A DNA stretch of 64,000 bases from Sphingobium sp. EM0848. GTDB lineage: Bacteria; Pseudomonadota; Alphaproteobacteria; Sphingomonadales; Sphingomonadaceae. Position 1 is the stretch's first letter. Each line of letters starts with the position of its first letter. The stretch covers positions 1,736,001 to 1,800,000 of the forward strand of contig NZ_JABXWB010000001.1 in NCBI RefSeq assembly GCF_013375555.1, read 5' to 3'. Positions 1 through 64,000 of the stretch are shown one piece after another. A program made the position numbers and the translations under genes. A model generated the notes under the pieces. That model had not been told where the DNA came from. It ran no database searches and saw only the letters and a list, made by a program, of their open reading frames with translations.

Positions 1-2
1 CC

Positions 3-350
3 TATTTCCGCGACGGTGAGCGGCGCGTGATCGGTAGATTGATGGATGGCGAACCCAAGGTGATCGCCACCGGCGGCGGCGCCTTCATGCAGGAGGAGAC
101 GCGCACGCTGATCCTCGACCACGCGCTCGCCATATGGCTGGATGCCGATATCGACACGCTGGTCGACCGGGTGTCGCGCCGCGAAGGGCGGCCGCTGCTG
201 AAGGGCAAGGACCCGCGCGTCGTGTTGACCGAACTGGCCGCGATCCGCAATCCCGTCTACGCGCTCTGCCCCATTCATGTGAAGAGCGCCGCCGCGCCGC
301 ATGAAGTGGCGGTCGACAGCATCATGGAGAAGCTTTCAGAATGGCATTAG
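3..350 (+). CDS. aroK: shikimate kinase, 3' part
   Basis: Phosphorylates shikimate to shikimate 3-phosphate in the cytoplasmic chorismate pathway. The gene enters from the left edge, so the N-terminal P-loop lies outside; the last 115 residues are visible. The visible part starts with YFRDGERRVI and has the family segment VIATGGGAF, then the lid-type region with SRREGRPLLKG. The stop codon lies inside the start of aroB (10-base overlap), so the two are probably translationally coupled. The aroK-aroB pairing is common in proteobacteria and supports the call. Confidence 0.93.
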   Translation, partial: YFRDGERRVIGRLMDGEPKVIATGGGAFMQEETRTLILDHALAIWLDADIDTLVDRVSRREGRPLLKGKDPRVVLTELAAIRNPVYALCPIHVKSAAAPHEVAVDSIMEKLSEWH

Positions 351-1453
351 TCCGCGTCGCGCTGGATGCGCGCAGCTACGATATCGTGATCGAACAGGGC
401 GCGCTGGATCATGCGGGCGGCTATCTGGCGGGCTATGCGCGCAAGGGCCGGCTGGTGGTCGTGACCGACGCGAATGTTGCCAGGGCGCAACTGCCCCGGC
501 TGGAGGCCAGCCTGCGCAGCGCCAATATCGCCGTCGAACCCGTCATCCTGCCGCCGGGCGAGCAGACCAAGAGCTGGCGCCATCTGGAAGAACTGCTCGA
601 CGCGCTGCTGGCGCTGGAGATCGAGCGCGGCGACCATGTGGTGGCGCTGGGCGGCGGCGTGATCGGCGATCTGGTGGGCTTTGCCGCCTCCATCCTGAAG
701 CGCGGATGCCATTTCATTCAGGTGCCGACGACGCTGCTGGCTCAGGTCGACAGTTCGGTCGGCGGCAAGACCGCGATCAATGCGCGGGCGGGCAAGAATC
801 TGATTGGCAGCTTCTATCAGCCCGCGCTGGTGCTGATCGACCCGTCGACGCTCGACACGCTGCCTGTGCGGGAAACGCGGGCAGGCTATGCCGAGGTCGT
901 GAAATATGGCCTGATCGACGATCCCGATTTCTTCGCCTGGTGCGAGGCGGAGGGGCACAGACTGCTCGCGGGCGATGCCGAGGCGCGCGAATATGCGATC
1001 GAGCGCAGCGTGGCCGCCAAGGCCGCGATCGTCGCCGACGATGAGCGGGAAACCTCCGGTCGGCGGGCGTTGCTGAATCTGGGCCATACCTTTGGCCATG
1101 CGCTGGAGGCGGATACGGGCTTTTCCGACACGCTGCTCCATGGCGAGGGTGTGGCGGCAGGCATGGCGCTGGCCTTCCGCTATTCGGCGCGGCTGGAGCT
1201 GTGCGCGGCGGAAGAGGCCGAACGGGTGACGGCGCATCTGAAGGCCGTGGGGCTGCCCTATGATCTCGCCACCGCGCATGTGACGGCGGACGGCCCGACG
1301 TTGGTCGCGCATATGCTGCACGACAAGAAGATGGCGGCGGGCACCCTGCCCTTCCTGCTGGCGCGAGGAATCGGGCAGACGTTCCTGTCGAAGGATGTCG
1401 TGCTGGACGATGTGGCCGCGTTTCTGGATGAGGATCGGGCGGCGGCCCTCTGA
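341..1453 (+). CDS. aroB: 3-dehydroquinate synthase
   Basis: Converts DAHP to 3-dehydroquinate, the second step of the shikimate pathway, using NAD and a divalent metal. The 370 residues match the usual family length. The glycine-rich NAD-binding segment ALGGGVIGDLVGF and the following VPTTLLAQVDSSVGGKTAIN block are diagnostic. NLGHTFGHALE and LLHGEGVAAGM carry the metal-binding histidines. The ATG lies within the end of aroK, which sets the start. A strong stem-loop terminator follows 33 bases after the stop. Confidence 0.97.
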   Translation: MALVRVALDARSYDIVIEQGALDHAGGYLAGYARKGRLVVVTDANVARAQLPRLEASLRSANIAVEPVILPPGEQTKSWRHLEELLDALLALEIERGDHVVALGGGVIGDLVGFAASILKRGCHFIQVPTTLLAQVDSSVGGKTAINARAGKNLIGSFYQPALVLIDPSTLDTLPVRETRAGYAEVVKYGLIDDPDFFAWCEAEGHRLLAGDAEAREYAIERSVAAKAAIVADDERETSGRRALLNLGHTFGHALEADTGFSDTLLHGEGVAAGMALAFRYSARLELCAAEEAERVTAHLKAVGLPYDLATAHVTADGPTLVAHMLHDKKMAAGTLPFLLARGIGQTFLSKDVVLDDVAAFLDEDRAAAL

Positions 1454-1485
1454 CAGGCCTCCCCTCAAATGTCATCGACAAACAA

Positions 1486-1510
1486 AAAGGGCGCCTCGAA
1501 GGCGCCCTTT
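1486..1510. terminator. bidirectional intrinsic terminator between aroB and rpmE
   Basis: A perfect 10-base inverted repeat (AAAGGGCGCC / GGCGCCCTTT) with a 5-base loop lies between the converging genes aroB and rpmE. A-rich and T-rich flanks on the two sides let it work in both directions. Confidence 0.85.
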
Positions 1511-1536
1511 CCTTTTCGTGCCTTTGAAGGCGCCGA

Positions 1537-1761
1537 TTACTTCTTCAGCGTCAGACCGCCGAAACGCTTGTTGAAGCGTGCGACCTGGCCGCCCTGCTCC
1601 AGCTGGCGCGTGCCGCCCGTCCAGGCCGGGTGCGACTTGGGATCGATGTCGAGCGCCAGCGTGTCGCCTTCCTTGCCCCAGGTGGAGCGGGTGCGGAAGG
1701 TGCTGCCGTCGGTCATCTGGACGGTGATGAAGTGGTAATCGGGATGCGTATCGGCCTTCAT
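1537..1761 (-). CDS. rpmE: 50S ribosomal protein L31 (bL31)
   Basis: Small protein of the large ribosomal subunit that helps bridge the subunits. The 74 residues begin [10 protein letters not shown] and contain [11 protein letters not shown] and HPAWTGG, typical of alphaproteobacterial bL31. There are no cysteines, so this is the zinc-independent (C-minus) form. It is the last leftward gene of the block and ends just before the shared terminator with aroB. Confidence 0.95.
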
Positions 1762-1779
1762 GAGACTGCTCCGTCAAAG

Positions 1780-1798
1780 GGCCGGTTTCCGACCGGCC
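1780..1798 (-). terminator. GC-rich hairpin upstream of rpmE
   Basis: A perfect 7-base stem (GGCCGGT / ACCGGCC) with a 5-base loop lies between fabZ and rpmE. It is followed on the minus strand only by CTTTG, so termination would be weak; it may instead be part of the rpmE leader. Confidence 0.4.
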
Positions 1799-1852
1799 AT
1801 GGATGCGAAAAATTGCGAAGGCGCGCGGTTACATGGGTTCTCGCGCAAAAGC

Positions 1853-1878
1853 AAGGGGAGAAGCCAGCCCCTCCCCTT
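1853..1878 (-). terminator. probable terminator after fabZ
   Basis: An 8-base perfect stem (AAGGGGAG / CTCCCCTT) lies 7 bases after the fabZ stop. On the minus strand it is followed by GCTTTTGC, a short T run. Confidence 0.55.
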
Positions 1879-1884
1879 TCACCG

Positions 1885-2367
1885 TCAATCCTTCGGCGGA
1901 TCGGCGATCATCGCGACGAAATTGGCTTCCGCATGGACCTTCCCGTCGATCAGCGCCTTGCCGCTGAACTTGCAGACCGCGCCGCGCATCTGCACGATGT
2001 CGACCTGCAGGTCGAGCAGGCAGCCCGGCTCGACCGGATTGCGGAACTTCACCGCGTCGATGCTCATGAAATAGACGAGCTTGCCTGATCCCGCGAGGTT
2101 CAGCGACTGCACGGTCAGCACGCCTGCCGCCTGCGCCATCGCCTCCACGATCAGCACGCCCGGCATGATCGGCCGGCCGGGGAAATGCCCCTGGAAGAAC
2201 GGCTCATTGATCGACACGGCCTTGATCGCGTGGATCGATGTGTTGGGCACAATCGAAACCACACGATCAACGAGCAGCATGGGATAACGGTGCGGCAGCG
2301 ACGCCATGACCCCCCGAATATCGAAGGGGCCGATGGCGACCGGTGCCGCGTCAACCTGATCCGTCAT
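1885..2367 (-). CDS. fabZ: 3-hydroxyacyl-ACP dehydratase FabZ
   Basis: Hot-dog dehydratase of fatty acid elongation; removes water from 3-hydroxyacyl-ACP. The product is 160 residues if it starts at the ATG encoding MTDQVD; the frame runs further upstream into skp, but that part has no family similarity. [13 protein letters not shown] holds the catalytic histidine, and [20 protein letters not shown] the catalytic acid region. It starts 7 bases after the skp stop, so it is in the bamA operon. In many Gram-negatives lpxD sits between skp and fabZ and lpxA follows; both are absent. Confidence 0.95.
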
Positions 2368-2374
2368 CGATGGA

Positions 2375-3031
2375 TCAGCGCGAGGTCGGCTGCTGCGACG
2401 GGTTGGCAGGCACAGCGGCCGGAGCGGCGGCCTGACCCTGACGACCCGGCTGCCAGCCGGCCGGCGGGGTGATGCCAACGCTGGGCACCAGCGCGTTCAG
2501 TTCAGTCACGACCTGCTGCGTGATGTCGACGGTCGGCTGGTAGGAAACGGTCGCGTCGGGCGACAGGATCAAGTCGACCTTCGCCTTGGTCATGGCGGAC
2601 TTCAGCGCGTCCGACAGCTTGGCCGAGATCTGCTCCTCGACATAAGCGTTGGCGAGCGCGATCGGCTGGCCCATGCGCTGCAGTTCGGCCTGACCGTCCT
2701 GACCGGCCTTCTGATAGGCTTCATACTGGGTCTGGATCGCCGGGGTCGGCTTGTTGCCAGCCGCCTTCATCGCGGCTTCCAGAGCAGTGCCCTTGGCCTT
2801 GAGGTCGGCGTCGATGGCGTTCTTGCGCGCGGTGAAGCTGTCGATCTGCGCCTTGTAGGTCGTCTGGATCTGCGTGCGTGCGGTCGAATAAGCAGCGCTG
2901 GTGGCCACGGCGCGCTGCAGGTCGACGACGGCGATGCCGGTCTTCGACTGGGCGGCGGCCGGAACGCTGGTCAGCGCCATGGCAGTCATCGGCGCGAGAA
3001 CGAGCGCAGCAGCCTTGAAAATCGTCTTCAT
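2375..3031 (-). CDS. skp: periplasmic chaperone of the Skp/OmpH family
   Basis: Holds unfolded outer-membrane proteins in the periplasm and passes them to BamA. The 218-residue product has a clear signal peptide ([20 protein letters not shown], cleavage near AAA-QS). A long charged helical middle follows, rich in Ala, Lys and Gln, as in the tentacles of Skp. The C-terminus is Pro/Ala/Gln-rich and low in complexity. Its ATG shares one base with the bamA stop (TGATG), so the two are probably translationally coupled. Confidence 0.88.
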
Positions 3032-5709
3032 CAGAATTGAGTCCCTACGTTGAAGGTGATGAGTTTGGTGTCGTCCCCTGGTTCCTTGAGCAGGGCCTTG
3101 GCGATATCGATACGGAACGGCCCGAAGGGCGAGTTCCAGTTGACGCCAAAGCCGACGGACACGCGGGGTTTCAGCGTGTCGCCCAGATATTGTTCCACAA
3201 ATGCGCCCGTGACGGTGTCATAGTTAGCGGGGCAAACAGGCGCTGTCGCCGATCCCGTCGCCTTGACGGTAGTCAGCGAGGAATTTGTGCTCGACGAGCA
3301 GTAGCCCGGGAAGCCGTTGTTGACGCCATTGGCTTCACCGATCAGACCCGGATTTTTCAGGCCGCCGACGGCACCGGCATCAAGGAATACGGAGGGTCGA
3401 AGGCCCATTTCCCGCGCACCCGCGCCGAGCGGAATCTCGACTTCCGCACGCGCCATATAATAAATCCGGCCGCCCAGCGCGTCATCTGTCCGGTTATTGG
3501 TCCCGGTCGTCTCCGCGCCCGTGAACGAACCGTCGCTGTTTGTTGTCGTGGTATAATAGCGGCGCACCACACGCGGCCCGATACCGCGAATATCGAAACC
3601 ACGAATTTGCGGTTCGCCCAGGAAGAAGCGGTCGGTCAGACGGACAGGATCGACCAGAGCGCCCGTGGAATCCCGACGGTCGCCTTCCAGACTATGGATA
3701 TAACCGCCTTCACCCGACAGCGAGAAGATGAAACCCTTGCCCAGCGGCCAATATTTCGACCCGTTAAGCCGCGTGCGCACATATCGGACGCTGCCGCCCA
3801 GCCCTGCAAAATCCTGGCTGAGGACGATGTTATTACCACGCGTCGGCCGGATGCGGTTGTCGCGGGTATCGTAGATCAGCGAGTAACCAATGGAGGACGT
3901 CGTCCGCTTGCCAATGGCATCGCAAAGATAGCGGCCGGCCAGGATCGGGTCGCACTGCAACACCCCATTCGCGTCGGCAGAATAATAGGTATTCTTGTCG
4001 AGCGTCACATCGTCCAGATTGAGCGTGTAACGCAGCGCCAGCGACATATATTCGGTGATCGGCACGCCCGCACGGAGCTGGAAGCCCGTGGTGGTCTGAC
4101 TATAGGTCGTGTTGCGGTCGTTATTGTTGATATAGTTGAAGCTGTTCAGATCACGGCGGTAGATATCGCCGCCCAGCGCGATATTCTTGTCCATGAAATA
4201 AGGCTCGGTGAAGCCCACTTCGACCGACTTGGAATAAGCCGAATAATTGACGCTGGTGCGCAGTTCCTGGCCCTTGCCGCGGAAGTTGCGCTGGGTGATC
4301 GACGCCGAGACGATGAAGCGCTCCAGCGAGGAGAAGCCCGCCGACAGCGACAGTTCGCCGGTCGATTTCTCCTGCACGTTGGTTTCCAGCACGATGCGGT
4401 CGGGCGCGGAACCCGGCTTCTGCTCGACATCCAGCTTTTCCTGGAAGAAACCGAGCGAGTTGATGCGGTCCTTCGAACGTTTGACGAGGAAGCTGTTGAA
4501 CGCATCACCCTCCGCCAGACGAAATTCGCGGCGGATCACCTTGTCCTGCGTCAGCGTGTTGCCGTTGATGTCGACCCGCTCGACATAGACGCGCGGCGCG
4601 TTGGCGATGCGGAAATCGATCCCCATCGTCAGCGTGTCCTTGTCGCGGTTGAAGTCCGGCTGGACCTCCGCGAAGGCATAGCCGAACAGGCCCGCCGTCT
4701 CGCTCAACGTGTCGACCGTGTCCTCGACCTGCTTGGCGTTGTACCACTGCCCCTTCTTCATCGGCAGCATCTTGGTCAGCGAATCCCCCGACAGGTCGCG
4801 AATATCGGACTGGACCTTCACGTCGCCAAATTTGTAGCGCTGCCCTTCCTCCACCACATAGGTGATGATGAAGTCCTGCTTGTCCGGCGTCAGTTCGGCC
4901 ACGGCGGAGATCACACGGAAATCGGCATAGCCGTTGGTCAGGTAGAATTGGCGCAGCTTCTGCTGGTCATAGGCGAGGCGATCCGGGTCGTAGCTGGTGC
5001 CCGAGGAGAAGACGCGGAACCAGCGCGACTGCTTCGTTACCATCTGGCTGCGCAGTTCGCCGTCCTTGAACTTCTCATTGCCGATGATGTTGATCTGGCG
5101 GACCTTGGATTTCGGCCCTTCCGAAATTTCGAACACGATATCGACGCGATTCTGGTCCAGTTGCACCATCTTCGGCTCGACCGTCGCGGCGAAGCGGCCC
5201 TGACGGCGATACAGCTCGATGATGCGGGCAACGTCGGCGCGCACCTTCGACCGGGTATAGATCTGGCGTGGAGCCAGTTTTATTTCAGGACGAATCTTGT
5301 CTTCCTTGAGGCGCTTATTACCTTCAAGGACGATGCGGTTGATGACGGGGTTTTCCTTCACCTCGACCGTCAGCGCGCCATTGTCATTGCGAATCTGAAC
5401 GTCGGCGAACAGTTCCGTTTCGTAAAGGTCGCGCAGTGCCTGATCGAGCGTTTCCTGGGTGAAGGGAAGGCCGACGCGCAATTTGGTGTAGGAGAGCACC
5501 GTATCCGGTTCCAGGCGCTGCTGGCCGGAGACCGCCACGCTGCGGATCGTTCCGGCGGTCGGCGTGACTGCCGGAATCGGGGCAGCGGGCACGGGGGCCG
5601 CCGCCGGCTTGGCGTTTTGCGCCATCGCCGGAACCGCAGACATGCCCGCGATCACCGTGGTCGCCAACAGGGCCACGACGACCGGGCGCTGCCTGTTGCT
5701 GCTCATCAT
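3031..5709 (-). CDS. bamA: outer membrane protein assembly factor BamA
   Basis: Core of the BAM complex, which folds beta-barrel proteins into the outer membrane. About 892 residues: signal peptide ending near AMAQ, an Ala/Pro linker, POTRA repeats up to about residue 430, then a 16-strand barrel ending in a C-terminal phenylalanine (NVGTQF). Barrel loops are long; one near the C-terminus contains a cysteine pair and Asn/Thr-rich sequence. The ATG at 5709 is preferred; a GTG at 5727 would add six residues. It follows rseP by about 110 bases and is coupled to skp. Confidence 0.96.
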   Translation of the reverse strand: MMSSNRQRPVVVALLATTVIAGMSAVPAMAQNAKPAAAPVPAAPIPAVTPTAGTIRSVAVSGQQRLEPDTVLSYTKLRVGLPFTQETLDQALRDLYETELFADVQIRNDNGALTVEVKENPVINRIVLEGNKRLKEDKIRPEIKLAPRQIYTRSKVRADVARIIELYRRQGRFAATVEPKMVQLDQNRVDIVFEISEGPKSKVRQINIIGNEKFKDGELRSQMVTKQSRWFRVFSSGTSYDPDRLAYDQQKLRQFYLTNGYADFRVISAVAELTPDKQDFIITYVVEEGQRYKFGDVKVQSDIRDLSGDSLTKMLPMKKGQWYNAKQVEDTVDTLSETAGLFGYAFAEVQPDFNRDKDTLTMGIDFRIANAPRVYVERVDINGNTLTQDKVIRREFRLAEGDAFNSFLVKRSKDRINSLGFFQEKLDVEQKPGSAPDRIVLETNVQEKSTGELSLSAGFSSLERFIVSASITQRNFRGKGQELRTSVNYSAYSKSVEVGFTEPYFMDKNIALGGDIYRRDLNSFNYINNNDRNTTYSQTTTGFQLRAGVPITEYMSLALRYTLNLDDVTLDKNTYYSADANGVLQCDPILAGRYLCDAIGKRTTSSIGYSLIYDTRDNRIRPTRGNNIVLSQDFAGLGGSVRYVRTRLNGSKYWPLGKGFIFSLSGEGGYIHSLEGDRRDSTGALVDPVRLTDRFFLGEPQIRGFDIRGIGPRVVRRYYTTTTNSDGSFTGAETTGTNNRTDDALGGRIYYMARAEVEIPLGAGAREMGLRPSVFLDAGAVGGLKNPGLIGEANGVNNGFPGYCSSSTNSSLTTVKATGSATAPVCPANYDTVTGAFVEQYLGDTLKPRVSVGFGVNWNSPFGPFRIDIAKALLKEPGDDTKLITFNVGTQF

Positions 5710-5821
5710 CGCTGTCACCCGCTCCACCTTCTACAAAAAAGCAATATTCCGTTCACACCGGGCCAATTCCGTTCACAATCGGAAAGACGGCGTCAAATCG
5801 CGTCTCCCTGCCCGATACGGC

Positions 5822-6955
5822 TCAGCCGATCAAGCCGGACAGACGTTCCCACAGACCGAAAGAGGATAAATCGTTGAATGTTACCAGCACCATCATCGCC
5901 AGCAGAACGGCCAGACCCGACCGATAGGCCCATTCCTGCACCTGTGGGCTGACCGGCCGCCGCTGTATCGCCTCCACCCCGTAAAACAGCAGATGGCCGC
6001 CATCCAGCATGGGAATTGGCAACAGATTGATGAACCCCAAATTAATGGAAATCAGGGCCATGAAGAAGACGAAGCTCTCTACCCCCAGCGTCGCCGCCTG
6101 ACCCGAAACCTCCGCGATCTTCAGCGGCCCGCCCAGTTCCCTGACCGACCGACCGCCGCCAACGATCTGGCCGAGCGTCTCAACCATCGTGCGAACGATC
6201 TGCCCGGTGCGTTCGATCGCGACAACCGGCGCACGGGCGAGGCTCACCGGCTCGATCACCGGCTCGCCGGGCGCAATGCCGAGGCGGCCGATACGGAATC
6301 TGTTGCCGAAGCCGTCGCCTTCCTCGACCGCGCCGACCTTCCCCTGCTTTTCGATCAATCGGCCCTTGCGATCGATCATGATCGTCACCGGCTCACCCGG
6401 ACGGATCTGCGCGAAGAGGCGGATGTCCTCGAAGGTCGCCATCTTCCGCCCATTGAGCGAGACGATGCGGTCGCCCACCACGATCCCCGCCGCGGCGGCC
6501 GCGCTGCCCGGCTGCACCTGCCCGGCGACGGCAGGCGTGCGGCTTTCGCCATGGACGAACGCGAAGGTCGCGAGAATCAGGATGGCGAAGAGGAAATTGA
6601 TCGCCGGACCGGCGGCAACGATCGCCGCACGCTGCCACAGCGGCTTGGCGGGGAAGCTCTGCGCCCGTTCGGCCGCCGGCATTTCCAGCCAGCGCGGGTC
6701 GGTCTGGCTCGCAGCGTTCATGTCGCCCTTAAAGCGCACATAACCGCCAAGCGGCAGCGCGCCGATCCGCCAGCGAGTGCCGCGCTTGTCCACCCAGGCG
6801 ACAATCTCCGGGCCAAAGCCGATGGAAAATGCCTCCGCCTTCACCCCGCACCAGCGACCCACCAGATAGTGGCCCAGCTCATGCACGAAGACGAGCGGTC
6901 CGATGACTGCCACAAAAGCCAATACAGTCAGCAGGAAACCGGGATTGTGGATCAA
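5822..6955 (-). CDS. rseP: RIP metalloprotease RseP (site-2 protease)
   Basis: Inner-membrane zinc protease that cuts transmembrane anchors such as anti-sigma factors. The 377-residue protein has the HELGH zinc motif in the first membrane helix (His25, Glu26, His29), a central PDZ region, and the C-terminal motif NLLPIPMLDGGHL with the third metal ligand. Its start overlaps the dxr stop by four bases (ATGA). The order dxr-rseP-bamA-skp-fabZ is a conserved envelope and isoprenoid cluster. Confidence 0.96.
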   Translation of the reverse strand: MIHNPGFLLTVLAFVAVIGPLVFVHELGHYLVGRWCGVKAEAFSIGFGPEIVAWVDKRGTRWRIGALPLGGYVRFKGDMNAASQTDPRWLEMPAAERAQSFPAKPLWQRAAIVAAGPAINFLFAILILATFAFVHGESRTPAVAGQVQPGSAAAAAGIVVGDRIVSLNGRKMATFEDIRLFAQIRPGEPVTIMIDRKGRLIEKQGKVGAVEEGDGFGNRFRIGRLGIAPGEPVIEPVSLARAPVVAIERTGQIVRTMVETLGQIVGGGRSVRELGGPLKIAEVSGQAATLGVESFVFFMALISINLGFINLLPIPMLDGGHLLFYGVEAIQRRPVSPQVQEWAYRSGLAVLLAMMVLVTFNDLSSFGLWERLSGLIG

Positions 6956-8109
6956 GCGGTCAATCTTTCCATCACTAGGCCGGCCATTCTACGCGCCTCT
7001 GCGTCCGCTTCCAGCACATCGTCGATCTGACGAGGCGCAGGCGCGCTATAGCGGTTCAGAACATCCTCGACAATCATGGCGATATCAAGGAAGCCGATGG
7101 CACCTTTGAGGAAAGCGGCGACCGCGACTTCATTGGCCGCGTTCAATATGGCGGGTGTCGCGCCGCCCTTTTCCGCCGCTTGCCGTGCCAGGCGCAGCGC
7201 GGGAAAGCGGACGTCATCGGGCGCCTCGAAGTCCAGTCGGCCGGCGCGGACCAGATCCAGCGGCTGGCATGGCGTGGCGATCCGCTCAGGCCACGCAAGC
7301 GCATAGGCGATCGGAATACGCATGTCGGGCGAGCCGAGCTGTGCCAGAGTGGAACGGTCGCGAAACTCGACCATGGAGTGGATGGTCGATTGCGGATGGA
7401 CCAGTATCTCGATCCGGTCGAGGCCCACGGGGAAGAGATGCGCTGCCTCGATCAGTTCAAGGCCCTTGTTCATCATCGTGGCGCTGTCGACGCTGATCTT
7501 CGCGCCCATGGACCAGTTGGGATGGGCCACCGCCTGCGCCGGCGTGATGTCCCGCATCTCGTCCCGGCTGCGGGTGCGGAAGGGGCCGCCGCTGGCGGTC
7601 AGCGTGATCCTTGCGACATCCTCCAAGCGATTGCCAGCAAGGCATTGGAATATCGCATTATGTTCACTGTCGACCGGCAGCAGCGTGGCGCCTGACGCCC
7701 CGACCGCATCCATCATCAGCGCACCCGCCGATACCAGCGATTCCTTGTTGGCAAGGGCGACAGTGCCGCCCGCCTTCAGCGCGGCCATGGTCGGGCGCAG
7801 ACCCGCGCAGCCGACAATCGCCGCCATGCTCCATTCTGCTCCGGCCTTGGCGGCGTCGACCAGCGCCTCCTCACCCGCCGCCGCCTCCACGCCGGAACCG
7901 CGTAGCGCATCCTTCAGCGCCTCATAATGATCTTCGCGACCGATGACCGCCAGTCGGGCATTGTTCTGCCGCGCGGCAGCGGCAAGGCCCGCCACATCGC
8001 TATGCGCGGTCAGCGCCACGACCTGATAGGCATCAGGATTGCGCTGGACCAAATCCAGCGTTGACATGCCGACCGACCCGGTCGCGCCAAAGATCGAAAT
8101 CGTCTTCAT
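6952..8109 (-). CDS. dxr: 1-deoxy-D-xylulose 5-phosphate reductoisomerase
   Basis: First committed step of the MEP isoprenoid pathway: DXP to MEP, using NADPH. The 385-residue protein starts with the dinucleotide-binding GATGSVGMSTLDLV. It contains LLPVDSEHNAIFQ (metal-binding acid residues), the GPFR segment and NWSMGAKISVDSATMMNKGLELIEA. The stop overlaps rseP by four bases and the start shares one base with the cdsA stop. Supplies precursors used by the neighbouring uppS product. Confidence 0.97.
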   Translation of the reverse strand: MKTISIFGATGSVGMSTLDLVQRNPDAYQVVALTAHSDVAGLAAAARQNNARLAVIGREDHYEALKDALRGSGVEAAAGEEALVDAAKAGAEWSMAAIVGCAGLRPTMAALKAGGTVALANKESLVSAGALMMDAVGASGATLLPVDSEHNAIFQCLAGNRLEDVARITLTASGGPFRTRSRDEMRDITPAQAVAHPNWSMGAKISVDSATMMNKGLELIEAAHLFPVGLDRIEILVHPQSTIHSMVEFRDRSTLAQLGSPDMRIPIAYALAWPERIATPCQPLDLVRAGRLDFEAPDDVRFPALRLARQAAEKGGATPAILNAANEVAVAAFLKGAIGFLDIAMIVEDVLNRYSAPAPRQIDDVLEADAEARRMAGLVMERLTA

Positions 8110-8885
8110 CAGGGCAACACCAGAAACATATAGCAGATCGCCGCCAGCGGCGCAGCCGCCACCACACCATCCAGCCGATCCATCACACCCCCATGTCCGG
8201 GAAGCAACCTACCGCTGTCCTTGACGCCCGCGCGCCGCTTCATCCAGCTTTCGAGCAGGTCGCCCAATTGTGCCGCCACCGCCAGCAGACCGCTGGCCGC
8301 GGCAAGCTGGACCGGGAGGTCGGCAAAACGATAGAGCAGGAAGCCCACGAGCAGCGCAGCCAGCACCCCGCCGCCCAGACCGGACCATGTCTTCGATGGA
8401 CTGACGCGCGGGGCGAGCTTTGGCCCACCGATGGAGCGACCCGCGAAATAGGCGCCGATATCGGTCGCCCAGACCAGCCCGAGCGCCCAGAAGGTCAGCA
8501 ACAGGCCATAGCCATAGGGCGCCTGTCCGCGCAGGAACAGCAGCGCCATTACCGGAACGACGATGTAAGGCACGCCCAGCGCCAGCTTGATCGAGCGGCC
8601 GACCAGCGCCACGAAGAAAAAGGCGGCTGCCATCAGAGTGAAAGCGAGCCAGGACACCCCTGCGGCTGCCGGGCAGAGAATCGCCAGCGGAACCGACACG
8701 GCGAACATTGCCAGCTTGCGGTTCTCTGGCGTGGCGCCGGTCAGGTCGCCCCACTCCCCCTGCATCAGCACGCCGGCCACCACCAGCAGCAGCCAGAAGA
8801 GAAATCCCCCGAAGAAAAGCGCACCAAGCGCCATCACTATCAGGACGATGCCGACAGTCGCGCGGGTGCGAAGCTCGCTCGACAT
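8109..8885 (-). CDS. cdsA: phosphatidate cytidylyltransferase
   Basis: Integral membrane enzyme that makes CDP-diacylglycerol from phosphatidate and CTP. The 258 residues from MSSELRTRA form about seven hydrophobic segments. The C-terminal family signature is present: SWMKRRAGVKDSGRLLPGHG followed by GVMDRLD. The open frame extends 43 codons upstream into uppS, but that part is not family-like, and the ATG five bases after the uppS stop fits. Its product feeds pssA (13416-14192). Confidence 0.95.
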   Translation of the reverse strand: MSSELRTRATVGIVLIVMALGALFFGGFLFWLLLVVAGVLMQGEWGDLTGATPENRKLAMFAVSVPLAILCPAAAGVSWLAFTLMAAAFFFVALVGRSIKLALGVPYIVVPVMALLFLRGQAPYGYGLLLTFWALGLVWATDIGAYFAGRSIGGPKLAPRVSPSKTWSGLGGGVLAALLVGFLLYRFADLPVQLAAASGLLAVAAQLGDLLESWMKRRAGVKDSGRLLPGHGGVMDRLDGVVAAAPLAAICYMFLVLP

Positions 8886-8890
8886 ACGCG

Positions 8891-9631
8891 TCACAGCCCG
8901 CCGAAACGGCGGTCCCTCAAACGAAAGGCATCGAGCGCGGCGGCCAGTGCCCGCCCATCGAAATCCGGCCACAACATGTCGGTGAAATAGAGTTCCGCAT
9001 AGGCGGCCTGCCACAGCATGAAATTGCTGAGCCGCTGCTCGCCCGATGTGCGGATCATGAGGTCCAGCGGCGGCAAATCGGCGGTGTAGAGCGCCGCATC
9101 GACATCGCCTATGCCAATCTCCTCCGCCGCGATCTCACCTGCGGCCACCCGGCGGGCCAGCGTCTGCGCCATCCGCACCAGTTCGTCCTGCGCGCCATAA
9201 TTGAGCGCAATGGCGATGGTCGGCCCGGTGTTCGCCGCCGTGCGCGCCATCGCTTCTTCAATCAGTTCGACCAGGGCGGGAGCAAGCGCCTGATAATGGC
9301 CGATGATGCGCAACCTCACACCGTTGGCATGAAATTCATCCAGATCGGATTGGATGAAATGGCGCAGCAGACCCATCAGGTCCGCCACTTCGCTCGCCGG
9401 GCGCTTCCAGTTTTCCGAGGAAAAGGCGTAGAGCGTCAGACACTCCAACCCCAGCTCCTGCGCCGCGCGAGCGACGCGGCGCACCGCCTCCACCCCGGCA
9501 CGATGCCCGGCGATACGCGGCAGGAACCGCTTCTTCGCCCAGCGACCATTGCCGTCCATGATGATGGCGACGTGACGCGCGCCATGGGCGGGCGCACCGC
9601 TGGTCAGATCGGGCTTGGCTTGGCTGGCCAT
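8891..9631 (-). CDS. uppS: isoprenyl transferase (undecaprenyl diphosphate synthase)
   Basis: Adds isopentenyl units to farnesyl diphosphate to make the C55 lipid carrier for cell-wall and polysaccharide synthesis. The 246 residues match the cis-prenyltransferase family. MDGNGRWAKKR near the N-terminus carries the catalytic Asp and the diphosphate-binding Arg. RTSGEQRLSNFMLWQ and the ELYFTDMLWPDF segment are the C-terminal conserved regions. It sits between frr and cdsA, its usual position. Confidence 0.97.
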   Translation of the reverse strand: MASQAKPDLTSGAPAHGARHVAIIMDGNGRWAKKRFLPRIAGHRAGVEAVRRVARAAQELGLECLTLYAFSSENWKRPASEVADLMGLLRHFIQSDLDEFHANGVRLRIIGHYQALAPALVELIEEAMARTAANTGPTIAIALNYGAQDELVRMAQTLARRVAAGEIAAEEIGIGDVDAALYTADLPPLDLMIRTSGEQRLSNFMLWQAAYAELYFTDMLWPDFDGRALAAALDAFRLRDRRFGGL

Positions 9632-9674
9632 CAGAGAGAGATGCGTGCTTTGACCGCGAAAGGAAAGCCCCGGC

Positions 9675-10232
9675 TCACTGGCCGAGAATTTCCTTCTCCT
9701 TCGCCGCCGCAGCGGCGTCGATATCGGCGACGGTGCTGTCGGTCAGCTTCTGGACTTCGGTTTCCAGACGCTTGCGCTCATCCTCGCTGATCTCGCCCTT
9801 CTTCTCGTCGGTCTTGAGGCTGTCCATGCCGTCGCGGCGAACGTTGCGGACGGCAACGCGGGCGCCCTCGGCATATTTGCTGGCAAGCTTGGCCAGTTCC
9901 TTGCGGCGCTCCTCGGTCAGGTCGGGGATCGGCAGGCGCAGCGTCTGGCCGTCGACGATCGGGTTGAGGCCCAGCCCCGCCGAACGGATGGCCTTGTCGC
10001 ACGGGCCGACATTGCTCTTGTCCCACACCTGCACCGACAGCATGCGCGGTTCGGGCGCCGAGACGGTCGCGACCTGATTGAGCGGCATATGCGCGCCATA
10101 AACCTCGACCGTCACCGGATCGAGCAACTGGATATTGGCGCGGCCGGTACGCAGGCCCGCAAGATCGCCCTTCAGCGATTCGACGGCACCGTGCATGCGG
10201 CGTTCAAGGTCGGCCTTGTCATATTGAGCCAT
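9675..10232 (-). CDS. frr: ribosome recycling factor
   Basis: Splits post-termination ribosomes together with EF-G. The product is 185 residues, exactly the usual length. Diagnostic segments are [46 protein letters not shown] and RNVRRDG. It starts 7 bases after the pyrH stop, in the conserved order tsf-pyrH-frr-uppS. Confidence 0.97.
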
Positions 10233-10238
10233 ATTATT

Positions 10239-10964
10239 TCAGCGCTCCTGATTTTGCACGATCGTCGCCACACCGTCACCGGCCAGCACCTTGGCCAGAT
10301 TGCCGGTTTCACGGATGTTGAACACGACAATGGGAATATTGTTTTCGCGGCAAAGGGCAATGGCGCTCGCGTCCATGACCTTCAGATTATCGTTCAGCAC
10401 GCGGTCGAAGCTGATCTCTTCATAGCGCTCCGCTTCGGGGACATTTTTCGGATCAGCGTCGTAAATGCCGTCAACGCTGGTGCCCTTGAACAGCGCGTCG
10501 CAATTCATTTCCGCCGCGCGCAGGGCCGCCGTGGTGTCGGTGGTGAAATAGGGGCTGCCGGTGCCCGCCGCGAAGATGACGATCCGGCCCTTTTCCATGT
10601 GCCGCACGGCCTTGCGCCGGATATAAGGTTCGCAGACCGAAGCCATGGGAATGGCCGACTGGACGCGGGTGTCATAACCCAGCTTTTCCAGCGCATTTTG
10701 CACCGCCAATGCGTTCATGACGGTAGCAAGCATGCCCATATAGTCGGCGCTCGCCCGGTCGAAGCCCTTGGCGGCGCCCGCGAGACCCCGGAAGATATTG
10801 CCGCCGCCAACGACGACGCACAGCTCGAAACCGGCGTCCTTGGCCGCCGCGATTTCGCCCGCGACCCGGTTCACGGTTTCCGGCTCGATACCGAACTGCC
10901 CCTGCCCCATCAGCACTTCGCCCGAGAGTTTCAACAAGATGCGCTTGAAGGCGGGTCGGGTCAT
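10239..10964 (-). CDS. pyrH: UMP kinase
   Basis: Phosphorylates UMP to UDP in pyrimidine synthesis; hexameric amino-acid-kinase fold. The ATG at 10964 ([20 protein letters not shown]) gives 241 residues, the same as E. coli PyrH; an upstream GTG would add 15 residues and run into a hairpin, so it is rejected. GGGNIFRG, the [14 protein letters not shown] helix and the [11 protein letters not shown]-like C-terminal segment match the family. Confidence 0.97.
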
Positions 10965-10998
10965 GCCGGGCAATGTTCCGTTATAGTTGGGCAAGGAA

Positions 10999-11028
10999 AT
11001 GGCGCGCACCTTAGGCAGTGCGCGCCAT
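10999..11028 (-). terminator. strong hairpin between tsf and pyrH
   Basis: A perfect 11-base stem (ATGGCGCGCAC / GTGCGCGCCAT) with an 8-base loop, 35 bases upstream of the pyrH start. There is no T run after it on the minus strand, so it may be a processing or partial-termination element that adjusts pyrH relative to tsf rather than a full stop. Confidence 0.5.
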
Positions 11029-11066
11029 ATTGTGAAGCAGCCTTTTGAGGGCCATAGCTTCCTTAG

Positions 11067-11123
11067 CGTTCCCCTCGGGCTTGTCGAGAAGCCTCAGCCT
11101 CCCGACACCGCCCGAAGCGAACG
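11067..11123. repeat. 57-base imperfect palindrome in the tsf-pyrH gap
   Basis: The ends CGTTC and GAACG pair, and inner blocks CGGGC/GCCCG and TTGTCG/CGACA also pair around a central CCTCAGCC. The layout resembles dispersed extragenic palindromes of alphaproteobacteria (units with an internal CTTGTCGA-type core). Only one copy was noticed in the window. Confidence 0.45.
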
Positions 11124-11133
11124 GTCTGTCAGA

Positions 11134-12060
11134 TCAGACGCCGGCAGCGGCAGCCACTTCAGCGGCGAAGTCGCTCGTTTCCTTCTCGATGCCTTCGCCG
11201 AGCTGGAAGCGGACATAGTTTTTCAGCGTGATCGACGCGCCGGCTTCCTTCGCCGCCTTGGCAACGACGTCGGCGACCGGAGTCTTGTTGTCCATCACGA
11301 ACAGCTGGCTGAGCAGCGCCTGCTCCTTGGCGAACTTGGCGACCGCGCCGTCGACCATCTTGGCGACGATTTCGGCGGGCTTGCCCGATTCGGCAGCCTT
11401 TTCAGCGGCGATGGCGCGCTCGCGCTCCAGCAGCGCCGGATCGATGTCGGCAGCCGACAGCGCCAGCGGGAAGGCAGCGGCGATGTGCATCGCGATCTGC
11501 TTGCCCAGCGGCTCCAGAACGTCAGCCGGCGCGTCGCCTTCCAGCGCGACCAGAACACCGATCTTGCCGAGGCCCGGAGCAGCCGCGTTGTGGACGTAGG
11601 GAACGACCGCGCCCTGGCTCACTTCGACCTGGCCGACGCGGCGCAGGGTCTGGTTTTCGCCGATGGTGGCGATGTTGGCGACCAGCTTCTCCGCGACGGT
11701 GCCGCCCGAGGGATAGACAGCGTTCGACAGCGCGTCGGCATCGGTAGCGCCGTTCTCGAGCGCGATGGTCGAAACGGTGCGGACGAAATCCTGGAACTGG
11801 TCGTTCTTGGCGACGAAGTCGGTTTCGCTGTTCACTTCGACGGCAACACCCTTGGTGCCGGCAACGGCAACGCCGACCAGACCTTCAGCCGCGGTGCGGC
11901 TCGACTTCTTCTGCGCGGCGGCCAGACCCTTGGCGCGCAGCCAGTCGGTTGCGGCTTCGATGTCGCCATTGGCTTCGGTGAGCGCCTTCTTGCAATCCAT
12001 CATGCCCGCGCCCGAACGGTCGCGCAGTTCCTTGACGGCGGCAGCGGTAATCTCGGCCAT
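11134..12060 (-). CDS. tsf: translation elongation factor Ts
   Basis: Nucleotide exchange factor for EF-Tu. The 308-residue protein has the UBA-like N-terminus ([20 protein letters not shown]) and the EF-Tu-contacting motif TDFVAKN. Two core subdomains follow. It lies about 100 bases after rpsB, separated by a perfect hairpin, the usual rpsB-tsf pairing. Confidence 0.97.
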
Positions 12061-12097
12061 GTTTCGGCTCCTAAAGTTTCAGGTGTTTCAAATAAGC

Positions 12098-12130
12098 GCT
12101 AGGGCGCGTTCCGGTGGAGCGCGCCCTAGC
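12098..12130 (-). terminator. hairpin between rpsB and tsf
   Basis: A perfect 11-base stem (GCTAGGGCGCG / CGCGCCCTAGC) with an 11-base loop between rpsB and tsf. No T run follows on the minus strand. A partial terminator or RNase processing site that sets the S2 to EF-Ts ratio is a reasonable inference. Confidence 0.55.
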
Positions 12131-12160
12131 CTGTCAATCTTGCAGTTCGAAGACCGCGTC

Positions 12161-12919
12161 TCAGGCCTGAGCGACGACCTCTTCGGCCTCGGGCTCGTCC
12201 AGAGCGCCCAGGTCGACGCCCGAAGCCTGCTGCGCACCACGGTTGCCCTTGGTGGCGGCGGCGGCGATGGCGTCGCAATAGAGGCGGATCGCGCGGCTGG
12301 CGTCGTCATTCGCCGGAACCGGGAAGGCGATGCCGTCGGGCGAGACGTTCGAATCGAGGATCGCGACGACCGGGATGCCCAGCGTGTTGGCTTCCTTGAT
12401 CGCCAGTTCTTCCTTGTTGGCGTCGATCACGAACATGACATCGGGGATGCCGTTCATGTCGCGGATGCCGCCCAGCGACAGTTCGAGCTTCTCGCGCTCG
12501 CGGGTCATCTGAAGGACTTCCTTCTTGGTGAAGCCGTGGGTGTCGCCCGACAGCTTCTCTTCCAGGGTCTTCAGACGCTTGATCGAACCGGAGATGGTCT
12601 TCCAGTTGGTGAGCATGCCGCCCAGCCAGCGGTGGTTGACGAAGTGCTGACCCGACTTGCGGGCGGCTTCAGCGATCGGGTCCTGCGCCTGGCGCTTGGT
12701 GCCGACGAACAGCACCTTGCCACCGGCGGCGACGGTCGCCGACACGAAGTCCAGCGCGCGGCCGAAGAGCGGCACGGTCTGCGACAGGTCAAGGATGTGG
12801 ATGCCGTTGCGCTCGCCGAAGATGTACGGCTTCATGCGCGGGTTCCAGCGGTGGGTCTGGTGGCCGAAGTGGGCGCCAGCCTCGATCAATTGGTGCATGG
12901 TGACGACAGGTGCCGCCAT
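12161..12919 (-). CDS. rpsB: 30S ribosomal protein S2 (uS2)
   Basis: Small-subunit ribosomal protein. The 252 residues include [21 protein letters not shown] near the N-terminus (split here as [13 protein letters not shown] after AGA), the FVGTKRQAQ segment and the [14 protein letters not shown] block, all diagnostic of S2. The C-terminus is an acidic tail. It is the first gene of the leftward operon; the 186-base gap to the rightward gene at 13106 must hold its promoter. Confidence 0.97.
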
Positions 12920-13105
12920 AATAACTTCTCCTTCCGGTTACACCTCTGGGAATCAGGAACGGGGCGTCGCGCCACCGCACCGGATATGTCGATTCCCATG
13001 TGGAATGGCCGCGCCTTTAGACGCGTCGAAAGGCCAATGCAAGGGCCAATGGAAAGGGGTTGACTCTCCGTTCTGGATAGAACATAAGGAGAACATAGGG
13101 AGCAA

Positions 13106-13411
13106 ATGACGGTTTTACGCCATTTGCTTGCTCATAGTGAACCAAGCCGTGCAAATGGCAAGACAGAAAGTGATTGGCTTATGCTCGCACTGATCGCCGC
13201 ATTGGTTTTCATCGGATCGTTCCTGCTCGCCGCAGGCACCATCGTCGGCATGTTCATGGCCTATCATGACAAGATGGTGGCCGCGCTGACGTTCGAACCG
13301 ATCCCGCAGGAAGCGCCGGTCTATCGCCTGCGGATCAGCCGACGCCGGGCCGCGCCCATGGTATCGCGACGTCCGGCTTACGCTTTCCCGACGGCAGCCT
13401 TCGCCGCGTAA
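13106..13411 (+). CDS. small single-pass membrane protein, unknown function
   Basis: Encodes 101 residues with one hydrophobic segment at about residues 26-52 (LMLALIAALVFIGSFLLAAG and on). A basic C-terminal half follows with RISRRR and SRRPAY. AGGAG- and GGGAG-like sequences lie just upstream of the ATG. A later ATG at 13181 would give a protein of about 76 residues starting at the membrane helix. No known family was recognised. It converges with pssA, leaving 4 bases between the stops. Confidence 0.6.
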   Translation: MTVLRHLLAHSEPSRANGKTESDWLMLALIAALVFIGSFLLAAGTIVGMFMAYHDKMVAALTFEPIPQEAPVYRLRISRRRAAPMVSRRPAYAFPTAAFAA

Positions 13412-13415
13412 AAGC

Positions 13416-14192
13416 TTATTGCCCCTCGCTCAGCCGCTGGCGCTGAACCTTGGCATAGGACATCATGCCAAAGGGAATGAGCAAGAGGTAGAAGACGCAA
13501 AGAACCAGCAGCGTCAGCCAGGGATCGGTGAGCAATAGCGCACCCAATAATCCGGCAAGCGCAATGGCCTCCAGCCTGATGCGCTTGCGCAGACGAAGCG
13601 CCGACCAGCTATAGGTCGCGACGCTGGAAATCATCAAAAAGGCGGTGAAGGCCGTCCAGGGCGCCACCACATACCATTCGCGAAATAGTGGCTCGCCCGT
13701 CACCAGCCAGAGATAGAGCGGCACAAAAGCCACACCGGCCCCAGCCGGAGCCGGAACGCCGGTCAGGAAACCGGCTGACTTGTGCGGCTGCACATCGGCA
13801 TCGATATTGGCGTTGAAGCGCGCCAGCCGCAACGCGCAGGACAGGGCATGCGCCAGCGCGAAGATCCAGCCGAATTTCGGCATGGCATGAAGCGACCAGA
13901 GATAGAGGACCAAGGCGGGCGCCACGCCGAAAGCGATCGAATCGGAGAGGGAATCCAGCTCCGCCCCAAAACGGCTTTCACCCCGCAACATCCGGGCGAT
14001 CCGGCCGTCCAACCCGTCCAGCACGCCCGCGATCAGGATGGAGAGCACCGCCCTCTCCCACTCCCCGGAAATGCCGTAGCGCACGCCGGTAAGGCCAAAG
14101 CACAACGCCATCGCCGTCACGGCATTGGGCGCCACCATCCGCAGGGTGATCCCCCGGCGCAGGCCACGCGGGATGGTGCGCCTCTGCCGCAT
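13416..14192 (-). CDS. pssA: CDP-diacylglycerol-serine O-phosphatidyltransferase
   Basis: Membrane enzyme joining CDP-diacylglycerol and serine to make phosphatidylserine. The 258 residues contain the complete CDP-alcohol phosphotransferase motif: DGLDGRIAR, eight residues, then GAELDSLSD. Several membrane helices follow. The start shares one base with the psd stop, so the two successive enzymes are co-translated. This pairing decides PssA over other CDP-alcohol enzymes. Confidence 0.94.
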   Translation of the reverse strand: MRQRRTIPRGLRRGITLRMVAPNAVTAMALCFGLTGVRYGISGEWERAVLSILIAGVLDGLDGRIARMLRGESRFGAELDSLSDSIAFGVAPALVLYLWSLHAMPKFGWIFALAHALSCALRLARFNANIDADVQPHKSAGFLTGVPAPAGAGVAFVPLYLWLVTGEPLFREWYVVAPWTAFTAFLMISSVATYSWSALRLRKRIRLEAIALAGLLGALLLTDPWLTLLVLCVFYLLLIPFGMMSYAKVQRQRLSEGQ

Positions 14193-14926
14193 TATTGCTG
14201 AATCCCCGAAATCACGCGCATGTCGCCCATTTGCCCAAGGACCGTCTCACCCGCGACGGTGCGCTGGCCAAGAACGACACGAGGCGCGGTTCCGGCGGGG
14301 AGATAGACGTCCACCCGGCTGCCGAAGCGGATCAGGCCGATCCGCTGCCCGGCCGCCACCATGTCGCCCGGCTTCACGAAAGGCACGATCCGCCGCGCCA
14401 CCAGCCCGGCGATCTGGGTAAAGCCGATGCGTACGCCATCATGCCGCTCTACCAATATGTGCTGGCGCTCATTATCCTCGCTCGCCTTGTCGAGATCGGC
14501 GTTCAGGAATTTGCCGGAAATATAGACGACCGACTTCACCGTGCCGCCGATCGGAGTCCGGTTGATGTGCACGTCGAACACGCTCATGAAGATCGAAACG
14601 CGGATCATCGGCTGGTCACCCAGACCATCAGGCCCGGCCATTTCGCGCGGCGGTGGCACGCGCTGGATCAGCGTCACCAGCCCATCGGCCGGCGCCACGA
14701 TGGTGCGCTCATCCTGCGGCACGGCGCGGACCGGATCGCGGAAGAAGGCCAGAACCCAGATCGTCACCATCACCATCAGCCAGCCGAGAATTTCCCAGCC
14801 GACCAGAAACAGCAGCGCCGTGACCGCAGCTGCTATCAAGCCGAATTTGACACCCTCCGGATGCACGGAGGGGAAACGCCATTTCACATTGCCGCCCAAT
14901 GCGACGGTCAGTTCGTCATTTTCCAT
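14192..14926 (-). CDS. psd: phosphatidylserine decarboxylase proenzyme
   Basis: Decarboxylates phosphatidylserine to phosphatidylethanolamine. It is the short proteobacterial/archaeal-type enzyme (244 residues) with two N-terminal membrane segments. The segment [11 protein letters not shown] contains the Gly-Ser pair at which the proenzyme cleaves itself to make the pyruvoyl group. [13 protein letters not shown] is also family-typical. The ATG at 14926 is preferred over a GTG six bases upstream. Coupled to pssA. Confidence 0.95.
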
Positions 14927-15022
14927 GGGCACCGTCTTTAGGCACAGTCACTTGCAGTGACAACGTCCGATACCGTCCGAACAGCCATGAAATGATCCCG
15001 CCTCGCAAAGGCCATTGCATGG

Positions 15023-15051
15023 TTGAACATTTCCGCCGCTTTGCCTAGGGC
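15023..15051 (+). promoter_or_regulatory. candidate promoter of icd
   Basis: TTGAAC (15023-15028) and TAGGGC (15046-15051) are 17 bases apart and lie 43 bases before the icd ATG. The spacing fits a housekeeping sigma-factor promoter; the -10 box is a weak match. Confidence 0.4.
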
Positions 15052-15093
15052 GGTCCCCAAATTCCACCCGAACGAAGAAAGCGATTAGGCGCT

Positions 15094-16314
15094 ATGGCTA
15101 AGATCAAGGTGAAAAACCCCGTCGTGGAGATCGACGGCGATGAAATGACGCGGATCATCTGGCAGTGGATCCGTGAGCGCCTCATCCTCCCCTATCTCGA
15201 CATCGACCTGAAATATTACGATCTGGGCGTCGAAAAGCGCGACGAAACCAACGACCAGATCACCATCGATTCCGCTAACGCGATCAAGGAACATGGCGTC
15301 GGCGTGAAGTGCGCCACCATCACCCCCGACGAAGCCCGCGTCGAGGAATTTGGCCTGAAGGAAATGTGGAAGTCGCCCAACGGCACCATCCGCAACATCC
15401 TGGGCGGCGTGGTCTTCCGTGAGCCCATCGTGATCCGCAACGTGCCCCGCCTGGTGCCCGGCTGGACCGACCCGATCGTCATCGGCCGTCATGCGTTCGG
15501 CGACCAGTATCGCGCTACCGACTTCCTCGTCCCCGGCCCCGGCAAGCTGCGCATGGTGTGGGATGGCGCCAATGGCGAGAAGATCGAGAAGGACGTCTTC
15601 AACTTCCCCAGCTCCGGCGTCGCCATGGGCATGTACAATCTCGACGATTCGATCCGCGATTTCGCCCGCGCCAGCATGAACTATGCGCTGGGTCGCGGCT
15701 GGCCGCTGTATCTCTCGACCAAGAACACCATCCTCAAGGCCTATGACGGCCGCTTCAAGGATCTGTTCCAGGAAGTGTTCGACGCTGAATTCGCCGATCA
15801 GTTCAAGGCCGTCGGCGCCGTTTACGAACATCGCCTGATCGACGACATGGTCGCCTCCGCCCTGAAGTGGAGCGGCAAGTTCGTCTGGGCCTGCAAGAAT
15901 TATGACGGCGACGTCCAGTCGGACACCGTGGCGCAGGGCTTTGGCTCGCTCGGCCTCATGACTTCCGTGCTGCTCTCGCCCGACGGCAAGACCGTCGAGG
16001 CCGAAGCCGCGCACGGCACCGTCACCCGTCACTATCGCCAGCACCAGCAGGGCAAGGCGACCTCGACCAACCCGATCGCCTCGATCTTCGCCTGGACACA
16101 GGGCCTGAGCTATCGCGGCAAGTTCGACGAGACGCCGGAAGTCACCAAGTTCGCCGAAACGCTGGAAAAGGTCTGCATCGAAACCGTCGAAAACGGCGCG
16201 ATGACCAAGGATCTCGCCCTGCTGATCGGTCCGGATCAGGCCTGGATGACCACCGAGCAGTTCTTCGAGGCGATCCGCGTGAACCTGGAAGAAGCCATGG
16301 GCAAGTGGGCCTGA
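15094..16314 (+). CDS. icd: isocitrate dehydrogenase (NADP-dependent)
   Basis: Oxidative decarboxylation of isocitrate to 2-oxoglutarate in the TCA cycle. The 406 residues are the eukaryote-like homodimeric type common in alphaproteobacteria, starting [20 protein letters not shown]. The substrate segment [12 protein letters not shown] and the C-terminal [11 protein letters not shown] cofactor segment are both present. It is a single-gene unit with its own candidate promoter and a strong terminator. Confidence 0.97.
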
Positions 16315-16329
16315 ACTAGGCTGGTTCCC

Positions 16330-16372
16330 GCATTCTGCGAGCCGTGGGCCGTTCCGGCCCACTTCAGAATGC
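16330..16372 (+). terminator. compound hairpin after icd
   Basis: An outer perfect 8-base stem (GCATTCTG / CAGAATGC) encloses an inner perfect 7-base stem (GTGGGCC / GGCCCAC) with a 5-base loop. It lies 15 bases after the icd stop and upstream of the classical terminator at 16423; there is no T run, so it may protect the icd mRNA 3' end. Confidence 0.5.
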
Positions 16373-16422
16373 TCAAGGGGAACTGATCCACTTCTCCGCG
16401 GTTCAATACGATAACGGAACGA

Positions 16423-16452
16423 GGCGGCGCCGCATCCCGGCGCCGCCTTTTT
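16423..16452 (+). terminator. intrinsic terminator of icd
   Basis: A perfect 10-base GC-rich stem (GGCGGCGCCG / CGGCGCCGCC) with a 5-base loop followed by TTTTT. A textbook rho-independent terminator. Confidence 0.9.
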
Positions 16453-16482
16453 CGTGGGTCGCATTGGGCGGGAGATACAAGG

Positions 16483-18096
16483 ATGACGACGACGGCGAAG
16501 AAACGTCTGGAGGTCCGCGCGGCGGTTCCCGCCGACGTGCGCGGCATCCAGCGGCTGATCGCCCGCGTCTATCCGGGCCTCCCCAATTATTCGCTCGCCA
16601 CCCTGCGCGGGCAGATCAACAACTTCCCCAACGGCTGCTTCGTCGCGCTCTATGACAGCAAGGTCGTCGGCTATTGCGCGACCATGCGCGTCAGCCGAAG
16701 CATGGCCTTTTCCAAGCATGATTGGGAGGAGATCACCGCCAACGGCTTCGGCACGCGGCACAGCGCGGCGGGCGAGTGGCTCTATGGCTATGAAATGGCC
16801 GTCGACCCCAAGCTGCGGGGCCTGCGCATCGGTCAGCGGCTCTATGACGAGCGCAAGGAACTGGCCGAGGAACTGGACCTGCACGGCATCGTGATCGCCG
16901 GGCGCATGCCGGGCTATGCCCGCGCCAAACGCCGCGTCCATGGCCCCGTCGATTATCTGGACAAGGTCGTCCACGGCAAGATCCGCGACCAAGTGATCAG
17001 TTTCCAGTTGAAGAACCAGTTCGAACCGATCGGCGTCCTCGAAAATTATCTGCCCGAAGACAGACAGTCCGAGGGGAACGCCGCCCATCTGGTCTGGCGC
17101 AATCCCTATGTCGACCCCGACGAAGCGCCGGAAATGCGGGTGCCGCGCGGCGTCGAGAGCGTTCGGCTCGCCACCTGCCAGCTTCAGGCGCGCGCCGTGA
17201 AGGATTTCGACGAATTTGTCCGCAACATCGAATATTTCGTCGATGTGGCGGCGGATTATCGATCCGACTTCATCGTCTTTCCCGAACTGTTCACCCTCCC
17301 CTTGCTCTCCTTCGAGACGAAGAAGCTGTCCCCCACCGACGCCATCGACAAGCTTACCAGCTATACGCCGCGCCTGACGAGGGAACTGACGCGGATGGCG
17401 CTGGAATATAATATCAACATCATCGGCGGCTCCCATCCGACCCGAGCCGAGGATGGCGATATCCAGAATATCGCCTATGTCGCGCTGCGTGACGGATCAG
17501 TCCACACGCAGGAAAAGATTCACCCGACGCCCAACGAAGCCTTTTGGTGGAACATCAAGGGCGGGGATTCGCTGGACGTGATCCAGACCGATTGCGGGCC
17601 AATCGGCGTACTCATCTGTTATGACAGCGAATTTCCGGAACTGGCGCGGCGGCTGGTCGATCAGGGCGCGCGTATCATCTTCGTCCCCTTCTGCACCGAC
17701 TCGCGACTGGGCTATATGCGGGTGCGCTACTGCGCGCAGGCCCGCGCGATCGAAAATCAATGCTATGTCGTGATGTCAGGCAATGTCGGCAACCTGCCCA
17801 ATGTCGACAATATGGACATACAATATGCCCAGAGCGCAATCCTGACCCCCTGCGACCTGCCCTTTGCACGGGACGGCATCGCGGCAGAATCGACGGAAAA
17901 TGTCGAGACGCTGACCATGGCGGACGTGAACCTCGCGGACCTGAGCTGGGCGCGGGCGGAGGGTACGGTACGCAACCTGCGCGACCGGCGGTTCGACCTC
18001 TATCACATCGATTGGGACAGCAATCCCGACCACAGCCACGCCCCCAGCGGCGGCCCGGTGCCTGCGGGCGGACATAATGCGCCGGGTGGGGGTTAA
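16483..18096 (+). CDS. fusion of GNAT acetyltransferase and nitrilase-family amidohydrolase
   Basis: Encodes 537 residues with two domains. Residues 8-200 are a GNAT acetyltransferase; the acetyl-CoA binding stretch is around residues 112-131 (RGLRIGQRLYDERKELAEE). Residues 225-515 are a carbon-nitrogen hydrolase with the full catalytic set: Glu268 in FPELF, Lys345 in EKIHP and Cys379 in ICYDSEFPE. Substrates are unknown. The fusion suggests that one part forms and the other cleaves an amide, or that one regulates the other. The family is known in databases as a bifunctional architecture but has little characterised biology. Confidence 0.85.
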   Translation: MTTTAKKRLEVRAAVPADVRGIQRLIARVYPGLPNYSLATLRGQINNFPNGCFVALYDSKVVGYCATMRVSRSMAFSKHDWEEITANGFGTRHSAAGEWLYGYEMAVDPKLRGLRIGQRLYDERKELAEELDLHGIVIAGRMPGYARAKRRVHGPVDYLDKVVHGKIRDQVISFQLKNQFEPIGVLENYLPEDRQSEGNAAHLVWRNPYVDPDEAPEMRVPRGVESVRLATCQLQARAVKDFDEFVRNIEYFVDVAADYRSDFIVFPELFTLPLLSFETKKLSPTDAIDKLTSYTPRLTRELTRMALEYNINIIGGSHPTRAEDGDIQNIAYVALRDGSVHTQEKIHPTPNEAFWWNIKGGDSLDVIQTDCGPIGVLICYDSEFPELARRLVDQGARIIFVPFCTDSRLGYMRVRYCAQARAIENQCYVVMSGNVGNLPNVDNMDIQYAQSAILTPCDLPFARDGIAAESTENVETLTMADVNLADLSWARAEGTVRNLRDRRFDLYHIDWDSNPDHSHAPSGGPVPAGGHNAPGGG

Positions 18097-19307
18097 ACGC
18101 GCCTCCCGGCATCAGGCGAGCGGATATGCTCGCGACGGATGCCCAAACCGACAAGCCGTGCCGGAATGCCGCGCAACGGGCCGCAGCGATCGAGCAGTCT
18201 CACCACCCAGGGCGGCCGCAAAAGGCGCGCTTCGGGATCGAGCAGCGCGCCGATGATCCTGTCATGCGCCATCTTCTGCGCCCGCTGAATGATCCGCGTA
18301 GGAAACAGCCGGCGCTGCTGAACGCGTGGCGCGATAGCATCGACATCGCCGCCCTCGGCCATGGCCCGCGCCATCAGGTTCGCCGCCGCCACGGCATCCT
18401 GTATGGCGAGGTTGATCCCGACCCCGCCCACCGGCGACATGGCGTGGGCCGCATCGCCGATCGCCAGCAATCCGGGCCGATACCAACGTGTCAGCCGATC
18501 AAGCGCCACCGAGAGCAGCTTCACCTGATCCCAATCCGTCAGTTCCCCGGCAGCCGCACCCAATTCCGGCAGCAAACGGGCAATCTCCTCCCGAAAAGCC
18601 GGCAGACCGCGCGCCCGCACCGCATCCGCCTGCCCCTTGGCGAAGACATAGGCGCACTGCCAATAATCGCGGCGGTCGATCTGGACAAACAGCCGTCCCG
18701 CCTCGAACACGCCCATGGTCTGGTTCTCCAGCGTCGCCGCCTTGGGCAAGCGGAACCAGAAGACATCCACCGGCGCGCCCAGATCCTCCAGAGGCAGGGC
18801 CGCCGCATCGCGCAGCACGGAGCGCCGTCCATCCGCCGCGATGACATAATCGGCGGGCACCCGTTCGCCGCTCGCCAGAATGACGCCATTCACGCGTCCC
18901 GCCGCATCGTGGCTCAGGCCCACGGCTTCCGCATTCATGCGCAGGGTGAAATCGGGATAGCGCTCCGCCTCCCGCACCACGAAATCGAGGAAGTCCCATT
19001 GCGGCATCAGCGCGATGAAGTTGCTTTCCACGGGCAGACGGCGGAAATCGGCAATCCGCAGCCGCTGCCCGGCGATGCGTCCGGTGAGTTCGCTCACCTT
19101 GTCATGCCGTCGCTCCAGCAATCTGTCGCGCAGGCCAAGTTCGCGAAACAACTCCAGCGTCGAGGGATGCACCGTGTCCCCCCGGAAATCGCGCAGGAAA
19201 TCGCCATGCTTCTCCAGCACCGTGACCGGCGCGCCTGCCCGTGCGAACAACAGGCCCGCCATCATGCCCGCAGGCCCGCCCCCGACGATCACCAGATGCG
19301 ACGCCAT
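18093..19307 (-). CDS. FAD-dependent oxidoreductase (aromatic hydroxylase type)
   Basis: The 404 residues start with a Rossmann FAD site, IVGGGPAGMMAGLLFARAG, and have the second flavin motif GDAAHAMSPVGGVGINLAIQD. This is the PHBH/UbiH-like group A monooxygenase fold (FAD_binding_3). The DG segment AADGRRSVLRDA lies between them. The substrate cannot be told. Nearby genes give no pathway. It converges with the fusion gene at 18096 with a four-base overlap of the 3' ends. Confidence 0.85.
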   Translation of the reverse strand: MASHLVIVGGGPAGMMAGLLFARAGAPVTVLEKHGDFLRDFRGDTVHPSTLELFRELGLRDRLLERRHDKVSELTGRIAGQRLRIADFRRLPVESNFIALMPQWDFLDFVVREAERYPDFTLRMNAEAVGLSHDAAGRVNGVILASGERVPADYVIAADGRRSVLRDAAALPLEDLGAPVDVFWFRLPKAATLENQTMGVFEAGRLFVQIDRRDYWQCAYVFAKGQADAVRARGLPAFREEIARLLPELGAAAGELTDWDQVKLLSVALDRLTRWYRPGLLAIGDAAHAMSPVGGVGINLAIQDAVAAANLMARAMAEGGDVDAIAPRVQQRRLFPTRIIQRAQKMAHDRIIGALLDPEARLLRPPWVVRLLDRCGPLRGIPARLVGLGIRREHIRSPDAGRRV

Positions 19308-19351
19308 AGCCCCTCCCGAAACATCGCCCGCCGCCGCGCATTATAACGGAC

Positions 19352-19521
19352 ATGCCGTCGACCGCCATTCACAGCTTCGCCTATGACCCGGACCGGCACC
19401 GACTGGACGTGCAGTTCGTCAGCGGCAAGCGCTAAAGCTATTTCGATGTGCCCGCCGATGTGGCGGAAGGCATGCGGGTCGCGATCGCTTCACGCGCCAG
19501 TCCCGCTTCACTCCACCGTGA
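19352..19521 (+). pseudogene. broken KTSC-domain gene
   Basis: From the ATG at 19352 the frame reads MPSTAIHSFAYDPDRHRLDV and on to FVSGKR, then a TAA at 19433, then SYFDVPADVAEGMRVAI. KTSC domains normally read SG-x-x-Y-x-Y-x-x-VP in this place, so a tyrosine codon has probably become TAA. After the second half, another frame gives DRFTRQSRF and a stop at 19519, which resembles the domain's usual end (IRDRF), suggesting a small deletion too. The remnant overlaps the glmS 3' end by 14 bases. Confidence 0.6.
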
Positions 19522-21331
19522 CGGATTTGGCGAGGTTGCGCGGCTGATCGACATCGGTGCCCTTGGCGACGGCGACATGATAGGCGAGCAACTGCACCGG
19601 CACGGCATAGACCATCGGCGCGATCAGCGGATGGACCTTGGGCATGGTGATCGTCGCCATGCAGCCCTCACCCGCCGCCTGCACCCCGTCATAGTCGGAG
19701 ATCAGCACCACCTTGCCGCCGCGCGCCTGCACTTCCTGCATGTTGCTGACGGTCTTTTCGAACAGAGGACCGCTGGGCGCGAGGACGATCACCGGCACCT
19801 TGTCGTCGATCAGCGCGATCGGGCCATGCTTCATCTCGCCCGCGGCATAGCCCTCGGCATGGATATAGCTGATTTCCTTGAGCTTGAGCGCCCCTTCCAG
19901 CGCCAGCGGATAATCCGGTCCGCGACCCAGATAGAGCACATCGCGCGCCCCTGCGATCAGATGCGCCATCGCCTCGATCGACTCGTCGTAGGCCAGCGCG
20001 CCGTTGAGCGCGGCGGGCGCTTCGGCGAGATGACGGACCAGCTCCTTCTCGGCCTTCGCGTCCAGCCGTCCCTTGGCCCGCGCCAGATTGGCCGCGAATG
20101 CCGCCAGCACCGCCAACTGGCAGGTAAAGGCCTTGGTCGACGCCACGCCGATTTCCGGTCCGGCCAGCGTCGGCAGCAGCAGGTCCGCCTCCCGCGCCAT
20201 GGTGCTGGTCGGCACATTGACGACGGCGGCGATCTTCTGCCCTTCGGCGCGGGCATGGCGCAACGCGGCCAGCGTATCGGCGGTTTCGCCCGACTGGCTG
20301 ATGACGATCATCAGGCCGCCTTCCTCCATCACCGGCGCGCGGTAACGGAATTCGCTCGCCACATCGATGTCGACGGGCACGCGGGCGAACTGCTCGAACC
20401 AATATTTGGCGACCATGCCAGCATAATAGCTGGTGCCGCACGCCACGATCGTCACGCGGCGGATCGCGCCCAGATCGAAATCGGGGATCGGCAGCGACAC
20501 CTGATCCTCCATCCGGCGGAGATAGGAACGCAGCGTCTGCGCCACGACCACCGGCTGCTCATAAATCTCCTTGAGCATGTAATGACGGTGATTGCCCTTG
20601 GAGATCAGCTCGCCGGTCACGCCCGAAATGGTGACGGGACGCTCGACGGGATTATTGTCCTTGTCGAAAATCTCCGCGCCGTCGCGGGTGATGATGACCC
20701 AGTCGCCTTCCTCCAGATAGGCGATGCGCTGGGTCAGCGGCGCCAAAGCCAGAGCATCCGACCCCAGATAGGTCTCGCCCTCACCATAGCCCACCACCAG
20801 CGGCGAGCCGAGCCGCGCGCCGATCAGCATGTCCGGATGGCTGCGGAACAGGATCGCCAGCGCAAAAGCGCCGTGCAGGCGCGGCAGCACCTGCTGGACC
20901 GCTTCCTTGGGACTGGCGCCCTGCTCCACCAGTTCGCTCACCAGATGGGCGACGACTTCGGTGTCGGTCTGGCTGTCGAAGGTCCGGCCGCGCGCCATCA
21001 GTTCCTCGCGCAGCGGCTTGAAATTCTCGATGATGCCGTTGTGAACGAGGGCGACTTCCCTGGTCGCGTGGGGATGCGCATTGTTGGTCGTCGGCGCGCC
21101 ATGGGTCGCCCAGCGGGTGTGGGCGATGCCGGTCGTGCCGGGCAACGGCGCCTGCGCCAACTCCTTCACCAGATTGACCAGCTTGCCTTCGGCCCGGCGA
21201 CGGTCGATCGCGCCCTCATACACCGTCGCGACCCCCGCGCTGTCATAGCCGCGATATTCGAGACGCTTCAGCCCCTCGACCAACCGCTCCGCCACGTCGT
21301 CCTTGCCGATGATTCCAATGATGCCGCACAT
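19508..21331 (-). CDS. glmS: glutamine-fructose-6-phosphate aminotransferase (isomerizing)
   Basis: Makes glucosamine-6-phosphate, the first step toward UDP-GlcNAc. The 607 residues start MCGIIGIIG, with the glutaminase nucleophile Cys right after Met. The N-terminal glutamine amidotransferase domain (to about 240) has TRWATHGAPTTNNAHPH. Two SIS sugar-isomerase domains follow (ISQSGETADTLAAL and the C-terminal PRNLAKSVTVE). It is near glmU on the same strand, with a metallophosphoesterase gene between them. Confidence 0.97.
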   Translation of the reverse strand: MCGIIGIIGKDDVAERLVEGLKRLEYRGYDSAGVATVYEGAIDRRRAEGKLVNLVKELAQAPLPGTTGIAHTRWATHGAPTTNNAHPHATREVALVHNGIIENFKPLREELMARGRTFDSQTDTEVVAHLVSELVEQGASPKEAVQQVLPRLHGAFALAILFRSHPDMLIGARLGSPLVVGYGEGETYLGSDALALAPLTQRIAYLEEGDWVIITRDGAEIFDKDNNPVERPVTISGVTGELISKGNHRHYMLKEIYEQPVVVAQTLRSYLRRMEDQVSLPIPDFDLGAIRRVTIVACGTSYYAGMVAKYWFEQFARVPVDIDVASEFRYRAPVMEEGGLMIVISQSGETADTLAALRHARAEGQKIAAVVNVPTSTMAREADLLLPTLAGPEIGVASTKAFTCQLAVLAAFAANLARAKGRLDAKAEKELVRHLAEAPAALNGALAYDESIEAMAHLIAGARDVLYLGRGPDYPLALEGALKLKEISYIHAEGYAAGEMKHGPIALIDDKVPVIVLAPSGPLFEKTVSNMQEVQARGGKVVLISDYDGVQAAGEGCMATITMPKVHPLIAPMVYAVPVQLLAYHVAVAKGTDVDQPRNLAKSVTVE

Positions 21332-21412
21332 GGATGTCGACCCTCAAACCCCAAGAAAATCAATAATGCCATGCCTATGCCATGTTCGCGCGACCGGCGA
21401 CAGAGGCATGGT

Positions 21413-22270
21413 TCATCGTGGACGAATTGTAATCAGCCAGACATCCGGCGGCGCGAGCATCCGGATCGGCAGACCGCTGGTGCCCAGTCCGCCCGAAACC
21501 ACCATGGTCTTCGCACCGTCACGATAGATGCCACAGGCATAGCGTGTCCTGTAACGCGACGGGACATAGACAATTCCCACAAAGGGCAACGCCACCTGTC
21601 CGCAATGGGTATGCCCCACCAACGTCAACATGCTCTGATCCGGCAGAAGCGGAAATACATCCGGCCCATGGGAAAGCATCAGCGGTGCGCCGCCCAGGAC
21701 GCGCATCTCCGCCAGCGTGCCGGGAATATCGGGCCGGGCAGTATAGATGTCGCGCAGGCCGCCCACCGCCAGCGGTCCCGTCCGCACCGCTTCATTGTCA
21801 AGCAGGCGGATACTCAGGCGGTCGAACAGTATCCGCCATTGCTTGCGGCCGATCCCGGCATGTTTGCGGGCATCGTGATTGCCCAGCACCGCCACCACGC
21901 CCAAGGGCGCGCGCAAGGCCGCGAAAGGCGCCAGGCTTTGTTCCGGATCATAGGTCGCGCCCCCCTTGGCATCGCCCATATAATCACCGCCGAGCGCGAT
22001 CAGGTCCGGTTTCAGCCCATTCACCAGAGCCACGATCCGCGCCATCCGCTCCGGGCTGTTGTCCGGCCCGGACAGATGGCTGTCGGTCATCCATGCGACC
22101 GTTATCGGGCGGCGCGGCGCATCCGCCGGAAAGGGCAGAGCGATCTCCATATGCCGGACGACCGGCATCGCCCGCGCATTGGCGACGAGCCAGACGATGC
22201 CGCCCGCCAACGCCAGAAGGAGGAGGAGCAGCGCCGTCAGCCAGCGCCGCCCGCGGACAAATCCCATCAT
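21413..22270 (-). CDS. membrane-anchored metallophosphoesterase
   Basis: About 285 residues from MMGFVRGRRWLTA; an N-terminal hydrophobic segment anchors it or serves as a signal. The calcineurin-like core motifs are visible: MTDSHLSGPDN (usually D-x-H), GGDYMGD, LGNHDARK, and GHTHCGQ. This layout is typical of YkuE/YaeI-type phosphodiesterases, some of which act on lipid substrates. The start lies 10 bases after the glmU stop, so it is probably in the glmU transcript. Confidence 0.85.
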   Translation of the reverse strand: MMGFVRGRRWLTALLLLLLALAGGIVWLVANARAMPVVRHMEIALPFPADAPRRPITVAWMTDSHLSGPDNSPERMARIVALVNGLKPDLIALGGDYMGDAKGGATYDPEQSLAPFAALRAPLGVVAVLGNHDARKHAGIGRKQWRILFDRLSIRLLDNEAVRTGPLAVGGLRDIYTARPDIPGTLAEMRVLGGAPLMLSHGPDVFPLLPDQSMLTLVGHTHCGQVALPFVGIVYVPSRYRTRYACGIYRDGAKTMVVSGGLGTSGLPIRMLAPPDVWLITIRPR

Positions 22271-22280
22271 GGACAAGCCG

Positions 22281-23630
22281 TTAGCGGCCGGCCTTGCGCG
22301 CCTGCATCTTCGCCCGGAAGCGGGCGGCCCAGCCCGGCTTGCCCTCCTGCCGGGGCCGCACGAGACAGAGCGCATCGGCCTCCACTTCCTGCGTCACGAC
22401 GCTGCCTGCGGCAACGATCGCGCCGGCCCCGATCTTCACCGGCGCGACCAGCGCGCTGTTGGAGCCGATGAACGCCCCCGCGCCGATCTCCGTCTTGTAC
22501 TTGAAGAAACCGTCATAATTGCAGGTGATGGTGCCCGCGCCGATATTGGCGCCCGCGCCAATGCTGGCGTCACCGATATAGGAAAGGTGATTGGCCTTGG
22601 CCCCTTCGCCCAATTCGGCCTTCTTCACCTCGACGAAATTGCCGACCTTCGCCTTGACGCCGATCTTCGCGCCGGGACGCAGGCGGGCATAGGGGCCGAT
22701 CTCCGCGCCGGTTTCGATGGTCGCGCCTTCAAGATGGGAAAAGGCGTGGATCGTCACATTGTCCGCCACCGTGACGCCGGGGCCGAAGACGACATTGGGC
22801 TCAACCACCACGTCGCGGCCCAGCTGGGTATCATGGGCGAAGAACACCGTTTCCGGCGCGATCAACGTCACCCCTTCGCGCATCGCCTCGGCACGACGGC
22901 GGTCCTGCCAGACGGCCTCGACTCCGGCCAGTTCAGCCCGGCTGTTGACGCCCGCCACTTCCCAGGATTCTGCCTCGATCACCGCACTCTGGGCGCCGGG
23001 GAGCATGACGATATCGGGCAGATAATATTCGCCCGCCGCATTATCATTGCCGATCTTGTCGAGCAGCACGAACAGATCGGTCGAGCGCACCGCCATCAGC
23101 CCCGAATTGCAGAGCGTCACGGCGCGCTCTTCGGCATTGGCGTCCTTATATTCGACCATCTTTTCGATCACGCCCTGGTCGCGGGCGATGATCCGGCCAT
23201 AGGCGGCCGCATCTTCGGGCCGGAAACCCAGCACCACGGCGCGCGGCTCATCGCCCCAGTTCAGCCGCTCCAGCATGGTCCGCATGGTTTCGGTCCGCAC
23301 CAGCGGCACGTCGCCATAGAGAATCAATATGTCGCCCGCAAAACCCGCCAGCGCATCATGGGCCTGCGCGACGGCATGGCCGGTGCCCAGTTGCTCCGCC
23401 TGCACGGCGATGACGGTGCCGCTGCCCTCGACCGCCTTTTCCACCTGTTCGCGCCCAGCCCCGACCACGACCACCTGCCGCTCCGGCTGCAATTCGGCCA
23501 CGCTGGCGAGCAGATGGAGCAGCATCGACCGCCCCGCGATCGGGTGCAACACCTTGTGCTTCATGGATTTCATGCGCGTACCCTGCCCGGCGGCAAGGAT
23601 GATGACGGCAAGGGGACGAGTGGCGGTCAC
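22281..23630 (-). CDS. glmU: bifunctional GlcNAc-1-P uridyltransferase / GlcN-1-P acetyltransferase
   Basis: Last two steps to UDP-GlcNAc. The N-terminal nucleotidyltransferase domain starts VIILAAGQGTRMKS and has LYGDVPLV; the C-terminal left-handed beta helix of hexapeptide repeats ends near residue 440. A GTG at 23630 is chosen (449 residues) because AAGGA lies 7 bases before it, which leaves room for a divergent promoter region with gph. An ATG at 23681 would add 17 residues not typical of the family. Confidence 0.94.
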   Translation of the reverse strand: MTATRPLAVIILAAGQGTRMKSMKHKVLHPIAGRSMLLHLLASVAELQPERQVVVVGAGREQVEKAVEGSGTVIAVQAEQLGTGHAVAQAHDALAGFAGDILILYGDVPLVRTETMRTMLERLNWGDEPRAVVLGFRPEDAAAYGRIIARDQGVIEKMVEYKDANAEERAVTLCNSGLMAVRSTDLFVLLDKIGNDNAAGEYYLPDIVMLPGAQSAVIEAESWEVAGVNSRAELAGVEAVWQDRRRAEAMREGVTLIAPETVFFAHDTQLGRDVVVEPNVVFGPGVTVADNVTIHAFSHLEGATIETGAEIGPYARLRPGAKIGVKAKVGNFVEVKKAELGEGAKANHLSYIGDASIGAGANIGAGTITCNYDGFFKYKTEIGAGAFIGSNSALVAPVKIGAGAIVAAGSVVTQEVEADALCLVRPRQEGKPGWAARFRAKMQARKAGR

Positions 23631-23725
23631 AGGAACGTCCTTTATGGCAAAGAGGCCAAGAATCTGAGCGCTCTCTGCCATGTTTGACTTGCCTTTGCCA
23701 CCCGCCAAGCGGCATGAGCCGGGCC

Positions 23726-24394
23726 ATGGCACCGATCCCCTTCGACATTGTCGGCTTCGACCTTGACGGCACCCTGCTCGACACCAGTGGCGATCTGGCC
23801 GCTGCGGTCAATTACGCCATCGCCACGGACGGCCGCCCGCCCTTCCCGGTCGAGGCGATCCATCCCTTCGTCGGCAAGGGCGCGAAAGTGATGCTTCAGC
23901 GCGCGCTCGACGCCTCGGGCGGCTATGACGAAGCATTGCTGGCGAAGATGCTGCCGATCCTGCTCGATTATTATGAGCAGAATCTGGCGATCCATTCCCT
24001 GCCCTATCCCGGTCTGATCGCGGCGATGGACATATTGCAGGCGGCGGGGGTGAAGCTCGCCATCTGCACCAACAAGGCTGAGCGCTTCACCATTCCGCTG
24101 CTCCATCAGATCGGCCTGTCGGATCGCTTCGCCAGTGTCGTTGGCGGCGATACGGTCGGCATCGCCAAGCCCGATCCGGCGCCGATCCACGCCATGATCG
24201 CGCGCGCCGGGGGCGGACGCACGATCTTCCTGGGCGACACGATCAACGACATCGCCGGCGCGCGCAATGCGGGCATCCCCAGCATCGCGGTCAGCTTCGG
24301 CTTCCTCGACGGCCCGGTCGAGGAACTGGAAGCGGACGCCGTCATCCATCATTTCGATGAACTGGTGCCGCTGCTGGAACGCTGGCCCGCATGA
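23726..24394 (+). CDS. gph: phosphoglycolate phosphatase (HAD family)
   Basis: Removes phosphate from 2-phosphoglycolate, a by-product of DNA repair or oxygenase reactions. The 222-residue HAD hydrolase has the nucleophile motif GFDLDGTLLDTSGD, motif II ICTNKA, and motif III/IV KPDPAPI and LGDTINDI. The start at MAPIPFDIVG is preferred; ATGs at 23684 and 23714 are in frame. Its stop overlaps the next gene by four bases (ATGA). Confidence 0.88.
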   Translation: MAPIPFDIVGFDLDGTLLDTSGDLAAAVNYAIATDGRPPFPVEAIHPFVGKGAKVMLQRALDASGGYDEALLAKMLPILLDYYEQNLAIHSLPYPGLIAAMDILQAAGVKLAICTNKAERFTIPLLHQIGLSDRFASVVGGDTVGIAKPDPAPIHAMIARAGGGRTIFLGDTINDIAGARNAGIPSIAVSFGFLDGPVEELEADAVIHHFDELVPLLERWPA

Positions 24395-25152
24395 CGCTGC
24401 GGCTGGAACGGGACGGCGCCATCGCGACGCTGCTGATCGACCGGCCCGGCCGGCACAATGCCATGACTCAAACGATGTGGGAGCTGCTGCCTCAACTTGT
24501 CGGGCAGGCCATGGCGGATGACAGCGTTCGCGTCCTCATTCTGACCTCTGCCGCGCCGGGATTGTTCTGCGCGGGCGCCGACATCCACGAATTTGCCAGC
24601 CATTCGGGCGAGGAAGATTGGCGCATCGCCAATCAGGCGGCGATCCGTTCGACCCAATATGCCCTCGCCCATGCCGGAAAACCGGTCATTGCCGCCATAG
24701 ACGGCGATGCCATTGGCGGCGGCTGTGGGCTGGCCATCGCCTGCGACCTGCGGATCGCTTCGCCCAGAGCGCGACTGGGCATCACCCCGGCCAAGCTCGG
24801 AATCGTCTATTCCCTGTTCGACACCAAGTTGCTGGTCGATCTGGTCGGCCCCGCGCGAGCCAAGCGCATATTGTTCACCGGCGCGCTCCATGACGCCGAT
24901 GAAGCGCTTGCCATCGGCCTGATCGACGAAATCGCTGCCGATCCGCTGGACGCGACAAAGGTCATGGCGGAAACGATGGCGGCCAACGCGCAACATTCGA
25001 TCCGTTCCTCCAAGGCGATCATCCGGCGCATCCTGGACGGACAGGCGGATGACGATGCGACGACCCTCGACCTGTTCCGCGATGCTTTCACCCTGCCCGA
25101 TTTCAAGGAAGGCGTGCAGGCGTTCCGCGACAAAAGGCGGCCGCGTTTCTGA
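24391..25152 (+). CDS. enoyl-CoA hydratase/isomerase family protein
   Basis: Crotonase-fold enzyme of 253 residues acting on acyl-CoA esters. AGADIHEF forms the first oxyanion-hole segment; AIDGDAIGGGCGLAIACDLRI carries the second with Gly-Gly-Gly-Cys. RLGITPAKLGIVYS follows. The exact substrate is not evident. It is co-translated with gph through the ATGA overlap, which gives no clear pathway link. Confidence 0.85.
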   Translation: MTLRLERDGAIATLLIDRPGRHNAMTQTMWELLPQLVGQAMADDSVRVLILTSAAPGLFCAGADIHEFASHSGEEDWRIANQAAIRSTQYALAHAGKPVIAAIDGDAIGGGCGLAIACDLRIASPRARLGITPAKLGIVYSLFDTKLLVDLVGPARAKRILFTGALHDADEALAIGLIDEIAADPLDATKVMAETMAANAQHSIRSSKAIIRRILDGQADDDATTLDLFRDAFTLPDFKEGVQAFRDKRRPRF

Positions 25153-25306
25153 ACAGCGCGCCGTCCTTCATGTAATTCATCCATATCGGACCAACATCTC
25201 ATCCGATCTCGAAATATTTGTTAAGAATCAGCCGATAACCGCTTGCTCGCGCGGATAAGGCGCTGGTTTCGCATATCTTTCAGCAACCAAGGAACGACAG
25301 AGCTGC

Positions 25307-26485
25307 GTGGGAGAAAATTTCGCCTTCTTCCTGCCCATCATGATGGCAAGCTTCGGCGTTCTGTTCGCAGGCGTCTGGCGCTGGCGCGTGCGGGCGGCTG
25401 GATTCTGGAGTTGCGCCTTTTTCTGCGTCGCGGGCGGCTTTGCCGTGCCGGTGGCCTTCGCCGCCTTGCCCAGCGCGCTTTGGAGCTTGGTGGCGGACCT
25501 GCTGTTCGGCAGCGGTTTCCTGCTGTTCAGTCAGGCGTTGCTGGAACGCTGGCGCCCGTCCTGGCTGATCCACGGGCGGATCGCGATCTGGGCGTTGTCG
25601 ATGCTGCTTTGCGCTGTCGGCATCGCGTTCGACAATCTGCCTCTGGAACTGGTGGCATCGGATTTCGGCTGCTTCCTGCTGATCGGCCTGCCCCTGATCG
25701 CGGGCAGGAACCATCTTGGCCACTGGCCTGACCGCATTTTGTTTGGTGCCGCCACATTGACCGCGCTGGACAATCTGATGCGCGGCAGCACGGTGCCGCT
25801 CACTTTGTCGGACGGCAATTTCCCGGACAGCACCTACGCCTTTCTGATGCAAGCGCTGGCCTGCATCTTCGGCCTTTTCCTCGCGCTGGCGGCACTGGCG
25901 GCGAACATGATCGATTTGCTCGATCGCTATCAGCGCGATGCCCTGCACGATCCGCTGTCCGGTCTGCTCAATCGGCGGGGCTTTGACGATGCTATCGCCG
26001 GACGGCACCGAAAACTCCCGTTGGACGGTAGCCTGATCGTCTGCGACATCGACCATTTCAAGGCGATCAATGACGAATATGGCCATGCGCTGGGCGATCA
26101 AGTCATCATCGCCCTGGCCGGGATGTTGACGCGATGGGCGCCGTCGAACGCCGTCACCGCGCGCTTCGGCGGCGAGGAATTCGTGCTGTTCCTGCCCGAC
26201 ACCAATGCAGCGCGGGCAGCGGGCGTCGCCGATGACATTCGCGAAAATTTTGCGCGAGATGTCGCGGACCAGTTCGGCCTGGCCCGTCCGCTCACAGCCA
26301 GTTTCGGCCTGTCGACCATCCAACGTGCCGATGCCTCGATCCATGACGCGATCGCGCGGGCCGATACGGCGCTTTATGAAGCGAAGGCCCGTGGCCGTAA
26401 CCGGGTTTGCGTAAGGCGGGCATTATCACCACCGGATGCGTCCACTGCCGGGCCAGTGGCGGTCAATCTCCCCTACCGCGCCTGA
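25307..26485 (+). CDS. membrane diguanylate cyclase (GGDEF domain)
   Basis: Makes the second messenger c-di-GMP. The 392 residues have six or so hydrophobic helices (residues 5-200) and a GGDEF domain from about 205 to 370 with GGEEF at 288-292, Asp247 in CDIDHFKAIND, and KARGRNRV near the end. The product-inhibition I-site (RxxD nine residues before the motif) is replaced by PSNA, so feedback control by c-di-GMP at that site is unlikely. A GTG start is used. No effector gene is adjacent. Confidence 0.9.
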   Translation: MGENFAFFLPIMMASFGVLFAGVWRWRVRAAGFWSCAFFCVAGGFAVPVAFAALPSALWSLVADLLFGSGFLLFSQALLERWRPSWLIHGRIAIWALSMLLCAVGIAFDNLPLELVASDFGCFLLIGLPLIAGRNHLGHWPDRILFGAATLTALDNLMRGSTVPLTLSDGNFPDSTYAFLMQALACIFGLFLALAALAANMIDLLDRYQRDALHDPLSGLLNRRGFDDAIAGRHRKLPLDGSLIVCDIDHFKAINDEYGHALGDQVIIALAGMLTRWAPSNAVTARFGGEEFVLFLPDTNAARAAGVADDIRENFARDVADQFGLARPLTASFGLSTIQRADASIHDAIARADTALYEAKARGRNRVCVRRALSPPDASTAGPVAVNLPYRA

Positions 26486-26527
26486 GCCTCCCTCCAAAGC
26501 CTGATCGCCAAACAGACCCAAATAAAA

Positions 26528-26549
26528 AGGCCGCCCCGAAAGGCGGCCT
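26528..26549 (-). terminator. terminator of the lpd cluster
   Basis: Perfect 8-base stem (AGGCCGCC / GGCGGCCT) with a 6-base loop. On the minus strand it is followed by TTTTTATT, so it ends the leftward odhA-odhB-lpd transcript; it also lies after the rightward diguanylate cyclase gene. Confidence 0.85.
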
Positions 26550-26578
26550 CTTCATGCTGGTGGAAGAGTAGGCAGCGA

Positions 26579-27979
26579 TCACATATGGATCGGCTTGCCC
26601 GTCACGGCCATGGCCGCTTCCTTGATCGCTTCGCTGTGCGTCGGATGCGCATGGCAGGTATAGGCGATGTCCTCGCTCGACGCGCCGAACTCCATCGCCT
26701 GCGCGGCCTGCGCGATCATCGTGCCGGCGACCGAAGCAATGATCCAGACGCCCAGAACCTTGTCGGTTTCGGCATCGGCGATCACCTTCACGAAGCCGTC
26801 CGGCTCATGATTGGTCTTGGCGCGGCTGTTCGCCATCATCGGGAATTTGCCGACCTTGACCGCGCCCTTTTCCTTGGCCGCTTCTTCGGTCAGGCCCACG
26901 CCAGCGATTTCCGGCTTGGTGTATACCACCGACGGGATCACGTCATGGTTCACAATGCCGGTCAGGCCCGCGATATTCTCGGCAACGGCAATGCCTTCGT
27001 CCTCGGCCTTGTGCGCCAGCATCGGGCCGGGGATGACGTCGCCGATCGCCCAGACGCCCGGAACCTTGGTCGCGAAGTCATGATCGGTTTCGATCTGGCC
27101 GCGCGCGTTGAGTTCCAGACCGATCTTGTCGAGGCCCAGCCCTTCGGTGTTCGGACGGCGGCCGATCGACACCAGCACGACATCGGCTTCGATCTTCTCG
27201 GCGGCTCCACCGGCAGCGGGTTCGACCGTCAGGGTGACGCCCTTCTTGCCGACCTCGGCGCCCGTGACCTTCGTGCCGAGCTTGTACTCAAAGCCCTGCT
27301 TCTTGAAGATCTTGTTCGCTTCCTTGCGGACTTCGCCGTCCATGCCGGGCAGGATCTGGTCGAGATACTCCACAACCGTGACCTTCGCGCCAACGCGACG
27401 CCACACCGAACCCAGTTCCAAACCGATGACACCGCCGCCGACGACGACCAGATGCCCCGGAACCTTGTCCAGTTCCAGCGCGCCGGTCGAATCGACGATC
27501 TTGCCGCCGGCATTGTCGACCGCGACGCCCGGAAGCGGCGTGACCGACGAGCCGGTGGCGATGACGATATTCTTCGCCGTCACCTTCTTGCCCGCCACTT
27601 CGACGGTGTTGGCGCCGGTGAAGGTGGCAAGGCCCTTCAGCCAATCCACCTTGTTCTTCTTGAACAGGAACTCGATGCCGCCGGTCAGGCCCTTCACCGC
27701 ATCCTTGCGCTGGCCCTGCATGGTATCGAGGTCCAGGCTCATCTTGTCGATCTTGACGCCCAGCTTGGCGAGCGCGCCGTTCGCAGCCTCTTCATACAAT
27801 TCCGAAGCGTGCAGCAGCGCCTTGGACGGAATGCAGCCAACATTGAGGCAGGTGCCGCCCAGCGTCTCGCGGCTTTCGGCGCAGGCGGTCTTCAGACCAA
27901 GCTGCGCCGCACGGATCGCGGCGACATAGCCGCCCGGCCCCGCGCCGATTACCAGAACGTCATAGTCGAATTCAGCCAT
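26579..27979 (-). CDS. lpdA: dihydrolipoyl dehydrogenase (E3)
   Basis: Re-oxidises lipoamide in 2-oxoacid dehydrogenase complexes, making NADH. The 466 residues have VIGAGPGGYVAAIRAA (FAD), the redox-active disulfide CLNVGCIPSKAL, VVGGGVIGLELGSVWRR (NAD) and the C-terminal HAHPTHSEAIKEAA with the catalytic His. It follows odhB by 26 bases, so it is probably the E3 of the 2-oxoglutarate dehydrogenase complex. Confidence 0.97.
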   Translation of the reverse strand: MAEFDYDVLVIGAGPGGYVAAIRAAQLGLKTACAESRETLGGTCLNVGCIPSKALLHASELYEEAANGALAKLGVKIDKMSLDLDTMQGQRKDAVKGLTGGIEFLFKKNKVDWLKGLATFTGANTVEVAGKKVTAKNIVIATGSSVTPLPGVAVDNAGGKIVDSTGALELDKVPGHLVVVGGGVIGLELGSVWRRVGAKVTVVEYLDQILPGMDGEVRKEANKIFKKQGFEYKLGTKVTGAEVGKKGVTLTVEPAAGGAAEKIEADVVLVSIGRRPNTEGLGLDKIGLELNARGQIETDHDFATKVPGVWAIGDVIPGPMLAHKAEDEGIAVAENIAGLTGIVNHDVIPSVVYTKPEIAGVGLTEEAAKEKGAVKVGKFPMMANSRAKTNHEPDGFVKVIADAETDKVLGVWIIASVAGTMIAQAAQAMEFGASSEDIAYTCHAHPTHSEAIKEAAMAVTGKPIHM

Positions 27980-28005
27980 GGTTCGTCTTCCTCTGGCGTG
28001 ATGTC

Positions 28006-29244
28006 TTACAGGTCGATCAGCAGGCGGGTCGGATCTTCGATCGCGTTCTTGACCGCGACGAGGAAGGTGACCGCTTCGCGACCATCGATCAAGCGATGGT
28101 CATAGCTGAGCGCAAGATACATCATCGGACGGATGACGATCTGGCCGTCGCGGACGACCGGACGGTCCTCGATGCGGTGGAGGCCCAGCACCGCCGACTG
28201 CGGCGGGTTGATGATCGGGCTGGACAGCAGCGAGCCGAAGACGCCGCCATTGGAGATGGTGAAGGTGCCGCCCTTCATATCGTCCATGGTGAGCGTGCCT
28301 TCCTTGGCCTTCTTGCCGAAGCCGCCGATGGTCTTTTCGATCTCAGCCACGCTCAGCGATTCCGCGTTGCGGATGACCGGCACGACCAGACCGTTCGGGG
28401 CCGAAACCGCGACCGAAATGTCCGCGAAATCGTTATAGACGATCTCATCGCCCTCGATCTGCGCGTTGACGCCCGGAATGTCGCGCAGCGCCATGCAGAC
28501 GGCCTTGGTGAAGAAGCCCATGAAACCCAGACGGACGCCATGCTTCTTCTCGAACAGGTCCTTATACTTGGCGCGCGCCTCGATGACGTTGGTCATGTCG
28601 ACGTCGTTATAGGTCGTCAGGAGAGCAGCGTTGTTCTGTGCTTCCTTCAGGCGCTTGGCGACCGTCTGGCGCAGGCGGGTCATCTTGACGCGTTCCTGCG
28701 CACGGCTGGGACCAGCGGCCGGGGCAGCTGCGGCAGGCGCGGCAGCCTGAGCCGAAGCAGCCGCCTTGGCGGTGCCGGCGGCGACGGCGGCCATCACGTC
28801 ATCCTTGGTCAGGCGACCGTCCTTGCCCGTGCCCTTGATCTTGCTCGGGTCCAGACCATGTTCCAACACCAGGCGGCGCACGGCAGGCGACAGGGTCAGG
28901 CTGCCGCCTTCATCTTCATCCGCGGGAGCCGAAGCGGCCGGCGCCGGGGTCGCAGCTTCCGCCTTGGCAGCAGGAGCAGCAGCGGCAGGAGTCGCCGCAG
29001 CAGCCGCGCCTTCATTCACATAGGCCAGCAGAGCGCCGACATTCACGGTGTCGCCTTCCTTGGCGACGATATCGCCCAGCGTACCGCCGACCGGCGCGGG
29101 CACATCAACCGCAACCTTGTCGGTTTCGAGGGACACGATGGGCTCATCCGCCTTCACGGCGTCGCCGGGCTTCTTCAGCCACTGACCAACGGTTGCTTCG
29201 GTAACGGATTCGCCCAGCGTGGGGACTTTTACTTCGGTAGCCAT
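28006..29244 (-). CDS. odhB: dihydrolipoamide succinyltransferase (E2 of 2-oxoglutarate dehydrogenase)
   Basis: Core of the 2-oxoglutarate dehydrogenase complex. The 412 residues are a lipoyl domain (residues 1-76, with the lipoylated Lys in [10 protein letters not shown]), an Ala/Pro-rich linker, a peripheral-subunit binding domain around [20 protein letters not shown], a second Ala-rich linker, and the catalytic domain ending in [17 protein letters not shown] with the active-site His-Asp. It is 8 bases after odhA. Confidence 0.97.
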
Positions 29245-29252
29245 GAGCTTGT

Positions 29253-32048
29253 TCAGCCTTTCTTCTGGCGACGGATTTCTTCACGGACGCTGTGACCCAG
29301 CGCATCGGCGACGAGGGCGCCCTGTTCGGCGACATGGCGCTTGGCGAGACCCGTTGCGGGCGACGCCGAGGCCTTGCGACCGGCATAGCGGGCGCGCATC
29401 GGCGCCTTGCCGGCCTGCGCCAGAGCTTCCTCGATATAGGGTTCCACGAAGAACCAGGCGCCGTTGTTGCGCGGTTCTTCCTGACACCAGACGACCTCCT
29501 GAAGGTTCGTCATACGCGCTATGCGCGTGGCGAGGGCCTCCGTCGCGAACGGGTAGATCTGCTCGATGCGAACGATCTGCACGTCCTTGTCGCCAGCGGC
29601 ATCGCGGGCTTCCATCAGGTCATAGAAGACCTTGCCGGAGCACAGGACCAGGCGCTTGGTATCCTTGTCGGGCGCCGCATTGGGGTCCGACAGGATGCGC
29701 TTGAAGTGCGTTTCACCCTGGAAATCCTCCGCCTTGCTGACCGCCAACTTGTGACGCAGCAGCGACTTGGGCGCCATGATGATCAGCGGCTTGCGGAAGG
29801 GCCGCAGCATCTGACGACGCAGGACATGGAAATAGTTCGCCGGGGTGGTGATGTTCGCGACCTGGATATTCCCCTCGGCGCAGAGCTGGAGATAACGCTC
29901 CAGACGAGCCGAGCTATGCTCCGGCCCCTGCCCTTCATAGCCATGCGGCAACAGGCAGACGAGGCCGTTGGAACGCAGCCACTTGGTCTCCGACGAGGCG
30001 ATATACTGGTCGAAGATGATCTGCGCACCGTTTGCGAAGTCACCGAACTGCGCTTCCCAAAGCACCAGGCTCTTCGGGTCCGCCAGCGCGAAACCATATT
30101 CGAAGCCCAACACGCCATATTCGGAAAGCGGCGAGTCCAGCACCTCGAAACGGCCATGCGGCACGGTCGACAGCGGGATATATTTCGCTTCCGTATCCTG
30201 GTCGGTCCAGACGGCGTGACGCTGGCTGAAGGTGCCGCGCCCGGAGTCCTGACCCGACAGGCGGACGCCATAGCCTTCCGACAGCAGCGACCCGAAGGCC
30301 AGCGCCTCGCCGGTCGCCCAGTCGAAATTCTCGCCGGTCTTAAACATCTCCGCCTTGGCGTCGATCACGCGCTTCAGCGTCTTGTGGACGTTATGGCCTT
30401 CCGGGATCGTCGTCAGCGTCTTGCCCAGGCTGTCGAACAGCTTCTGGCTGATCGCCGACTCGACACTCTGCCGGGTGGTTTCGGCGTCGGCGGGCTTGTG
30501 CAGGCCCGACCAGCGACCGGCGAACCAGTCTGCCTTGTTGGGCTTGTAGCTCTTGCCTGCCTCGAATTCGTCCTCCAGATGATTGACGAAATCGCCGGTC
30601 ACCTTGTTGACATAGTCGTCGTCGACCACGCCTTCGGCCTTCAGCCGTGCCGAATACATGTCGCTGACCGGCGGATGCTGGCGGATCTTGGCATACATCT
30701 GCGGCTGCGTGAACGAAGGCTCGTCGCCCTCATTATGGCCGAAGCGGCGATAGCACCACATGTCGATCACGATGTCGCGATGGAAGGTCTGGCGATATTC
30801 CATCGCCAGCTTGCACGCGAAGGTCACGGCTTCCGGATCGTCGCCGTTGACGTGCAGGATCGGCGCCTGGACACCCTTGGCGACGTCACTCGGATAGGGC
30901 GAGCCGCGCGAAAATTGCGGGCTGGTCGTGAAGCCGATCTGGTTGTTGACGATGAAGTGGATGCAGCCGCCGGTATTGTAGCCGTCGACGCCCGAGAAGC
31001 CGAAGCACTCCCAGACGATCCCCTGCCCGGCAAAGGCAGCGTCGCCATGGATCAGCACGGGCAGAACCTGCTCATGCTTTTCCAGATCGTCGCGGAAGGT
31101 CTGCTGCGCGCGCACCTTGCCCAGCACCACCGGATCGACGGTTTCGAGGTGCGAGGGGTTCGGGACCAGCGACATATGGACCTTGACGCCGTCGAACTCG
31201 CGGTCGGTCGAGGTGCCCAAGTGATATTTCACGTCGCCCGAACCACCGACATCCTCGGGATTGGCGGTGCCGCCCGAAAATTCGTGGAAGATGACGCGGA
31301 AGCCCTTGGCCATCACATTGGCCAGCACGTTCAGGCGACCACGGTGGGCCATGCCGAACACGATCTCACGCACGCCCGACAGGCCGCCATATTTGATGAC
31401 CGCCTCGAGCGCGGGGATCATCGATTCGCCGCCGTCCAGACCAAAGCGCTTGGTGCCGACATATTTGCGGCCCAGGAACTTCTCATACTGTTCGGCGTGG
31501 ATCACCTTGGTCAGGATCGCCTTCTTGCCCTCGGGCGTGAAATGGATTTCCTTATCCTTGCCCTCCAGACGTTCCTGCAAGAAGCGGCGCTCCTCCACAT
31601 CGGCGATGTGCATATATTCCAGGCCGACATTGCCGCAATAATTGGCCCGCAGGATCGCGACGATCTCGCGCACCGTGCCATATTGCAGGCCCAGCGTACC
31701 GCCGAGATAGATCTTCTTCTCAAGGTTGGTGAGACCGTGATATTCGGGCGTGAGGTCAGCGGGCAGGTCGCGCTTCGCCAGACCAAGCGGATCGAGATTG
31801 GCCGCGAGGTGACCACGTACGCGATACGTGCGGATCAGCATCTGCGCGCGGATTGCATCTTCGGCCGCTTCTGCGATATCGGCGTCCGACACCGCCTTGC
31901 CGGCGGCTTTGGCGGCGGCTTTCACAGCCACCTGCATCTGCGTGGGATCAAGTGCCCCGGTCAGGTCGTCGGTATCAATCGGCGGCCAGTTGGTGCGTGC
32001 CCAGCTTGGCCCGCGTTCGATCTCGAAGTCCTGGTTCTCGTAACCCAT
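29253..32048 (-). CDS. odhA: 2-oxoglutarate dehydrogenase E1 component
   Basis: Thiamine diphosphate enzyme decarboxylating 2-oxoglutarate to the succinyl-lipoyl intermediate. The 931 residues match the family. [14 protein letters not shown], the [16 protein letters not shown] segment, [22 protein letters not shown] thiamine-binding sequence and the C-terminal transketolase domain ([10 protein letters not shown]) are present. It is followed by odhB and lpdA and preceded by sucD on the same strand with a hairpin between. Confidence 0.97.
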
Positions 32049-32096
32049 TTCTCATGTCCCATGCCGACCGCGTGCAGTCGCGGAGCGGGGTAACAA

Positions 32097-32120
32097 GCGG
32101 CCGGGGTGCAGCCCGGCCGC
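32097..32120 (-). terminator. hairpin between sucD and odhA
   Basis: Perfect 9-base stem (GCGGCCGGG / CCCGGCCGC) with a 6-base loop, 14 bases after the sucD stop. On the minus strand it is followed by TTGTTACC rather than a clean T run, so read-through into odhA is likely. Confidence 0.5.
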
Positions 32121-32134
32121 CTTGTCTGGCGTGA

Positions 32135-33019
32135 TTAGCCCTTCAACACTTCGAGCAGGGTCGTGCCCAACTCGGAGGGGCTGGCAGCGACCTTGATGCC
32201 GGCCGCTTCCATCGCCGCGATCTTGCTCTCGGCGTCGCCCTTGCCGCCCGACACGATCGCGCCGGCATGGCCCATGCGACGGCCCGGAGGCGCCGTGCGG
32301 CCCGCGATAAAGCCGGCCATCGGCTTCTTGCGGCCCTTCTTGGCTTCGTCGATCAGGAACTGGGCAGCCTGCTCTTCCGCGTCGCCGCCGATTTCACCGA
32401 TCATGATGATCGATTCGGTGGCGTCGTCGGCCAGGAACAGTTCCAGCACGTCGATGAAGTTGGTGCCGTTGACCGGATCGCCGCCGATGCCGACAGCCGT
32501 GGTCTGGCCCAGGCCCGCATTGGTGGTCTGGAACACCGCCTCATAGGTCAGCGTGCCCGAACGCGACACGACGCCGACGCTGCCCTTCGAGAAGATGTTG
32601 CCGGGCATGATGCCGATCTTGCATTCGCCGGGCGTCAGCAGGCCGGGGCAGTTCGGGCCGATCAGGCGCGACTTCGAACCGGACAGAGCACGCTTCACGC
32701 GAACCATGTCGAGGACCGGAATGCCTTCGGTGATGCAGACGATCAGCGGAATTTCCGCGTCGATCGCTTCCAGGATCGAGTCGGCCGCGAACGGCGGCGG
32801 AACATAGATGACCGATGCGTCGGCGCCGGTCTTCGACTTGGCTTCGGCAACGGTGTCGAACATGGGCAGACCGATATGGGTCGTGCCGCCCTTGCCCGGC
32901 GTGACGCCGCCAACCATTTGCGTGCCATAGGCAAGCGCGGTTTCGGTGTGGAAGGTGCCGGTGGCACCGGTCATACCCTGGGTGATGACCTTGGTGTTCT
33001 TGTTCACCAGAATGGACAT
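32135..33019 (-). CDS. sucD: succinyl-CoA synthetase alpha subunit
   Basis: With the beta subunit makes succinate and NTP from succinyl-CoA. The 294 residues have the N-terminal CoA-binding domain ([18 protein letters not shown]) and the phosphohistidine segment [16 protein letters not shown]. The beta-subunit gene sucC, usually directly upstream, is not here: mdh is upstream instead. It must be elsewhere in the genome. Confidence 0.96.
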
Positions 33020-33072
33020 GCGTGTCCCTTTATCTTCTGTGGACGTGGCACTTTGGGTCTAAAGGCGACCCA

Positions 33073-33097
33073 TCCCAGGCTGCGCACTCACCTGGGA
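33073..33097. repeat. inverted repeat between mdh and sucD
   Basis: A 7-base perfect stem (TCCCAGG / CCTGGGA) with an 11-base loop in the 104-base mdh-sucD gap. It has no T run; possibly a transcript-processing hairpin. Confidence 0.35.
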
Positions 33098-33123
33098 CAG
33101 ATCGGTGCAAGTTCGTAGCGAAA

Positions 33124-34154
<1,031 letters not shown>

Positions 34155-34189
34155 CCGCGCAAAAGCCCCAGTCCCAAATTATCTTTGCA

Positions 34190-34320
34190 ATTCATTCGCA
34201 ATTTCATTAGAGGTGATTTTGCCTCTGATGCCCAAGCGCTCCTACCCTGGCGCATGGCCCTTCCCCCGCAGCGGCCACCTGCCGCGCGCCTCCCTTCCCG
34301 GAAGCGCGCGGCCCCTTTTT
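34190..34320 (+). ncRNA. possible small RNA ending in a strong terminator
   Basis: Both flanking genes (mdh and zapE) read leftward, yet the gap carries a rightward intrinsic terminator: a perfect 9-base stem GCCGCGCGC / GCGCGCGGC (34281-34289, 34304-34312) followed by CCCCTTTTT. The loop contains CTCCC, an anti-Shine-Dalgarno-like sequence as found in several alphaproteobacterial sRNA families. A small hairpin (AGAGG / CCTCT) lies at 34209-34226 in an AT-richer stretch that could hold a promoter. The 5' end is a guess. Confidence 0.35.
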
Positions 34321-34369
34321 CTCTAATCTTAGATTGTTACCAGATGAACGGACTCGCGAGAGGGCGAAA

Positions 34370-35482
34370 TTATTTCTCGCCGTGTCCCAGCGCCAGATAA
34401 TCGTCCGACTGCATTTCCATCAGCCGCGACACGGTGCGCTCGAACTCGAAGGCGCCATCGCCTTCGGGATACAGCCGCGCAGGCTCCGCATCGGCGGAGG
34501 CGAGCAGCTTCACCTTATATTCGTAAAGCGCGTCGATCAGTGTCACGAAGCGCGCCGCCTCGTTGCGCTTTTCCGGACCCAGCACGGGTATGCCGACGAT
34601 GATGACGGTGTGATATTTGCGCGCGATCGCCAGATAATCCGGCGCTCCGCGCGCTTCGGCGCAGAGACGCTTGAAGGAAAAGACGGCCACGCCCTTCAGG
34701 CTCTTGGGAACATGCAGCGTGCGCCCGCCCTGCACCTTCATATCCTCGGCCGGCACCTTGGCGCGATCCTCGACCGGATAATCGGTCAGCCGGAAAAAAG
34801 CCTCCGACAAGGCTTTGGTCGCCTCCGGGCCATTGGGCGCGTGCCACAGCTTGGCATCCCCAAGACGATCAAGCCGGTAATCAGTCGGCCCGTTCAGCGT
34901 CATCACGTCCAGCTTCGCCTTGATGAGGTCGATGAAAGGCAGGAAAAGCTGTCGGTTGAGACCGTTCTTGTAGAGTTCGTCCGGCTCGCGGTTGGAGGTG
35001 GTGACGATTGTCACCCGCTTTTCGAGCAGCCCCGTGAACAGGCGCGACATGATCGCGGCGTCCGCCATATTGTTGACGACCATTTCATCGAAGCAGAGCA
35101 GACGCGCTTCATCGGCCAGCGACTCGACAACCGGCGGGATCGGATCGCCCGTTTCCGACTTGCGCGCCTCGGCCAGCCGGGCATGGACGTCCAGCATGAA
35201 CTCATGGAAATGGGCGCGCATCTTGCGCTGGACATGAACCGAGTCGAAGAACAGGTCCATCAGCATCGATTTGCCGCGCCCGACGCCGCCCCACATATAG
35301 AGTCCGCGCGGCGGCTCCGGCGCCTTGCGGAGCAGCTTCCACAGCGTCGATCCGCGCGGCGGTGTCGCCTCCAGTTCCTGTTGCAGCCGGTTGAGTCGCT
35401 CCGCAGCCGCCCGCTGGTCGGGATCGGCCCGCAATTCACCCGCCGCGACCAGCGCATCATATCTGGCGATAACGCTTGTCAC
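34370..35482 (-). CDS. zapE: cell division ATPase ZapE (AFG1-like)
   Basis: AAA-type ATPase linked to Z-ring constriction and to turnover of respiratory proteins in the mitochondrial AFG1 homologues. A GTG start at 35482 (VTSVIARYDALVAAG) gives 370 residues, the family length, and overlaps the previous stop by four bases (GTGA). Walker A is GGVGRGKSM, Walker B LLCFDEMVV, and the sensor region TSNREPDELYKNGLNRQLFL. The upstream 51-codon extension is not family-like. Confidence 0.92.
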   Translation of the reverse strand: MTSVIARYDALVAAGELRADPDQRAAAERLNRLQQELEATPPRGSTLWKLLRKAPEPPRGLYMWGGVGRGKSMLMDLFFDSVHVQRKMRAHFHEFMLDVHARLAEARKSETGDPIPPVVESLADEARLLCFDEMVVNNMADAAIMSRLFTGLLEKRVTIVTTSNREPDELYKNGLNRQLFLPFIDLIKAKLDVMTLNGPTDYRLDRLGDAKLWHAPNGPEATKALSEAFFRLTDYPVEDRAKVPAEDMKVQGGRTLHVPKSLKGVAVFSFKRLCAEARGAPDYLAIARKYHTVIIVGIPVLGPEKRNEAARFVTLIDALYEYKVKLLASADAEPARLYPEGDGAFEFERTVSRLMEMQSDDYLALGHGEK

Positions 35483-35940
35483 TTCGGAACAGGTGCCTTG
35501 CGCACCGTTGCGGTCGAGGCCGCGATCAGATTTTCGTCCTGATGGATGGTGAGGCGCAGGAACATCAGCCGCGCCGTCTCCCGCAGCAATTCGACCTCTG
35601 CGCGCAGGATCGAACCGATTTTGCCGGAACCGCAATATTGCATGCTAAGGTCAACCGTCACTGCCGCCGCCTGTTCCGGCCGCCCCATCGCGGCCAGCGC
35701 GGCAAAATAGGCGTGATCGGCAAAACCGGCAAGGAAACCACCATGCAGCGCACCCAGCCGATTGGCGTGCGACGGCGCGCTTTCCAGCATGACCGTCGCT
35801 TTCCCCGCCGTATCGCTCCGCGAATAGCTGGTGCCGATCGCCGTGTCGAGAAAGGTTCCCGGCACGGTGTCGGCCCAGGACAGCCAACCCGCCCAAGGCC
35901 CTTCGGCCACCAGGCTCAGATGACCCGCTCCATCGCTCAC
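35479..35940 (-). CDS. PaaI-type hot-dog thioesterase
   Basis: Encodes 153 residues with a single hot-dog domain. The NRLGALHGGFLAGFADHA segment is the hallmark of the PaaI/YdiI acyl-CoA thioesterase group (HGG turn and acid residue in the following helix). The substrate is unknown. It is translated together with zapE through a four-base overlap and starts five bases after sdhB, so the three genes are one transcript. Confidence 0.85.
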   Translation of the reverse strand: MSDGAGHLSLVAEGPWAGWLSWADTVPGTFLDTAIGTSYSRSDTAGKATVMLESAPSHANRLGALHGGFLAGFADHAYFAALAAMGRPEQAAAVTVDLSMQYCGSGKIGSILRAEVELLRETARLMFLRLTIHQDENLIAASTATVRKAPVPK

Positions 35941-35945
35941 GTCGA

Positions 35946-36734
35946 TCAGAGCTGCCGTTCGACCATCATCTTCTTGGTTTCCGCAATCGCCTTCGCCGGG
36001 CTCAGACCCTTGGGGCAGACATTCGCGCAGTTCATGATGGTGTGGCAGCGATAGAGGCGGAACGGATCCTCCAGATCGTCCAGACGCTCGCCGGTATATT
36101 CGTCGCGGCTGTCAGCCAGCCAGCGATAGGCCTGAAGCAGGATCGCCGGACCCAGAAACTTGTCGCTGTTCCACCAATAGCTAGGGCAGCTGGTCGAGCA
36201 GCAGGCGCACAGGATGCACTCATACAGGCCGTCCAGCTTCTCACGGTCGGCGGGCGACTGGAGTCGCTCCTTGCCGCTCGGCGCCGGGCTGACGGTTTGC
36301 AGCCAGGGCTTGATCGAGTTGTACTGCGCATAGAAATGTGTGAAATCGGGCACAAGATCCTTGATCACGTCCATGTGCGGCAGCGGCGTGATGCGCACTT
36401 CCTTGCCCGAGCATTCCTCGATCGAGGTGGTGCAGGCCAGGCCATTGCGACCGTTCATGTTCATCGAGCAGGAGCCGCAAATGCCTTCGCGGCAGGACCG
36501 GCGGAAGGTCAGCGTCGGATCATATTCATTCTTGATCTTCAGCAGCGCGTCCAGAACCATCGGCCCGCAATTGTCGAGATCGATCTCGAACGTGTCGTAG
36601 CGGGGGTTCTGACCGGAGTCGGGGTCGTAGCGATAAACCTTAAAGCTCTTGACGTTGGTGGCCCCGTCCGGCGCCTTGTGGGTTACACCCTTGGCGCTGA
36701 TCCTGCTGTTCTTGGGCAACGCAAATTCAGCCAT
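35946..36734 (-). CDS. sdhB: succinate dehydrogenase iron-sulfur subunit
   Basis: Electron-transfer subunit of respiratory complex II. The 262 residues from [12 protein letters not shown] contain the [2Fe-2S] motif [21 protein letters not shown] and the [4Fe-4S]/[3Fe-4S] cysteines [16 protein letters not shown] and [17 protein letters not shown]. The genes for SdhC, SdhD and SdhA, which usually precede it, are absent; the divergent glycosyltransferase gene lies directly upstream. It has its own candidate promoter. Confidence 0.97.
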
Positions 36735-36763
36735 CGACAATAATTCCTCGCTAGTTGGCGCTG

Positions 36764-36792
36764 CCATTAACCGCTTGAACCGGCCATCTCAA
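36764..36792 (-). promoter_or_regulatory. candidate promoter of sdhB
   Basis: On the minus strand TTGAGA (36792-36787) and TAATGG (36769-36764) are 17 bases apart and lie about 30 bases before the sdhB ATG. This supports sdhB being transcribed on its own here. Confidence 0.45.
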
Positions 36793-36847
36793 TACCCTAA
36801 TTGCGCGGCGTTGACGCCTTAGCAATTTTTGAAAGTTCCCCCGATAG

Positions 36848-37960
36848 ATGACGAAAATCGCCCTCGTGACCTATGAGATGAATCAGGGCGGCACCAATCG
36901 GGTTCTCTGCCAACTAGCAGACGGTTTTTCAGCTGCTGGCTACGAAACCTTCATTCTATCATGCACTTCCACAGGCATATTGAATAGGCATTTCAGCGAC
37001 AAGCTTTGCAGCAGCGTAGAAAATATCGCACTGAGCAATAGGGCATGGAAAAGCAGAAGCTGGGGACAGATACGTACTTTCATACGCTATCGCCGCTGGC
37101 TGAAAGCCGTCAAACCGGATATCGTGCTCGCGACCGGTAATAATATAAGCTGGTTTTCGGGTCTCGGCACATTGTTGATGCCGGCACCCCGCGCACGGTT
37201 GATCATCAAGACGACCAATCCCATCATTCGCGAGCGCGACGGCGCGTTCGTCAGCACGATCCGCCGAACGGTATACAGTTTTCTTTTCCGCCGGGCCGAC
37301 AAGGTTTTAACCTTGAGCGATGCGGAAACCGCATTGCTGCAAGGTCAATTTCCTTCAGCCTCGGATCGTTTTGCCACCGTTTTCAATGCATATATAACCA
37401 GCCCCTTCGACCGAACCGGCCCCCTCCCCCCAGCACCGGGCCGCACGAGAATTGTTGTAGGAATTGGCCGTTTGGTCGAGCAGAAGAATTTCCCTCGGCT
37501 GCTCCATGCCTTCGCGCAAGGTTCGGACGAAAACGTTGTTCTGAAAATCGCAGGCGAGGGCAAGGACCGCAAAGCACTCGAAAGTCTTGCGAGGGAACTC
37601 GGCATTACCGATCGAGTGCAGTTTCTGGGCTTTGTGCAAGACATTCCCGCATTGCTGGCGAGCGCGGATCTTTTCGTGCTGTCGTCTGATTATGAAGGGC
37701 TTCCAGCGGTCGTAGTGGAAGCTCTTGGTTGCGATTGTCCGGTGATTGCTACCGATTGCTTCGCCAATGCGAAAGATTTACTGGAAGGTTTGCCAGGTTG
37801 CCGGGTTACCGAGCGAAGCGTCGAGGCGCTTGCAGACGCACTGAACGACTGGCTGAGCACATCCATGCCGCGCCCCTCCCTTCGTGATCATGCGGAACCA
37901 TACACCACAGCATCATCCGTTCGCAGCCATATGACAGCCATGCGCCTGTTACCGGCATGA
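36848..37960 (+). CDS. glycosyltransferase family 4 protein
   Basis: Encodes 370 residues of a GT-B retaining glycosyltransferase. The N-terminal acceptor domain starts TKIALVTYEMNQGGTNRVLC; the donor domain has VVGIGRLVEQKNFPRLLHAF, IAGEGKDRKALESLA and SSDYEGLPAVVVEALGCDCP with the E-x7-E pair. Base composition is visibly more AT-rich than in the neighbours, with codons such as TTA, AAT and TTT, which suggests transfer. It is co-translated with the next gene (ATGA overlap). Donor and acceptor are unknown. Confidence 0.9.
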   Translation: MTKIALVTYEMNQGGTNRVLCQLADGFSAAGYETFILSCTSTGILNRHFSDKLCSSVENIALSNRAWKSRSWGQIRTFIRYRRWLKAVKPDIVLATGNNISWFSGLGTLLMPAPRARLIIKTTNPIIRERDGAFVSTIRRTVYSFLFRRADKVLTLSDAETALLQGQFPSASDRFATVFNAYITSPFDRTGPLPPAPGRTRIVVGIGRLVEQKNFPRLLHAFAQGSDENVVLKIAGEGKDRKALESLARELGITDRVQFLGFVQDIPALLASADLFVLSSDYEGLPAVVVEALGCDCPVIATDCFANAKDLLEGLPGCRVTERSVEALADALNDWLSTSMPRPSLRDHAEPYTTASSVRSHMTAMRLLPA

Positions 37961-39036
37961 CTTCAGCCATGGGTCCCATAAGGCTGTTGGGCAACAACGC
38001 CACCCGCATCTGGGGTATGTCGAACGCAGAGCGCTGTCGCCGCATGGCGGAAAGCGCGGGGAGGAGCGGCAGCAGAATGGCTCCTGGCCATATACTGCTG
38101 TTCAACCTCCAATACGTCTTCGATCCCATGCTGTTGAGGTTGGCGCTGGATGAGCCGGGCACGTTATTCAGCTGGGGCGGAACGCCGATTGTCGGACAAG
38201 TGACAACCGATGGCGATCCTTTAGCGGCACCAAATATCGTCGACCTGTCGGATGGGCGGAAGCTCTATAATCGCCAGTTGCGCAAGCTGGAGCAGCCCTT
38301 CGTCAAGGAACTGACCCCAGCCACCCGGCGGGAGATCGAGCGGCGCAGCTATTTCGGCGCCTATAAGGGCGTGACCGACCTGCTGACCAAATATCTCTGG
38401 CCCGAACTGGCATTGTGGCTGACCCGGCTGGCGGCGTCGCTTGGGATAACGCCCAATATGGTGACGGCGCTCGGTGCGACGCTCTGCGTGGTCGCGACCT
38501 GGTTCTTCGCACAGGGACTCTACTGGACGGGAATGCTGGCCGGCTTCGCGTTCATGGTGCTGGATACCGTGGACGGCAAGCTGGCGCGCTGCACCATCAC
38601 CTCGTCCAAATGGGGCAATGTCGCGGACCATGGCGTGGATCTGATCCACCCGCCCTTCTGGTGGTATTTCTGGGGCGTGGGCCTTTCCGCCTGGGGCCTC
38701 GCCCTGCCAACGCAAACCTTCGCGCTGGTGATGGCCGCCATTGTCGCGGGCTATGTGCTGCAACGGTTGATCGAAGGGATGTTCATCAAGGATTTCGGGA
38801 TGGACATCCATGTCTGGGGACGGTTCGACAGCTGGTTCCGGTTGATCACGGCGCGGCGCAATCCCAATATGGTGATCCTGTTCTTCGCGCTGCTCACCGG
38901 GCGCCCGGATATAGGACTGATCGCGCTGGCCTGGTGGACGGTGATCTCGCTCCTCGTCCATGCCTTGCGGCTGTTGCAGGCCTATGGCGTGAAGCGCAAT
39001 GGACAGCCGATTGTCAGTTGGATGGAGGCGGCATGA
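37957..39036 (+). CDS. CDP-alcohol phosphotransferase with extra N-terminal domain
   Basis: Joins a CDP-activated alcohol to a second alcohol, making a phosphodiester. The 359 residues hold the complete catalytic motif DTVDGKLAR, eight residues, then G-x3-D-x3-D (Asp203, Asp206, Asp224, Asp228), in a bundle of membrane helices from about residue 150. The first 150 residues form a soluble domain of unclear fold; its position, followed by a K-GVTD-LL linker, recalls bifunctional inositol-phosphate cytidylyltransferase/DIPP synthases, but no nucleotide-binding motif remains. The gene overlaps the HIT gene by four bases. The alcohol is not known. Confidence 0.8.
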   Translation: MTSAMGPIRLLGNNATRIWGMSNAERCRRMAESAGRSGSRMAPGHILLFNLQYVFDPMLLRLALDEPGTLFSWGGTPIVGQVTTDGDPLAAPNIVDLSDGRKLYNRQLRKLEQPFVKELTPATRREIERRSYFGAYKGVTDLLTKYLWPELALWLTRLAASLGITPNMVTALGATLCVVATWFFAQGLYWTGMLAGFAFMVLDTVDGKLARCTITSSKWGNVADHGVDLIHPPFWWYFWGVGLSAWGLALPTQTFALVMAAIVAGYVLQRLIEGMFIKDFGMDIHVWGRFDSWFRLITARRNPNMVILFFALLTGRPDIGLIALAWWTVISLLVHALRLLQAYGVKRNGQPIVSWMEAA

Positions 39037-39461
39037 ACGCGACGATCGAGAAATTCGGCTTTCCCGCAACGCTGGTCGCCGAGTTCCGCCATTGGGTCGT
39101 CCTGCTGCGCCCGGCGCAGCCGACGCTGGGATCGCTGGTGCTGGCGGCGAAGTCCGACGCGACGGCCTTCGGGAATCTGCCGGGCGAAGCCCATGCCGAA
39201 CTGGCCATCGTGACCAAGGCGATCGAAAGCGCGCTGACCCAGCCCGTCGGCTATCAGAAGATCAACTATCTGATGTTGATGATGGTCGACCCGCACGTCC
39301 ATTTCCACGTTCTGCCCCGCTATGAGGGCAGTCGGGAACAGGCGGGTATCGTGGCTTCCGACGCTGGATGGCCGGGACAGCCGGACCTGGGCAGCGCGGT
39401 GAAGCTCACCCCTGGGCAGATCGCCGCGCTGGCCGATTGGCTGAAGCCCTATTTCGCGTAG
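39033..39461 (+). CDS. HIT family nucleotide hydrolase/transferase
   Basis: Encodes 142 residues with the histidine-triad motif HVHFHVLP (His88, His90, His92). HIT proteins cleave or transfer nucleotidyl groups, for instance on dinucleotides or nucleotide-linked alcohols. Co-translated with the CDP-alcohol phosphotransferase, it may act on a CMP-containing or nucleotidylated intermediate of that pathway; this is inference. Its last 13 bases overlap the 3' end of the opposing nucleotidyltransferase gene. Confidence 0.85.
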   Translation: MNATIEKFGFPATLVAEFRHWVVLLRPAQPTLGSLVLAAKSDATAFGNLPGEAHAELAIVTKAIESALTQPVGYQKINYLMLMMVDPHVHFHVLPRYEGSREQAGIVASDAGWPGQPDLGSAVKLTPGQIAALADWLKPYFA

Positions 39462-40216
39462 CGCCCTTCGGCCAGCCAGCGGGCGGTGAGCGCCTTCGCC
39501 GCCTCGACATCCTGCGGGAAGTCGACTTCCTGCCAGTCCAGCCCCTCGATCGAGACGGTGCCGACGCGGTTGCCCTTGGCGATGATGTCGATGGCGCGCA
39601 GATACCAGCGCTCGACACCCTCGGGCGTCCGCATCATCTGATCGATCTGGTTGCGGAAGATCGCAGGCCCCTCGCCCCTGAACGCCAGCATGCCGATGGA
39701 TTCGGCATTGGTGTCCGGCGGCAACAGCCGCTTGCCGATGGCGTGAAGGCGGCCCGTCTCGTCCCGGTTCACCTTCATGTCGTCATCGTCATAATCGCCC
39801 GGCTTCACATCGACGGTGACGGTGATGGCGTCCTGCGCGCCCTCGATCAGCTTCGCCACGATCTCATCCGACACGATGGTGTCGCCGTTGAGGATGATGA
39901 AGTCCCGGTCCATCTCCTCCCGCGCGATCCAGCAGGTGCCCAGATTGTCCGCGACCTGAAAGAAGGGATTGAACATGGTGCGGATGCGTGCGCCCGTATC
40001 GCGGTAGAGTTGCAACGCATGATCCTCCACCCGCTCAGTGCGAAATCCGGTGACGACGACGATATCGGTCACGCCATTGGCGACCAGCGCCGCGACCTGC
40101 CAGCTGATGAGGGTCCGGCCGTTGAAATCGATCATGCATTTGGGCACGTCGCGGGTCAGCGGCAACAGGCGCGACCCCTGCCCCGCGGAAAGGATGATGG
40201 CTTTGGTGATGCTCAT
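39449..40216 (-). CDS. nucleotidyltransferase (NTP transferase domain)
   Basis: Activates a phosphorylated sugar, polyol or amino-alcohol with a nucleotide. The 255 residues from MSITKAIILSAGQGSRLLPL contain the nucleotide-binding loop (residues 10-16), the PKCMIDFNGRTLI segment and FIILNGDTIV with a metal-binding Asp. The best family fit is the inositol-phosphate or phosphocholine cytidylyltransferase branch. It is encoded opposite to its neighbours but between the phosphotransferase and flippase genes, and would supply the CDP-alcohol. Confidence 0.82.
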   Translation of the reverse strand: MSITKAIILSAGQGSRLLPLTRDVPKCMIDFNGRTLISWQVAALVANGVTDIVVVTGFRTERVEDHALQLYRDTGARIRTMFNPFFQVADNLGTCWIAREEMDRDFIILNGDTIVSDEIVAKLIEGAQDAITVTVDVKPGDYDDDDMKVNRDETGRLHAIGKRLLPPDTNAESIGMLAFRGEGPAIFRNQIDQMMRTPEGVERWYLRAIDIIAKGNRVGTVSIEGLDWQEVDFPQDVEAAKALTARWLAEGRYAK

Positions 40217-40329
40217 GGCCCGCCGCCTTAAAGCAAAGGACATGGGATGGACAGCCTGTGTTGCATCGCACCCGCCCCGATCCTAGATAGGCGCGCGCCC
40301 AGACGGCGGCGTCGCATCGAAAGGCCGGA

Positions 40330-41667
40330 GTGTCAGTGAAGATCAAGCGCGGATCGGGTGGCGCCCAGGAAGGCTTTGCCCGCATTCTGGCGAATACCGG
40401 ATGGCTGCTGGGCGGCAAGGGCGTGGGCGGGATATTGAGCCTTGCCTATCTGGCTATCGTCACACGAACGCTGGGCGTGGCGGATTTCGGGCGGTTCGCG
40501 CTGGTGCTGAGCGCTGCCAACGTCATCCAGACGCTGGTGAGCTTCGACAGCTGGCAGATCGTCGTGCGCTATGGCCAGCCGCATCTGGCGGCGGGCAATG
40601 GCGATGCGCTGAACCGGGTGCTGCGCTTCTGCATCCTGATCGACCTCGCGTCCGCGGCCATTGGCGGGCTGATCGCGGCCTTCATCATCCTCGCCTTCGG
40701 ACCGTTGATGGGATTGTCGGCGGGGATGGGGTGGCAGGCATGGATCTTCTGCATGGTGATGATGATCACCATCCGGTCCAGCCCGACCGGCGTGCTGCGC
40801 CTGTTCGACCGGTTCGATACGGGCGCCTTTGCCGAAACGATGATCCCGGTCGGACGGATGATCGGCGCCGTTCTGGCCTGGGTGCTGATGCCCAATATCA
40901 CCGGCTTCCTGATTGCCTGGGGGGCCGCCGAACTGCTCTGCGCGGTCAGCTATTGGTCGCTCGCGATCCGGGTCGGCGGCGAGAAGCTGGGGAACTGGCG
41001 GGCGGGCAAGGCGATGGATGCGCGGGTGGAAAATCCGGGCATAGTGGGCTTTCTGACCGCGACCAATTTGCAGACCACCCTGTCGTCCATGGGGCAGCAG
41101 GTGGCGGTGCTGGTGGTCGGCCTGTTCGTCGGGCCGACCGGCGCGGGACTGTACCGGCTCGCCAACCAGCTTGCCAATTCGCTGACCAAGATTTCCGGTT
41201 TGCTTTCCCGCAGCATCTTCGTGGAACTGAGCCGCACCCATTCAAGCCAGGGGCATGAAGCGCTGGGGATGCTGTTCCGGCGGACCAACCGTCTGGCTCT
41301 GATAGCGGGCGGGGTCATCATCGGGCTGATCCTGACCGTCGGTCATCCGTTGTTGGGCCTGATCGCGGGGAAGGCGTTTCTGCCGGCCTATCCCTTGCTG
41401 GTGCTGCTCGGCATTTCAGCCTGCGTCGATCTGGTGGGGGTGAGTTATCGCCCGCTGCTGATGGCGACCGACCGGGCGAGCCTGTCGCTGCGCATCACGC
41501 TGGTTTCCACCGCGCTGCTGCTGGGAATGCAGGCGGCGTTGCTGCCCCTCTATGGCACCGTCGGCGCGGCGGCGGCGAATGTCCTGGCTTCGATCCTGGC
41601 CTTTGCGATGATGGGTCTGGCAAGCCGCCGCGCCATGACAGGGCGTGGCGTCGAGGAACGCCGCTAG
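40330..41667 (+). CDS. polysaccharide/lipid-linked oligosaccharide flippase (MATE/Wzx-like)
   Basis: Encodes 445 residues with about 12-14 membrane helices, starting with NTGWLLGGKGVGGILSLAYL and ARTLG-type sequence (IVTRTLGVADFGRFALVLS), as in Wzx/O-antigen flippases. A GTG start is used. Together with the glycosyltransferase and phosphotransferase genes it points to export of a lipid-linked or phosphodiester-linked glycan. Its stop codon overlaps the stop of the opposing asparaginase-like gene. Confidence 0.88.
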   Translation: MSVKIKRGSGGAQEGFARILANTGWLLGGKGVGGILSLAYLAIVTRTLGVADFGRFALVLSAANVIQTLVSFDSWQIVVRYGQPHLAAGNGDALNRVLRFCILIDLASAAIGGLIAAFIILAFGPLMGLSAGMGWQAWIFCMVMMITIRSSPTGVLRLFDRFDTGAFAETMIPVGRMIGAVLAWVLMPNITGFLIAWGAAELLCAVSYWSLAIRVGGEKLGNWRAGKAMDARVENPGIVGFLTATNLQTTLSSMGQQVAVLVVGLFVGPTGAGLYRLANQLANSLTKISGLLSRSIFVELSRTHSSQGHEALGMLFRRTNRLALIAGGVIIGLILTVGHPLLGLIAGKAFLPAYPLLVLLGISACVDLVGVSYRPLLMATDRASLSLRITLVSTALLLGMQAALLPLYGTVGAAAANVLASILAFAMMGLASRRAMTGRGVEERR

Positions 41668-42170
41668 GGCCGGTCGGCCGGGACGAACGCCCCCTTGGCC
41701 CTGTCCTTCACCACCTTGTCGGCGCGGAAGACGGAACCGCTCATCGTGATATAGACCCCCGGCTCCGCCATCTGAACCGTGGCGAAGGCCATGCCGAGGT
41801 TGAAGCTGGCGTCGCTCTCGCCAAAGCGCGCCGGGGCCAGCGCGCCGACCAGCACCACCGTCTTGCCGGGGATGGCGGCGAGCAGCTTCGCCGTTTCCGT
41901 CATCGTATCGGTGCCATGGGTGATGATGACATGGCTTTCGGGCGCTGCGGCCACCCGGTCGCGGATCAGCGCCCGGTCGGCATCGTCCAGTTCCAGACTG
42001 TCCTTGCGGACCACTTCCTCGATGCGGAAGGGGCGCTTGACACGACCGATCTCCAGCAACTTCGCCATCACCGTCTCACCGACCTGATAGTCCGACAGCG
42101 CGTCGAAATAGATCTTGTCGATGGTCCCGCCGGTGGTGAGCAGGAGAATGGACGTTTCGGGGGACAACAT
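41664..42170 (-). CDS. short asparaginase-like protein
   Basis: Encodes 168 residues matching only the N-terminal domain of L-asparaginases. TTGGTIDK carries the first catalytic Thr and THGTDTMTETAKLL the second Thr-Asp pair. Full asparaginases have about 320-350 residues with a C-terminal domain that completes the substrate site; it is missing here. Short stand-alone versions exist in proteobacteria. The activity is uncertain. The start at MLSPETSILLLTTGG is preferred to an upstream in-frame ATG. Confidence 0.8.
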   Translation of the reverse strand: MLSPETSILLLTTGGTIDKIYFDALSDYQVGETVMAKLLEIGRVKRPFRIEEVVRKDSLELDDADRALIRDRVAAAPESHVIITHGTDTMTETAKLLAAIPGKTVVLVGALAPARFGESDASFNLGMAFATVQMAEPGVYITMSGSVFRADKVVKDRAKGAFVPADRP

Positions 42171-42236
42171 GGCAGGACTCCAAGGGACATTAGCCGCCCC
42201 TTTAGAATATTTCCGCAAAGGCGTGAACCGGCGGCC

Positions 42237-43049
42237 TTAACCGCCTCTGGCCATTTCCTCGCCCCGGTCACGGGCAGCGACAAGCGTGTCGGTGAGGAGC
42301 TTCAGCAGCCGGTCGTCGGCGTCCAGCACGTTCAGCCCCTGCCGCGTCATGCCGCCCGGACTGGCGACGCGGTCGGCGAGAATCGTCGGGCTTTCGCTGG
42401 CATGGGCCGCCATACTGGCCGAACCGCGCACCGTGGCGAGCGCCATGCGCGCCGACTGATCGGCCGGCAGGCCCAGCGCCTCGCCCGCCCGGGCGAAGGC
42501 GTCGATGAAGCGGAACAGGAAGGCAGGACCACAACCCGACAGCGCCGTGACTTCGTTGAACTGCCCCTCATCGGCAATCCATTCGGCAAGGCCCAGGGGC
42601 GCGATGAAACCATCCACGGCAGCGCGCGAAGCGACCGAAAGGCCAGCATCGGCATGAAGCGCGGTGACCCCCTCCCCTATGCCTACGGGCAGGTTGGGCA
42701 TGGCGCGGACAACCTCGCCCGCCTGCGCAAAACGGACGCGCAGTTCGGCAAGCGGCGTCCCCGCAAGGATCGAGATGATCCGCGTATCACCGGTGCAAAG
42801 CGGCGCGAGCAACGCCGCCACATCGCCCAATTGATAAGGTTTCATGCCCAGCAGCACGGTCGTCCCGGCAGGCAGCGCGGCGGGATAGTCCGTGACCACC
42901 CGCACGCCTTCCGCGACAGGCTTGCCGCTTGGGCGCAGCACTGTCACGCGGGCCGGATCAAGACCACAGGCGAGCCAGCGGGACAGCATCTGCCCCGCCA
43001 TATTGCCGCAGCCGACGAGAAACAGATGGTCTGGCCAGATTGGGGTCAT
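42237..43049 (-). CDS. proC: pyrroline-5-carboxylate reductase
   Basis: Last step of proline synthesis, reducing P5C with NAD(P)H. The 270 residues from MTPIWPDHLFLVGCGNMAGQ have the dinucleotide-binding site, LGMKPYQ, RAMPNLPVGIGEG and the C-terminal dimer signature ALSGCGPAFLFRFIDA with SPGGMTRQGL. The frame is open 74 codons upstream into the next gene, but those residues are not family-like. It follows the YbjN gene by 11 bases. Confidence 0.94.
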   Translation of the reverse strand: MTPIWPDHLFLVGCGNMAGQMLSRWLACGLDPARVTVLRPSGKPVAEGVRVVTDYPAALPAGTTVLLGMKPYQLGDVAALLAPLCTGDTRIISILAGTPLAELRVRFAQAGEVVRAMPNLPVGIGEGVTALHADAGLSVASRAAVDGFIAPLGLAEWIADEGQFNEVTALSGCGPAFLFRFIDAFARAGEALGLPADQSARMALATVRGSASMAAHASESPTILADRVASPGGMTRQGLNVLDADDRLLKLLTDTLVAARDRGEEMARGG

Positions 43050-43060
43050 GCAATGAGTAC

Positions 43061-43567
43061 TCAGGCTTCGCCGCGGGTTTCGATCAGGCTGGCGGAAATG
43101 GCTTCGGTCGGCGTCTTGCCGCCCCACAGGACGAACTGGAACACCGGGTAGAAGCGTTCGCACTCGTCGATCGCGGTTTCGATCAGGATCTGCGCCTGAT
43201 CGAGCGTCAGCGTGCCCCCCGCGCCCAGCAGCGCGCCATGGCGGAAAAGAACGATCCCGCTCGACGACCACAGCTCGAAATGACCGAGCCAGAGCTGCTC
43301 GTTGATGAGGCCCAGCGTTTCATAGATGGCGGAACGCTTGTCGTCGTTCACCCGGATGTCGGGCAGCGCGAGCAGTTGAAGCACCTGATCCTCGTCACGC
43401 CAGATGCCGCGCAGCTCATATTGCGCCCACGACCCCTGGGTGCTGGCGACGATTTCGTCCTCGCCCACCTGATCGAAACTCCAGCCATGCGCCTCGAAAT
43501 AGGCGGCCAGCATGTCGATCGGCGCGGCTTCCTGGCCGCCATTTTCAAATTCGTCGCTGTCCATCAT
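43061..43567 (-). CDS. YbjN domain protein
   Basis: Encodes 168 acidic residues with a YbjN/TY3-type fold: IDMLAAYFEAHGWSFDQVGED and LFRHGALLGAGGTLTLDQAQ. YbjN proteins have been linked to stress and motility control in enterobacteria; the alphaproteobacterial members have no defined role. It is immediately upstream of proC, and a common transcript is likely. There is no signal peptide or membrane segment, so it is probably cytoplasmic. Confidence 0.8.
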   Translation of the reverse strand: MMDSDEFENGGQEAAPIDMLAAYFEAHGWSFDQVGEDEIVASTQGSWAQYELRGIWRDEDQVLQLLALPDIRVNDDKRSAIYETLGLINEQLWLGHFELWSSSGIVLFRHGALLGAGGTLTLDQAQILIETAIDECERFYPVFQFVLWGGKTPTEAISASLIETRGEA

Positions 43568-43658
43568 CAGGGCGCCTTAGAGCATTTTTCCATGCCGGGG
43601 AAAGCACAGCCATAGAAAAATGCGTGGACAACCGAAGGCCGGCAGGAAAAAGCGCCGC

Positions 43659-43949
43659 TTATTCCGCGTCCTTGCTTTTGGCGCGGACTGTCTTCGTCAC
43701 GGGTTCGGGCGCCTTGCCTTCCAGCGCGTCAAGGCGGGCCTTCAGCAACTCCACCTCTTCACGGGCGGCGGCGGCGAGCGCCTTGACCGCATCGAATTCG
43801 TCGCGGCTGACGAAATCCATGCCGCCGATCCACTGCTTGGCCTTTTCGCGGGCATTGGTTTCGAACTCGCGGCTCATGCCCGCGACCGTTCCGGCCGCGC
43901 CGTTCACCAGCTTGGCAAGGTCGTCGAAAAAGCGGTTTTCGCTCTGCAT
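43659..43949 (-). CDS. ubiK: ubiquinone biosynthesis accessory factor UbiK
   Basis: Encodes 96 residues (from MQSENRFFDDLAKLVNGAAG) with the BMFP-type coiled coil: an N-terminal amphipathic helix and a C-terminal heptad region EEVELLKARLDALE. UbiK helps the UbiJ-associated complex in ubiquinone synthesis in proteobacteria. In-frame sequence upstream of this ATG is not family-like. The C-terminal Lys/Glu-rich tail is variable. Confidence 0.85.
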   Translation of the reverse strand: MQSENRFFDDLAKLVNGAAGTVAGMSREFETNAREKAKQWIGGMDFVSRDEFDAVKALAAAAREEVELLKARLDALEGKAPEPVTKTVRAKSKDAE

Positions 43950-43994
43950 GATGCTTGGTCCTTTAACGGGGCGCCCCTGTCCGGGCGCCAAAAA

Positions 43995-44543
43995 TCATAT
44001 CTGGGTCTGGAATGCGGGTTTGCCAAGGCTTTCCGCGTCCGGGTTGAGGCGGCCGATCTCATAGTTGAGGTAGGATGCAAAGGCCAGCCAGCACAGATAG
44101 GGCAGCAACAAAAGCCCCGCGATGCGCCGAACCCGCCAGAATAGCGCGGTCGTGATCGCAACCAGCGCAATCAGGGCGACGATGAGGACCAGTGCCTGCC
44201 CCACCTGATGCGCGCGGAAGAAGAGCGGCGACCAGAGGAGGTTGAGCGCGAACTGGACGAGAAAGACCACGATGGCGATCCCCCGTCCCCGTGCGCCCCG
44301 CGCGTGGAGGACGATCGCGAGCGCAAGCGCCATCAGGATATAGAGGGCCGTCCACGCCACGGCGAAGGCCCAGCCGGGCGGGATCAGTTCCGGTTTCGCC
44401 AGCGCCGCGAACCAGCGGTTGCCATAGCCACTATTGGCGAGCTTGCCGGAGAGAAAGCCAAGGAAAACAATCGCAGGCACAGTAACCAGCGCCCAGCGCA
44501 GATAGGCGAGGCGTAATTGACCCGGAGACGCAATCTCGTTCAT
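43995..44543 (-). CDS. TspO/MBR family protein
   Basis: Five-helix membrane protein of 182 residues related to the tryptophan-rich sensory protein and mitochondrial benzodiazepine receptor. The family segments GNRWFAALAKPELIPPGWAFAVAW and the NLLWSPLFFRAHQ helix are present. Family members bind porphyrins and modulate photosystem or stress genes in alphaproteobacteria. The ATG at 44543 is preferred to a TTG six bases upstream. No tetrapyrrole gene is nearby. Confidence 0.9.
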   Translation of the reverse strand: MNEIASPGQLRLAYLRWALVTVPAIVFLGFLSGKLANSGYGNRWFAALAKPELIPPGWAFAVAWTALYILMALALAIVLHARGARGRGIAIVVFLVQFALNLLWSPLFFRAHQVGQALVLIVALIALVAITTALFWRVRRIAGLLLLPYLCWLAFASYLNYEIGRLNPDAESLGKPAFQTQI

Positions 44544-44693
44544 CGGCAACGAAGCTCCACGATTTACTCAGCGACCGCGCACGAATCCTTCAAGGCCGAG
44601 TCAAGCCGCCGATGGACGGTTTGCGGTGAAACGGTTCGTCCTGCAACCCGTGAATAGAAGATCGGGATCGGGATCGGCGTAATGAGCGCCGGA

Positions 44694-45431
44694 TTATCCG
44701 CCGAATATGGCGGAGAGGAGAAATTCCACATTGCCCTGCGGCCCGGTGATCGGGCTGGTGGCGATGCCCTCCACCTGCCAGCCTTTGGATTCCGCCCATG
44801 CCCGCGCTTCATCGCACACCCGCTGGTGAATCGCCGGATCGCGGACGACGCCGCCTTTGCCGACTTCCTCCCGCCCCGCCTCGAACTGGGGCTTGATAAG
44901 GGCGACGAGACGCGCGCCAGGGCGGGCGAAGCTCAGGGGGCGGTCCAGCACCTTGGCCAGCGAGATGAAGCTGGCGTCGCAGACGATGATGTCCACCGGC
45001 TCGGGGATATGATCGGCGGTCAGGATGCGGGCGCTGGTCTGTTCATGGACGATGACCCGAGGGTCGGAGCGCAGTTTCCAGGCGAGTTGGTTGGTGCCGC
45101 TGTCCACCGCATAAACCCGCGCCGCGCCGTTGCTGAGCAGCACGTCGGTGAAGCCGCCGGTCGAACTGCCCACATCGATGGCGACCGCGCCGGTCACGTC
45201 GATGTGGAACGCCTCCAGCGCATGGGCGAGCTTGATGCCGCCGCGCGAGACCCAGGGATGGTCGCGGCCCTTCACCTCCAGTTCGGCGTCGACGGCGACC
45301 TGCTGTCCGGCCTTGTCGATCTTTTTGTCGCCCAGAAAGACAAGGCCCGCGAGGATGAGCGCCTGCGCGCGGGCGCGGCTTTCGGCCAGGCCGTTGTCGA
45401 CAAGCAGTTGATCGGCGCGAATCTTGGCCAT
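44694..45431 (-). CDS. tlyA: TlyA family rRNA 2'-O-methyltransferase
   Basis: Encodes 245 residues with an N-terminal S4 RNA-binding domain (KIRADQLLVDNGLAESRARA) and an FtsJ-type methyltransferase domain with AIDVGSSTGGFTDVLL (SAM site) and VDIIVCDASFISL. Mycobacterial TlyA methylates 16S and 23S rRNA cytidines; the proteobacterial members probably do the same. It shares one base with the stop of the following (upstream) disulfide reductase gene, so the two are co-translated. Confidence 0.9.
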   Translation of the reverse strand: MAKIRADQLLVDNGLAESRARAQALILAGLVFLGDKKIDKAGQQVAVDAELEVKGRDHPWVSRGGIKLAHALEAFHIDVTGAVAIDVGSSTGGFTDVLLSNGAARVYAVDSGTNQLAWKLRSDPRVIVHEQTSARILTADHIPEPVDIIVCDASFISLAKVLDRPLSFARPGARLVALIKPQFEAGREEVGKGGVVRDPAIHQRVCDEARAWAESKGWQVEGIATSPITGPQGNVEFLLSAIFGG

Positions 45432-47452
45432 CAGGACAGCAGGGCCTTCAGCGTGGCGGGTGTCAGGATCTGGGGCAATGTCTGCGCATCCTTGCCGGGG
45501 GCATACCAGAGATAAAGCGGAACGCCCGACCGGCCCTGCCCTTCCAGGAAGCGGGTAATGGCTGGGTCCGCATTGGTCCAGTCGCCGACCATCACGGTCA
45601 CGCCCGCCTTGTCGAAGGCGGCGCGGGTTTCGCTGCGGTCGATGGCGGCGGCTTCATTCGCCTTGCAGGTGAGGCACCAGTCGGCGGTGAAATAGAGGAA
45701 CACCGGCTTGTTGGCGGCGCGCAGGCTGGCAAGGCGGGCTTCATCGAAGGGAATCCGGTCATCGGCCTCGGAAGCGGCGGGCGCGCGGGCGGGCAGGAGC
45801 ATGGCCGATCCGCCGAGCAGGGCCAATGCCGCGAAGGTCGCCAACAGACCGCCGCGCTTGCCCTGACGCTGGCGGCCGCCAAGCCACCAGAGGAGCAGCG
45901 CGAGGATAAGCGCCGCGCCAAGACCCAGCGTCATGGCGGAAACGCCCCGCTGCTGGCCGAGCAGCCATGCAAGACCGAGCGCAGTCAGGAACATCGGCGC
46001 GGAAAGGATTTTCTGCACCCGGCCCATCCACGCGCCGGGTCGGGGCAGACGGGTCCGCAATGCAGGCATATGGGCCAGCACCAGAAACGGCAGCGCAAGG
46101 CCAAGCCCCAGACCTGCGAAAATCGCCAGCGACGCCGCCAGCGGCAACACCAGCGCCGCGCCCATGGCCGCGCCCATGAACGGCCCGGTACAGGGCGTCG
46201 CGACGAAGGCCACCAGCACGCCGGTCCAGAAGGCGCCCGCAAGCCCTCCCTTCCCCGCCAGCTTCTCGCCGCCGCCATAGGCGCTGAGTTCGAACAGCCC
46301 AGCCAGGTTGAAGGCAATCGCCGTCACCAGCAGCAACAGCGCCAGAATGATGCGCGGGTCCTGCAACTGGAACGCCCAGCCGACCGCCGCCCCCGCCGCG
46401 CGCAGCCCCAGCAGCAGACCGCCCAGCACAAGGCAGGTCAGGATGATGCCCAGACTGTAGGCCAGCGCCTCACGGCGGACGACCCGCTCATCCCCGCCCG
46501 CCCTGGCGAGCTTCATCGCCTTGAGGCCCAGGATCGGAAAGACGCAGGGCATGATGTTGAGCAACAGCCCGCCCAGCACGGCCCCGCCCAGCGCGATCAG
46601 CGCCGTTCGCAGCGTGTCGGACCGAACGGTCGGAACGTCGCCGGGCCGGGCGGTCAGCAGGAAGCCGACATGATCGCCGGTCCGCAGCACGGCCTGTACC
46701 GGACCGGGCTTCAGCCCTTGCCCAGCCTCGGTCTCGACCAGCAGGCGGTCGCCCTGCCGCGAGACGGTCTGCGGCGCGGCATAACGCGCAAGGCCATCGG
46801 CCAGCGGGAAGAGATGCACGTCGCGCACATCGGCACCCGCCGGAAAGGGAATCGCCAGACGCAACCGGCCATCCACGATCGCATAGCGCGCCTCGCTGCC
46901 CAAAGGCCGGGGCAGATGGCTGCGCCAGCCATCGAACTGCGCCCGTCGAGAAGGCAGGATGGTGCCGTCGCCGGCGGTCAGATCAAGGCTCAATTCCGCG
47001 CCTTCGGGCACGCAGACCTTATCCGTGCAGGCCAGCCAGTCGGCGCGGACCTTGATCGGCAGCTTCGTGCCCGCCGGGACGTCCGGCGCGACGGTCAGCT
47101 TCGCCAGAACGCCATAGGGACCTTCATAGACATGATTCATCAGGCCCGAAATCAGCAGGGTTTCCGGCACCGGATAACGCAGGGCGCCAATGGTGACGCC
47201 GTCGGGCAGCGTCCATTTGACCGTCATGCCCAGACCCGCATCGCCCGGATTTTCCCAATAGCCGTGCCATCCCGCTTCCGGCCTCATGGAAAAGGCAATG
47301 GTCGTGTCCCTGCCCGGCTGCGGCATCGTCGTTTCCGCCGTCAGTTCCGCCGCGATATGGGGGGCGCCCTGCCCGAACGCGCCCTGCGCCCGCGCCACCA
47401 CCGGCGCGAACGACAAAAGGACTGTCATAAGAAGGACATGAAAAATCCGCAT
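45431..47452 (-). CDS. thiol:disulfide interchange protein, DsbD family
   Basis: Moves electrons from cytoplasmic thioredoxin to periplasmic partners. The 673 residues have a signal peptide (to about ARAQG), an N-terminal periplasmic domain with a cysteine pair (LACTDKVCVPE), eight membrane helices holding MPCVFPILGLK and TPCTGPFMG, and a C-terminal thioredoxin domain with ADWCLTCKANE. All three relay pairs of DsbD are visible. The length is longer than E. coli DsbD (565), closer to ScsB-type enzymes. Confidence 0.9.
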   Translation of the reverse strand: MRIFHVLLMTVLLSFAPVVARAQGAFGQGAPHIAAELTAETTMPQPGRDTTIAFSMRPEAGWHGYWENPGDAGLGMTVKWTLPDGVTIGALRYPVPETLLISGLMNHVYEGPYGVLAKLTVAPDVPAGTKLPIKVRADWLACTDKVCVPEGAELSLDLTAGDGTILPSRRAQFDGWRSHLPRPLGSEARYAIVDGRLRLAIPFPAGADVRDVHLFPLADGLARYAAPQTVSRQGDRLLVETEAGQGLKPGPVQAVLRTGDHVGFLLTARPGDVPTVRSDTLRTALIALGGAVLGGLLLNIMPCVFPILGLKAMKLARAGGDERVVRREALAYSLGIILTCLVLGGLLLGLRAAGAAVGWAFQLQDPRIILALLLLVTAIAFNLAGLFELSAYGGGEKLAGKGGLAGAFWTGVLVAFVATPCTGPFMGAAMGAALVLPLAASLAIFAGLGLGLALPFLVLAHMPALRTRLPRPGAWMGRVQKILSAPMFLTALGLAWLLGQQRGVSAMTLGLGAALILALLLWWLGGRQRQGKRGGLLATFAALALLGGSAMLLPARAPAASEADDRIPFDEARLASLRAANKPVFLYFTADWCLTCKANEAAAIDRSETRAAFDKAGVTVMVGDWTNADPAITRFLEGQGRSGVPLYLWYAPGKDAQTLPQILTPATLKALLS

Positions 47453-47531
47453 CGGGCCTCTGGTCGCGTGGATGCAAGGGGGCTAGGTCCCGATGCATCT
47501 GTCGTCAAGGCATCAGAAGGTATCCTCCCCC

Positions 47532-49199
47532 ATGTTGAAAAAAGTCGCTGCCGCCTTGCTCCTGGCCAGTTCCATCCCCGCGCTGGCTCAGGCGCCGGCA
47601 GTTCCGGTGGCAGCCGCGCCCGCTCCGTCGACGCCGCCCAAGCTGATCGTCGCCATCTCCGTCGATCAGTTTTCCGCCGATCTGTTCAGCGAATATCGGC
47701 AATATTATACCGGCGGCCTCAGGCGGCTGACCGAACAGGGCGTAGTCTTCCCGCGCGGCTATCAGAGCCACGCCGCGACCGAAACCTGCCCCGGCCACAG
47801 CACCATCCTGACCGGCAGCCGCCCGTCGCGCACCGGCATCATCGCCAATAACTGGTTCGACCTTGGCACCGCCCGCGCCGACAAACAGGTCTATTGCGCG
47901 GAGGATGAGACGCAGCCAGGCACCGACAGCGAGAATTATCAGGCCTCGCCCATGCATCTGAAGGTGCCGACGCTGGGCGGACGGATGAAGATCGCCAACC
48001 CCGCGACCCGCGTCGTGTCGGTTTCCGGCAAGGACCGCGCGGCCATCATGATGGGCGGGCCGACCGCCGATCAGGTCTGGTGGCTGGGCGGACCGAAGGG
48101 CTATGTGAGCTATAAGGGCGTGGCCGTGCCGCCGCTGGTGGCGAAGGTCAACGAAGTCATGGCCCAGCGTCTGGCGCAGCCCAATCCGGGCTTCGAACTG
48201 CCGCCGCAATGCGCGGCAAAGGATTTCCCCGTAAAGGCCGGGGACAGGACGGTCGGCACCGGACGCTTCGCGCGCGAGGCAGGCGATTACAAGGGCTTCC
48301 GCATCTCGCCCGAGCAGGACGCGATGACGCTGGCCTTCGCCGCCGCCGCCATCGAGACTATGGCGCTGGGCAAGCAGGCGCAGGCCGACATCATCTCCAT
48401 CGGCCTGTCCGCTACCGACTATGTCGGCCACAGCTATGGCACCGAGGGGACCGAAAGCTGCATTCAGGTCGACCGGCTGGACCGGGAACTGGGCGCCTTT
48501 TTCGACCGTCTGGACAAGGACGGGCTGGATTATGTGGTGGTGCTGACCGCCGATCATGGCGGCCATGACCTGCCCGAACGGCACCGGATGAACGCCATGC
48601 CGATGGAGCAGCGCGTCGACAAGGCGCTCACTCCCAAGGCATTGTCGGCGGCGATCGCGGAAAAGACCGGCATCAGCGGCAAGACGCTGATCTGGGGCGA
48701 TGGCCCGGCGGGCGACCTGTATTTCGACAGGAGCCTGACCGCCGCCCAGCGTAGCAAGGTGGAAGCCGCGACACTGGCCCTGCTGCGCGCTCATCCGCAA
48801 GTGCAGACGGTCTTCACCAAGGCGGAAATCGCCGCGACGCCTTCGCCGTCCGGCCCGCCGGAAAGCTGGTCGCTGCTTCAGGAGGCCCGCGCCAGCTTCG
48901 ATCCGCAGCGCTCGGGCGACCTGCTGCTGCTGCTGAAGCCACGGGTCATGTCGATCCCGGAAAGCGCGGTGATGGGCTATGTCGCCACCCATGGCAGCCC
49001 CTGGGACACGGACCGCCGGGTGCCGATCCTGTTCTGGCGCAAAGGCCTCACTCATTTCGAGCAGCCACTGGGCGTCGAGACGGTGGACATCTTGCCGACG
49101 CTGGCGGCGCTCATCAAACTGCCGGTGCCCAGGAACGAGATTGACGGGCGATGCCTGGACCTGATCGCGGGCGAAGGGGATAGCTGCCCGGCGCAATAA
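47532..49199 (+). CDS. phoK: secreted alkaline phosphatase, PhoK type
   Basis: Encodes 555 residues with a signal peptide (MLKKVAAALLLASSIPALAQ). The sequence follows Sphingomonas PhoK closely, including the active-site stretch AATETCPGHSTILTG; the nucleophile is the second Thr, residue 85 (Thr89 in PhoK). LIVAISVDQFS carries a zinc-binding Asp and VLTADHGGHDLPERHRMN an Asp-His pair. A PafA/PhoK-type enzyme that hydrolyses phosphate monoesters outside the cytoplasm and yields inorganic phosphate. The gene name rests on my recall of the PhoK sequence. No Pho box was recognised. Confidence 0.9.
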   Translation: MLKKVAAALLLASSIPALAQAPAVPVAAAPAPSTPPKLIVAISVDQFSADLFSEYRQYYTGGLRRLTEQGVVFPRGYQSHAATETCPGHSTILTGSRPSRTGIIANNWFDLGTARADKQVYCAEDETQPGTDSENYQASPMHLKVPTLGGRMKIANPATRVVSVSGKDRAAIMMGGPTADQVWWLGGPKGYVSYKGVAVPPLVAKVNEVMAQRLAQPNPGFELPPQCAAKDFPVKAGDRTVGTGRFAREAGDYKGFRISPEQDAMTLAFAAAAIETMALGKQAQADIISIGLSATDYVGHSYGTEGTESCIQVDRLDRELGAFFDRLDKDGLDYVVVLTADHGGHDLPERHRMNAMPMEQRVDKALTPKALSAAIAEKTGISGKTLIWGDGPAGDLYFDRSLTAAQRSKVEAATLALLRAHPQVQTVFTKAEIAATPSPSGPPESWSLLQEARASFDPQRSGDLLLLLKPRVMSIPESAVMGYVATHGSPWDTDRRVPILFWRKGLTHFEQPLGVETVDILPTLAALIKLPVPRNEIDGRCLDLIAGEGDSCPAQ

Positions 49200-49205
49200 A
49201 CCATG

Positions 49206-49238
49206 CCGAACGAGGCGAGCGCCCCTCGCCCCGTTCGG
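49206..49238. terminator. terminator-like hairpin between phoK and the serine acetyltransferase gene
   Basis: Fourteen paired bases on each side (CCGAACG-A-GGCGAG with CTCGCC-C-CGTTCGG, one A/C mismatch) and a 5-base loop, between the converging genes. There is no T run, so it may also block exonucleases. Confidence 0.6.
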
Positions 49239-49243
49239 AAGGC

Positions 49244-50230
49244 TCAGATATTCTCCGCGATCCCGTCGCCCTCCTCCACCAGCGCGTGGACACGATGGGG
49301 CGCGGAGACTTCGACCCGGCTGGTCACTTCATAATGGGCCTTCGCCTGCCGGACATTGCTGTCGGCCGGCACGCTGTCGGTCAGCCAGACATTGCCGCCG
49401 ATCACGGACCGGCTGCCGATGATGATGCGCCCCAATATGGTCGCCCCGGAATAGATCACCACATCGTCCTCGATGATCGGATGGCGGGCCAGCGCCTTTT
49501 CCAGCCGCCCCTTCTCATCCGCCGGAAAGCTGCGCGCGCCCAGCGTCACGCCCTGATAGATGCGCACCCGGTCGCCGACGATGGCGGTTTCCCCGATCAC
49601 GACGCCGGTGCCATGATCGATGAAGAAGCTGCGGCCGATCTTCGCGCCGGGATGAATGTCGATCCCGGTGCTGCTGTGCGCGATTTCGGAGATGATCCGC
49701 GCCACCAGCGGCGCGCCCAACTGATACAGACGATGCGCCAGCCGATGATGGGTGATCGCCATCATGGAAGGATAGCAGATCAGCACCTCGTCCACGCTGC
49801 GCGCGGCGGGATCGCCCAGAAAGGCCGCCTCCACATCGCTGTCGAGCAATTCGCGCAATGCCGGCAGGCTTTGCGCGAAAGCGCCGATGATGCGCGAGGC
49901 TTCCCGGTCCAGATCCTCGGACGCTTCGCCCTGCATCGTGTAGATCAGCTCAAGGCGGATCTGGCCGTACAGGCGGCTGAGCGCGGTCTGCAAGGTCTGC
50001 GCGACATAGGCGTCTTCATTATGCAGCCGCACGAAGCTGGGGCCGAGGCGGAGCGGAAACAGCGCGCCGCACAGCGCCGCCATGATCTTCGTCAGCGAAG
50101 CGCGCGAGGGGAAACCCTCCGCGCCATATTCGGCATGATGGTCCTGCCCCTGCCGCCAGCGCCGCCGCACCGTGCCCAGTTCAGCCGCCAGCCGGTCAAT
50201 GTCCCAATAGCCTTCGCCCTGCGCCGTCAT
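49244..50230 (-). CDS. serine O-acetyltransferase (EpsC type)
   Basis: Acetylates serine to O-acetylserine, the first step to cysteine. The 328 residues have an N-terminal helical domain and a left-handed beta-helix of hexapeptide repeats with the catalytic stretch STGIDIHPGAKIGRSFFIDHGTG and the TLGARSFP segment. The N-terminal region is longer than in E. coli CysE, as in the EpsC group. Transcription converges with phoK. Confidence 0.88.
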   Translation of the reverse strand: MTAQGEGYWDIDRLAAELGTVRRRWRQGQDHHAEYGAEGFPSRASLTKIMAALCGALFPLRLGPSFVRLHNEDAYVAQTLQTALSRLYGQIRLELIYTMQGEASEDLDREASRIIGAFAQSLPALRELLDSDVEAAFLGDPAARSVDEVLICYPSMMAITHHRLAHRLYQLGAPLVARIISEIAHSSTGIDIHPGAKIGRSFFIDHGTGVVIGETAIVGDRVRIYQGVTLGARSFPADEKGRLEKALARHPIIEDDVVIYSGATILGRIIIGSRSVIGGNVWLTDSVPADSNVRQAKAHYEVTSRVEVSAPHRVHALVEEGDGIAENI

Positions 50231-50337
50231 ATGTGCCTCTTTACGAACAGGCTACCGGCATAGCCCGCCAGTGCAGGCGGCGATAAACGAGTTTTGCTTG
50301 GGGGTTGCCAGATTCTCTTTTTACCGAAACTTTGCGC

Positions 50338-51651
50338 TCAGCGATCTTCCTCCGGCAGATTCAGGCATATTTCCGCCCGCAATCCTCCCCCCGGCCGGTT
50401 GGCGAGAAGCAACCGCCCGCCTTCCTGCTCGACCGCGCGGGCAACGATGGCGAGGCCCAGGCCCAGCCCACGCGTGTTGCGCTGTCGCGCTTCGTCCAGC
50501 CGGGCAAAGGGTTTCAACACCTCCTCCAGCTTGTCGCGGGGAATGCCGGGACCGTCATCGTCGACCCGGATCAGCACTTCCCTGTTCCGCCGCTCCAGTG
50601 TCACGCGCGCGCCGCCGCCATAATGCAAGGCGTTCTCGATCAGATTGACCACCGCCCGCCGCAGCGAGAGTGGGCGCACAGCCATTTCCAGATGGTCCAG
50701 TCCGGCATAGTCGACGGGCCTGCCGTGATCCTGAAAGGCGTCGACCACCGTGGCCGCCATCACCGCCACATCGATCCGCACCGGGGGTTCCGCGTTTTTC
50801 TCGCCCCCCAGAAAAGCGAGGAGCGAGTCGATCATCTCGCCCATTTCCTCCAGATCGCCCTCCATCGCTTCCCGCGCATCATTTTCGGGAAGGTTTTCCA
50901 GCCGCAGCTGCAACCGCGCGAGCGGCGTGCGCAGATCATGGCCGACTGCGGCGAGCGTCTCGGTCCGTTCGGTGATCAGGCGGTGGATGCGGGTCTGCAT
51001 GGCGTTGAAGGCGCGAATGAGGTTGCGCACATCGCTGGAGCCGCCCTCCGCCACCATGACTTCGTCGCTCAGACCGATGCGCTCGGTCGCCTGGGTCAGG
51101 TCGCGCAGCGGCGCCAGCGTGCGGCGGATCAACATGCCGCCGACGACCAGCAGCGCCAGCACCGGAATGAGCGCCAGCCCCATACGACCGATGGTGAATG
51201 TCCATTTGCCGCCGCTATGCCGCATGCCGAAATAGAGCCAGCTGCCGTCCGCCAGCCTCAGGCCGCCATCGATCTGCGACATGCGCGCCGGGGCGGCGAG
51301 CCGCAGCCAGAGATGCGCCTGCTCCAGCGTCGGTTCCCAGTCGATGATCTGGCGCCGCATCCGCTCCAGCCCCGGCGCCAGCGGCGGCGGCGGCGGCGAT
51401 GCAGCCGTCCAGTGAATGTCATAGCGGTCGGTGGTCAGTTGCAACGCCAGCGCGTGCCGTTCATCCGGCGGCTGTTCGGTCAGCAGCTTGCGGGCGATGA
51501 CCAGATGCTCGGCCAGGCGGCGCGCCTCGTCATCCTGGAGCGACAGCTGGTTCGCCCGCTCATTGACCAGAGTGCCGAGGGCAAATTCCAGCGTCAGGGT
51601 CAGCAACAGGATCGCGAAAATCTGCCCGACCAGGCTGACATGCCGTCTCAA
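50338..51651 (-). CDS. sensor histidine kinase
   Basis: Encodes 437 residues with membrane helices at about 9-28 and 155-175 flanking a periplasmic sensor domain that contains a proline run (SPPPPPLAP). HAMP linker follows, then the H-box VGHDLRTPLARL, N-box NLIENALHYGG and the G boxes VDDDGPGIP and GLGLGLAIV. This is the EnvZ-type layout. Its start overlaps the response regulator stop by four bases. The stimulus is unknown; the pair adjoins a TorF porin gene. Confidence 0.93.
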   Translation of the reverse strand: MRRHVSLVGQIFAILLLTLTLEFALGTLVNERANQLSLQDDEARRLAEHLVIARKLLTEQPPDERHALALQLTTDRYDIHWTAASPPPPPLAPGLERMRRQIIDWEPTLEQAHLWLRLAAPARMSQIDGGLRLADGSWLYFGMRHSGGKWTFTIGRMGLALIPVLALLVVGGMLIRRTLAPLRDLTQATERIGLSDEVMVAEGGSSDVRNLIRAFNAMQTRIHRLITERTETLAAVGHDLRTPLARLQLRLENLPENDAREAMEGDLEEMGEMIDSLLAFLGGEKNAEPPVRIDVAVMAATVVDAFQDHGRPVDYAGLDHLEMAVRPLSLRRAVVNLIENALHYGGGARVTLERRNREVLIRVDDDGPGIPRDKLEEVLKPFARLDEARQRNTRGLGLGLAIVARAVEQEGGRLLLANRPGGGLRAEICLNLPEEDR

Positions 51652-52358
51652 GCCCGGCTAACCTCCGCATTGAACATATAACCGACGCCGCGAACGGTGG
51701 TGATCGGCGCGGCGCGATCCTGCGTGGACAGCTTGCGGCGCAGGCGGCTGACGAGGACATCGATGCTGCGGTCGCTGCTGTCGCCCATGCGGGTGCGGGA
51801 CAGTTCGATCAGCCGTTCGCGGGCGATGACGCGCTGCGGATGGCTGAGGAAGGAGCCGAGCAGGTCGAACTCCGCGCCGGTCAGGTCGACGATGGCGCCA
51901 GTGGGCGATCGCAGTTCGCGGCGCGGGAAATTGACGACCCAGCCGTCGAAGCGGGCTTCATTCTCCCGATGTTCGTCTGGGCCGCGCTCCACGCCGACGC
52001 GGCGGAGGATGGCGCGAATGCGGGCGATCAGTTCGCGGGTGCCGAAGGGCTTGGGAAGATAATCGTCCGCGCCCAGTTCCAGCCCGACAATGCGGTCGGT
52101 CTCGCTGCCCTTGGCGCTGATGAAGATGATGGGCACATCGCTCTTGCGCCGGATCTGGCGGCAGAGGTCGATGCCGTTGGTGCCGGGCAGCATCACGTCG
52201 AGGACGACGAGATCGACCGGCCCTGCATCGAAGGCCACCCACATTTCCGGACCGGAGGAGGCCGGGCGGACCTGATAGCCATGTTCCTGCAACGCCCGTG
52301 CCGTCAGCGTGCGCAGCGGCGGGTCGTCCTCCACCAGGATGATCGTGGGGGCGGTCAT
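51648..52358 (-). CDS. OmpR-family response regulator
   Basis: Encodes 236 residues. Receiver residues are all intact: Glu10-Asp11 acid pair in ILVEDDPP, phosphoacceptor Asp54 in VVLDVMLPG, Ser81 in FISAKG and Lys103 in LPKPFG. The C-terminal winged helix has DRSIDVLVSRLRRKL. It is co-translated with the kinase. The protein is a close paralogue, aligned without gaps in the receiver, of the degenerate regulator at 56016-56726. Confidence 0.94.
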   Translation of the reverse strand: MTAPTIILVEDDPPLRTLTARALQEHGYQVRPASSGPEMWVAFDAGPVDLVVLDVMLPGTNGIDLCRQIRRKSDVPIIFISAKGSETDRIVGLELGADDYLPKPFGTRELIARIRAILRRVGVERGPDEHRENEARFDGWVVNFPRRELRSPTGAIVDLTGAEFDLLGSFLSHPQRVIARERLIELSRTRMGDSSDRSIDVLVSRLRRKLSTQDRAAPITTVRGVGYMFNAEVSRA

Positions 52359-52516
52359 GCCGCTATGGTGGGCCAAGAAAATCTGCTCATGGAAGCGAGA
52401 TAGGTCGCGCGGGATAGACGGTCAACCGGACGTTGCCGCAGCAACAGGCCCCTGCAAGCCCAGCAACAATTTGTCACGATGGGGACAATCGCTTGTCCCG
52501 TCCTGGCAAGATTTGT

Positions 52517-52549
52517 CATGCCGGGCCTCCCCCTGAAAGGCCCGGCATG
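52517..52549 (-). terminator. terminator-like hairpin after the TorF gene
   Basis: A perfect 12-base stem (CATGCCGGGCCT / AGGCCCGGCATG) with a 9-base loop, 8 bases after the stop of the porin gene on the minus strand. The minus-strand tail is ACAAATCTT, a weak T tract. Confidence 0.65.
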
Positions 52550-52556
52550 GCTCCCG

Positions 52557-53372
52557 TCAGAAGGCGGCCGAAAGGGAGAAGACCACCCGGCTGCGGGCAA
52601 TGGACGAACCATCGGAATCGGAGAAGTTCGGACGAATGTAGTTTTCCTCGACACGAGCGATGTCGGTGTCGACATAGGCGACGCCCAGCGTCAGCGGCGT
52701 GCCGGGAATGGCGACGTCCGCGCCCACCAGCCAGTCGAGATATTTGCCCGTGGGCGCGACCGAGGTGCCGTTGGGACCAAGACCGGGATTGCCGTTCGAC
52801 CAGCCCAGATGCGCCTTCAGCGTGACTGGCGTGTTGGGAACGGCGCCGCTGACATCACCCCAGATGTAGAGATTATCCTCCTTGTCGCCGATGCGGCTCT
52901 GCGGCGTGTTCGACCAGTTGCCCAGCGCCTGCTGCTTGGGCGCATAGGCGACGCCGATCAGCCCCTTGACCGGGCCGAGTGCGCTCGACAGCTTCACATA
53001 GGGTTCGGCGAAATCGGTCTTGTCGGCGCCCGACGGGTACATGTACCAGGTCAGGCCGACGTCCAGCGTCGCGCCGCCCAGCGGCACCGCATAACCCGCA
53101 AACAGGTCCAGTTCCAAGTTCGACCCGCCGAACGTGCCCCAGCCCGAGAGATTGGAGGCCCAGGTGCCGGCGTAGGCGCCGCTTTCATGGGTCAGCGTGA
53201 TGCCGCCCTGCACCGCCATGCCCTTGTCGGTCTGCGACACGCCGCGGAAGCGATAGTCAGACACCAGCGCGACGCTGCCGGAAACGGTGACGGGGCCTGC
53301 AGGCTCTTCCTGAGCGAAGGCCGGAGCGCTGGAAAGCAGCGCAAACGCGGCACAGGCAATCTGATACTTCAT
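52557..53372 (-). CDS. TorF family putative porin
   Basis: Encodes 271 residues with a signal peptide (MKYQIACAAFALLSSAPAFAQ). Amphipathic strands with aromatic belts and a C-terminal Phe (VFSLSAAF) point to an outer-membrane barrel. The N-terminal segment SGSVALVSDYRFRGVSQTDKG is typical of TorF/GldC-type putative porins of proteobacteria. The ATG at 53372, with GGGGA 6 bases before, is preferred to one six bases upstream. Substrate unknown; the two-component pair next to it may regulate it. Confidence 0.85.
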   Translation of the reverse strand: MKYQIACAAFALLSSAPAFAQEEPAGPVTVSGSVALVSDYRFRGVSQTDKGMAVQGGITLTHESGAYAGTWASNLSGWGTFGGSNLELDLFAGYAVPLGGATLDVGLTWYMYPSGADKTDFAEPYVKLSSALGPVKGLIGVAYAPKQQALGNWSNTPQSRIGDKEDNLYIWGDVSGAVPNTPVTLKAHLGWSNGNPGLGPNGTSVAPTGKYLDWLVGADVAIPGTPLTLGVAYVDTDIARVEENYIRPNFSDSDGSSIARSRVVFSLSAAF

Positions 53373-53609
53373 GAACATTCCCCTTTTTTAGGCAAGAATG
53401 TTCCGTCCTGCGTCCACGCATTCGAAGATCTGTCTAATAAATCGCCTTCGATATTCGTGGAACAGGGGCAGTTTATGGATTCAATAGCGCTCCATGGAAG
53501 GCATTTTCTGCAACTGCGAAAGCATAGTGCATTTCTGTGGCGTCATAGACACGCTATTTTTCTTTTACGATGCCGAATGTTTCCATTTCATTTCTGAATG
53601 GAAAGGAAA
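53373..53609. other. AT-rich gap between the TorF and SulP genes
   Basis: No gene was seen. The right half, before the terminator at 53610, is markedly AT-rich for this genome and contains an 8-base inverted repeat (TTTCCATT at 53580-53587, AATGGAAA at 53597-53604). The left part must hold the promoter of the leftward TorF gene; no clear -35/-10 pair was found. Confidence 0.5.
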
Positions 53610-53647
53610 AGGCCGCCGCGTCACTGGGTCTCGTGACGCGACGGCCT
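53610..53647 (-). terminator. terminator of the SulP gene
   Basis: A long stem with one mismatch (AGGCCG-C-CGCGTCAC with GTGACGCG-A-CGGCCT) and an 8-base loop, 28 bases after the SulP stop. On the minus strand it is followed by TTTCCTTTCC, a T-rich tail. Confidence 0.8.
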
Positions 53648-53674
53648 GCTGATCGCCTGATGAGGGGGTGAAGG

Positions 53675-55168
53675 TCAGGCGACCAGATGGCGCATCCGGC
53701 CGGTGGCGCCGAACAACTCCACCTCGGCCCCGGTTCCCCGACGCCGGTCGACCCATTCGCGGACCATTTCCGCGCAGGTATGGTCGATATGGCCCAGCCG
53801 CTCGACATTCAGGATGACAAGGCGACCGGCGGGCACCGACTCCAGCTTGGCCGACAGTCGGGGCAGGTTGAGGAAGGTGGCCGTGCCGTGCAGCGCCACT
53901 TCATGCGCATCCTCGCGACTCTCCTCTTCCAGTCCCAACCGCAGACGGCGGGCATGGGGCAGCATTTCCAGCAGCGACAGGCCGATACCCACCAGCACGC
54001 CGGTCAGCAGGTCGGTCGCCACGACACAGATCAGCGTCGCCGCCCACACCACGGCCGGGAGCGGACCGTAACGGTGGAACAGGTGCTTCGCATGATCGAA
54101 GCTGACCAGACGAATGCCGGTGACGACCAGGATGCCGGCCAGCGCCGCCATCGGGATTTCCCTCAGCAGCCAGGGCAGCAGGGCAACGAAGCCCAATATC
54201 CAGACGCCATGCAGGATGGTCGACAGACGGGTCCTGGCGCCTGCCTGGACGTTGGCCGAACTGCGGACGATCACGCCGGTCATCGGCAGCGCGCCCGCGA
54301 CGCCGCAGAGCAGATTGCCCACGCCCTGCGCGCTCAGCTCGCGGTTATAGTTGGTGCGGACGCCGTCATGCATCCGGTCGACCGCCGCCGCCGACAGCAG
54401 CGTTTCAGCGCTGGCGATGAAGGCGATGGCAATGGCGGTGGTGAGGATCGCCGGGTTCATGAGTTGCGCCAACAGCCCCTGTTCCGGCAGCGAAATGGCG
54501 GCGACGATCGATTCCGGCACCGTCACGCGGGCGACGGGCAGACTGAAGAGGAAGGCCGCCAGAGTCGCCAGCACCACGCCGACCAGCGCGCCGGGAACCA
54601 GCTTCATCGAGGCAGGACGGAATTTCTCCCAACCCAGCATACCGCCGATGGTGACAAGGCCGACCGCGAAAGCCGTCGCCGCGTCCTGATGGGTGAGGCC
54701 GAAAATCTGCCCCGGCATGGCGACCAGATTGGCAAGCCCGCTGGAGAGCGGCTTGTCGTCGAACAGCACATGGAACTGCCCCACGACGATCAGCACGCCA
54801 ATGCCGGCCAACATGCCATGCACCACGGCGGGCGAGATCGCGCGGAACCAGCCGCCGACGCGCAGCAGACCGGCAATCACCTGTATGGCGCCGGCCAGGA
54901 TCAGGATCGGACCGAGGGCGGACAGGCCCTGTTTCTGCACGATTTCGAAGACGATGACGGCCAGACCCGCCGCCGGACCGCTGACCTGCAAGGGCGATCC
55001 CGCCAACAGACCGACGATCAGACCACCGATCATGCCGGTGATCAGGCCCTTTTCCGGCGGCACGCCGGATGCGATGGCGATGCCCATGCACAGTGGCATC
55101 GCCACCAGGAAGACGACGATGGACGCCGTGAAGTCGCGGCTGAAAGCGCCGCCGGAAAATGCCTTCAT
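53675..55168 (-). CDS. SulP family anion transporter with STAS domain
   Basis: Encodes 497 residues with about 12-14 membrane helices and a C-terminal STAS domain from about residue 390 (RLVILNVERLGHIDHTCAEM). SulP proteins move sulfate, bicarbonate or dicarboxylates. Being directly next to a carbonic anhydrase gene (9 bases) suggests a bicarbonate carrier, as with BicA-type systems. The CA gene precedes it on the same strand, so the two make one operon. Confidence 0.9.
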   Translation of the reverse strand: MKAFSGGAFSRDFTASIVVFLVAMPLCMGIAIASGVPPEKGLITGMIGGLIVGLLAGSPLQVSGPAAGLAVIVFEIVQKQGLSALGPILILAGAIQVIAGLLRVGGWFRAISPAVVHGMLAGIGVLIVVGQFHVLFDDKPLSSGLANLVAMPGQIFGLTHQDAATAFAVGLVTIGGMLGWEKFRPASMKLVPGALVGVVLATLAAFLFSLPVARVTVPESIVAAISLPEQGLLAQLMNPAILTTAIAIAFIASAETLLSAAAVDRMHDGVRTNYNRELSAQGVGNLLCGVAGALPMTGVIVRSSANVQAGARTRLSTILHGVWILGFVALLPWLLREIPMAALAGILVVTGIRLVSFDHAKHLFHRYGPLPAVVWAATLICVVATDLLTGVLVGIGLSLLEMLPHARRLRLGLEEESREDAHEVALHGTATFLNLPRLSAKLESVPAGRLVILNVERLGHIDHTCAEMVREWVDRRRGTGAEVELFGATGRMRHLVA

Positions 55169-55177
55169 CATGGGAAA

Positions 55178-55876
55178 TTACTCCGCGGCCACCGCATAGC
55201 CGCCATCGGCGGCCAGGCGCTTCGCATGGGGCAGCGCAACGGGCAGCGGCTGATTTTCGCGCAGGGGAAGGAAGCGGCCGGTCTCGCCATCCAGACCCAG
55301 AACCTGGCCCGCATGAATATCGACATACCAGCCATGCAGAGCGATTTCACCGCGCGCGATGCCCGACGCGACCGACGGATGCGTGCGCAGATGGGCGAGC
55401 TGCACGACGATATTTTCCAACGCCATGTTGCGCAGCTTTTCAGCGTCGCTCAATTCATCCGGATAGCTTTCGCGGCAGACCTTCTGCGCGGCATGGCTGT
55501 GGCGCAACCAGGCGGCAACATTGGGCATTGCCGTAAGGTCGGCATTGGTGGACAGCGCCTTCATCGCGCCGCAATCGCTATGGCCGCAGACGATGATGTC
55601 GCGAACGCCCAGCGCCATGACGGCATATTCGACGGTGGAGGTGACGCCGCCATTCTGCGTCGCATGGGGCGGGACGATATTGCCCGCGTTGCGGCAGACG
55701 AACAGATCGCCCGGATCGGCCTGCATGATATGTTCGGGGACGACGCGCGAGTCCGCGCAGGAAATCATCAGCGCCTTGGGGCTCTGCCCATCGCTGGCGA
55801 GGCGGTTGTAGAGCGCGCTCTGGTTCGGAAAGACATGGCTTTCGAAGCTGAAGACGCGACCGATAAGCTCGTTCAT
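55178..55876 (-). CDS. beta-class carbonic anhydrase
   Basis: Interconverts CO2 and bicarbonate in the cytoplasm. The 232 residues from MNELIGRVF carry the complete zinc set: Cys40, Asp42 and Arg44 in CADSR, His99 and Cys102 in CGHSDCG. The frame is open 61 codons upstream across the regulator end, but that sequence is not family-like. It precedes the SulP gene by nine bases. Confidence 0.95.
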   Translation of the reverse strand: MNELIGRVFSFESHVFPNQSALYNRLASDGQSPKALMISCADSRVVPEHIMQADPGDLFVCRNAGNIVPPHATQNGGVTSTVEYAVMALGVRDIIVCGHSDCGAMKALSTNADLTAMPNVAAWLRHSHAAQKVCRESYPDELSDAEKLRNMALENIVVQLAHLRTHPSVASGIARGEIALHGWYVDIHAGQVLGLDGETGRFLPLRENQPLPVALPHAKRLAADGGYAVAAE

Positions 55877-56015
55877 GTCACTGCATCCTTCTTTATATGC
55901 TGGCAGGTCAGGGGGCAGACCGGCCTTGAGGATGAAGGATAGGGACGCGTTTTTGCTGCGGCGCAGCGGGTTTGTTAAATACTGTGTCTGGAACATCGTG
56001 CGGTAAATTGGATGA

Positions 56016-56726
56016 TCAGCGCCGGTCGACCACCGCACTGAACATATATCCGCCGCCACGCACCGTAACGATCGGGGCAGCCCGCCCGCCGTGGCTGAGC
56101 TTGCGCCGCACCCGGCTGACCAGCACGTCGACGCTGCGATCGGAAGATGGGGTGTCGCGCACCCCGGCCAATGCCATCAGGCGCGCTCGGGCGATCACCA
56201 CGCGCGGATGATCGAGCAATGCAAGCAGCAGCGAAAATTCGGCGGCGGTCAGTTCCACCCGGCCGCCATTGGGGTCAATCACCTCCCGGCGCGACGAATC
56301 GACCGTCCAGCCATCGAAGCGCGCCTCCGTCGGGCGGTGTGCGCCCAGCGCCCGGTCGTTGCGCCCACGGCGCAGCACCGCGCGCAACCGAGCGGCCAGT
56401 TCGCGGGCAGAATAGGGCTTCGCCATATAGTCGTCGGCGCCCAGCTCCAGCCCGACCACGCGGTCGACCTCGCTGCTGTTGGCGCCCACCAGGATGATCG
56501 GCACGTCGCTGCGTTCGCGCACGTCGCGGCACAGGTCCATGCCGTCCGGCCCGCGCAAGGCGGCATCCAGCACAACCGCGCCGATGGCCATGCTGTCCAT
56601 CGCATTCCAGATTTCGGTTGCGGAGACAGCGGGCAGAGCGCGAAACCCGTTCTGCTCCAGCGATTGGCGCACCTCATGGCGCACGTCCTGCTCAACCTCC
56701 GCGATCAATATGAGCGGTGGGCTCAT
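56016..56726 (-). CDS. orphan OmpR-family regulator with degenerate receiver
   Basis: Encodes 236 residues, the same length as the regulator at 51648-52358 and aligned with it without gaps in the receiver. Asp54 (VVLDAALRG) and Lys103 (MAKPYS) remain, but the second acid residue of the metal site is Val11 (AEVEQ) and the Thr/Ser switch position is Gly81 (VGANSS). The DNA-binding domain is intact (DRSVDVLVSRVRRKL). No kinase gene is adjacent. It probably acts without normal phosphorylation. Located before the carbonic anhydrase-SulP pair on the same strand. Confidence 0.88.
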   Translation of the reverse strand: MSPPLILIAEVEQDVRHEVRQSLEQNGFRALPAVSATEIWNAMDSMAIGAVVLDAALRGPDGMDLCRDVRERSDVPIILVGANSSEVDRVVGLELGADDYMAKPYSARELAARLRAVLRRGRNDRALGAHRPTEARFDGWTVDSSRREVIDPNGGRVELTAAEFSLLLALLDHPRVVIARARLMALAGVRDTPSSDRSVDVLVSRVRRKLSHGGRAAPIVTVRGGGYMFSAVVDRR

Positions 56727-56874
56727 CTGTCGATCACGGCGCCTGTCATGGACAGCGCATGGAACATGGGGGCCTTCTCCTTACCAACCGGCATGGTTGA
56801 TCAGGATTAGGCCCCCTGAATGTCTCCGAAATTTGCCGAGCGTTACAAATTATTGCTGACGCACAATGTCCCGC

Positions 56875-57414
56875 TCAACTCAGTCGCATCAGCGCACGGC
56901 GTTGGCCCACGGCCTTGCCCGACAGATGATCCAGCAACGCCGACAGCCACAGCGCGTCGGTGGCCGCCCGATGCCGTTCGACATGGCGCGCATCGGCGAA
57001 GGCGACGGCGGCGCTGATCCGCTGCTCATCGGCGCGATGTTCGTCCAGCAACAGCGAGACATGGTCGATAAGGAAGGGCGTCGCCTGCCCCGCCGCATCG
57101 GCCAGCGTATCCAGCCAATATTGGTCGATCATGCTGTCGGCCACCATGCGCCGCCCATCACAGGCGGCCACGAGCTCCGCCAGCACGGTTTCCACGTCCA
57201 GGCCATCGCGATTAATCTGGTCCAGGCTGATGCCGTGCAGCGCCTCGGCCTCTTCCGACCAATGCCAGCCGACCCAGTCGTCATGAGGCCTGATCAGCCA
57301 GCTTTGCGCTTTCCCATCGCCGGCAATACCGACTTCGATCGGGTAGGACAGACCGTGCCGGGGCAGGCACGACGCCTCGAAATCGATCGTGAGGATCGTC
57401 AAGTTACTCTCCAT
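56875..57414 (-). CDS. 3'-5' exonuclease, DnaQ/RNase T-like (DEDDh)
   Basis: Encodes 179 residues, one exonuclease domain. Asp11 and Glu13 in TIDFEAS, a second Asp in the ADSMIDQYWLD segment and His148/Asp153 in HRAATD give the DEDDh set. The substrate (DNA or RNA) is not known. It lies alone; the neighbouring regulator gene is on the same strand with a 148-base gap. Confidence 0.8.
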   Translation of the reverse strand: MESNLTILTIDFEASCLPRHGLSYPIEVGIAGDGKAQSWLIRPHDDWVGWHWSEEAEALHGISLDQINRDGLDVETVLAELVAACDGRRMVADSMIDQYWLDTLADAAGQATPFLIDHVSLLLDEHRADEQRISAAVAFADARHVERHRAATDALWLSALLDHLSGKAVGQRRALMRLS

Positions 57415-57611
57415 ATTTCAAGACCGTATCCGCCCCTCTTCAGACCGGCCAGCCTGTTTTTCGATGCGCCCTTCTTAGAAGGAGACTATTGCAGTCCCAA
57501 GTCAGCCGCGCCGAAAATGATGTCGGCGGCCTCTTTCCAGCGATCAGTTGAACAGGGACATTCCGGTGCAAAAAACCGGACATGAAGGGGCAACCCATTG
57601 GCAAATGGCAC

Positions 57612-57639
57612 TTGGCATCGGCAAAATCATGCCTAGATC
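57612..57639 (+). promoter_or_regulatory. candidate promoter of the SDR gene
   Basis: TTGGCA (57612-57617) and TAGATC (57634-57639) are 16 bases apart and lie about 50 bases before the ATG of the SDR gene. Confidence 0.35.
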
Positions 57640-57690
57640 GCGGAACCGTTACCGCCCCGTTCGCGGGCGCCAAAAGGATGGACTCATATC

Positions 57691-58440
57691 ATGGCAGGAA
57701 CCGCACTGATCACGGGAGCAACCGCAGGCATCGGCGCCGCATCGGCGCGACGTTTCGTGGCTGCGGGGTGGAAGGTGGTCGTCACCGGGCGCCGGACCGA
57801 CCGGCTGGAGGCGCTGGTCGCCGAACTGGGCGCGGACAAGGCCCATGCCATCAGCTTCGACATGCGCGACGATGCCGCCATCGACGCGGCTCTGGCCGGC
57901 CTGCCCGCCGATTTTGCCGATATCGACCTGCTCATCAACAATGCCGGACTGGCGCTGGGCACGGCCCCGGCCCATCAGGCCGATCTCGACCAGTGGCGGC
58001 AGATGATCGACACCAACATCACCGGACTGGTTACGATCACGTACAAGCTGCTGCCCCGCCTGATCGAGAGCAAGGGCGCGATCATCAACATCAGTTCGGT
58101 CGCGGCGACCTATCCTTATGCGGGCGGCAATGCCTATGGCGGGACCAAGGCCTTCGTCACGCAATTCTCGCTCGGCCTGCGGTCGGACCTGCACGGCACC
58201 GGGGTCCGCGTCACCTCGATCGAGCCGGGCATGGTCGAGACGGAATTCACCCTGGTCCGCACCGGCAGCCAGGCCGCATCCGACGCTCTCTATGGCGACG
58301 CCAATCCCATGACGGCGGAGGATATTGCCGAAACCCTGTTCTGGGTCGCCAGCCAGCCCAAGCACCTCAACCTCAACCGGATCGAGTTGATGCCCGTCAC
58401 CCAGTCCTTCGCCGGATTCCAGGTCGCGCGGAAAGGATGA
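57691..58440 (+). CDS. short-chain dehydrogenase/reductase (YdfG-like)
   Basis: NAD(P)-dependent oxidoreductase of 249 residues. The cofactor loop TGATAGIGAASARRF, the NNAGLALG segment, the catalytic Ser (NISSVAATYPYAGGN) and Y-x3-K (AYGGTKAF) are all present. The overall sequence, with EPGMVETEFTLVR and MTAEDIAETLFWV, fits the YdfG/3-hydroxy acid dehydrogenase group that acts on serine, threonine and malonic semialdehyde. It has no obvious pathway neighbour. Confidence 0.9.
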   Translation: MAGTALITGATAGIGAASARRFVAAGWKVVVTGRRTDRLEALVAELGADKAHAISFDMRDDAAIDAALAGLPADFADIDLLINNAGLALGTAPAHQADLDQWRQMIDTNITGLVTITYKLLPRLIESKGAIINISSVAATYPYAGGNAYGGTKAFVTQFSLGLRSDLHGTGVRVTSIEPGMVETEFTLVRTGSQAASDALYGDANPMTAEDIAETLFWVASQPKHLNLNRIELMPVTQSFAGFQVARKG

Positions 58441-59167
58441 TCGCGATTCGCCCTGCCCCGTCATTCGGCACGCGCGGGGCATCCGCCGCAGCGCCGACGG
58501 CACAGCTGAGCGCAACCCATTGACATCCGGCCAGCATCTCGCTGGGTGGCGAAATCATCGTCATCCGGCCGGTTGCCGGTCCAGCGCTCGGCAACGACCC
58601 TGGGCACGGCCACAGCCAGCGAACGCCCCCTTGGCTTACGCCCCGAAAATCATTTGAAATTTCACCTTGGGCAGCCCCGTTTCGGGTGATTTTACGGGGC
58701 CATCAATTGCATCCGCGGGCCGAAAAAGCGGGGTTTCCCCTATCCTCGACAGCAATCCCACCACATGGTCCGGGCTGCATCTCTGACCATCGAAACCACG
58801 GCTCCGCTCATCGTACCCGAAGCCCGTCCGGAAATGTTGTTAATGTGGGAGACAGCTTTTCCCACCACAAGCTTGCCCCGTCGATGATCCAGAAGAGGGG
58901 GAAAATCCAATATGGCTTTCTTGCGTCTTGACGCAATGCAATCTGACGACCTCAGATCGTCGGCAATATGCTTTAAAATCAAAGAGACAATCTGTCAACA
59001 ACGCTTCGCGGCCGCACAGCCATGCTTTGCGGCGGACGGTTTGGATCATCGTGAACGTTAAACTGCAATCGTCGTGAAACACGGGCGGCGGCGAAAGGCT
59101 GATTCAACAGCTTCCACTTCCTGAGTTTTGCATCTTCGGGTCTAGAAAATTTTTATCAGGAGTAATT
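58441..59167. other. 727-base gap before the GH114-RTX gene
   Basis: No convincing gene in either direction. At 58640-58652 a stretch (GCCCCGAAAATCA) can pair with 58687-58700 (one bulge), while GCCCCGT at 58674-58680 can pair with ACGGGGC at 58694-58700: two helices that exclude each other. A further hairpin (GTGGGA / TCCCAC) lies at 58845-58865. The last part is AT-richer and holds the GH114 ribosome binding site (AGGAG, 6 bases before the ATG). Confidence 0.5.
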
Positions 59168-60523
59168 ATGACGCATACAGGCATGTATGTCTTGCAAGGA
59201 GTCGTTCCTTCGGAAATCGCCGCAGCACCGTTCGACGTCAAGGTCATCGACATTTATGACGACAACGGCAACACGTTCACGCCAGCACAGGTTGCCCAGA
59301 TGGGCGGTGGTCCAGGCAGCTCCCTGTTATTGGGTTATTTCAGCATCGGCGAAGCCGAAGATTATCGGGATTATTTCAACACCATCCCGAAAGCGGCGCT
59401 CGGCCCGGAAAATCCGCAATGGCAGGGCGACTATCAGGTCGCCTATTGGACGCCGGAATGGCGCACCGTCGCCACCGCCTATATCGATAAGATGATCACG
59501 GCCGGATATGACGGTGTCTATTTCGACGTCGTCGACGAATATCAGCAGGCCTGGGCCAAGGCGAATGCGCCCGGCGGCGCGGCCGGGGCGGAGCAAGCCA
59601 TGGCCGATCTGGTGGCGTATCTGGCAGACTATGCGCACGCCAAGGATCCCAATTTCAAGATCTGGGCGAACAACGCCGAGGAATTGCTGTCGAACAATAC
59701 CTATTTCTCGCACCTCGACGGCATGTATAAGGAAAATCTATACTATACGGACAGCGGGTCAAAGCAGCCGGTGAGCGAGACACAGGCAAGCCTCGCGCTG
59801 ATGCAAAAGATGATCGACGCTGGCAAGGACGTCATCGCCATTGAATATGTGTCCAGCAAGACCGCTGTCGCCGATGTCGAAACGCAGGCGGCGCATGACG
59901 GCGTGGGCTATTATACCGCCGATATCAATCTGAACGGGATCAGCTATACCGGGGTGCAGCCGGGACAATATATTCACGCGGACTGGGGCACGACGACCAC
60001 CACTCCGACCCCTGCGCCTGCGCCCACTCCCGCACCCGCCCCTGCGCCGGTCGATCTGGTCCTGACGGGGAACAGCTACAACAACACGCTCAAGGGCGGC
60101 GACGGCAATGACAAGCTTTATGGCAAGGCGGGCAACGACACCTTGATCGGCAATGCCGGCAATGACTGGCTTGACGGCGGCAAGGGCAATGACGTGCTCA
60201 CCGGCGGGAGCGGTTCGGACACCTTCGTGTTCAATGCCTCTGGCAGCAAGAATGTCGACAAGATCACCGATTTTCAGCATGGCATCGACACCATAGCGCT
60301 GGACCATTCGGTCTTCACAGCGGCTGGCGCCATCGGTCAGTTGCCCGACAGCGCATATTGGGAGGGCACACGGGCACATGATGCGAACGATCACATCATC
60401 TACAATCCGACGACGGGGACCATATCCTACGACCCCGATGGAACAGGCCCCGCGCAACAGACCCAGGTGGCCATGGTGCTGATCGGCACCCATCTGGATC
60501 ACACGGACTTTTCCATCATCTAA
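59168..60523 (+). CDS. GH114-like glycosidase fused to RTX calcium-binding repeats
   Basis: Encodes 451 residues in three parts. Residues 1-275 resemble the GH114/TM1410 TIM-barrel family of endo-alpha-1,4-polygalactosaminidase-like enzymes, with LLGYFSIGEAEDYRDYF and GYDGVYFDVVDEY carrying likely acidic active-site residues. A Thr/Pro/Ala linker follows (277-295). Residues 310-354 are five RTX nonapeptides (GGDGNDKLY, GKAGNDTLI, GNAGNDWLD and two more), and the tail ends in DFSII. No N-terminal signal peptide is visible, so type I secretion is likely. Transporter genes are not nearby. Substrate is inferred only from the fold. Confidence 0.82.
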   Translation: MTHTGMYVLQGVVPSEIAAAPFDVKVIDIYDDNGNTFTPAQVAQMGGGPGSSLLLGYFSIGEAEDYRDYFNTIPKAALGPENPQWQGDYQVAYWTPEWRTVATAYIDKMITAGYDGVYFDVVDEYQQAWAKANAPGGAAGAEQAMADLVAYLADYAHAKDPNFKIWANNAEELLSNNTYFSHLDGMYKENLYYTDSGSKQPVSETQASLALMQKMIDAGKDVIAIEYVSSKTAVADVETQAAHDGVGYYTADINLNGISYTGVQPGQYIHADWGTTTTTPTPAPAPTPAPAPAPVDLVLTGNSYNNTLKGGDGNDKLYGKAGNDTLIGNAGNDWLDGGKGNDVLTGGSGSDTFVFNASGSKNVDKITDFQHGIDTIALDHSVFTAAGAIGQLPDSAYWEGTRAHDANDHIIYNPTTGTISYDPDGTGPAQQTQVAMVLIGTHLDHTDFSII

Positions 60524-60540
60524 AGCTCTGCATTCTCGCG

Positions 60541-60870
60541 TTACCAATATGGGGCGTCAAACATGACTCCCCATATTGATAGCCAGCGTAGCTGCGCGGG
60601 GCGGCGCCTGCCCGCATGCGAAACGCCAGGCACCCATGTGCTGCCGCTGGCTAACCGATCATCGAGCGGATCGCGGAAGAGTGAAGCCCTGATTTTCTGT
60701 GTTCGCGATGGCATCACGCGGAAGCAGTTTTCGGACCTGATCGAGCGGGACAACAGTTTCAGTCCTGAAGCGGAGATCGCCAGACGATCATTGCGCCGCG
60801 CAAAGCCGATGGCGGCGGCAAGGCCGCCAATGCCCGCGCCGATCACGAGGACCGATTGAACCTGTTTCAT
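60541..60870 (-). pseudogene. truncated FAD monooxygenase remnant
   Basis: The first 26 codons encode a normal flavin hydroxylase start (MKQVQSVLVIGAGIGGLAAA and on to FARR), with the FAD-binding GxGxxG. After that the sequence no longer resembles the family, and the frame ends after 109 codons, whereas such enzymes have about 400 residues. The gene starts one base inside the isomerase stop, so it was the last cistron of this operon. By position it was probably a 3-hydroxybenzoate 6-hydroxylase or similar enzyme feeding gentisate. Confidence 0.7.
60545..60578. terminator. hairpin after the GH114-RTX gene
   Basis: Perfect 10-base inverted repeat (CAATATGGGG / CCCCATATTG) with a 14-base loop, 21 bases after the stop. 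It has no T run. It lies between the rightward glycosidase gene and the leftward remnant operon. Confidence 0.5.
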
Positions 60871-61526
60871 TAGCCGCCTTCCCGGATTTCACTGTCCGGC
60901 TGACAATGCGCATGCGCGGCAACAAACGCCGGATGCCGGGCATAGCTTTCCGCCAGGGCAGAGATGCGCGGCAGATGGGCATAGCTGATGCCGAACCGGT
61001 CCGCGGAATAGAGCTGGGGGGCGAGGCAGATATCCGCCAGCGTCGGACTGTCCCCGAAGGCGAAGGGGGTAACGTCCCGCTCCGACAACAAGCCCTCAAG
61101 CGCTTGCAAACCGTCGCCCAGCCAGCGCGCGAGCCACCTGTCCACCCCTGCCTGATCCTGCGCCAGTTCGCCGCGCAGATATTGCTGAACGCGCAGGTTC
61201 TGCAACGGATGGATGTCGCAGGCGACCGCAAGGGCGAAGGCGCGGATCTGAGCACGATCCAAGGCATCGCCCGGCAACAGCGGCGGATCGGCGACCGTCT
61301 CGTCCAGCCATTCCAATATGGCAAGTGACTGGGTGAGGATGCGTCCGCCCACCTCCAGCGCGGGTACCAGCGCCTGCGGATTGACCTGCCGGTAGGCGGC
61401 GCTTTTCTGCTCGCCGCCATTGCGGGTGAGATGGACAGGCACCAGTTCCGGCGCCACGCCTTTCAGGTTGAACGCAATCCGGCAGCGCCACGCCGCCGAA
61501 CTCCGCCAATAGCCATGAAACCGCAT
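60870..61526 (-). CDS. maleylpyruvate/maleylacetoacetate isomerase (zeta-class GST)
   Basis: Glutathione-dependent cis-trans isomerase in the gentisate or homogentisate route. The 218 residues have the zeta-class signature YWRSSAAWRCRIAFNLKG, the NPQALVPALEV glutathione-site segment and the C-terminal helical domain (ACDIHPLQNLRV, where the Cys-x-x-His-Pro-x-Asn is typical). Start ATG at 61526 shares one base with the hydrolase stop. The paired hydrolase type suggests maleylpyruvate as substrate. Confidence 0.88.
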   Translation of the reverse strand: MRFHGYWRSSAAWRCRIAFNLKGVAPELVPVHLTRNGGEQKSAAYRQVNPQALVPALEVGGRILTQSLAILEWLDETVADPPLLPGDALDRAQIRAFALAVACDIHPLQNLRVQQYLRGELAQDQAGVDRWLARWLGDGLQALEGLLSERDVTPFAFGDSPTLADICLAPQLYSADRFGISYAHLPRISALAESYARHPAFVAAHAHCQPDSEIREGG

Positions 61527-62221
61527 CACGCCGCAGCGCCCAGTGTCAGGGTCAGCGGGGCAAGACCGTCAATCTCGCCCTCAAGCCGATCCCCCGCGAC
61601 CACGGGGCCAACGCCGGCGGGCGTGCCGGTATAGATCAGGTCGCCCGGCTGAAGATGATAAAAGCGCGACAGGTGGGAAATCAGTTCGGGCACGCTCCAG
61701 ATCAGGTCGTCCAGCTTCTGGTCCTGCTTCACCTGCCCATTGACCTTGAGGACGATCCGCTGGCTGGCGATCGCGCCGAAATCAGCGGCTTTGGTCAGCG
61801 GCGCCATCACCGCGGACTGTTCGAAATCCTTGCCAAGGTCCCAGGGGCGCCCCTTTTCGCGTGCGGCGAACTGCAGGTCGCGCCGCGTCATGTCCAGCCC
61901 GCAGCCATAGCCATAGATGACCGACATCGCATCCTCCTGCGCAATGCGGAAAGCATGGCCGCCGATCGCGACGACGAATTCCATTTCATGATGATAATTT
62001 TCCGTCCCCGGCGGGTAAGCTATGGTCGCGCCGCTCTCGACCAGCGCGGACGGGGACTTGATGAAATAAAAGGGCGCCTCGCGATCTGCCTTGAAACCCA
62101 TTTCGGCGGCATGGGCTTCATAGTTCCGCCCGACGCAGAAGATACGGTTCACGGGGAACAGCGCGGTTTCGCCCCGCACCGGAACGGCGGGAATGGCGGG
62201 CGGTTCGAACAGGAAATTCAT
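61526..62221 (-). CDS. fumarylpyruvate hydrolase (FAA hydrolase family)
   Basis: Cleaves fumarylpyruvate to fumarate and pyruvate, the last step of the gentisate route. The 231 residues carry VGRNYEAHAAEMG, the metal-binding EMEFVV region (YHHEMEFVVAIGG), GYGCGLDMTRRDLQ and the C-terminal LQPGDLIYTGTPAGVGPV. The short length fits fumarylpyruvate rather than fumarylacetoacetate hydrolases. First gene of the leftward remnant operon. Confidence 0.88.
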   Translation of the reverse strand: MNFLFEPPAIPAVPVRGETALFPVNRIFCVGRNYEAHAAEMGFKADREAPFYFIKSPSALVESGATIAYPPGTENYHHEMEFVVAIGGHAFRIAQEDAMSVIYGYGCGLDMTRRDLQFAAREKGRPWDLGKDFEQSAVMAPLTKAADFGAIASQRIVLKVNGQVKQDQKLDDLIWSVPELISHLSRFYHLQPGDLIYTGTPAGVGPVVAGDRLEGEIDGLAPLTLTLGAAA

Positions 62222-62377
62222 CGGGCACGTTCCTCATAATAGCCTGGTCGTCGTTGCATCGGACGGTCATGAACTTCACCGTCGATGGCACGATGGCCGA
62301 TATCGGCAAAAACAGAAGCAATAAAAACATCCTTCGCGGACGAACGGGACGGCTTCCCGTGTCCCCGACGTCACTCA

Positions 62378-62701
62378 TCAGCCTGCCCCCATCAGATAGC
62401 CGGAAAGTCCGGCGCGCAAGGTCGCGGATATTGGTGCGGCGCGACCGGTCGCGTCGACATGGACGACGCTGTGCCTCCCTTCGACCGCCGGAACTTCACC
62501 GCTCAATATCTGCCAGCCATAAGTGACGGAACTGTTGCCGAGCCTTTCGACCCAGAGCCGGACCATATAGGCATCCCCCGCCAGGAAAGGCTGAAGATAT
62601 TCCGCCGAAACGGCCCACAGCAGCGCATTGGCATAGTGGAAACGCCCGGACGCGTCAGCTTCCGACCAACGCACCGCTCCCTCGACAAGGAAGGCGGACA
62701 T
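62378..62701 (-). CDS. shortened hot-dog thioesterase
   Basis: Encodes 107 residues of a 4-hydroxybenzoyl-CoA-thioesterase-like hot dog: VRWSEADASGRFHYANALLW at the start and MVRLWVERLGNSSVTYGWQI in the second half. Family members have about 130-150 residues, and the helix and first strands between AVSAEY and LQPFLAGD appear to be missing, in frame. Either it is a decayed gene or a minimal version. It lies upstream of the hydrolase gene with a 156-base gap. Confidence 0.65.
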   Translation of the reverse strand: MSAFLVEGAVRWSEADASGRFHYANALLWAVSAEYLQPFLAGDAYMVRLWVERLGNSSVTYGWQILSGEVPAVEGRHSVVHVDATGRAAPISATLRAGLSGYLMGAG

Positions 62702-62836
62702 CAGGCCAGCCCACCCAGCACGGGCAGCCCGCTGCCGCCACGCACCTATGGCGTCCGGGGTCGGTTCAGTTTCTGAAATTTACGACGTTCATAATTCAGA
62801 TGGCGCGACATTCGCTGCCGCGCCATCGGTCGCAGC

Positions 62837-63496
62837 CTATTGGACATCCAGAACGGCTCGGGCCGTCTTGCGCAGTACCGACTTGAAGATCGCCACTTCG
62901 GTGGGATCATCCGGCCGATATGGCCGCTCACTTCCCAACTGTTCCGGATTGCAGACATAGTGAAGAATACTGCCGCTCAGCAGGTTGACGAGATACATGG
63001 AATTGACGTCTGCAAAGCGCCCGGCTGCAATACCTTCCGCGATAATGCTGCGCAGCAATTGAAGGGCATCGTCTGAATAGGCTTCGTGCCCTTCATCACC
63101 GACAGCGGGTGTGGCGCAGTTGCGCAGGATCAGGCGCGCCGCCGTCGGCCGACCGATCATGAAGTCGAGCCAGGTTTCGACCAATAGCATCAGCTTTTCC
63201 CAGGCGTCACTGACGCCATCGAGCCGCATCCCGGTCAGATTGATGAGGCTGTGATGGATTTCCTGCATCAGTTCATCGAACAACCGACGCTTGCTGGGGA
63301 AATAATAGAAGATCGCGGCCTGTTTGATGCCGACATCGTCCGCGACCGTTTCAAGACGCGCAGCGTCATAACCCAAATCAGCGAACCTGGCCTCTGCAGC
63401 CTTCAGGATGCTGCGGCGCGTGACCTCTCCCTTGGAAAATTTGCGTGACAATGTGTCAGCCTGACTGGACGCGTTGGAGGGCATGCCGGGGATCAT
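62837..63496 (-). CDS. TetR/AcrR family transcriptional regulator
   Basis: Encodes about 219 residues with an N-terminal helix-turn-helix (RRSILKAAEARFADLGYDAARLETVADDVG and IKQAAIFYYFPSKRRLFDEL). The C-terminal ligand domain is all-helical. The start could also be the ATG at 63484, giving 215 residues. It lies upstream of the remnant aromatic operon on the same strand and divergent from the secreted-protein gene at 63654, so it may control either or both. Confidence 0.88.
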   Translation of the reverse strand: MIPGMPSNASSQADTLSRKFSKGEVTRRSILKAAEARFADLGYDAARLETVADDVGIKQAAIFYYFPSKRRLFDELMQEIHHSLINLTGMRLDGVSDAWEKLMLLVETWLDFMIGRPTAARLILRNCATPAVGDEGHEAYSDDALQLLRSIIAEGIAAGRFADVNSMYLVNLLSGSILHYVCNPEQLGSERPYRPDDPTEVAIFKSVLRKTARAVLDVQ

Positions 63497-63595
63497 GCCA
63501 AGGCCGAGATTCGGGGTCAAATCAATTTGGGAGTAAGTCAGTTAAATTTCCCCACTGACGGAAATCGATCAGATATTGTCGCGTCCCGCAAACCT

Positions 63596-63642
63596 ATCTT
63601 GGATATTTTTTACTTTTTAATAAGTAATTTTTTATCCAAGAT
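63596..63642. repeat. AT-rich nested inverted repeat upstream of the last gene
   Basis: Perfect 10-base arms (ATCTTGGATA at 63596-63605, TATCCAAGAT at 63633-63642) enclose a second inverted repeat (TTACTT / AAGTAA) in a T-rich stretch. It stands out in a GC-rich genome. It ends 11 bases before the ATG at 63654 and lies in the divergent region next to the TetR gene; it may be an operator or a leader hairpin. Confidence 0.5.
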
Positions 63643-63653
63643 GACGCCTCACA

Positions 63654-64000
63654 ATGGCAAAGCGTCGGCACGAGCCGAGCTTCCGGGAGAGCGATGTCGT
63701 GGCCAATGGAGTTGGGAATCTGTTGAAGCGTTTACGCTGGCATCTCCTTGCGCAGGGCGGATTGGCTGCGCTTGCGAGCCTGACCGTTGTCCCGGCGCTG
63801 GCCATGGCTTCCGCTGCGTCACCGGCCCCCAGCGGCGCACTTGCCAATATGCGGCAGGTCGCACTCGAAGCCACGGCATTGCGCATTCTCGCCAGTGCGC
63901 CGATGCAGGCGGAAATCAAGCGGGTTGAAGCCCTTTATGCCGCCGACCCGCAGGGTTCGACGCCGACTGGCCGTATGACCATAGGACGTGCGGCTGAATC
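63654..64000 (+). CDS. probable secreted protein, 5' part, unknown function
   Basis: The frame starts MAKRRHEPSFRESDVVANG and runs off the right edge with 115 complete codons visible. Residues 24-60 look like a signal or membrane segment (RLRWHLLAQGGLAALASLTV, then PALAMASAASPAP). The following NMRQVALEATALRILASAPM and EIKRVEALYAADP are helical. An internal GTG at 63699 is an alternative start. No family was recognised. The reading direction is opposite to the remnant operon. Confidence 0.55.
   Translation, partial: MAKRRHEPSFRESDVVANGVGNLLKRLRWHLLAQGGLAALASLTVVPALAMASAASPAPSGALANMRQVALEATALRILASAPMQAEIKRVEALYAADPQGSTPTGRMTIGRAAE

What the first reader, a model, noticed from the sequence alone, without database searches (positions are those of the whole stretch)
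36848..41667. Accessory island for a phosphodiester-linked, exported glycan or osmolyte
Five genes that fit one pathway lie between core metabolic genes: a GT4 glycosyltransferase, a CDP-alcohol phosphotransferase, a HIT protein, a nucleotidyltransferase and a flippase. Seen: the first three are chained by ATGA overlaps, and the last two follow with one inverted. Known: nucleotidyltransferases make CDP-alcohols and CDP-alcohol phosphotransferases join them to another alcohol; Wzx-like proteins export lipid-linked glycans. Inferred: the island makes and exports a glycosylated phosphodiester product, possibly a lipid or surface polymer of sphingomonads. No such complete set with a HIT protein is known to me.
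Basis: partly seen in the sequence, partly recalled or inferred. Interest (0 to 1): 0.7.

Follow-up and report, generated by a model that had tools for sequence, protein, structure and literature searches.

The report
Sphingomonad phosphosphingolipid head-group gene cluster
These genes most likely finish the charged head group of an outer-membrane sphingolipid in a sphingomonad, and comparison with relatives points to a small HIT protein and an exchangeable transferase as unrecognised parts of that pathway.

Summary
The five genes are real and arranged as described. The likeliest reading is not a new island but the sphingomonad form of the Caulobacter ceramide-diphosphoglycerate (CPG2) sphingolipid pathway. 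The CDP-alcohol phosphotransferase (CDPT) is CpgA-like, the nucleotidyltransferase (NTP) CpgD-like, the HIT protein occupies the place of CC_1157, and the flippase resembles the flippase of complete clusters (33% identity). Ceramide-synthase-, ceramide-kinase- and LptF/LptG-like genes lie about 50 kb away in the window's own genome.

The genes travel together. NTP occurs in 59 of 59 CDPT-bearing and 0 of 13 CDPT-lacking genus genomes. Of 239 Alphaproteobacteria 12 have both HIT and CDPT (1.3 expected), 7 HIT only, 4 CDPT only.

GT4 is the odd one out: low GC3, while at that place 51 of 59 relatives have a TagF-like transferase, 5 a GT4, 3 neither.

New here: HIT as regular partner (a 2024 paper calls CC_1157 'probably unrelated'), and an exchangeable GT-B slot. 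Enzyme chemistry in this organism is inferred. The predicted six-helix CDPT argues against a lipid acceptor, and CpgC, Spt and CerR were not found in the 9% of the genome examined.

The parts
36848..37960 (+). GT4 glycosyltransferase, 370 aa, in the exchangeable slot between sdhB and CDPT (a TagF-like transferase in 51 of 59 relatives)
   Evidence: PF00534 E 1.3e-33; GC3 0.58 against 0.79-0.86 in the other four genes; 55% and 45% identical GT4 at the same slot in L053 and L084/L086; slot counts
37957..39036 (+). CpgA-like CDP-alcohol phosphotransferase (CDPT), 359 aa: degenerate cytidylyltransferase-like N domain plus six-helix catalytic domain
39033..39461 (+). HIT protein, 142 aa, counterpart of CC_1157 by position
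   Evidence: DP-x-VHFH-x2-PR in 14 of 14 aligned relatives, with the first His of the triad replaced by Y or Q in 3; 54-55% identical to the HIT protein of complete clusters; co-occurrence
39449..40243 (-). CpgD-like nucleotidyltransferase (NTP), predicted CTP:phosphoglycerate cytidylyltransferase, 264 aa (255 aa if it starts at the second Met, 40216, as in many relatives)
   Evidence: PF00483; 48-50% identical to the cytidylyltransferase of complete clusters; CpgD residues G12 R16 K26 N110 G111 D112 M147 match at one constant offset, N90 T93 K161 S170 W201 only after shifts of 1-3, Thr88 does not
40330..41667 (+). MOP-family flippase (PF01943), 445 aa
   Evidence: 33% identical over 382 positions to the flippase in the Roseomonas marmotae sphingolipid cluster; NTP and FLIP adjacent in 43 of 59 genus loci

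Best explanation
The locus is the head-group-finishing part of a phosphosphingolipid pathway of the Caulobacter CPG2 type. NTP (CpgD-like) makes CDP-glycerate from CTP and phosphoglycerate; CDPT (CpgA-like) transfers phosphoglycerate from CDP-glycerate to a ceramide-phosphoglycerate acceptor, giving a second phosphodiester. HIT (CC_1157 counterpart) is an enzyme of the same pathway, most likely one that cleaves a nucleotide from an intermediate or by-product. The GT-B enzyme in the first slot, GT4 here and TagF-like in most relatives, decorates or extends the head group, and the MOP flippase and a second LptF/LptG pair move the lipid outwards. Shown in Caulobacter by others: CpgD activity and the genetic need for CpgA. 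Shown here: family, gene order, co-inheritance, slot exchange. Inferred: substrates in this organism, the roles of HIT and GT4, and flippase cargo.
For: CDPT and HIT are 44-45% and 54-55%, NTP 48-50% identical to the corresponding genes of two complete clusters (Roseomonas marmotae plasmid, Diaphorobacter plasmid pDCB2). The Roseomonas cluster also has epimerase, fatty acyl-AMP ligase, ACP, aminotransferase, lipid kinase, LptF/LptG and a flippase, the gene set and order described for C. crescentus CC_1152-CC_1168. The same order with Pfam-identified AMP-binding, Epimerase, Aminotran_1_2, DAGK_cat, Metallophos, LptF/LptG, FA_hydroxylase and GNAT genes is seen in unnamed alphaproteobacterial loci. 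CpgB/CpgC-like genes directly follow CDPT in 11 of 15 class-level loci, 6.7 kb away in one, absent in three, and are in 19 of 80 named sphingomonad loci. The window's own genome has CerS-like (43%), CpgB-like (29%), LptF- and LptG-like (27-29%) genes at C1:1827608-1833929, 50 kb from FLIP. Co-inheritance: NTP 59/59 against 0/13; HIT in 44 genus genomes: 37 both, 6 neither, 1 CDPT only; 28 other genomes of the order: 8 both, 20 neither; class: 12 both, P 1.5e-12. Independent: the 2024 paper reports that Z. mobilis lacks both CC_1159 and CC_1157. No myo-inositol-1-phosphate synthase in this genome.
Against: The CDPT model has six transmembrane helices; PMC4634129 says this architecture goes with soluble acceptors and lipid acceptors with three or four more helices. 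CpgC-, Spt- and CerR-like genes were not found in the 515 kb of the 5.64 Mb genome examined, which leaves 91% unsearched. CpgD residue matching is good only in part (7 of 13 named residues at one offset). HIT without CDPT in 7 and CDPT without HIT in 4 of 239 class genomes; G043 has CDPT without HIT and only a 37% NTP; G074 has NTP without CDPT or HIT. FLIP has no match in G032 and G042, which have CDPT. NTP and FLIP also belong to broad families. The Fisher and hypergeometric figures ignore relatedness. No Caulobacter sequence was in hand: CC numbers are assigned by gene order as described in the papers. CpgA and CC_1157 have no shown enzymatic activity.
Confidence: 0.7

Rival explanations
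1. A soluble phosphodiester (di-myo-inositol-phosphate or glycerophosphoinositol type) is made: NTP makes a CDP-polyol, CDPT joins it to a soluble phospho-alcohol, and the product is an osmolyte or a precursor.
Against: No myo-inositol-1-phosphate synthase in the genome (with the family found in 6 of 14 control genomes); synteny with ceramide and lipid-export genes; a flippase would have no obvious role.
Confidence: 0.1
2. The locus makes a glycosylated phospholipid on the mycobacterial plan (HIT-like gene, PgsA, acyltransferase, GT4 PimA): CDPT makes a phosphatidyl-polyol, GT4 glycosylates it.
Against: A dedicated cytidylyltransferase is needless if the donor is CDP-diacylglycerol; GT4 is not conserved in the locus; no inositol synthase; closer relatives lie in sphingolipid clusters.
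Confidence: 0.07
3. A teichoic-acid-like or other surface polymer on an undecaprenyl carrier is made here, flipped by the Wzx-like protein, with no link to sphingolipids.
Against: No initiating phosphoglycosyltransferase, polymerase or ligase was noted at the locus; CDPT, HIT and NTP travel with ceramide genes outside the order.
Confidence: 0.1

Closest known systems
Caulobacter crescentus CPG/CPG2 phosphosphingolipid pathway (CpgA CC_1159, CpgB CC_1160, CpgC CC_1161, CpgD CC_1152, CC_1153, CC_1158; PMC11324152, PMC12275187, PMC13228409, PMC10331486)
   Same: CDPT and NTP counterparts, HIT in the CC_1157 place, a flippase, and lipid-export and ceramide genes elsewhere in the genome; the 2024 paper predicts the pathway in Sphingomonas wittichii with genes scattered over 6 regions.
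   Different: Locus split off beside sdhB; GT4 or TagF-like gene fused into the operon; CpgB-like gene 50 kb away and CpgC not located; HIT kept as close partner although the paper calls CC_1157 probably unrelated.
Alternative inositol-lipid cluster of Bacteroides/Prevotella: NTP transferase, CDP-alcohol phosphotransferase, HAD hydrolase, MIPS (PMC9246714, passages)
   Same: NTP plus CDPT; a HAD gene is at the locus in 20 of 51 named records not titled Sphingobium.
   Different: No MIPS in this genome; HIT, GT-B slot and flippase are extra; no HAD at the window locus.
Archaeoglobus AF2299 and IPCT-DIPPS (PDB 4o6n, 4mnd)
   Same: Whole-length fold, including a cytidylyltransferase-like N domain; CDP-glycerol is a reported AF2299 donor.
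   Different: Only 13-16% identity; reported not to process lipids; different gene neighbourhood.
Mycobacterial PIM operon (Rv2614c-Rv2610c; PMC3229680, passages)
   Same: CDP-alcohol phosphotransferase, GT4 and a nucleotide-related gene together.
   Different: Acyltransferase present, no cytidylyltransferase or flippase described there; PgsA uses CDP-diacylglycerol.
Wall teichoic acid glycerophosphotransferase TagF
   Same: The usual occupant of the GT4 slot has the GT-B fold with TagF among tied best matches and PF04464 precomputed for some homologues.
   Different: Pfam scores 15.1 and 15.4 are below the 22.1 cut-off; UDP-GlcNAc epimerases and GT1 enzymes score as high; the window itself has a GT4.

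Membership tests
Class I CDP-alcohol phosphotransferases | DxxDGxxAR-x8/9-GxxxDxxxD signature | tested here: met
   18 of 18 aligned proteins, window included
CpgA (CC_1159) | Gene neighbourhood with CpgB, CpgC, phosphoesterase, LptF2/G2 and ceramide genes | tested here: inconclusive
   Not at the window locus; met for homologues in 11 of 15 class loci for CpgB/C and in two annotated plasmids; CerS-, CpgB-, LptF/G-like genes 50 kb away in the own genome
CpgA (CC_1159) | Needed to convert CPG to CPG2 | not testable with these tools
   needs a deletion and lipidomics
CpgD (CC_1152) | Catalytic R16, K26, D112 | tested here: met
   P0004 R25, K35, D121 at one offset, invariant in 14 of 14
CpgD (CC_1152) | Substrate and CTP contacts G12, T88, N90, T93, N110, G111, M147, K161, S170, W201 | tested here: inconclusive
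   G12, N110, G111, M147 match at one offset; N90, T93, K161, S170, W201 only with shifts of 1-3 chosen by eye; T88 (backbone contact) does not; the CpgD sequence was not in hand
CpgD (CC_1152) | Makes CDP-glycerate from CTP and phosphoglycerate | not testable with these tools
   enzyme assay needed
HIT superfamily | Histidine triad H-x-H-x-H with nucleophile in the middle (nucleophile position recalled) | tested here: met
   HVHFH in the window; middle and last His kept in 14 of 14, first in 11 of 14
HIT superfamily | PF01230 gathering score | tested here: not met
   20.9 bits against 21.5; hits solved HIT proteins weakly, best E 4.9e-5
MOP flippases | PF01943 above cut-off | tested here: met
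   33.9 against 28.2 bits
GT4 glycosyltransferases | PF00534 above cut-off | tested here: met
   116.4 against 26.4 bits
Inositol-phosphodiester or inositol-lipid systems | myo-inositol-1-phosphate synthase in the genome | tested here: not met
   PF01658: 0 matches in the own genome, found in 6 of 14 controls
Phosphonolipid systems (PntC type) | PEP mutase | tested here: inconclusive
   PF13714 has one partial match (44.6 bits, positions 65-150 of 240) in a 586-aa frame, not examined further
TagF-like transferases (usual slot occupant, not the window's gene) | PF04464 above cut-off | tested here: not met
   15.1 and 15.4 and 17.3 bits against 22.1 for three proteins scanned; precomputed PF04464 in some of the 120 listed homologues

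The most novel reading that the evidence does not exclude
The HIT protein is a missing enzyme of CPG2 synthesis, removing or transferring the nucleotide in an activated-ceramide intermediate, and the GT-B slot beside CpgA turns the sphingolipid head group into a strain-variable surface structure: a TagF-type polyphosphoglycerate chain in most sphingomonads and a glycosylated form where a GT4 has replaced it.
Probability: 0.2. Interest if true: 0.8.

Novelty: new variant of a known kind. Interest (0 to 1): 0.52.

Why it matters
The CPG2 pathway lets Caulobacter live without LPS, and its authors state that enzymes are still missing. Sphingomonads depend on sphingolipids in place of LPS. If HIT is a pathway enzyme, a gene set aside as probably unrelated becomes a direct candidate for a missing step, testable by one deletion. 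If the slot is exchangeable, the outer-membrane sphingolipid of these bacteria varies between strains as O-antigens do elsewhere.

Tried and rejected
Inositol: no MIPS in the genome. Phosphonate: one partial PEP-mutase-type match only, not followed. NTP2 (second, MobA-like nucleotidyltransferase, CC_1153-like) as a fixed partner: rejected for the genus, since genomes without CDPT also have it, e.g. G010 and G023; in the own genome it is at C1:139976. HAD as a fixed partner: at 2 of 59 genus loci. A literature link of these genes in sphingomonads: searches returned 0 papers, 49 and 73 nothing on these genes in their listings; the CPG2 papers came only, after neighbourhoods had pointed to lipid export. 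These cover open-licence papers only; no supplementary files could be read, so the annotation of CC_1157 was not seen. Search of solved structures for CpgD itself: not in the 60 rows listed. CpgC search by protein: among the 120 best of 5588 matches, no row whose printed name says Sphingobium, which is no evidence of absence.

Structural absences: no row for a UbiA-type or other function was used as evidence against membership.
Full report
What is there. Pfam and NCBIfam place them as GT4, CDP-alcohol phosphotransferase (CDPT), HIT, nucleotidyltransferase (NTP) and MOP flippase (FLIP). HIT is just under the Pfam cut-off. GT4 has GC3 0.58; CDPT, HIT, NTP and FLIP have 0.79-0.86.

Conservation in the genus. 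CDPT is found in 59 of 72 other same-genus genomes. I fetched stretches of up to 20 kb around all 59 (L036-L094). HIT directly follows CDPT in 57, NTP is in 47, FLIP in 44, NTP and FLIP are adjacent in 43, and sdhB is present in 54 (some stretches end at contig ends). NTP orthologues (at least 140 bits; one, G043, only 37% identical; one, G005, in two pieces) are in all 59 CDPT-bearing genomes and in none of the 13 others, whose best match has E 4e-9 or weaker. For HIT 44 genus genomes were searched: 37 have both, 6 neither, 1 (G043) CDPT only; of 28 other genomes of the order 8 have both and 20 neither. In three of these 8 (G081, G087, G092) HIT and CDPT lie on different contigs. G074 has NTP alone.

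Conservation beyond. In 239 Alphaproteobacteria drawn evenly from the class, CDPT (E 1e-30 or better) is in 16, HIT (E 1e-15 or better) in 19, both in 12, 1.3 expected, hypergeometric P 1.5e-12 without correction for relatedness. HIT alone: 7. CDPT alone: 4.

Link to sphingolipids. Outside Sphingomonadales CDPT is directly followed by a DAGK_cat lipid kinase and/or a 306-aa protein of no Pfam family in 11 of 15 loci examined, with one more 6.7 kb away and three without. One of the 16 class genomes with CDPT, G199, was not fetched. Around them are a metallophosphoesterase, HIT, LptF, LptG, a fatty-acid hydroxylase, a GNAT protein and two nucleotidyltransferases, and in L224 and L225 an AMP-binding enzyme, an epimerase and an aminotransferase (Pfam run on L221, L224 and L225 members only). 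This is the gene order of the C. crescentus sphingolipid region in Olea-Ozuna 2024 (PMC11324152; abstract, outline, section 8 part 1, section 9 and passages seen). Two plasmid records annotated by others show it: Roseomonas marmotae p1318-4 and Diaphorobacter JS3051 pDCB2, with 'HIT family protein' between LptF/LptG permease and metallophosphoesterase in both, apart from a small overlapping DUF2141 gene in the first. That is the place of CC_1157, between CC_1158 and LptF2 CC_1156. The window's CDPT, HIT and NTP are 44-45%, 54-55% and 48-50% identical to these proteins, FLIP 33%. The paper calls CC_1157 probably unrelated, yet reports that Z. mobilis lacks CC_1159 and CC_1157 together, which fits the co-occurrence seen here.

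Known chemistry. CpgD makes CDP-glycerate, preferring D-2-phosphoglycerate (PMC12275187, parts 1 and 2 of 4 read; preprint PMC13228409, parts 1 and 2 of 5 read). CpgB is a ceramide kinase (PMC10331486, passages). CpgA is proposed, not shown, to use CDP-glycerate. Of 13 CpgD residues named in those texts, 7 match the window protein at one offset, 5 more only after shifts of 1-3 that I chose, and Thr88 does not. Identity of substrate is therefore inferred mostly from gene order.

The own genome. In 515 kb examined (window included; 9% of 5.64 Mb), CerS-like, CpgB-like and LptF/LptG-like genes lie together at C1:1827608-1833929, 50 kb from FLIP; CpgC-, Spt- and CerR-like genes gave no match at E 1e-6 there. 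The AMP-binding matches in L239 and L240 are 25-28% and unspecific.

Conclusion. The pathway is known; this locus is its sphingomonad form. What I believe is new is the tie between HIT and CpgA/CpgD, and the exchangeable GT-B slot. The HIT reaction is a hypothesis: HIT enzymes act on nucleotidyl bonds (recalled), and the 2024 scheme needs a step that removes a nucleotide, for which S. wittichii lacks the phosphoesterase CC_1158.

Noticed in passing
L259 (NZ_CP065408.1 48756-73841): A CPG2-type cluster (two CDP-alcohol phosphotransferases, HIT, LptF/LptG, lipid kinase, cytidylyltransferase) sits on a conjugative IncP plasmid of Diaphorobacter sp. JS3051, beside mercury-resistance genes.
   Followed up: partly
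L197:8053-11335 (G000:C5): A second TagF-like, GT2 and MOP-flippase group in the window's own genome on another contig.
   Followed up: partly
L093, compared with window 35900-41700: sdhB, HIT, NTP and FLIP are 90-95% identical in DNA, but the GT and the N-terminal part of CDPT are replaced, as after allelic exchange.
   Followed up: partly
L103-L108: Other families of the order carry a different, 450-460 aa CDP-alcohol phosphotransferase near a nucleotidyltransferase and, in 5 or more loci, an inositol-1-phosphate-synthase-like gene: a separate inositol-type cluster.
   Followed up: no
L168:5802-6722 and A5: The CpgC-like 306-aa family has invariant FYGS-x-L and DFY motifs that recall polymerase-beta-type nucleotidyltransferases (resemblance recalled, not tested); it matches no Pfam or NCBIfam family.
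   Followed up: no
between HIT and NTP, e.g. L069, L071-L074: In several genus loci extra genes lie between HIT and NTP, including an Omp85-superfamily protein in L072.
   Followed up: no
L083 (G043): One genus genome keeps CDPT but has lost HIT, has an inverted TagF-like gene and a 37% identical NTP.
   Followed up: no
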